Of a DNA stretch of 20,779 bases, positions 1 through 20,779 are shown in pieces. The notes under the pieces are model-generated. The model was given only the letters and a program-made list of their open reading frames with translations, did not search any database and was not told where the DNA came from. The first letter of the stretch is position 1. Every line of letters begins with the position of its first letter. Source of the DNA: a virus; IMG/VR virus record IMGVR_UViG_3300047550_000760, positions 1 through 20,779 of that record. The stretch is one strand, 5' to 3'. The position numbers and the translations under genes were made by a program.

Positions 1-1
1 C

Positions 2-613
2 AATAATATTTATTCAGCTATGATTAACGTTATGAATGACGTTAAGAATATCGACAAGAGTATGACGGTTGGTGAAGGTAAGAACGCTTATAAAGGCGTG
101 AGCGATAAAGACGTAAAATATGCTTTAGGTCAATCAATGGCTCGTCACGGTCTTGTTTGCTTCCCTGTAAGCATTGAACCAAAAGTAAGAGTAGATAGAT
201 GGGAGGGAGTAGATTACCGTGGTAACGCTGCAATGAAACAACAGATATTTGTTGAGGTATTAGCAACATTTAGAATGGTTTATTGTGCTACGTCTGAGTC
301 GATAGAAATTACTGGTTATGGTCACGGAGTTGACACACAAGACAAGGCAGCAGGAAAGGCAACTACCTACGCTTTAAAGAACGCTTTGTTGTATTCATTC
401 TTAGTTCCAACTGGAACAATAGACGATACTGATAAAGAACATTCAGATTCTATTCAGGTTCCAACAGCTAAGATAAAGCAACCAGTAGCTGATGAGTTTG
501 TAGATAAGTTCGTAGCAACCGTTCAAGCGGGTACATCTAAATGGACTATCGAAAAGTTCATGTCAACCTATGAATTAACCGAGTCACAACAGAATAAAAT
601 TAATGCGCTATGA
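2..613 (+). CDS. ERF-family single-strand DNA annealing protein (5' partial)
   Basis: Likely a phage recombinase that anneals complementary single strands during replication and recombination. The reading frame is open to the window edge: before the first methionine (base 20) it reads N-N-I-Y-S-A-M. This matches the usual ERF opening pattern (I-Y-x-A-hydrophobic followed by K-x-I-x-K), so the true start lies outside the window. The family hallmarks follow: a Y-x-G-V-S-D-x-D-V block, then G-x-G-H-G-V-D-T-Q-D-K-A-A-G-K-A-T-T-Y-A-L-K, the conserved glycine/lysine-rich core near the middle, then a variable acidic linker and a short C-terminal helical region that could contact partners. The stop overlaps the next start (ATGA). 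The family call is by pattern recognition; I am confident of ERF-type, less of exact function. Confidence 0.85.
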   Translation, partial: NNIYSAMINVMNDVKNIDKSMTVGEGKNAYKGVSDKDVKYALGQSMARHGLVCFPVSIEPKVRVDRWEGVDYRGNAAMKQQIFVEVLATFRMVYCATSESIEITGYGHGVDTQDKAAGKATTYALKNALLYSFLVPTGTIDDTDKEHSDSIQVPTAKIKQPVADEFVDKFVATVQAGTSKWTIEKFMSTYELTESQQNKINAL

Positions 614-864
614 ATAACTACATTGTAAAGATACAGTCAGAGGAACACTTTGAAGCAGTTAAGGCATTGCTACTTGAATTTAATCAGACCTTAGAAATAA
701 AACCCCAATTTGAGTTTATTGAAGATTCAATGGTTTACTTTAATGATCCTAATGATGAATGGTGTGTTTGTGGAGTCGAAGCGATTAATAAATATGACAT
801 TGAAATAACTATAGAAGAATTAAGAACCTTTTTAAACGAACAGAATAAACTTAACTTATTATGA
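610..864 (+). CDS. Small acidic hypothetical protein (84 aa)
   Basis: I do not recognise this 84-residue protein. It is acidic, has no signal peptide or membrane segment, and contains a W-C-V-C-G block near residues 51-55. The C-terminal part (I-E-E-L-R-T-F-L-N-E) looks helical. It begins inside the stop codon of the annealing-protein gene (ATGA overlap) and its own stop overlaps the next start in the same way, so it is translationally coupled within an early operon. A role linked to recombination or replication is inferred only from position. Confidence 0.7.
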   Translation: MNNYIVKIQSEEHFEAVKALLLEFNQTLEIKPQFEFIEDSMVYFNDPNDEWCVCGVEAINKYDIEITIEELRTFLNEQNKLNLL

Positions 865-1328
865 ACGATATCAACAGAGAGCAAGAAGCTCACGAATACG
901 CAAATGCAAATCCAGGAGCATTAGCAATAACACAACCAACCGAAGCGGCTATAAATAACATAGTCGCGTTGGTTCAAGAAGGAGAGGTTAACGGACTTGA
1001 TGCCTTTGCAGCATTTAAGAAGTTAGAGAAGCTATTCGATGAAGCAAAGAAAGCGATTGAAGTCTATGCACAAAGCGAAGCTGACAAGTGGGGTGAAAAG
1101 ACTTTCAAGTTTCACAACATCGAGTTCAGTAAGCGACAAGGATACGCTCAATATGACTTTGAGCATGATGTTGTGTATCATCACTTGAAGCATCAACTAA
1201 AGCAGCGTGAAGAGTTATTGAAGTTGGCTTTGAAATCTGACCAACCGATATACGACCACGAAGGTGTTGAGGTTCAGAAAGTGCCTATCAATGGTTACAC
1301 TAAGGATAGTTTAACGGTTAAGTTCTGA
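861..1328 (+). CDS. Conserved phage hypothetical protein, early module (155 aa)
   Basis: A 155-residue protein with a helical N-terminal half (residues about 25-75: A-I-N-N-I-V-A-L-V, then E-V-N-G-L-D-A-F-A-A-F-K-K-L-E-K) and a mixed C-terminal half ending in a basic/hydrophobic strand. The pattern 'hydrophobic-V-x-x-G-E-x-x-x-L-x-A-F-x-x-L-K-x-L-E' followed by 'E-A-D-K-W-G-E-K-T-F-x-x-x-x-I-E' is one I associate with a widespread phage protein often found next to annealing or DNA-binding proteins, but I cannot give it a function. It overlaps the preceding gene by 4 bases (ATGA) and is probably co-transcribed with it. Confidence 0.75.
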   Translation: MNDINREQEAHEYANANPGALAITQPTEAAINNIVALVQEGEVNGLDAFAAFKKLEKLFDEAKKAIEVYAQSEADKWGEKTFKFHNIEFSKRQGYAQYDFEHDVVYHHLKHQLKQREELLKLALKSDQPIYDHEGVEVQKVPINGYTKDSLTVKF

Positions 1329-1380
1329 AAGCAGCACAAGAGTATTATGTTTGGTATGTTAATCAATTAAATAGTAAGTG

Positions 1381-1551
1381 ATGGAAGGATACGGAAGATG
1401 GATTATTGGGTTTCTTGTAGCTTTATTTGTGGTTATTAGATTAATAACAGCAGACGAAGAAGAACGTGAGGAGTTAATATTTGGAGGTATAATATGCTTA
1501 GCCGTGACTGTTATTGTTGTGCTTATTATACTTTGTATTAAATATTGGTAA
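1381..1551 (+). CDS. Small two-segment membrane protein (56 aa)
   Basis: A short gene that ordinary length cut-offs miss. It starts at an ATG following a purine-rich stretch (atagtaagtg) and encodes 56 residues: a short N-terminus, a hydrophobic segment (about residues 8-21), a very acidic loop with E-E-E-R-E-E (26-31), and a second long hydrophobic segment (about 33-53) ending in K-Y-W. This is the shape of a small two-pass inner-membrane protein. Its stop (TAA) shares a base with a following ATG. Function is unknown; superinfection exclusion or membrane modification are guesses. It fills what would otherwise be a gap of more than 200 bases. Confidence 0.6.
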   Translation: MEGYGRWIIGFLVALFVVIRLITADEEEREELIFGGIICLAVTVIVVLIILCIKYW

Positions 1552-1631
1552 TGGGGAATATATCACAACGAAGCAGAAAGCGAGCAGAAAAAGAATTTGA
1601 TATTTATTTTAACACTTTAAACAAAAAAAAT

Positions 1632-1829
1632 ATGAAGAAACAGACAGCGGTTGAGTGGCTTATTAACAACTTAGATGTTGATTTAGTGGATAGTCAATGG
1701 GTTATACAACAAGCCAAAGAAATGGAGAAGCAGTTGATAATAGATGCTCATCATTCAGCAAGTATAGAGCAAGGTGCTTTATCTTATGATTTAGCTAAAG
1801 ATTACTACAACCAAACATTCGCAAAATGA
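1632..1829 (+). CDS. Small conserved Bacteroidota-phage protein, M-K-K-Q-T-A-V-E-W-L type (65 aa)
   Basis: The protein begins M-K-K-Q-T-A-V-E-W-L, continues with a Q-Q-A-K-E-M-E-K-Q-hydrophobic-I-D-A-H block and ends Y-Y-N-Q-T-F. This pattern is common in small proteins of flavobacterial phages; their function is unknown to me. I chose the ATG at 1632 because that N-terminus looks like the family start and because it follows an eight-A stretch typical of Bacteroidota ribosome binding. The frame is open upstream and an ATG at 1551, overlapping the preceding stop (TAATG), would give 92 residues; that start is a real alternative. The region just before 1632 (ttttaacactttaaac) resembles the T-tract/ACACTT element seen before late genes. 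Confidence 0.7.
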   Translation: MKKQTAVEWLINNLDVDLVDSQWVIQQAKEMEKQLIIDAHHSASIEQGALSYDLAKDYYNQTFAK

Positions 1830-1969
1830 AATACGAATACATCTACTACACCCCGACTACATCAGGTCGGGGGTCGCTTCTGACGAACTTAGGACGAGAG
1901 GAAGCATTGAAGGAAATAGAAGAGCATCTGAAGAAAGTCTTTGGAGAGGTAACAGTAAAATTATTGTAA
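1826..1969 (+). CDS. Small hypothetical protein (47 aa)
   Basis: A 47-residue frame starting M-K-Y-E-Y-I-Y-Y-T and ending V-K-L-L. It overlaps the previous stop by 4 bases (ATGA), is preceded by the A-rich gcaaa and is followed after one base by the next ATG at 1971, so it fits exactly between its neighbours. A turn-rich T-S-G-R-G segment (12-16) precedes a charged helix (about 23-40). It has no membrane segment. I see no recognisable family; the case for coding rests on perfect tiling and a protein-like composition. Confidence 0.55.
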   Translation: MKYEYIYYTPTTSGRGSLLTNLGREEALKEIEEHLKKVFGEVTVKLL

Positions 1970-1970
1970 G

Positions 1971-2279
1971 ATGATAGTCAACTACCTAATAGAGAAAGGT
2001 TACAAGCCTTTTAGATGGTCGCGAAATAGATTAACACCATGTGACAGACCGATTGAGTTTTCGTCTGTTACGGTTGGTGGAGTAGATGTTCGATTGATAA
2101 AAGGAAACTCAGTTTTCATTTACGGTTTGCACGAGAAAGGAAAACCACCGACATTGATATACCCAAGACCGAAAGGAATTTATCTTGATGATGAAATGAA
2201 TAGGTTTCTTTCAGAGAATACAGATGAGGAAGTTTTTAAAAAATTATTACCATGTTCATATACAGACTCCTACTCCTAA
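1971..2279 (+). CDS. Hypothetical protein (102 aa)
   Basis: A 102-residue, mainly beta-looking protein: basic N-terminus with K-P-F-R-W-S-R-N-R, a V-T-V-G-G-V-D-V-R strand pair, an I-Y-P-R-P-K-G motif near residues 63-69 and an acidic helical C-terminus. It has no signal peptide. It follows the 47-residue gene by one base, and its 3' end overlaps the start of a lipoprotein gene by 28 bases in another frame. Many Bacteroidota phages carry similar small basic-then-acidic proteins between replication and packaging genes, but I cannot name a function. Confidence 0.65.
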   Translation: MIVNYLIEKGYKPFRWSRNRLTPCDRPIEFSSVTVGGVDVRLIKGNSVFIYGLHEKGKPPTLIYPRPKGIYLDDEMNRFLSENTDEEVFKKLLPCSYTDSYS

Positions 2280-2419
2280 CCATTATACTATCCTCCTGTT
2301 CGTCAACAATCGAACAGGATGGACATATCTACAACCGTGAGGTGATGCCTGATGGGGTAGAGATAGTTTACCACTCGGATGAGTGTAAATGTACATCAGA
2401 TTTGGAAGTTCAAGAATAA
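2252..2419 (+). CDS. Small phage lipoprotein (55 aa)
   Basis: A 55-residue protein with a complete lipoprotein signal: short basic N-terminus (R5), hydrophobic core L6-L13, and lipobox L-S-S-C with the acylated cysteine at residue 16. The mature part is about 40 residues, polar, with two more cysteines (C-K-C at 45-47). The Bacteroidota lipoprotein pathway would export it to the inner or outer membrane. It starts within the 3' end of the preceding gene. Small phage lipoproteins elsewhere are known to act in superinfection exclusion or receptor masking, and that is the favoured but unproven role. An alternative is a spanin-like outer-membrane lysis protein, though no holin or endolysin is visible nearby. 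Confidence 0.65.
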   Translation: MFIYRLLLLTIILSSCSSTIEQDGHIYNREVMPDGVEIVYHSDECKCTSDLEVQE

Positions 2420-2431
2420 TTTGTATATTTA
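2401..2431 (+). promoter_or_regulatory. Candidate host-type (Bacteroidota) promoter for the sigma-like gene
   Basis: TTTG at 2401-2404, a 19-base spacer, and TATATTTA at 2424-2431. This matches the Bacteroidota primary-sigma pattern (TTTG then TAnnTTTG) with one mismatch in the -7 box. It lies at the end of the lipoprotein gene, and the -7 box ends four bases before a GTG at 2436, so a transcript from it would be almost or fully leaderless. Confidence 0.4.
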
Positions 2432-2435
2432 CTCC

Positions 2436-2951
2436 GTGACAAAGGAGCAAATCGACAAATACTTCACAAATGAATGGGATGATATTCAATCCATAATCAA
2501 ACGAAACGCCCCTAAATGCGCCACAGCTAACAGCGAAAATATAACATCTGACATCTATCTGATATGTATTGAGAAAGCCCCGAAAATTAAAGACATTCGG
2601 GGCTTCATTCGTATAGTAGCGTCAAATATTTACCGGTGGGAAAACTCAGATTTTAATAAAAATAATCGTATTTTCGCACACACTAACGACAATCTCGACA
2701 CTTATATAGGGGATGAGTTAGAAGACTATCTCAGAGATCAACAACGTGAATATGCAATCGAACTGTATAGAAGAAATGCAGAACCTCATCAGTTGATTTT
2801 TGCAGACATCGTAATGAATGAGAAGATATTCTCTATTCGTGACGTAATGAAGCGAGTAGGTACAACTCACCACGGCGCAAGAATATTGATAAATGATTTT
2901 AAAACGAAAATTCAAAGCTATGAACGGCAAACAGAAGTTAAAGAAGATTAA
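2436..2951 (+). CDS. Sigma-70-like / helix-turn-helix regulator
   Basis: From the GTG at 2436 the protein is 171 residues and starts (V/M)-T-K-E-Q-I-D-K-Y-F, the N-terminus I associate with small sigma-factor-like proteins of Bacteroidota phages. The N-terminal half is helical and charged; residues about 54-70 carry a G-F-I-R-I-V-A-S-N-I-Y segment like a sigma region 2 helix; the C-terminus (F-S-I-R-D-V-M-K-R-V-G-T-T-H-H-G-A-R) reads as a helix-turn-helix resembling region 4. The role inferred is directing host RNA polymerase to packaging and structural genes, which follow directly. The frame can be extended to an ATG at 2379, but that overlaps the lipoprotein gene and adds 19 atypical residues. 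It has no in-frame ATG near the proposed start. The family call is moderate: a terminase-associated DNA-binding protein is the alternative. Confidence 0.6.
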   Translation: MTKEQIDKYFTNEWDDIQSIIKRNAPKCATANSENITSDIYLICIEKAPKIKDIRGFIRIVASNIYRWENSDFNKNNRIFAHTNDNLDTYIGDELEDYLRDQQREYAIELYRRNAEPHQLIFADIVMNEKIFSIRDVMKRVGTTHHGARILINDFKTKIQSYERQTEVKED

Positions 2952-3093
2952 GACAGTTGAGGTGGTAGCACCTACAAATAATGTAGACCTAACAACTCTA
3001 AAACTGTCCGAACTAAGGGAATTGTATCCTAACATTAAGGCGACATCAAAGAAAGAGTTTCTCGAAGAACTAACAGCGACTAAAGATGTATAA
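2920..3093 (+). CDS. Small SAP/Rho-N-like putative nucleic-acid-binding protein (57 aa)
   Basis: I start this gene at the ATG at 2920 (preceded by aaaattcaaagct), giving 57 residues: a lysine-rich N-terminus (G-K-Q-K-L-K-K-I-K), a short linker, and a C-terminal pair of helices reading L-S-E-L-R-E-L-Y-P-N-I-K-A-T-S-K-K-E-F-L. That helix-extended-helix pattern is typical of SAP, HeH and Rho N-terminal domains, which bind DNA or RNA. An in-frame ATG at 2893 would add nine basic residues. It overlaps both neighbours and sits between the sigma-like gene and the small terminase; a role in regulation or packaging is inferred from place only. Confidence 0.6.
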   Translation: MNGKQKLKKIKTVEVVAPTNNVDLTTLKLSELRELYPNIKATSKKEFLEELTATKDV

Positions 3094-3283
3094 ACTCAAA
3101 CTGAAAGAAGGTAAGATAGCAACCGTTAAACTGAACGGGTTTACCTACTACATTCAAGGCGGTTGGTCGTATTCTCAGGAAAGACTGAAAGAACTATACG
3201 ATGCAGGACATAGGAATTTAGTGAGTAAAATTAAGGATAAAGATGGCAAGGAACGGGAACATTCATCCAACGAGGATATTTAG
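3086..3283 (+). CDS. Small hypothetical protein (65 aa)
   Basis: A 65-residue basic protein: two beta-like strands (Y-K-L-K-L-K-E-G-K-I-A-T-V-K-L-N-G, then F-T-Y-Y-I-Q-G-G-W), then a helix containing Q-E-R-L-K-E-L-Y-D-A-G-H. Similar strand-strand-helix miniproteins occur in phage packaging regions and often end in 'L-K-x-L-x-x-x-G', but no function is known to me. It overlaps the preceding gene by 8 bases and the small terminase start by 41 bases, so its C-terminal 13 residues are encoded inside the terminase gene in a different frame. Confidence 0.6.
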   Translation: MYKLKLKEGKIATVKLNGFTYYIQGGWSYSQERLKELYDAGHRNLVSKIKDKDGKEREHSSNEDI

Positions 3284-3662
3284 AACGGAAGAGGAATTAG
3301 AAGCGGTTTGGATTAGATACAAGTCAGAGGTGAAAAACAATCCTAGGACTGTTATCGAATACCACGGAAAGGACGGCGACGAAAGAGTTAAGCCACTTGA
3401 AAGACCGCTAACATTTGAAGGGTTTAAAGTCTTTTGTTGGCAAAATAAGATAGGGAATATTGAGCAATATTTTTTGAATAAGGATGAGTTATACGGTGAC
3501 TTTGTTAGTATCTGTTCGCGTATAAAGGACGAAATAAGAACCGATCAAATAGAGGGTGGCATGGTCGGACAGTATAACCCATCAATAACTCAACGTCTGA
3601 ATGGTTTGGTTGATAAGCAAGAAAACACAATCAAAGGAGAGCCTAGGATATTCAATGTATGA
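3243..3662 (+). CDS. terS: Terminase small subunit (gp3-like DNA-packaging protein)
   Basis: A 139-residue protein that would bind the phage DNA end or pac/cos site and recruit the large terminase. Diagnostic pattern: F-R-T-E-E-E-L-E-A-V-W near the start, then R-P-L-T-F-E-G-F-K-V-F (residues about 54-64), a helix with Y-G-D-F-V-S-I-C-S-R-I-K-D-E-I, and D-Q-I-E-G-G-M-V-G-Q-Y-N, then R-L-N-G-L-V-D-K. The last two blocks are the conserved core of Bacteroidota gp3-type packaging proteins. It overlaps the large terminase start by 4 bases (ATGA), the usual TerS-TerL coupling. The start at 3243 gives the expected family length. Confidence 0.85.
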   Translation: MARNGNIHPTRIFRTEEELEAVWIRYKSEVKNNPRTVIEYHGKDGDERVKPLERPLTFEGFKVFCWQNKIGNIEQYFLNKDELYGDFVSICSRIKDEIRTDQIEGGMVGQYNPSITQRLNGLVDKQENTIKGEPRIFNV

Positions 3663-4849
3663 GTTTTGAAGTAACTACCGCACTCAGAAAAATGTTAGCC
3701 ATGACAGCCCGTAAAAAGGTTGTTCAAGGTGCAACATCAAGCGGTAAGACTTACGGGATTATTCCGATACTTTATGACAAGTGTATAGCAACGCCACGCT
3801 TAAAAGTTACGGTAGTAGCTGAAACGTTACCGGCTGTTAAAGAGGGGTGTGTTGATATATTCAAGAACTTCATGATGAATGAGGGTAGGTGGAACGATGA
3901 CCAATGGAACGCTACCGAATTAACCTATACATCACTTAATAAATCAAAGATTCAGTTCAAGTCGTTTGATTCAGTAGGTAAAGCAAAAGCAGCAGGAAAG
4001 AGAGATATACTATTCCTGAACGAAGCAAACCATATACCCTATCCAATAGCAGATGCTCTAATGATTCGTTCTCAGGAGGTGTGGATAGACTTCAACGCTG
4101 ATAGTGAGTTTTGGGCGCATACGGAAGTGTTACAGCAACCGAATAGCGAGTTCCTTAAACTTACCTACTTAGATAATGAAGCAATACCACAGGCAACATT
4201 AGAGGATATGCTTTATAAGCGTTCCAAAGCCGAGGAGGAAGAGCGTAACGGTGTTAGAGGTTATTGGTGGAATTGGTGGCAAGTGTACGGATTAGGAGAG
4301 ATTGGCAACCTACAAGGGGCGGTGTTTAATAACTGGTCAATGGTCAAGGATATACCACCCCACGCTAAGCTGTTAGGATACGGACTCGACTACGGATACC
4401 GAAACGACCCAACGGCATTAGTTGCCATTTGGTATGCAGACCAAATATACTATTTCGATGAGTTGATTTACCAAACGGGGCTACTCAATCAAGCTATATC
4501 TGCAAAGATGACATCATTAGGAGTAGATAGATTCTCAACTATTGTAGCTGATTCAGCGGAGATGAAATCTAATGATGAGTTAAAGGTGTTAGGTTGGCGA
4601 GTTCAGGACGCAAAGAAAGGGTCGGATTCAGTTATTTACGGTATCTCTAAGATGCAAGAACTAGACATTCGTATTACTGAAAGGTCATTGAACTTAATAA
4701 ATGAGTTTCGTAAATACACTTGGGCAACAGATAGAGATGGAAATGCAATGAATAAGCCTATTGATGCTTACAATCACGGAATAGATGCAATACGCTATTT
4801 CTTCCAAACGAACACAGCATCACCAGAAGCCCCACGATTCTTTCTTTAA
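3659..4849 (+). CDS. terL: Terminase large subunit (packaging ATPase/nuclease)
   Basis: The DNA-packaging motor and headful or cos nuclease, 396 residues. Walker A is G-A-T-S-S-G-K-T at residues 24-31; Walker B is I-L-F-L-N-E at 117-122, with Asn in place of the usual Asp and the catalytic Glu at 122. The coupling motif region follows. The RNase H-like nuclease domain starts at about 235, with metal-binding candidates D244 (G-L-D-Y-G), D298 (V-A-D-S-A-E) and D376 (N-H-G-I-D-A-I-R-Y). This layout is that of the Terminase_3-type family and the length is typical. Tryptophan-rich residues 203-207 (W-W-N-W-W) lie in the linker. It is followed by a T-tract/TACACTTA element rather than by a portal gene. 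Confidence 0.95.
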   Translation: MSFEVTTALRKMLAMTARKKVVQGATSSGKTYGIIPILYDKCIATPRLKVTVVAETLPAVKEGCVDIFKNFMMNEGRWNDDQWNATELTYTSLNKSKIQFKSFDSVGKAKAAGKRDILFLNEANHIPYPIADALMIRSQEVWIDFNADSEFWAHTEVLQQPNSEFLKLTYLDNEAIPQATLEDMLYKRSKAEEEERNGVRGYWWNWWQVYGLGEIGNLQGAVFNNWSMVKDIPPHAKLLGYGLDYGYRNDPTALVAIWYADQIYYFDELIYQTGLLNQAISAKMTSLGVDRFSTIVADSAEMKSNDELKVLGWRVQDAKKGSDSVIYGISKMQELDIRITERSLNLINEFRKYTWATDRDGNAMNKPIDAYNHGIDAIRYFFQTNTASPEAPRFFL

Positions 4850-4857
4850 CACTTTCG

Positions 4858-4872
4858 TTTTTTCTACACTTA
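4858..4872 (+). promoter_or_regulatory. Recurring T-tract + TACACTTA element (candidate phage late promoter)
   Basis: T6 at 4858-4863, then c and TACACTTA at 4865-4872, with the ATG at 4879 six bases later. The same arrangement occurs before genes starting at 13323 and 16494 and in weaker form at 9990 and 15873. TACACTTA is a variant of the Bacteroidota -7 box TAnnTTTG, but no TTTG lies at the -33 position. An RNA processing site is the alternative. Confidence 0.5.
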
Positions 4873-4878
4873 CAATAG

Positions 4879-5229
4879 ATGGCAACTAAAGCGGATGTAT
4901 GGAGAACAATCGGGACAGCTACTAGGGTGCTGAATACCGAGATTAAGAAAGAAATCATTCGTCAAGATGCTATTGACACAGGTAGGATGCGGAATGTTTC
5001 AAGGATAGTTAACTTGAAGTGGGATGAGGAAAAGGACGACATGAGTATGGAGATTAGTTCTACATTTTATTACAAGTTCGTTGATGAGGGGAAGTCTAGG
5101 AAATGGAAAAACGGTAAGGTTAACCGTAATATAACCAAGGCATTTATGAAGCGTGAGAAGGTGCTGAAACAGTTAGAGAAAGTAGTAGCTAAGATATTTG
5201 AATACAGAATAGACCAACAGTTTAGATAA
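4879..5229 (+). CDS. Putative neck / tail-completion protein (HK97 gp10-like)
   Basis: A 116-residue basic protein with an N-terminal helix, the motif A-I-D-T-G-R-M (residues about 32-38), a central beta segment (D-M-S-M-E-I-S-S-T-F-Y-Y-K-F-V-D-E-G) and a C-terminal coiled helix rich in K and E. 'D-T-G-x-M...Y-x-x-F-V-D-x-G' is the signature pattern of HK97 gp10-like head-tail joining proteins, where the aromatic strand precedes a glycine-rich turn. It starts right after the T-tract/TACACTTA element and its stop shares one base with the next start (TAATG). Its location between the terminase and tail-tip genes is consistent with a connector role, though away from portal. Family call is moderate. 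Confidence 0.5.
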   Translation: MATKADVWRTIGTATRVLNTEIKKEIIRQDAIDTGRMRNVSRIVNLKWDEEKDDMSMEISSTFYYKFVDEGKSRKWKNGKVNRNITKAFMKREKVLKQLEKVVAKIFEYRIDQQFR

Positions 5230-6722
5230 TGGCAGTAACGATTTTAAAGAACCCACAGGAACTAACACCGGCATACAATCCGATGTACTTCTTATTTAAC
5301 TCAACGGCAAAGGCTAACTTAGGCTTTAGGTATGTAGTAAGGGTAATAAATTCATATACGACAGATGTAATAGGTACTTACTCAATTAAGCCGTTGCCAA
5401 CTACACTATACGGTGAGGTTGATATATCTAAGTTGATTCAGTCCCAACTATTCGCAGACTTCCAACAGGGCGGCTCTTACCTTTCAAATGGTCATTTGTT
5501 GAACTATGAACTTGAGATTGATGAGGAATATTACTACAACATCGCTTTTTCTGATTACGGATTTGCGGGTGCGGCAACGTGGGCTAACTTCTCAGACCCC
5601 GAAGTAAACCCCAACGGATTCAGTAGAACAATGATTTCACACGCTACACTACCAACATACACGGCGGGGGATGTTGTCTTAATCGAGCAAACGCCTGGGG
5701 CAAACTATCGTCCTGAACTTGATGGGGTTCACACGGTTTTAGATGTATTCCTCAGTTCGGGCGTTTACTACACGGTTTTAGATTTACCGTGGATTGGTTC
5801 GGGTGGTGTTAGTGGTGGCGTTTCATCTTATGCAGACGGACAAAAAACATTGATAACGGGCGTTAACTCTGGCGGATTCTATGCTTTTAAAGGAGCGTTT
5901 AAGTTCCTAGCGTTCAAAGACTATTCCGCATTGGATTACACGCTAGGCAGTAACACTAAACAGCTACTAACAAGCCTAACGAGTGACATTCGTGTTAGCA
6001 GACAAAAGCCTACATGGTTACAGGCTTACGTGGATAACACAACGAATCACTATGCAGTATTTAACATAGGCGGTGACTTGTATAGGTACAAACTCCCTGC
6101 GGTATCTTATGCTTTTGATGTAATCTTATTTAACGTCTTACCTTCAACCGTAGCGATTGACGATGAATGGAACGGCTCATCATGGGTAACGTTTAGCGGT
6201 ACGATTGACTTAACAGATGTTGAGAGTTACACGGTACAAGTTAGAACAAGTACAGATACTCAGTTATCCGAAGCGCAAACGATTACATTGTATTCAGAGT
6301 GTGATGGTCATACAACATACGATATTTGTTTCCTTGACCGTTTAGGTTCATGGGTTACAGTACCATTCTATAAGGGTAGCTACATGACCCAAGATGTTGA
6401 GCGTTCAAGTATTCGCAAGAAATACGGATACTATGACGATGCTCAATGGACGTACAACATATCTGACACAGGTAAAGAGATTTACCATGTAGAAGAAGAG
6501 ATTAAATACACCGTAAACACAGGCATATTATCTCAGGCAGAATGTCAATACTACCGTGAATTACTATCCAGTCCACAGGCTTTTGTCTCGATTGATGGTG
6601 GTGAGTTCCAAGCTATTGAGATTGTCACAGCTTCGATGCCATTACACCTACAACGAACACAACGAGACAGGAAAGTTAACTTAGTATTCACTATGTCAGT
6701 TCAAGACGAAATAAACGGGTAA
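5229..6722 (+). CDS. Probable distal tail / tail-tip structural protein (497 aa)
   Basis: A 497-residue beta-rich protein without signal peptide or membrane segment. The opening (P-Q-E-L-T-P-A-Y-N-P-M-Y-F, then Y-G-E-V-D-I-S-K-L-I near residues 60-70) and the end (G-S-W-V-T-V-P-F, Y-R-E-L-L-S-S-P-Q-A-F, R-K-V-N-L-V-F-T-M-S-V-Q-D-E) match a protein type that recurs in Bacteroidota phages and prophages next to the tail hub. A glycine/serine-rich stretch (G-S-G-G-V-S-G-G-V-S) sits near residue 195. It overlaps the next gene by one base (TAATG), indicating coupled synthesis. Its exact place in the tail tip (distal-tail-like or fibre base) is inferred. Confidence 0.55.
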   Translation: MAVTILKNPQELTPAYNPMYFLFNSTAKANLGFRYVVRVINSYTTDVIGTYSIKPLPTTLYGEVDISKLIQSQLFADFQQGGSYLSNGHLLNYELEIDEEYYYNIAFSDYGFAGAATWANFSDPEVNPNGFSRTMISHATLPTYTAGDVVLIEQTPGANYRPELDGVHTVLDVFLSSGVYYTVLDLPWIGSGGVSGGVSSYADGQKTLITGVNSGGFYAFKGAFKFLAFKDYSALDYTLGSNTKQLLTSLTSDIRVSRQKPTWLQAYVDNTTNHYAVFNIGGDLYRYKLPAVSYAFDVILFNVLPSTVAIDDEWNGSSWVTFSGTIDLTDVESYTVQVRTSTDTQLSEAQTITLYSECDGHTTYDICFLDRLGSWVTVPFYKGSYMTQDVERSSIRKKYGYYDDAQWTYNISDTGKEIYHVEEEIKYTVNTGILSQAECQYYRELLSSPQAFVSIDGGEFQAIEIVTASMPLHLQRTQRDRKVNLVFTMSVQDEING

Positions 6723-9637
6723 TGACAAGGATACAACTAGAAACGGGATTTATTGACCTACCGAAAGGCACGGATTTTCCGATTGATTTATCATTCGCAG
6801 AAATAACAAAGAACGGTGCAAGGTCAGGAGGTGTTTCAAGAGTTATCGAGATAGAGGGTAGCGATAACAATACGACGTTGTTAGGTGCTTACTTTGATAT
6901 TGACCTTAGTAACGATACATTCAATCGAAACGCTAAGACTGTCGCTTCAATCATTCAAGATGGGGTTGAGGTGTTTCAGGGATACATTCAACTGTTAGAG
7001 ATTGTACGGGTTAACCGTTTACGCTCAACGAATAGAAAGAAGGTAAGCTATAAGGTTAACGTATTCGACGAGGTAGGGAATTTCTTTAATACGATGGGGG
7101 ATAAGGAGTTGACCGACCTATCATTTCCTGAACTGAGTCATGTATTCAACCGTGAGAACATTATAGATTCATGGTCAAATACAAGTGGCTACACATACCC
7201 ACAATTTGCAAAGGATGACAACATCTATACGCTAAGAGATTTTAAACCGGCAATTTTTGAGTTTGAGTATTGGAAGAAAATCTTTGCATCAAACGGATAC
7301 ACATTCACATTTGATCAGTACAACGATGAAGATTTAAGGATTGACAAACGAATCATTCCGTTTAACGGTAAGCAAGGGGATGACACGGTTAGTCAGTTGC
7401 TACAAGAACGATATATCGTTAAAGGGTCAATGACTTCCGATAGCTTCATTATTGATAACCTAGACGTGCCAGAAGGTTTACTCCCTCCGTTGGATATTCT
7501 AAACGGCACATCTATCAACAACTACGCAACGGCAACGGGTAGCAAGATTCAACTTGACACTATCATTCAAGATGGCGAGAGTCAATACGATACTGTTAAC
7601 GATGACATTGAGAACAAGGCGGGGCAGAATAGAACGGTTAACCTATCAACTTCATATGATTACAGGGTGAATGTTCGGGCGGTCAATAGTTCATCTACTG
7701 TCGTACCATTTGAAGCAGTCAACGTAGCGGGAGGACAGAGCCGTGTAGAGATTAAAGTTTGCCTAGTTGCTCAATCAACTACAAACGTGAACAAGGTAGC
7801 TATAATCGACTCACAGCAGACAGCTATAACGTTTGAAGGTGGTGAGACTTATGCGAGTGGTTGGCAGACGTTGGCGAGTGGTTCAAACGCTTCAACGGCT
7901 TTTCTAGGGCTACTCGATGCCAATGAGAAATTCGATGTTCACGCTCTTGTGTTTGCTCGGTACTACTACGCTAACGGGGTAGTGATAAATAGTGCGGGAG
8001 GACTTGACCAAGCGGTAGTAATGAAAGATACGGGGTCATCTGACTTGGTATTCTTAGAGTTTGACTTAGATATAGACAACCTATCGTTTAAGTCAGTACC
8101 AGACATTGCAGAATTGAGTAGTGGTGTAACAGTGAACATTGATGCTTTCATTCCAAAGAAGATTAAACAACGTGACATTATCAGTTCGATTGCTAAGAGT
8201 TACAATCTTATCTTCATTCCTGACCCTTCCAACGAATCAAACCTAATCGTAAAGACAAGAGATAAATACTACGAGGACGGCAACGAGTGGGATTGGTCGG
8301 ACAAGTTCGATGAGTCACAGCCTAACAGTATAACGTTTCTTTCAAACGATGTTAAACAACGTCAAGTCTACAAGTACAAGGACGATAAAGACACGGTTAA
8401 CTCAGCTTATCAATCAGAGTTTATTGAGACTTACGGGCAGACTACAATAGACCTAGACAACCAATATACGACTGGAACTGATAGCCGTGAGATAATATAC
8501 TCACCAACTCCTTCTATTGGTTCGGGTATTGGCGTACCTTTACCCGCAATAAACGGAATAAACCCCGACTGTAATATTCGGGTGTTGTTGCATAACGGCG
8601 TTGGAACGTGTGGAGTTTACGAGTTCTATGACGATATACTACCTGTCGGAGTGCCTGAGTATGTGACAGAGTATTGCAATACCTCGATGTTTGATAGCGA
8701 TATAGTGCCTAACTTCTCGATATGCTATGACGCACCGAATGTATTGTTTCATGGGTTTCAGCAAGGACAAACGACTAACTATCTGTATAACCTACACCAC
8801 CAACAAGAGCTAACAACGATCAACACGGGCAAACGGTTGACAGGGTATTTTAATCTTAGCGAGGGTGATTTTCAGAAGCTATCCAAACAACTTGATTGGA
8901 AAGTATTTATTAAGGATAACGGATGGTTCTTTGTTTCAAAGATTCATGGATATAACAGCAACAAAAAGACATTAACGAAGGTAGACTTAATCACAGCGGA
9001 TGAGAAGTTACGTTTGAAGTTTAGACGACCATTACGCCCTGTTATTCAAAACGTGCTATCGGCTACACCTGTAACGGTTAAGTTTTTCCGAGATGTTGCC
9101 CACTCGACGAATGTAGTCTTAGGCTCTAAAGACGTTTCGATTGATGGTAAGTACAACTTTGTTTCAGCAGAAAAGGTAAAGATTCTAGGCGACCGAAATA
9201 CGGTCATCGCTTCGGATGCTATCGTTTTAGGCGACAGGAACACAGTTGAAGTGCCAGGCGTTAAGGTTGTAGCGAATGATAGTACACCTCAGAGTTCTGG
9301 AGTGTCACAAGGAGGTGAGAAAGTGTTTAAGGCTAAAGTGTTTCAGTCAGGCACAAACGCTCCAAGATTAACCATTATTAAGAATGATTTTGGAGGCACA
9401 ATAACTACAAGTAGAGTAACAGCGGGAGGATATGGTATATTAGGGTTCAACTCCCAATTAACGGGAAATGTTGAGGTTTCTTGGAACTTTGGCTCATTTG
9501 TCCTTACTAAACAAGTATTATCACTACTACCAACTACTAGCACGGTAGTGTTCTCAACATACGATTCAGGTGTTCAATCAGACGATTGTTTTGTAGGGTC
9601 AGTCGATAAGTATATAACAATCACTAAATACCCATGA
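6722..9637 (+). CDS. Large tail-hub / baseplate-like protein with C-terminal adhesin-like region (971 aa)
   Basis: The largest gene. The N-terminus (D-F-P-I-D-L-S-F-A-E-I, S-G-G-V-S-R-V-I-E-I-E-G-S-D-N-N, Y-F-D-I-D-L-S-N-D-T-F-N, I-Q-D-G-V-E-V-F-Q-G-Y-I-Q-L) is the signature I know for tail hub or baseplate proteins of Bacteroidota phages. The hub-like region ends near residue 760 (L-T-K-V-D-L-I-T-A-D-E-K-L). It is followed by a short repeat with two G-D-R-N-T-V units (residues 823-828 and 837-842, 14 residues apart), like turns of a small beta-helix, then a serine/glycine linker and a beta-sandwich-like end (about 865-971) suited to receptor or glycan contact. The 3' end overlaps the minus-strand lipoprotein gene by 14 bases. 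Confidence 0.65.
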   Translation: MTRIQLETGFIDLPKGTDFPIDLSFAEITKNGARSGGVSRVIEIEGSDNNTTLLGAYFDIDLSNDTFNRNAKTVASIIQDGVEVFQGYIQLLEIVRVNRLRSTNRKKVSYKVNVFDEVGNFFNTMGDKELTDLSFPELSHVFNRENIIDSWSNTSGYTYPQFAKDDNIYTLRDFKPAIFEFEYWKKIFASNGYTFTFDQYNDEDLRIDKRIIPFNGKQGDDTVSQLLQERYIVKGSMTSDSFIIDNLDVPEGLLPPLDILNGTSINNYATATGSKIQLDTIIQDGESQYDTVNDDIENKAGQNRTVNLSTSYDYRVNVRAVNSSSTVVPFEAVNVAGGQSRVEIKVCLVAQSTTNVNKVAIIDSQQTAITFEGGETYASGWQTLASGSNASTAFLGLLDANEKFDVHALVFARYYYANGVVINSAGGLDQAVVMKDTGSSDLVFLEFDLDIDNLSFKSVPDIAELSSGVTVNIDAFIPKKIKQRDIISSIAKSYNLIFIPDPSNESNLIVKTRDKYYEDGNEWDWSDKFDESQPNSITFLSNDVKQRQVYKYKDDKDTVNSAYQSEFIETYGQTTIDLDNQYTTGTDSREIIYSPTPSIGSGIGVPLPAINGINPDCNIRVLLHNGVGTCGVYEFYDDILPVGVPEYVTEYCNTSMFDSDIVPNFSICYDAPNVLFHGFQQGQTTNYLYNLHHQQELTTINTGKRLTGYFNLSEGDFQKLSKQLDWKVFIKDNGWFFVSKIHGYNSNKKTLTKVDLITADEKLRLKFRRPLRPVIQNVLSATPVTVKFFRDVAHSTNVVLGSKDVSIDGKYNFVSAEKVKILGDRNTVIASDAIVLGDRNTVEVPGVKVVANDSTPQSSGVSQGGEKVFKAKVFQSGTNAPRLTIIKNDFGGTITTSRVTAGGYGILGFNSQLTGNVEVSWNFGSFVLTKQVLSLLPTTSTVVFSTYDSGVQSDDCFVGSVDKYITITKYP

Positions 9638-9959
9638 CAAATCCACTCTTTGTAAAAGTAAGTAGACCACTCTTTACGGTGTCACGGTCTGAAACAACAA
9701 CATACGGCAGTTGTGTAACAGTATCTTCATGCCAAGTTGTGAAACCGAATGAAGTGTTTAAACATGGGTTGTCGTATGTTTGGAAGGAGAACGAATCATT
9801 TCCTGAAACATTAATTGAAATAGAGTCGCAACCTTCTTTATGTAATCCATTCACAAAAGAAGCAGTGAATTGGACTTTAGAACGTAATTGTGTAACTTTT
9901 TTAAGTTCTGTTTTTTGGCATGAAACCAACAATAACGATGCAATAAATAGCTTTTTCAT
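9624..9959 (-). CDS. Minus-strand lipoprotein, probable moron (111 aa)
   Basis: The only convincing minus-strand gene. The protein starts M-K-K-L-F-I-A-S-L-L-L-V-S-C: basic start, hydrophobic core and lipobox L-V-S-C with lipidation cysteine at residue 14. The mature part is about 97 residues of beta-like sequence with two further cysteines (C-D-S-I-S-I-N-V and N-P-C-L-N). The lipid cysteine is followed by Q-K-T-E, a little like the Q-K-rich surface-export signal known in Capnocytophaga. It is tail-to-tail with the hub gene and head-to-head with the tape-measure gene, with its own exact host-type -7 box upstream. An inserted lipoprotein expressed from the lysogen or early in infection, for example to block superinfection, is inferred. 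The + strand frame over the same bases lacks such features. Confidence 0.7.
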   Translation of the reverse strand: MKKLFIASLLLVSCQKTELKKVTQLRSKVQFTASFVNGLHKEGCDSISINVSGNDSFSFQTYDNPCLNTSFGFTTWHEDTVTQLPYVVVSDRDTVKSGLLTFTKSGFVMGI

Positions 9960-9967
9960 ATAACTTG

Positions 9968-9980
9968 TTTTTTACAAATA
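9968..9980 (+). promoter_or_regulatory. Weak copy of the T-tract + TACA element before the tape-measure gene
   Basis: T6 (9968-9973) running into TACAAATA (9973-9980), nine bases before the ATG at 9990. Spacing and composition resemble the stronger copies at 4858, 13301 and 16473, but the CTT core is replaced by AAT. It overlaps the minus-strand -7 box at 9975-9982, so use of one would hinder the other. Confidence 0.35.
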
Positions 9981-10003
9981 TAAAATAAAATGGCAACAGA
10001 CAA
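9975..10003 (-). promoter_or_regulatory. Host-type promoter for the minus-strand lipoprotein
   Basis: Read on the minus strand: TTG (10003-10001), an 18-base spacer and TATATTTG (9982-9975), an exact TAnnTTTG -7 box. An A-rich leader of 15 bases then leads to the ATG at 9959. The -33 box lies inside the first codons of the tape-measure gene, so the two genes share this control region. Confidence 0.6.
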
Positions 10004-11843
10004 CACAATTAAAATAAATATTGATATTGACGACAGACCAGTCAAGTCATTGAAAGCCGAATTAAGGGAGACCGTACAACAGTTGCAACAAACTGAACTA
10101 GGTACGGAAGCCTTTGAACGTCTGAACGCTAAAGCCGCCGCACTTAAAGATAGAATGGCGGAAGTGAATGAACAAGTTGCCGTTTTCGCTACGGGGTCAA
10201 AGTACGAGCAAGTCAGTAACTCATTAGGTGAGATTGGAGCGGGTCTTCGTGACATGGACTTTGATAGAGTCACGCAAGGGGCGAAGCTATTTCAAAAGAC
10301 AGCCGGTGCGATTACCTTTAAGGATGCAATAGGTTCTCTCAAACAAATGGGGGCGGCGTTTGCTTCGATTGGTAAGACTATCTTAACGAATCCTTTATTC
10401 TTAATCGTTGGAGTTGTGGCGGCTATCATTGCGGGTATTGTTGCCTTGCTCGATGAGTTGGGGATATTGAAGGACATCTTTAAAGCTGTTGGCGATGCGA
10501 TAGGGTTTGTTATTCAAAAGCTGAAAGACTTTCTCGACTGGATGGGGTTGACCTCATTTGCGGCGGAAGATTCAGCACGTAGACAGGCGGCGGCTCAGGA
10601 ACAGATTGCAGCAGCTCATGCGGCTAAACAAGAAAAGGTTGTCGATGCTTACGACCATGAGATACGAATGGCAAAGATAGCGGGTAAGGATACCGTTGAC
10701 ATGGAACGCCAAAAGCAACACGCTATTATTCAAACGTCGAGAGCGCAATACGAAGCACTAGGCGCACAAATGGAAGCGTTACGGGCTTCGGGAGACTTGA
10801 CTAAAGAGAAAGCCGATGAGATACGCAAGGCAATGCTTGACCTAAAGGAAAACATTAGAGAAGCAAAGCAAGAGATACAAGCAATCAACGCCCAAGAGGT
10901 AGAGGATAACAAGGCGTCAAACGAGAAGAAAGCACAAGACAATGCGGCGGCAGCTAAAGCAGCTAAAGAGAAGCGCAAACAATATGCGGCGGATAGACTA
11001 GCGGCAGAAAGAGCCATTCAAGATGCGGAGTTCGACCTACTTAAAGAGGGGGAATACAAGGAGTTTGAAGCGAATAGGATTAAATATGAAAGGCTTATTC
11101 AAGATACTTTAGCGAATGAAAAGCTATTAGCAAAGGAGCGCGAGGAGTTAGTATTCAACCTAAAGCAGCAACAACTAGCGGGGGAACTAGCTATCGAACA
11201 AAAGTACCTAGATCAAAAGGCACAAGCTGAAAAAGAAGCGAATGAAAAACGTTTAGCAGACGAAGCAAATAAGAACGAGGTATCGAAAGCGGCGGCGGAA
11301 GAAATGGCACAGTTAGCCAAGGAGAACGCTCAGAAAGAAATAGCTAACCGAAAAGAAGCAACGGAAGCATCCATAGATATGGCGGGAACATTGCTAACGG
11401 CTATATCGGCGAACGTGAAAGAAGGTAGTAAAGCGGCTAAAGCGGTAGCTGTTGCACAGGCTACAATAGACACTTATAAAGCGGCGGTTAGTGCTTACGC
11501 TTCGGCGGCTCAAACGCCTATCGTTGGTCCAGTGTTAGCCCCTTTAGCGGCGGCGGCGGCAGTAGCTATGGGTATAGCGAATGTTCGTAAAATCCTATCA
11601 ACTGACCCGACAAAGGGTAGTGGCACACCTTCGGCAAGTGGTGGAGGTGGTAGCGTTCCAACGCCTTCATTTGGAATGGCTCAACAGCCACAGCAAACGC
11701 CAAACATGAATATAAATAACGGGGTTACTCAGAACGCTGGAGGGCAGACAATGAGGGAGCGAGTTATAGTAGTTGACTACCACGACATACAAAATAAAGG
11801 CAATGAGTTGCAAATGACACAACAAAAGGTTACTTTAGCGTAA
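9990..11843 (+). CDS. Tail tape-measure protein (617 aa)
   Basis: Likely sets tail length and is threaded through the tube before DNA release. An N-terminal part with D-D-R-P-V-K-S-L-K-A-E-L-R-E-T-V is followed by helical heptad-like sequence, a hydrophobic segment (about residues 131-155, L-F-L-I-V-G-V-V-A-A-I-I-A-G-I-V) fit for membrane insertion, an amphipathic region to 185, then a long coiled-coil of A, E, K and Q from about 195 to 460. The C-terminal part (470-540) is alanine-rich and hydrophobic with a P-I-V-G-P-V-L-A-P-L-A-A-A-A-A turn, and the end is Q/N/G/P-rich. At 617 residues it is short; if the usual 0.15 nm per residue rule holds, the tail is about 90 nm. No peptidoglycan hydrolase domain is visible. 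Confidence 0.85.
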   Translation: MATDNTIKINIDIDDRPVKSLKAELRETVQQLQQTELGTEAFERLNAKAAALKDRMAEVNEQVAVFATGSKYEQVSNSLGEIGAGLRDMDFDRVTQGAKLFQKTAGAITFKDAIGSLKQMGAAFASIGKTILTNPLFLIVGVVAAIIAGIVALLDELGILKDIFKAVGDAIGFVIQKLKDFLDWMGLTSFAAEDSARRQAAAQEQIAAAHAAKQEKVVDAYDHEIRMAKIAGKDTVDMERQKQHAIIQTSRAQYEALGAQMEALRASGDLTKEKADEIRKAMLDLKENIREAKQEIQAINAQEVEDNKASNEKKAQDNAAAAKAAKEKRKQYAADRLAAERAIQDAEFDLLKEGEYKEFEANRIKYERLIQDTLANEKLLAKEREELVFNLKQQQLAGELAIEQKYLDQKAQAEKEANEKRLADEANKNEVSKAAAEEMAQLAKENAQKEIANRKEATEASIDMAGTLLTAISANVKEGSKAAKAVAVAQATIDTYKAAVSAYASAAQTPIVGPVLAPLAAAAAVAMGIANVRKILSTDPTKGSGTPSASGGGGSVPTPSFGMAQQPQQTPNMNINNGVTQNAGGQTMRERVIVVDYHDIQNKGNELQMTQQKVTLA

Positions 11844-11852
11844 AAAATTAAT

Positions 11853-12023
11853 ATGAAATACTTTATAGGATTAATTGTAGCAAGTGTATTAGCTGCTATA
11901 TTAGCGTTGTTTAATAAGCATTTGCTAAATGGTTTAATGAGTGATTTTTTTATTGGTTGGATTTGTTGCACCGCTTACCTTGTTGCAAAATATCTTTATG
12001 AAAATTCTACAAGAAAAATTTAG
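11853..12023 (+). CDS. Small two-segment membrane protein after tape measure (56 aa)
   Basis: A short gene preceded by the A-rich taaaaaattaat and placed 9 bases after the tape-measure stop; its own stop is 5 bases before the next ATG. It encodes 56 residues with two hydrophobic stretches (about 4-20 and 32-47, the second containing G-W-I-C-C-T), split by a short loop with K22 and H23, and a charged C-terminus (Y-E-N-S-T-R-K). The shape is compatible with a small holin-like or infection-related inner-membrane protein, but no lysis gene stands nearby, so the function is open. Perfect fit in the gap supports coding. Confidence 0.6.
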   Translation: MKYFIGLIVASVLAAILALFNKHLLNGLMSDFFIGWICCTAYLVAKYLYENSTRKI

Positions 12024-12028
12024 AGTAT

Positions 12029-12604
12029 ATGAAAACAATCACAATAAAAGGCAAAGATTACGCTATACGAAACGAAGGTCACGAAGTAACGCTAAACGAG
12101 TTGGCTAAAATCTCATTAATCCTGGAGAATGAAGCGGAGGACTTTGTAGATAAATGGCTTAGAGTGTTTGAGATTCTAGGTAGCCGTGAACTTGTTGATG
12201 CTATTCCATTGAATAAGTTTGTTGAGGTTCAACAATCAGTAGACATCACGCAAATCAGTAATGAGATTAAGCCTATAATCGAGGTTAACGGTAGAACGTA
12301 TTCTTGTCAGTTAGATGAGGAAGGAAACATTGAATTGTCGGCAAAAGACATGGCAAAGATTGAGCGTATGTATAGAAAAGGTGGTACATGGGGAGTTAAA
12401 GCGTTTGCAGTAGTATACAAGGACGATGCCTTGACAAAGTTCGAGCATCATGTAGACAGTCATATCGACCACAAAGCTAAACTATTCGGTGACGCTGTTA
12501 CGGCTGATGTTGCCGCCCCTGTCGTGTTTCAACTAGCTAAAGAGGTCATGAAGTATATTCAATCGCTTATTGATGCTCAAAGTAAATCAATACCGGCAAA
12601 TTAA
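12029..12604 (+). CDS. Probable tail-assembly chaperone-type protein (191 aa)
   Basis: A 191-residue acidic soluble protein starting M-K-T-I-T-I-K-G-K-D-Y-A-I-R and containing E-V-T-L-N-E-L-A-K-I-S at about residues 18-28, followed by helices. Bacteroidota phages often encode a protein of this build beside the tape measure, and tail chaperones elsewhere bind the tape measure during tube assembly; the role here follows from position plus the acidic helical make-up. A Q-L-A-K-E-V-M-K-Y-I helix ends the protein. Its 3' end overlaps the next gene by 32 bases, in a frame that would need a +1 or -2 shift to fuse the two; I see no classical slippery site. Confidence 0.45.
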   Translation: MKTITIKGKDYAIRNEGHEVTLNELAKISLILENEAEDFVDKWLRVFEILGSRELVDAIPLNKFVEVQQSVDITQISNEIKPIIEVNGRTYSCQLDEEGNIELSAKDMAKIERMYRKGGTWGVKAFAVVYKDDALTKFEHHVDSHIDHKAKLFGDAVTADVAAPVVFQLAKEVMKYIQSLIDAQSKSIPAN

Positions 12605-13283
12605 TTCAGAAGAGATAGAGGGTGTATTTGATAAAATGATACACCTTGTTTCTATCGTAAACGACTTAGACCCCTTCGATGTTCAAGATTGGAGGGGCGA
12701 TAAGTTAATAAACGCTTACAGTGAAGCACAACAAAAAATAAAACTAAGTGAACGCCACAGCAATAAGATAACGATTGAAGGTTACGAGTTAAGACTTATT
12801 GACTTTTCAAGGCTTACACTTATGCAGTTCATTAATAACGAGGAGTTGATAAACTCAGGATTCGACTCCAACATTCACAAGATAGCCGCTTCGTTATACC
12901 TCCGTGTTGAAGGTGGCGGCATGACTGATGAGATAATCGAGCCTTACCGAAATGTTAACATTGAATATCGTTCAGAGTTAATTGATGAACTACCGATTAA
13001 CTCAATCTATGGGGCTTGTAAGAAATACCTAACTTTCAGAGATAACTTCTTTAATTCTTACGACTTGTTTCATGACCCGTTAGAAGGTGTTGACCCTTCC
13101 GAACTGTCAGAGGATGAGTTAGAAATCTATAACGAAGAAGTTAAGAAGCGAGAGAAAGAGGGCGGCAATCAATGGTTAACTTTGCTTAACGCTCTATCGA
13201 ACAACGATATTACTAAGTTCGATGCTATTCTTGACACAAATCTATTCACAGCGTTCAATCAACTGTCTTATTTGAGGACGTAA
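12573..13283 (+). CDS. Conserved tail-module protein, possible second tail chaperone (236 aa)
   Basis: From the ATG at 12573 the protein has 236 residues. It is acidic and helical, with L-R-L-I-D-F-S-R-L-T-L-M-Q-F-I-N-N-E-E near residues 70-90, followed by H-K-I-A-A-S-L-Y-L-R-V-E-G-G-G. The pattern 'F-x-x-hydrophobic-T-x-x-Q-F-hydrophobic...hydrophobic-A-x-L-Y-x' recurs in proteins adjoining tail genes of Bacteroidota phages. A charged run (E-E-V-K-K-R-E-K-E-G-G) precedes the C-terminal helices. The start overlaps the preceding gene by 32 bases; a later in-frame ATG lies at 12636. Function inferred only from neighbours: tape measure upstream, prohead protease downstream. Confidence 0.45.
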   Translation: MLKVNQYRQINSEEIEGVFDKMIHLVSIVNDLDPFDVQDWRGDKLINAYSEAQQKIKLSERHSNKITIEGYELRLIDFSRLTLMQFINNEELINSGFDSNIHKIAASLYLRVEGGGMTDEIIEPYRNVNIEYRSELIDELPINSIYGACKKYLTFRDNFFNSYDLFHDPLEGVDPSELSEDELEIYNEEVKKREKEGGNQWLTLLNALSNNDITKFDAILDTNLFTAFNQLSYLRT

Positions 13284-13300
13284 AAAATCGCACAATTTCA

Positions 13301-13315
13301 TTTTTTTTACACTTA
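13301..13315 (+). promoter_or_regulatory. Recurring T-tract + TACACTTA element (candidate late promoter)
   Basis: T8 (13301-13308) running directly into TACACTTA (13308-13315), followed by tagtaga and the ATG at 13323. The 14 bases TTTTACACTTATAG are shared with the copy before the gene at 16494. It probably starts the head-gene transcription unit. No hairpin is visible just upstream. Confidence 0.55.
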
Positions 13316-13322
13316 TAGTAGA

Positions 13323-14762
13323 ATGAATGAGATTCCGACTTATTACGTTACATTAAAACCTATCCGAGAGGGAGCTCAACCCGCTTTTGGTTGGCGTAAT
13401 ATTGCCTTCGTTCCTGACCCCGCTATTGATGAAGTTGGGGTTTATCTATCCGAACACGATCAACGAGTTGTGGCAGATGACAACGTTCAATCCTTAATAC
13501 TTGAATATCTCAAAGGTTGTGGCGTTGTAAAGCCTGAGAATTGGCGAGAGGTGACAGAAGAGGAATACTTAGAAGCACGTAGTGTTAATCTAGGAGTAGA
13601 AGATTCGGAAAGCTACAACGACTTACAGAAAAAAGGCGGCGGCGGTCAATGGTTAGTTCGATATGAATATTCTGGACCAGTCGATGAAAAAACGAGGGAT
13701 TTTTGCCGTGAGGTAATATCACTTGGTAAGCTATACACTGAGGAGGAAATAAAGAACGGATTGTCGAATCCTGAGTTCGGTGACTACTCAATCTTTGACT
13801 ATAAAGGTTCTTACGGTTGCCGCCACGTATGGAAGCGTAGGATATACTTTGAGGACTACGAAGATAACGAGGTTAGGCGTGTTGGATTCGTTCCACAAGT
13901 TGTATCTCGATTAGATGACAAGATGGCTACTACGTTAAACGCTTATCTATCAAAGGACGAACAGATGCAAGTGGTCGCACCGTTGCTAATACCTGACAAG
14001 AAGATATTTCGTAACGATGAGATAGGGCGTTACAATATGGAGTTTAGCCGTGAGACAATCAAAGAATTATTTGATGTGGCATTGAGCCGTGACGTACTAG
14101 AGAAAGAGGATTTATTCAAGGATACACACGAAGGTAGCACAGCCCCGGCATACGTGTTAGACGCTTGGATTAGTGAGGATGAAAATGACAAGGCTTATAC
14201 TCAGTTTGGGTTTGGACTTAGCCGAACACCGATAGGTACTCTATTCGTTCACTCTCAGGTGACAGATAAAGACTATTGGACTAAAGAGATTAAAGGAAAT
14301 AAAAAATACGCTTATTCAATCGAAGCGTTAATGAATTTATCAATCGTTAAATTAAGTAAAATGGAAAAAGAGCAAATCGTCCTTCCTGACGGTGAGCATC
14401 TTATCAATGGTACGATATACGTTGTAGAAGGCGGTGTTGTTGTATCAACGAAAGAGGTAACACCTGAACAGGAGGAAGTCATCGAAGATGTGGCGGAAGA
14501 AGCAGCACCAGAAGAAATGGCAGAGGAGGCAGTAGTAGAAAAAGCCCCTGCAACTCCCGAAGCGACTACCGAAGCACCTGTTGAAGATGAAAGGTTAGCG
14601 AAATTGGAAGCAGCACAAGAGGAGTTGATGTCCGAAATCGCAAAATTAAAAGGTGAGTTAGAAGCCCCTAAGGTGGAAGATGTAGCCGTGGCAATGTCGG
14701 ATGAACGTCCTTTATGGAAAAGATTCTCTGATGGTATTAACGCAATCAAAAAACAAAAATAA
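13323..14762 (+). CDS. Prohead protease (XkdF/S78_2-like) with N-terminal Mu F-like region and C-terminal scaffold-like tail
   Basis: A 479-residue multidomain head-morphogenesis protein. Residues about 110-175 carry Y-E-Y-S-G-P-V-D-E-K-T-R-D-F-C (C128) and G-S-Y-G-C-R-H-V-W (C166, H168), resembling the C-terminal part of Mu gpF-like minor head proteins. Residues about 215-340 match the XkdF-type S78 serine protease: H269 in T-H-E-G-S, then Y-V-L-D-A-W-I, D-N-D-K analogues and Y-A-Y-S-I-E with the candidate nucleophile S332. The last 130 residues hold L-P-D-G-E-H-L-I-N-G, a Pro/Glu/Ala-rich linker and a coiled coil (about 424-448), the build of a scaffold. An internal ATG at 14361 (M347) after A-rich bases could yield the scaffold alone. 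The capsid gene follows after one base. Confidence 0.75.
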   Translation: MNEIPTYYVTLKPIREGAQPAFGWRNIAFVPDPAIDEVGVYLSEHDQRVVADDNVQSLILEYLKGCGVVKPENWREVTEEEYLEARSVNLGVEDSESYNDLQKKGGGGQWLVRYEYSGPVDEKTRDFCREVISLGKLYTEEEIKNGLSNPEFGDYSIFDYKGSYGCRHVWKRRIYFEDYEDNEVRRVGFVPQVVSRLDDKMATTLNAYLSKDEQMQVVAPLLIPDKKIFRNDEIGRYNMEFSRETIKELFDVALSRDVLEKEDLFKDTHEGSTAPAYVLDAWISEDENDKAYTQFGFGLSRTPIGTLFVHSQVTDKDYWTKEIKGNKKYAYSIEALMNLSIVKLSKMEKEQIVLPDGEHLINGTIYVVEGGVVVSTKEVTPEQEEVIEDVAEEAAPEEMAEEAVVEKAPATPEATTEAPVEDERLAKLEAAQEELMSEIAKLKGELEAPKVEDVAVAMSDERPLWKRFSDGINAIKKQK

Positions 14763-14763
14763 A

Positions 14764-15813
14764 ATGTCAAGAGTAAACGAGCTATCCGTAAATATCGGAG
14801 GTAAAACAATCATGTTGTCTAAGGACGACTTCAAAGCAGCGAAAAAAGCATTTTTCGACCCAACAACCGCAGAAGGTAAAGAGATTCAAATGGCTATGAC
14901 CGTTGACACTTCAGCGGCTTACACTACTAACGCTACCGAGTATTTCCGTAAGGCAATGATCGGCGAGGAAAAAACACGCTCTAAGTTTCGCCAATTACTT
15001 GGGGTTAAAGACCGTGTGAACCTTGGAGGTGTTGATGTAACAGGCGTAACAATCAAGGCGGGTACTTGTGACCCTGACTTTGACGATACAGTTCTAGAAC
15101 AAAAGGAGTACGAAGTAAAAGCGTTGATGTATTCAACAATTTTCTGTGTTGCTTCATTGGAGGAGTCTTTCGTATCTGATCAGTTGGCAAGAGGTTCAAA
15201 CTCTTTCAATCAGAACTTTGCGTTCATGAACTTTTTCTTCTCTAAGTTAGCTGAGGAGTTGACAGAGCAAATGGAGATCGTAACATTCCAAGGTACTGTT
15301 GCGGATAACGGAGTTGATGGTCTTGAAACATTGATGACAGCGGACACTAACGTATTGAAGCCTACATCTGGTAACGGTGGCGTTGCTTCTGCAATCACTG
15401 ATTCAAACGTTGTGGCTAAGTTGAAACAAGCACGTAACGTACTACCTAAAGCGGTAAGACGAAGAAAAGATTTCGTGTATATCGTTTCTACAAATGTATG
15501 GGATGCTTTAGCTGATGCGGTAGCTGATAACAAAGCGTCTGGATTGTACTACATTGAAGCTGAGATGTTGAAGTTCCAAGGAACTGAGATTTACAAAGCT
15601 GATGGTGCATCTGACGACGTTATTATTGCAACTTATTGGGAGAACCTTGTAAACATTCAAGATTTGATGGATGAGGAGTTAGGATTCAATATTGTTGACT
15701 TCATGAAGACTACACTATCTCGTAAAATTGGAGTACGTGTTGACTTCAAATTCCAACCTTCATACACTAACGCTGACGAGATTTACTTCCACAAGTTTGT
15801 ACCAACTCCATAA
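14764..15813 (+). CDS. Major capsid protein (349 aa)
   Basis: The ATG at 14764 follows the A-rich aaaacaaaaataaa and gives 349 residues starting M-S-R-V-N-E-L-S-V. The frame is open further up (ATG at 14701) but those 21 residues lie inside the protease gene and are atypical. Features fitting an HK97-type shell subunit: helical N-terminus (K-D-D-F-K-A-A-K-K-A-F-F), a beta-strand region with G-V-D-V-T-G-V-T-I-K-A-G, a long spine-like helix near 160-175, and a C-terminal F-K-F-Q-P-S-Y-T-N-A-D-E-I. Codon use is strict (few rare codons), as expected for a strongly expressed gene. Location between protease/scaffold and a terminator hairpin supports the call. Confidence 0.8.
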   Translation: MSRVNELSVNIGGKTIMLSKDDFKAAKKAFFDPTTAEGKEIQMAMTVDTSAAYTTNATEYFRKAMIGEEKTRSKFRQLLGVKDRVNLGGVDVTGVTIKAGTCDPDFDDTVLEQKEYEVKALMYSTIFCVASLEESFVSDQLARGSNSFNQNFAFMNFFFSKLAEELTEQMEIVTFQGTVADNGVDGLETLMTADTNVLKPTSGNGGVASAITDSNVVAKLKQARNVLPKAVRRRKDFVYIVSTNVWDALADAVADNKASGLYYIEAEMLKFQGTEIYKADGASDDVIIATYWENLVNIQDLMDEELGFNIVDFMKTTLSRKIGVRVDFKFQPSYTNADEIYFHKFVPTP

Positions 15814-15825
15814 TTCTAAATCAAC

Positions 15826-15849
15826 GGGGGTGTAAAAGCCCCCTATTTA
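15826..15849 (+). terminator. Hairpin after the capsid gene, probable (partial) terminator
   Basis: GGGGG (15826-15830), loop tgtaaaag, CCCCC (15839-15843), followed by tatttat. It lies 13 bases after the capsid stop. The stem is short and the T-run interrupted, so it may slow or partly end transcription and help set a high capsid:tail-tube ratio. Confidence 0.55.
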
Positions 15850-15859
15850 TTCACACTTA
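15845..15859 (+). promoter_or_regulatory. Degenerate copy of the ACACTTA element
   Basis: tatttat followed by CACACTTA (15852-15859), 13 bases before the ATG at 15873. It shares ACACTTA with the three strong copies but lacks a long T-tract and has wider spacing. It directly follows the capsid hairpin, as the 16473 copy follows its terminator. Confidence 0.3.
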
Positions 15860-15872
15860 AAAATTAGAAGAT

Positions 15873-16427
15873 ATGGCAATTTGTTCAGCAATAACAGGAA
15901 TACCTAAAGACTGTGGAGATAACAATCTAGGCTCAATCAAACGTGCCTTAATCGGTTCGTTTGAAGATGTCACAGGGTTAACGGTAACGGCAACGAATGA
16001 CCCTGACACGGATGGTGAGGTTACAGCAATCACAAGAACAACGGGAACAAAGTTTGAAGAGTTCTCTTTCCCTAAAGACACTTCGATGTTCACTCAGGAT
16101 TTAGTTGTTGACCTTGTGGCAGATACTCACTCATGGTCTCAAACGTTAGAGTTAGGATTCCGTAGAATTGATTTAAGAAAGCGTAATGCTATCATGCTAC
16201 TTGCGGCGGGTAGACGAGACTTAATCGCAGTTGTTCAAGACAATAACGACGATTGGTGGATGTTAGGCTCTGACCAAGGGTTGAGATTGTCGGCAAATGC
16301 TGCAACGGTTAACAACACAAGAGCAGCGGGTCAGGCTATCCCTGTAACATTGACAGCAGAAAACGAGCGTCACATGTTGTACAAGGTAGATCCGGACATT
16401 GTAGCGGCTTTACTTACAGCAGCGTAA
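15873..16427 (+). CDS. Probable major tail-tube protein (184 aa)
   Basis: A 184-residue soluble, mainly beta protein. The opening M-A-I-C-S-A-I-T-G-I-P-K-D-C-G-D-N-N-L-G then I-K-R-A-L-I-G-S-F-E-D-V is a pattern I associate with abundant tail proteins of Bacteroidota phages (cysteine near residue 4, C-G-D-N-N, then a strand ending F-x-D-V). Size, the location in a stand-alone unit between two terminator-like hairpins next to the capsid gene, and clean codon use suit a highly made virion component, hence tail tube. A head-decoration protein is the main alternative. The C-terminus ends in L-L-T-A-A. Confidence 0.5.
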   Translation: MAICSAITGIPKDCGDNNLGSIKRALIGSFEDVTGLTVTATNDPDTDGEVTAITRTTGTKFEEFSFPKDTSMFTQDLVVDLVADTHSWSQTLELGFRRIDLRKRNAIMLLAAGRRDLIAVVQDNNDDWWMLGSDQGLRLSANAATVNNTRAAGQAIPVTLTAENERHMLYKVDPDIVAALLTAA

Positions 16428-16448
16428 AAAAAATAATTCAGAAAAAAC

Positions 16449-16480
16449 AGCCCTTCTTTCGCACAGAGGGGCTTTTTTTT
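16449..16480 (+). terminator. Rho-independent terminator
   Basis: Nine-pair stem AGCCCTTCT (16449-16457) with AGAGGGGCT (16465-16473), one G-T wobble, loop ttcgcac, then a run of eight T (16473-16480). It ends the tail-tube unit 21 bases after its stop. The T-run is also the T-tract of the next TACACTTA element. Confidence 0.85.
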
Positions 16481-16487
16481 ACACTTA
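16473..16487 (+). promoter_or_regulatory. TACACTTA element fused to the terminator T-run
   Basis: T8 (16473-16480) flowing into TACACTTA (16480-16487), then tagtag and the ATG at 16494. It is nearly identical to the copy at 13301. An end signal and a start signal thus share eight bases, allowing a new transcription unit for the portal region right at the terminator. Confidence 0.55.
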
Positions 16488-16493
16488 TAGTAG

Positions 16494-16850
16494 ATGAGCA
16501 ATTTTGTAATAAGAAAAAACACTATTAACAATATCGTTGTAACGGTATCTGAAAGGTCGCAATTAGTTGACCCTTACTTCTTAATAGTGTTCACAAATAA
16601 GTTTTCTACCGAGGAAGTTACAGCCGTTACATCTGTTCAGAACGGGGTGGCTGTTAACTCTCGTTATGATTTATTCGTAATAACCGAAACGCCAGGGGCA
16701 GAACCTCTAAATGGTGAGGTGTATTTAATAGAGGGCGAATGGTCGTACAAGGTTTACGAAAGCACGACTCAAACCCTTGTAGTCAGTGAAACTACGGGGC
16801 GAGTATTACAAGAAGGATTTATTGTAGTTAAAGAACAAGAAGGAAACTAA
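16494..16850 (+). CDS. Small conserved Bacteroidota-phage protein (118 aa)
   Basis: A 118-residue beta-rich protein: K-N-T-I-N-N-I-V-V-T-V-S-E at the start, Y-F-L-I-V-F-T-N near residue 28, S-R-Y-D-L-F-V-I-T-E at about 56-65, G-E-W-S-Y-K-V-Y-E near 81-89 and an E-G-F-I-V-V-K end. The series 'N-x-I-x-V-T-x-x-E ... Y-F-L ... R-Y-D-x-F ... G-x-W-x-Y-x-V-Y' recurs in small proteins next to portal or tail genes of Bacteroidota phages; I know no tested function. A virion accessory or connector role is inferred. It is the first gene after the terminator and ends three bases before the portal ATG. Confidence 0.6.
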   Translation: MSNFVIRKNTINNIVVTVSERSQLVDPYFLIVFTNKFSTEEVTAVTSVQNGVAVNSRYDLFVITETPGAEPLNGEVYLIEGEWSYKVYESTTQTLVVSETTGRVLQEGFIVVKEQEGN

Positions 16851-16853
16851 TAT

Positions 16854-18236
16854 ATGGGATGGTTTAGCAGAAATACACCACCAACGCCACAAGCTACGGA
16901 GGTTGAGAATAAGAATATCGAATGTTTCAGAACGATAAACACCGAGGGGTTAGACCTTTCTCAACCGTTTGTCGATGACTACTATTCAAGGGGTTTTAAC
17001 TTCGTTTTCTTTGGTGAAGATAACTTATACCCTCAGATTCTAAATCAGTTGTATATTAGTTCACCTATGCATCAAGCGTGTTGCAACTTCAAGAAGTATT
17101 CGTTAGTTGGCAACGGTTACGAGTGGGAGGGATACGATGCTTTAGCGGTTGCTGAAAAGATTAAGATTAAACAGTTTGAATCAATGTCAGGGCTACCGAA
17201 AGGAGCGGCAAAGATTGCGTTGAATTGGATTAAGCACGGGCGAGTTATTGCATTAGTTCACTACTCAAAGGAATATAAGAAATACACACACTTCAAGTTA
17301 GTTGACCCTGAGAATATCCGTAACGCTCACTTAGGGTTATTCTCTGACAATCCATCGCACTACTTCTATTCCCGTGATTGGTCGCTTAGTTCGGCTCAGT
17401 TGACGTTAACACCTTACTCAGTAGGTAATACCGATGAGTGGCAAGTAGTCGAGATTAAAAACGAGGTGGGAGGATTCAGAGCATACGGTATGCCTGATTG
17501 GGCGTCGTCCGCTAACTGGCAGAAAGTAGGGGCGGATATTGCCTTACTTCATAAGTCAGCTATTGAGAATGGAATACAACCAAGCGTTATCTATAAGTAT
17601 CCTTACATCATGTCTCCTGACGAAAGAACCGTTTGGGAGCAAGGGATGAGAAAGAACGCTAAGGGGGCTAAGAACTACGGACGTGCTATGAAGGTTGAAG
17701 CACAGTCAAAGGATATGTTACCCGAAGTAGACGTTGTATCCACTACTGACAATCACGCCTTGTTTGAGCAAACGAGCAAGGAGTATAAAGAAGAGGTGGC
17801 AATATCTCACAACCTAGACCCTGCATTGATGGGAGTACGTGTTGCTGGTTCATTAGGCAACCAAGATGAAAAAGAGTTTGCCGCTGAACAGTTTAAGAAA
17901 CTTTGGGTAAACGATAACCGACAAACGATTGAGGACTTCTTGAATCATTTAGCTACTATCTGCGGTGTTGGGGTTAAGTTGAAGGTTAACGAAACGGATA
18001 TATTGACAGTTAAGGAATCTATTAAAGAAGGTGTTGCGCCGAAACAAGGTGAGCAACTTAGCCAACAGCCACAAGTGAACGATTCATTGAAAGGGTTATC
18101 TGCTAAAGAAAACATGGATATGATGAGGATTATTCGTGACTACTCTAAAGGGCGTTTAGCTGAACCGTTAGCACGTACACGACTAGCAGCGTATGGAATT
18201 GACCAAGATACAATTAACGAAATATTAGCGCAATGA
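16854..18236 (+). CDS. Portal protein (460 aa)
   Basis: Would form the dodecameric ring at one capsid vertex through which DNA passes. Diagnostic features: F-F-G-E-D-N-L-Y-P-Q-I-L-N-Q-L near residues 51-65 followed by S-S-P-M-H-Q-A; G-N-G-Y-E-W; N-W-I-K-H-G-R-V-I-A-L-V-H; a mid stretch with F-K-L-V-D-P-E-N-I-R-N-A; and a late helical part with H-N-L-D-P-A-L-M-G-V then G-S-L-G-N-Q-D-E-K-E-F-A-A. The last pattern is common to SPP1/HK97-type portals in Bacteroidota phages. Length is normal. The C-terminal 70 residues are linker-like (Q-Q-P-Q-V) plus helices. The position well after the capsid gene, instead of after the terminase, is unusual. The stop overlaps the next start (ATGA). Confidence 0.8.
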   Translation: MGWFSRNTPPTPQATEVENKNIECFRTINTEGLDLSQPFVDDYYSRGFNFVFFGEDNLYPQILNQLYISSPMHQACCNFKKYSLVGNGYEWEGYDALAVAEKIKIKQFESMSGLPKGAAKIALNWIKHGRVIALVHYSKEYKKYTHFKLVDPENIRNAHLGLFSDNPSHYFYSRDWSLSSAQLTLTPYSVGNTDEWQVVEIKNEVGGFRAYGMPDWASSANWQKVGADIALLHKSAIENGIQPSVIYKYPYIMSPDERTVWEQGMRKNAKGAKNYGRAMKVEAQSKDMLPEVDVVSTTDNHALFEQTSKEYKEEVAISHNLDPALMGVRVAGSLGNQDEKEFAAEQFKKLWVNDNRQTIEDFLNHLATICGVGVKLKVNETDILTVKESIKEGVAPKQGEQLSQQPQVNDSLKGLSAKENMDMMRIIRDYSKGRLAEPLARTRLAAYGIDQDTINEILAQ

Positions 18237-18733
18237 TCTACTTCGTAACGGAACAATTTATAAAGAATAAGACGAACATCACTCAGAACGTTGATGCTAA
18301 AGACCTTGCACCATACATTCAGTTGAGCGTTAAGACGTATATTCAGCCGATTCTAGGTTATACGTTCACCAATGATTTATTGACTAAGTTCAATAACGGT
18401 ACAACGTCAGCCGAGGAAGATGAATTGATTGAGTTTATTCAGTACACAACAGCTTTTTATTCGGCTTATGATGCTATTGCTTTTCTATCATTCCGAGTAA
18501 GTAACAAAGGGTTACAGTCTCAAAGCGGTGACTACTCGGCTAGTGAGGGTATCCAAGCAGTTGAGTACATAAGACAGAACGTTTTGAAGTTTGCCAAGGT
18601 TTACGAGGGTAACATGAGGGCGTTTCTAAATCTTAATGCGGATTTATTCCCTTTGTATTCTGACCCGACGAACCAAGATATTAAAGCACCAGATCAAGAG
18701 CGTAACTTTAGAAGCGATACGACATGGCTATAA
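18233..18733 (+). CDS. Head-tail connector-like protein (166 aa)
   Basis: A 166-residue, mainly helical protein. It opens with F-V-T-E-Q-F-I-K-N-K-T, then N-V-D-A-K-D-L-A-P-Y-I-Q-L-S-V-K and I-Q-P-I-L-G-Y-T-F, followed by a long helix pair (about 60-90), an S-Q-S-G-D-Y-S-A-S segment and helices to the end. The 'D-L-x-P-x-I-x-x-A/S-x-x-x-x-I-x-x-x-L-G' pattern is that of connector proteins which sit below the portal, in the DUF6712 group in Bacteroidota phages. Overlaps of 4 bases with the portal and 10 bases with the next gene indicate coupled translation. Confidence 0.65.
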   Translation: MIYFVTEQFIKNKTNITQNVDAKDLAPYIQLSVKTYIQPILGYTFTNDLLTKFNNGTTSAEEDELIEFIQYTTAFYSAYDAIAFLSFRVSNKGLQSQSGDYSASEGIQAVEYIRQNVLKFAKVYEGNMRAFLNLNADLFPLYSDPTNQDIKAPDQERNFRSDTTWL

Positions 18734-19542
18734 ATACACTCATCACAATAAAAGATACACTGACAGCGTGGGCTAATGGTCACGGTCAGTTGCAAGGTCG
18801 CATCATGTTTGAAGCGGACGACCATAGAAGCGCATACATAACAGAACAAAGTGAGTTTCCTGTTATGTTTGTTGCGCCTATTGATGTCGAGGTTGGTAGA
18901 GCAATGAACACTCACACTTTACGAGTGTATATCTACGAGCGTTTAAATGATGACCGATTAGACGTTATAGAGAACGCAAACGATACAAGTTTAATCCTTC
19001 GAGATATTCGTGTGTGGTGGAACGACTACGGAACGGACGATATTCAAATAGTTGAAGACCCTGTCGGCACGTTTGGAAGCGATAGAGAGTTAGACAACTT
19101 AGTCGGGTACTTTGCGGATATACGTTTCGAGATTCCTTCGCACGGTAGATGTAAAGTTCCTGTAAACGTAACACCAACGCCAACGCCTAGCTGTTTGAGC
19201 GGTGAGGTTGAAATAACCGATTCAGAAGGAAATGAACTTTATAAGGTTGAGGTAGCTTCGGGAGGTAGTGATGTTCAGCCGATAGCCGATAGCACAGCCG
19301 TACTAAAAGACACAGGCGGAACGGTAATAAGCACTACTTCAATACTTGCGGAAGGTAGCGAGGATATAACAGCACCAGACGCAACAGTCGAGAACTCTGA
19401 CGCTTCGTACACTTTAAGTATCGCAAGTGGTGGTAGTGAGGTGTTGCCTGACACGCAATATGATGTATATATAAACGGGGTATTTAATCAATCGGTTAAC
19501 CTTGTAACACTTAAAAACGAAACTCTAAATATTAACGCATAA
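18724..19542 (+). CDS. Tail-terminator-like protein with appended repeat region (272 aa)
   Basis: Two parts are visible. Residues 1-145 form an alpha/beta domain (T-L-I-T-I-K-D-T-L-T-A-W, E-F-P-V-M-F-V-A-P, T-H-T-L-R-V-Y-I-Y-E-R, F-A-D-I-R-F-E-I-P) resembling tail terminator or neck proteins. A threonine-proline linker (T-P-T-P-T-P-S, residues 150-156) joins it to a C-terminal region (157-272) with two beta-repeat units sharing A-S-G-G-S-(D/E)-V (178-184 and 234-240). Such 'S-D-x-S-Y ... A-S-G-G' units recur in Bacteroidota phage surface proteins. The fusion suggests an externally displayed decoration at the neck. It overlaps both neighbours (10 bases and 1 base). Confidence 0.55.
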   Translation: MAINTLITIKDTLTAWANGHGQLQGRIMFEADDHRSAYITEQSEFPVMFVAPIDVEVGRAMNTHTLRVYIYERLNDDRLDVIENANDTSLILRDIRVWWNDYGTDDIQIVEDPVGTFGSDRELDNLVGYFADIRFEIPSHGRCKVPVNVTPTPTPSCLSGEVEITDSEGNELYKVEVASGGSDVQPIADSTAVLKDTGGTVISTTSILAEGSEDITAPDATVENSDASYTLSIASGGSEVLPDTQYDVYINGVFNQSVNLVTLKNETLNINA

Positions 19543-20492
19543 TGGCAGTAACAATAAATCTTAATTTACCCGATGAGGTTACAGTAGGAACAACAGACGT
19601 AGTAAGTGGAACGGATGGAACTTTGCTTCGTAATGAAGGTGGTAAAGTTGGAGATACTGATTACACAGTCCCAAAGACAGACGGAACAGCCGGACAAGTA
19701 TTGCAGACTAACGGGGCGGGGACTGCGACATGGCAGACAGTTGGCGGAGGCCTAACAATTGGAACGACAGCAATAACAAGCGGAACGGTTGGGCGTATTC
19801 TTTTCGAGGGTAGCGGTAACGTAGTTCAACAGGATAGCACTTTATTTTGGGACAATACAAACAAAAGGCTCGGAATAGGTGCAACGCCGGCGGCTTCGAC
19901 ACGTTTAGACGTTCGGGCGCAGGGGGCTTTGAGTACGGATATAGCTTTAAGGGTTCGGAATAGTGCGGATACGGCGAACATAATTGACGCAAGAGGTAAC
20001 GGCCTCGTTAATCTTTGCAGCGGTGCTTCAGGTTCTGAGGTTGTTTGTCTTGGTGAGTATGGATATTCTTCAGGATACAGAACTTATTTTAACGGTATTC
20101 AGTTTAAATACGGCGGTGGAGGTTACGGCACCCGCTTTGAAATGGCAAACGGCTTTTTAAGAACAAACGACGCCTCCAGTCTATTACTTGGGACACAAAC
20201 AAGCTTAGGTAGTGGGACGGGGCAGTTAATAGTCGGAAATGCAACAGCCCCAACGGGATCAATAACTGACAGTTTTCAGTTGTATTCAGCCGACATCGTA
20301 GCAGGAAACGCAGCTCCACATTTCAGAACTGAAAACGGAGCAATTATTAAACTTTACCAGGAAACAACTGGAGTTGCAGCGGCTACTTTGGTAAGTGGTG
20401 GCGGGACGGCTTTAACAGATACCGACACTTTCGACGGCTATACATTAAAACAAATTGTAAAAGCGTTACGAAATAACGGACTTTTAGCTTAA
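19542..20492 (+). CDS. Tail-fibre / appendage-like protein (316 aa)
   Basis: A 316-residue glycine-, threonine- and alanine-rich protein. The N-terminal region has G-T-A-G-Q-V-L-Q-T-N-G-A-G-T-A-T-W (residues about 49-65), a motif of phage tail fibres and appendages; the middle has F-W-D-N-T-N-K-R-L-G-I-G-A-T-P followed by R-L-D-V-R-A, a repeat unit known from long beta-structured fibre proteins; the end is T-D-T-D-T-F-D-G-Y-T-L-K-Q-I-V-K-A-L-R, probably a trimerisation helix. The role inferred is host-surface contact. From about base 19749 the DNA contains GGCC, which is missing from the rest of the window, hinting that the 3' two-thirds was exchanged. It begins in the stop codon of the preceding gene (TAATG). 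Confidence 0.7.
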   Translation: MAVTINLNLPDEVTVGTTDVVSGTDGTLLRNEGGKVGDTDYTVPKTDGTAGQVLQTNGAGTATWQTVGGGLTIGTTAITSGTVGRILFEGSGNVVQQDSTLFWDNTNKRLGIGATPAASTRLDVRAQGALSTDIALRVRNSADTANIIDARGNGLVNLCSGASGSEVVCLGEYGYSSGYRTYFNGIQFKYGGGGYGTRFEMANGFLRTNDASSLLLGTQTSLGSGTGQLIVGNATAPTGSITDSFQLYSADIVAGNAAPHFRTENGAIIKLYQETTGVAAATLVSGGGTALTDTDTFDGYTLKQIVKALRNNGLLA

Positions 20493-20521
20493 ATTTACCA
20501 ACGAAATAATATTTTAAAATC

Positions 20522-20779
20522 ATGGGGTTAATCATTAAATCGACAGAAAATAAGAAGATCCAAACGGTTGGATTTGACGGAAATGTAACTGAAGTTGAAA
20601 GCGTTTACGCACGTTTAGAGGCAGCATTAAGGCCTGACGGGAAATCTATCGAGGTCGCTTTTCCTTATACTTTTTTGAGTAAAGAGGCCTATAAATTAAA
20701 CGCCCCAATTATGCAAACCAACGTGCCAACGGCGGCAAGTGGTGAAGCGTTAGAACAGTCGCTTTTAACAGCTCACGAG
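20522..20779 (+). CDS. Fibre-adjacent conserved protein (3' partial)
   Basis: The frame opens at an ATG after the AT-rich aataatattttaaaatc and runs to the window edge without a stop (86 residues seen). It begins M-G-L-I-I-K-S-T-E-N-K, has V-E-S-V-Y-A-R-L-E-A-A-L-R-P-D-G-K-S-I-E-V near residues 26-45 and E-Q-S-L-L-T-A-H-E at the edge. 'V-Y-x-R-L-E ... R-x-D-G-K-x-hydrophobic-E' followed later by 'x-x-E-Q-S-L' is a pattern I have seen in small proteins that follow tail fibres in Bacteroidota phages; function unknown. It holds two of the four GGCC sites of the window. Confidence 0.65.
   Translation, partial: MGLIIKSTENKKIQTVGFDGNVTEVESVYARLEAALRPDGKSIEVAFPYTFLSKEAYKLNAPIMQTNVPTAASGEALEQSLLTAHE

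Follow-up and report, generated by a model that had tools for sequence, protein, structure and literature searches.

What is the short, T-rich element that recurs directly before late genes of this phage, and what reads it? The stretch of DNA analysed here (the window) is a 20.8-kb IMG/VR record, a fragment of an uncultured tailed phage in which every gene lies on the + strand, as do all features described below. Its gene order runs from an Erf-like annealing protein and small early genes through the terminase small and large subunits to the neck, tail, tape measure, protease, capsid, tube, 118-aa protein and portal genes (the names neck, capsid and tube are assigned from gene order alone). 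A sequence-only reading had described three strong and two weak copies of the element, together with a related site at 1607, and had suggested that they may form a phage-specific class of late promoters, with a T-tract in place of the upstream promoter box, from which transcription would begin on the ATG or right beside it.

The three strong copies are present as described, with TTTTTTCTACACTTA at 4858-4872 and TTTTTTTTACACTTA at both 13301-13315 and 16473-16487 (the last two indeed have TTTTTTTTACACTTATAGTAG in common), and they end 6, 7 and 6 nt upstream of the ATGs at 4879, 13323 and 16494, respectively. Each of these ATGs opens a late unit: the first contains the neck-like gene (4879-5229, an ORF with orthologs and no family match); the second contains the prohead-protease-like gene (13323-14762, matching XkdF/S78 weakly at E = 0.0015), followed by the capsid gene (14764-15813); and the third contains the gene for the 118-aa protein (16494-16850, an ORF with orthologs) with the portal gene (16854-18236). 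A search of the window found T6-N0-3-ACACTTA at these three sites only (7 overlapping matches, none on the other strand), compared with 0.01 matches expected per strand from dinucleotide shuffles.

The claim that a T-tract stands in place of the -33 box does not hold, as an upstream, -35-like AACA or CACA box exists 14 or 15 nt before ACACTTA. In the first putative promoter (P1), AACA at 4848-4851 overlaps the terminase stop codon (the orthologs have AACA at N14) and precedes the downstream, -10-like ACACTTA at 4866-4872; in P2 the boxes are CACA at 13291-13294 and ACACTTA at 13309-13315; and in P3 they are CACA at 16462-16465 and ACACTTA at 16481-16487. The two weaker copies, at 9968-9980 before the tape measure gene and at 15845-15859 before the tube gene, lack the upstream box, and the element is absent from the orthologous tape measure and tube starts in relatives; the 1607 site has no upstream box either and does not belong to the set. 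Upstream of the tape measure gene, the window contains a 109-aa ORF (9634-9963) with no match in relatives, which is likely to be an insertion because the large tail and tape measure genes that flank it adjoin each other in relatives.

Orthologous starts were compared across relatives collected by a capsid-protein scan (27 loci) and a terminase scan (80 more). The comparison gave (A/C)ACA, a spacer of 14 or 15 nt, ACA(Y)(W)TA and then 4 to 8 nt to the ATG. Of the genes compared, only those for the neck, protease and 118-aa proteins have this element conserved in front of them; it was not found at other starts preceded by gaps, such as those of capsid and tube. The upstream box is AACA in relatives (L006 has AATG where others have AACA) and CACA twice in the window. 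With the downstream box located blind to AACA, AACA lay at a spacing of 14 or 15 nt in 35 of the 43 distinct sites of relatives and had a different spacing in one; at all well-scoring sites the downstream box ended 4-8 nt before the ATG. A T-tract was rejected as a defining part of the element: a run of at least five T was found in only 29 of the 43 distinct sites, and L022, L023, L042 and L058 have an A-rich spacer instead. As judged from these alignments, the T-tract is spacer only.

The bipartite pattern occurs four times in the window (the three promoters and one site in the sigma-like gene described below), compared with 0.44 matches expected per strand. When the ATG was included in the pattern, the window and its capsid relatives (312 kb) gave 44 forward matches and none in reverse, some of these matches coming from near-identical genomes, so that the independent cases are fewer and 11 distinct lineages is the fairer count; the terminase relatives in which no sigma homolog was detected (296 kb) gave none forward and one in reverse. 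Each genome has about three matches, before orthologous starts, with one to three starts carrying the box. The site is recurrent and confined to late-gene starts on the coding strand, as in a phage late promoter class. The fourth match in the window, an exact CACA-N15-ACACTTA at 2679-2704, lies inside the sigma-like gene and upstream of the terminase genes; it is probably due to chance, and could be an internal terminase promoter.

The sequence of the downstream box varies between phages (ACACTTA, ACATATA, ACACATA and CCACATA), and the copies within a phage agree: all three boxes are ACACTTA in the window, ACATATA in the G002 group and CCACATA in L019, and both are ACACATA in L018 and ACACTTA in L029. 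The mean Hamming distance between downstream boxes within a genome was 0.62, compared with 1.65 when boxes were permuted among genomes (p = 5e-5, 11 lineages); the same test gave p = 0.04 for the upstream box. Identical sets were removed before permutation, and the statistic otherwise ignores shared ancestry. A more distant clade (L084, L090 and L093) has AACA-N14/15-ACGTTATA before both the neck and protease genes (9 matches forward, none in reverse); the protease of the L084/L090 clade has a GTG start right after the promoter (L090, 19345-19377). Such coherence within each phage is the expected outcome of a trans-acting phage factor that co-evolves with its sites. In another distant clade, ACATTATA-like boxes stand a few nt before two late ATGs (5898 and 10083 in L085; also in L086 and L088), and no sigma homolog was detected in these three with the profile used.

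A candidate for this factor is encoded at 2436-2951, outside the region covered by the sequence-only reading, which had also missed the upstream AACA. The gene has a GTG start (as it does in G002), encodes 171 aa and separates the early/replication genes from the terminase genes; homologs occupy the identical position in those relatives that cover the region. No sigma profile in Pfam or NCBIfam matched the protein, which gave only sub-threshold HTH matches (YlxM, Mga); its sequence appears too diverged for profiles to decide. AlphaFold2 models (pLDDT 72 with 15 sequences and 80 with 18; pTM 0.41-0.45) predict two helical domains, with helices spanning residues 2-80 and 93-166, and a disordered link at 81-92. 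The predicted structure thus has the ECF layout, in which a flexible linker connects sigma2 to sigma4 and there is no sigma1 or sigma3. In Foldseek searches of the PDB, the first 24 matches of one model and the first 20 of the other were sigma factors, mostly ECF (best E 0.004-0.07), and ECF sigmas ranked first for both domains; among viral models, the named top matches include RpoE-like sigmas of uncultured phages. Over the two domains together, Z values from VIA reached 8.7; the rmsd was large, owing to a different placement of the domains. The C-terminal domain aligned to sigma-E region 4 bound to -35 DNA with Z = 8.4 at 2.6 Å over 69 residues (7.8 at 2.8 Å for the second model). For helical folds, VIA cautions that a Z below 13 may mean a weak match.

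The presence of this gene follows that of the element. Among distinct terminase-bearing contigs with a close sigma homolog, 21 of 22 carry the element after the terminase, compared with 0 of 13 contigs that have no homolog and at least 3.7 kb of upstream sequence; L072, with a divergent homolog, has no element after its terminase. Kinship among the genomes means that these counts, like those above, overstate the evidence. Distant terminase relatives with weak sigma homologs (L094-L114) have other boxes adjoining the next gene, for which recurrence within a genome was not established. A phage single-subunit RNA polymerase was rejected as the reader, with no such family among the nine ORFs scanned of the ~29.9-kb unit of a relative (G002). 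That relative (L033 and L034, IMGVR_UViG_3300020044_002851) is a 40-kb record in which the unit is followed by a second, slightly different neck-to-protease copy, as would arise from a chimeric assembly, or from mixed strains whose genome is circular or concatemeric.

Together, these results make it likely that the three elements are late promoters, that the phage encodes an ECF-type sigma factor with which the host core RNA polymerase reads them, and that the resulting mRNAs have little or no leader. Early genes would be transcribed from the host's own promoters; the sigma factor, made with the early/middle genes, would then direct the host core polymerase to the -35-like (A/C)ACA and -10-like ACACTTA boxes, 14 or 15 nt apart, of the three late units. 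We infer this binding and its timing. Because the -10-like box lies 4-8 nt before the ATG, a normal -10-to-start distance would place the RNA start on the ATG or a few nt from it, and the neck, protease and 118-aa genes would be translated from mRNAs with no leader or almost none. As the earlier proposal had it, the best-supported reading remains a class of late promoters specific to the phage, from which transcription would start on or beside the ATG; the T-tract of that proposal is not a defining feature, and two of its five copies and the 1607 site are excluded.

The alternative that survives best, and one we regard as unlikely, keeps the promoters phage-specific and changes their reader to another phage factor, such as a polymerase activator, or to an alternative host sigma, leaving the 2436-2951 product an unrelated helical DNA-binding protein. 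The failure of any sequence profile to call this protein a sigma, and the several small phage genes that have no assignment, would both fit. Against this, sigma factors come first for both domains in two models, and gene presence tracks element presence (21/22 vs 0/13); the concerted change of the boxes within a phage argues against a host factor in particular.

Less probable still is that the sites are degenerate promoters of the host primary sigma, which in Bacteroidota are built on -33 TTTG and -7 TAHHTTTG. The host is probably a bacterium of this phylum, as far as sequence comparison can tell, because the terminase is kin to phages of Flavobacteriia (best matches Elizabethkingia and Flavobacterium phages, 45-47%) and host-type promoters occur in the early regions of relatives. 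Capsid, portal and sigma-like protein had no match among named phages, and a terminase scan of bacterial genome contigs found no relative, so neither a provirus nor a host. In TACACTTA the TA and TT of the -7 box are retained, and the -7-to-start geometry would fit. However, the likeness to TAnnTTTG that had been pointed out is superficial: the conserved core is ACAYWTA, preceded by T, G or C, conservation does not extend to the T of TA (GACACATA, GCCACATA), and TTTG is absent in all copies. Nor is there a -33 TTTG, the conserved upstream box being AACA at N14/15, and the box sequences drift together within each phage. Good host-type promoters are present in early regions: TTG-N17-22-TAnnTTTG with A-rich leaders of ~26-35 nt precedes early-region genes of relatives. 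Textbook examples at G004 27924 and G008 16149 (late-gene orientation) consist of TTG-N18-22-TATATTTG followed by A-rich leaders and early-region genes, and point to Bacteroidota as the host group.

P3 differs from the other two promoters in being merged with an intrinsic terminator after the tube gene (16449-16480; 9-bp stem, 7-nt loop, T8 tract; -13.5 kcal/mol, z = -5.0). The T-tract of P3 is the U-tract of the terminator, its CACA box lies in the hairpin loop with the last base in the 3' arm (across phages, within the loop or at its edge), and its spacer consists of the 3' arm and the U-tract. The hairpin before the 118-aa gene folds in 8/8 phages tested (z -3.5 to -6.4), giving the stable, G+C-rich hairpin and U-tract, kept in relatives, of an intrinsic terminator. 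The window has the two arms exchanged (AGCCC...GGGGCT vs GGGG...CCCC), and in the alignment all five stem pairs show changes on both sides, which is moderate support, as the stem sets a G-run against a C-run and slid registers pair equally. No such G+C-rich hairpin is present at P1 or P2. With a terminator at this point, the 118-aa gene needs a promoter of its own, and ~40 bp would thus end one unit, through the hairpin and U-tract, and begin the next, with the loop serving as the -35 box and the arm and T-tract as the spacer. A terminator-like hairpin also lies between the major capsid and tube genes (15826-15843), with no bipartite promoter after it. This conserved hairpin and the conserved TTTAAAAATTAGAAA-like stretch that follows it before the tube gene (together 15826-15872) constitute, possibly, an attenuator and a translation signal that set the capsid:tube ratio.

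The terminator also bears on whether the elements act in translation initiation rather than as promoters, which we consider very improbable. They always lie within ~8 nt of the start codon, and in Flavobacterium initiation is favoured by an A at -3/-6 (PMC6847099). A translation element would not, however, explain a second box at fixed spacing ~30 nt upstream, nor the restriction to one to three starts per genome and the absence from the gap-preceded capsid and tube starts, nor an intrinsic terminator directly upstream of 16494. That T-rich, AT-rich sequence recurs before starts by chance, as might happen in an AT-rich genome, is already refuted by the strand counts (44 vs 0) and the control set; the low expectation of 0.44 and conservation across diverged phages also speak against it.

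Whether the window represents a fast-diverging family of ECF-type sigma factors, probably of Bacteroidota phages, each with its own matched promoters, with leaderless late mRNAs (where the hosts mostly have leaders of ~33 nt) and a terminator-embedded promoter, is an evenly balanced question. The proposed system would define a sigma factor and its matching promoters in phages of Bacteroidota-like hosts, a phage group whose late transcription is little studied in the open-access literature searched; we found no description of this promoter class there. Sigma specificity could be read from the co-variation of the natural variants (ACACTTA, ACATATA, CCACATA and ACGTTATA), leaderless translation during infection of such hosts would become testable, a compact terminator-promoter fusion would have been documented, and an orthogonal expression tool for Bacteroidota could follow.

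In phage T4, the small sigma gp55 redirects host core polymerase to late genes, whose promoters have a TATAAATA -10 box and no -35 box and require the sliding clamp and gp33; here, unlike in T4, an upstream box is conserved, and the promoters do not consist of TATAAATA only. Late regulators of the Xpf/ArpU/RinA type, from phages of Firmicutes hosts, are encoded just before the small terminase gene and have a sigma-like or HTH fold; the 2436-2951 gene, directly upstream of the terminase genes and with a predicted sigma-like fold, resembles them by position, predicted fold and proposed control of late genes; no relation in sequence was established. The closest parallels in strategy are phiEco32 and 7-11, phages of enterobacterial hosts with an encoded sigma, a few well-conserved phage promoters (TGATGT..TATA) for non-early genes and host-type promoters for early ones; 7-11, which also has an anti-sigma factor, carries four long motifs (late) and six short ones (middle) (PMC4331800). 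The present phage would share with them its own, here predicted, sigma, few phage-specific promoters and early genes served by host-type promoters, and differs in its AACA-N14/15-ACAYWTA motif and in having three promoters each placed at an ATG, one of them merged with a terminator. Bacteroidota primary-sigma promoters (-33 TTTG, -7 TAHHTTTG) likewise have two boxes in AT-rich surroundings, with other sequences and spacing, and in F. johnsoniae most leaders exceed 10 nt, with a mean of 33 (PMC6847099), whereas essentially no leader is predicted here. In TA-led leaderless bacterial genes, a -10-like box ~10-12 nt before the start codon is treated as a sign of leaderless transcription (PMC3160421), although those boxes are signals of the host main sigma in cellular genes. 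The strategy is therefore known in outline from phiEco32, 7-11 and T4; the box sequences, their spacing, their placement at the start codon and the merger with a terminator set the present promoters apart.
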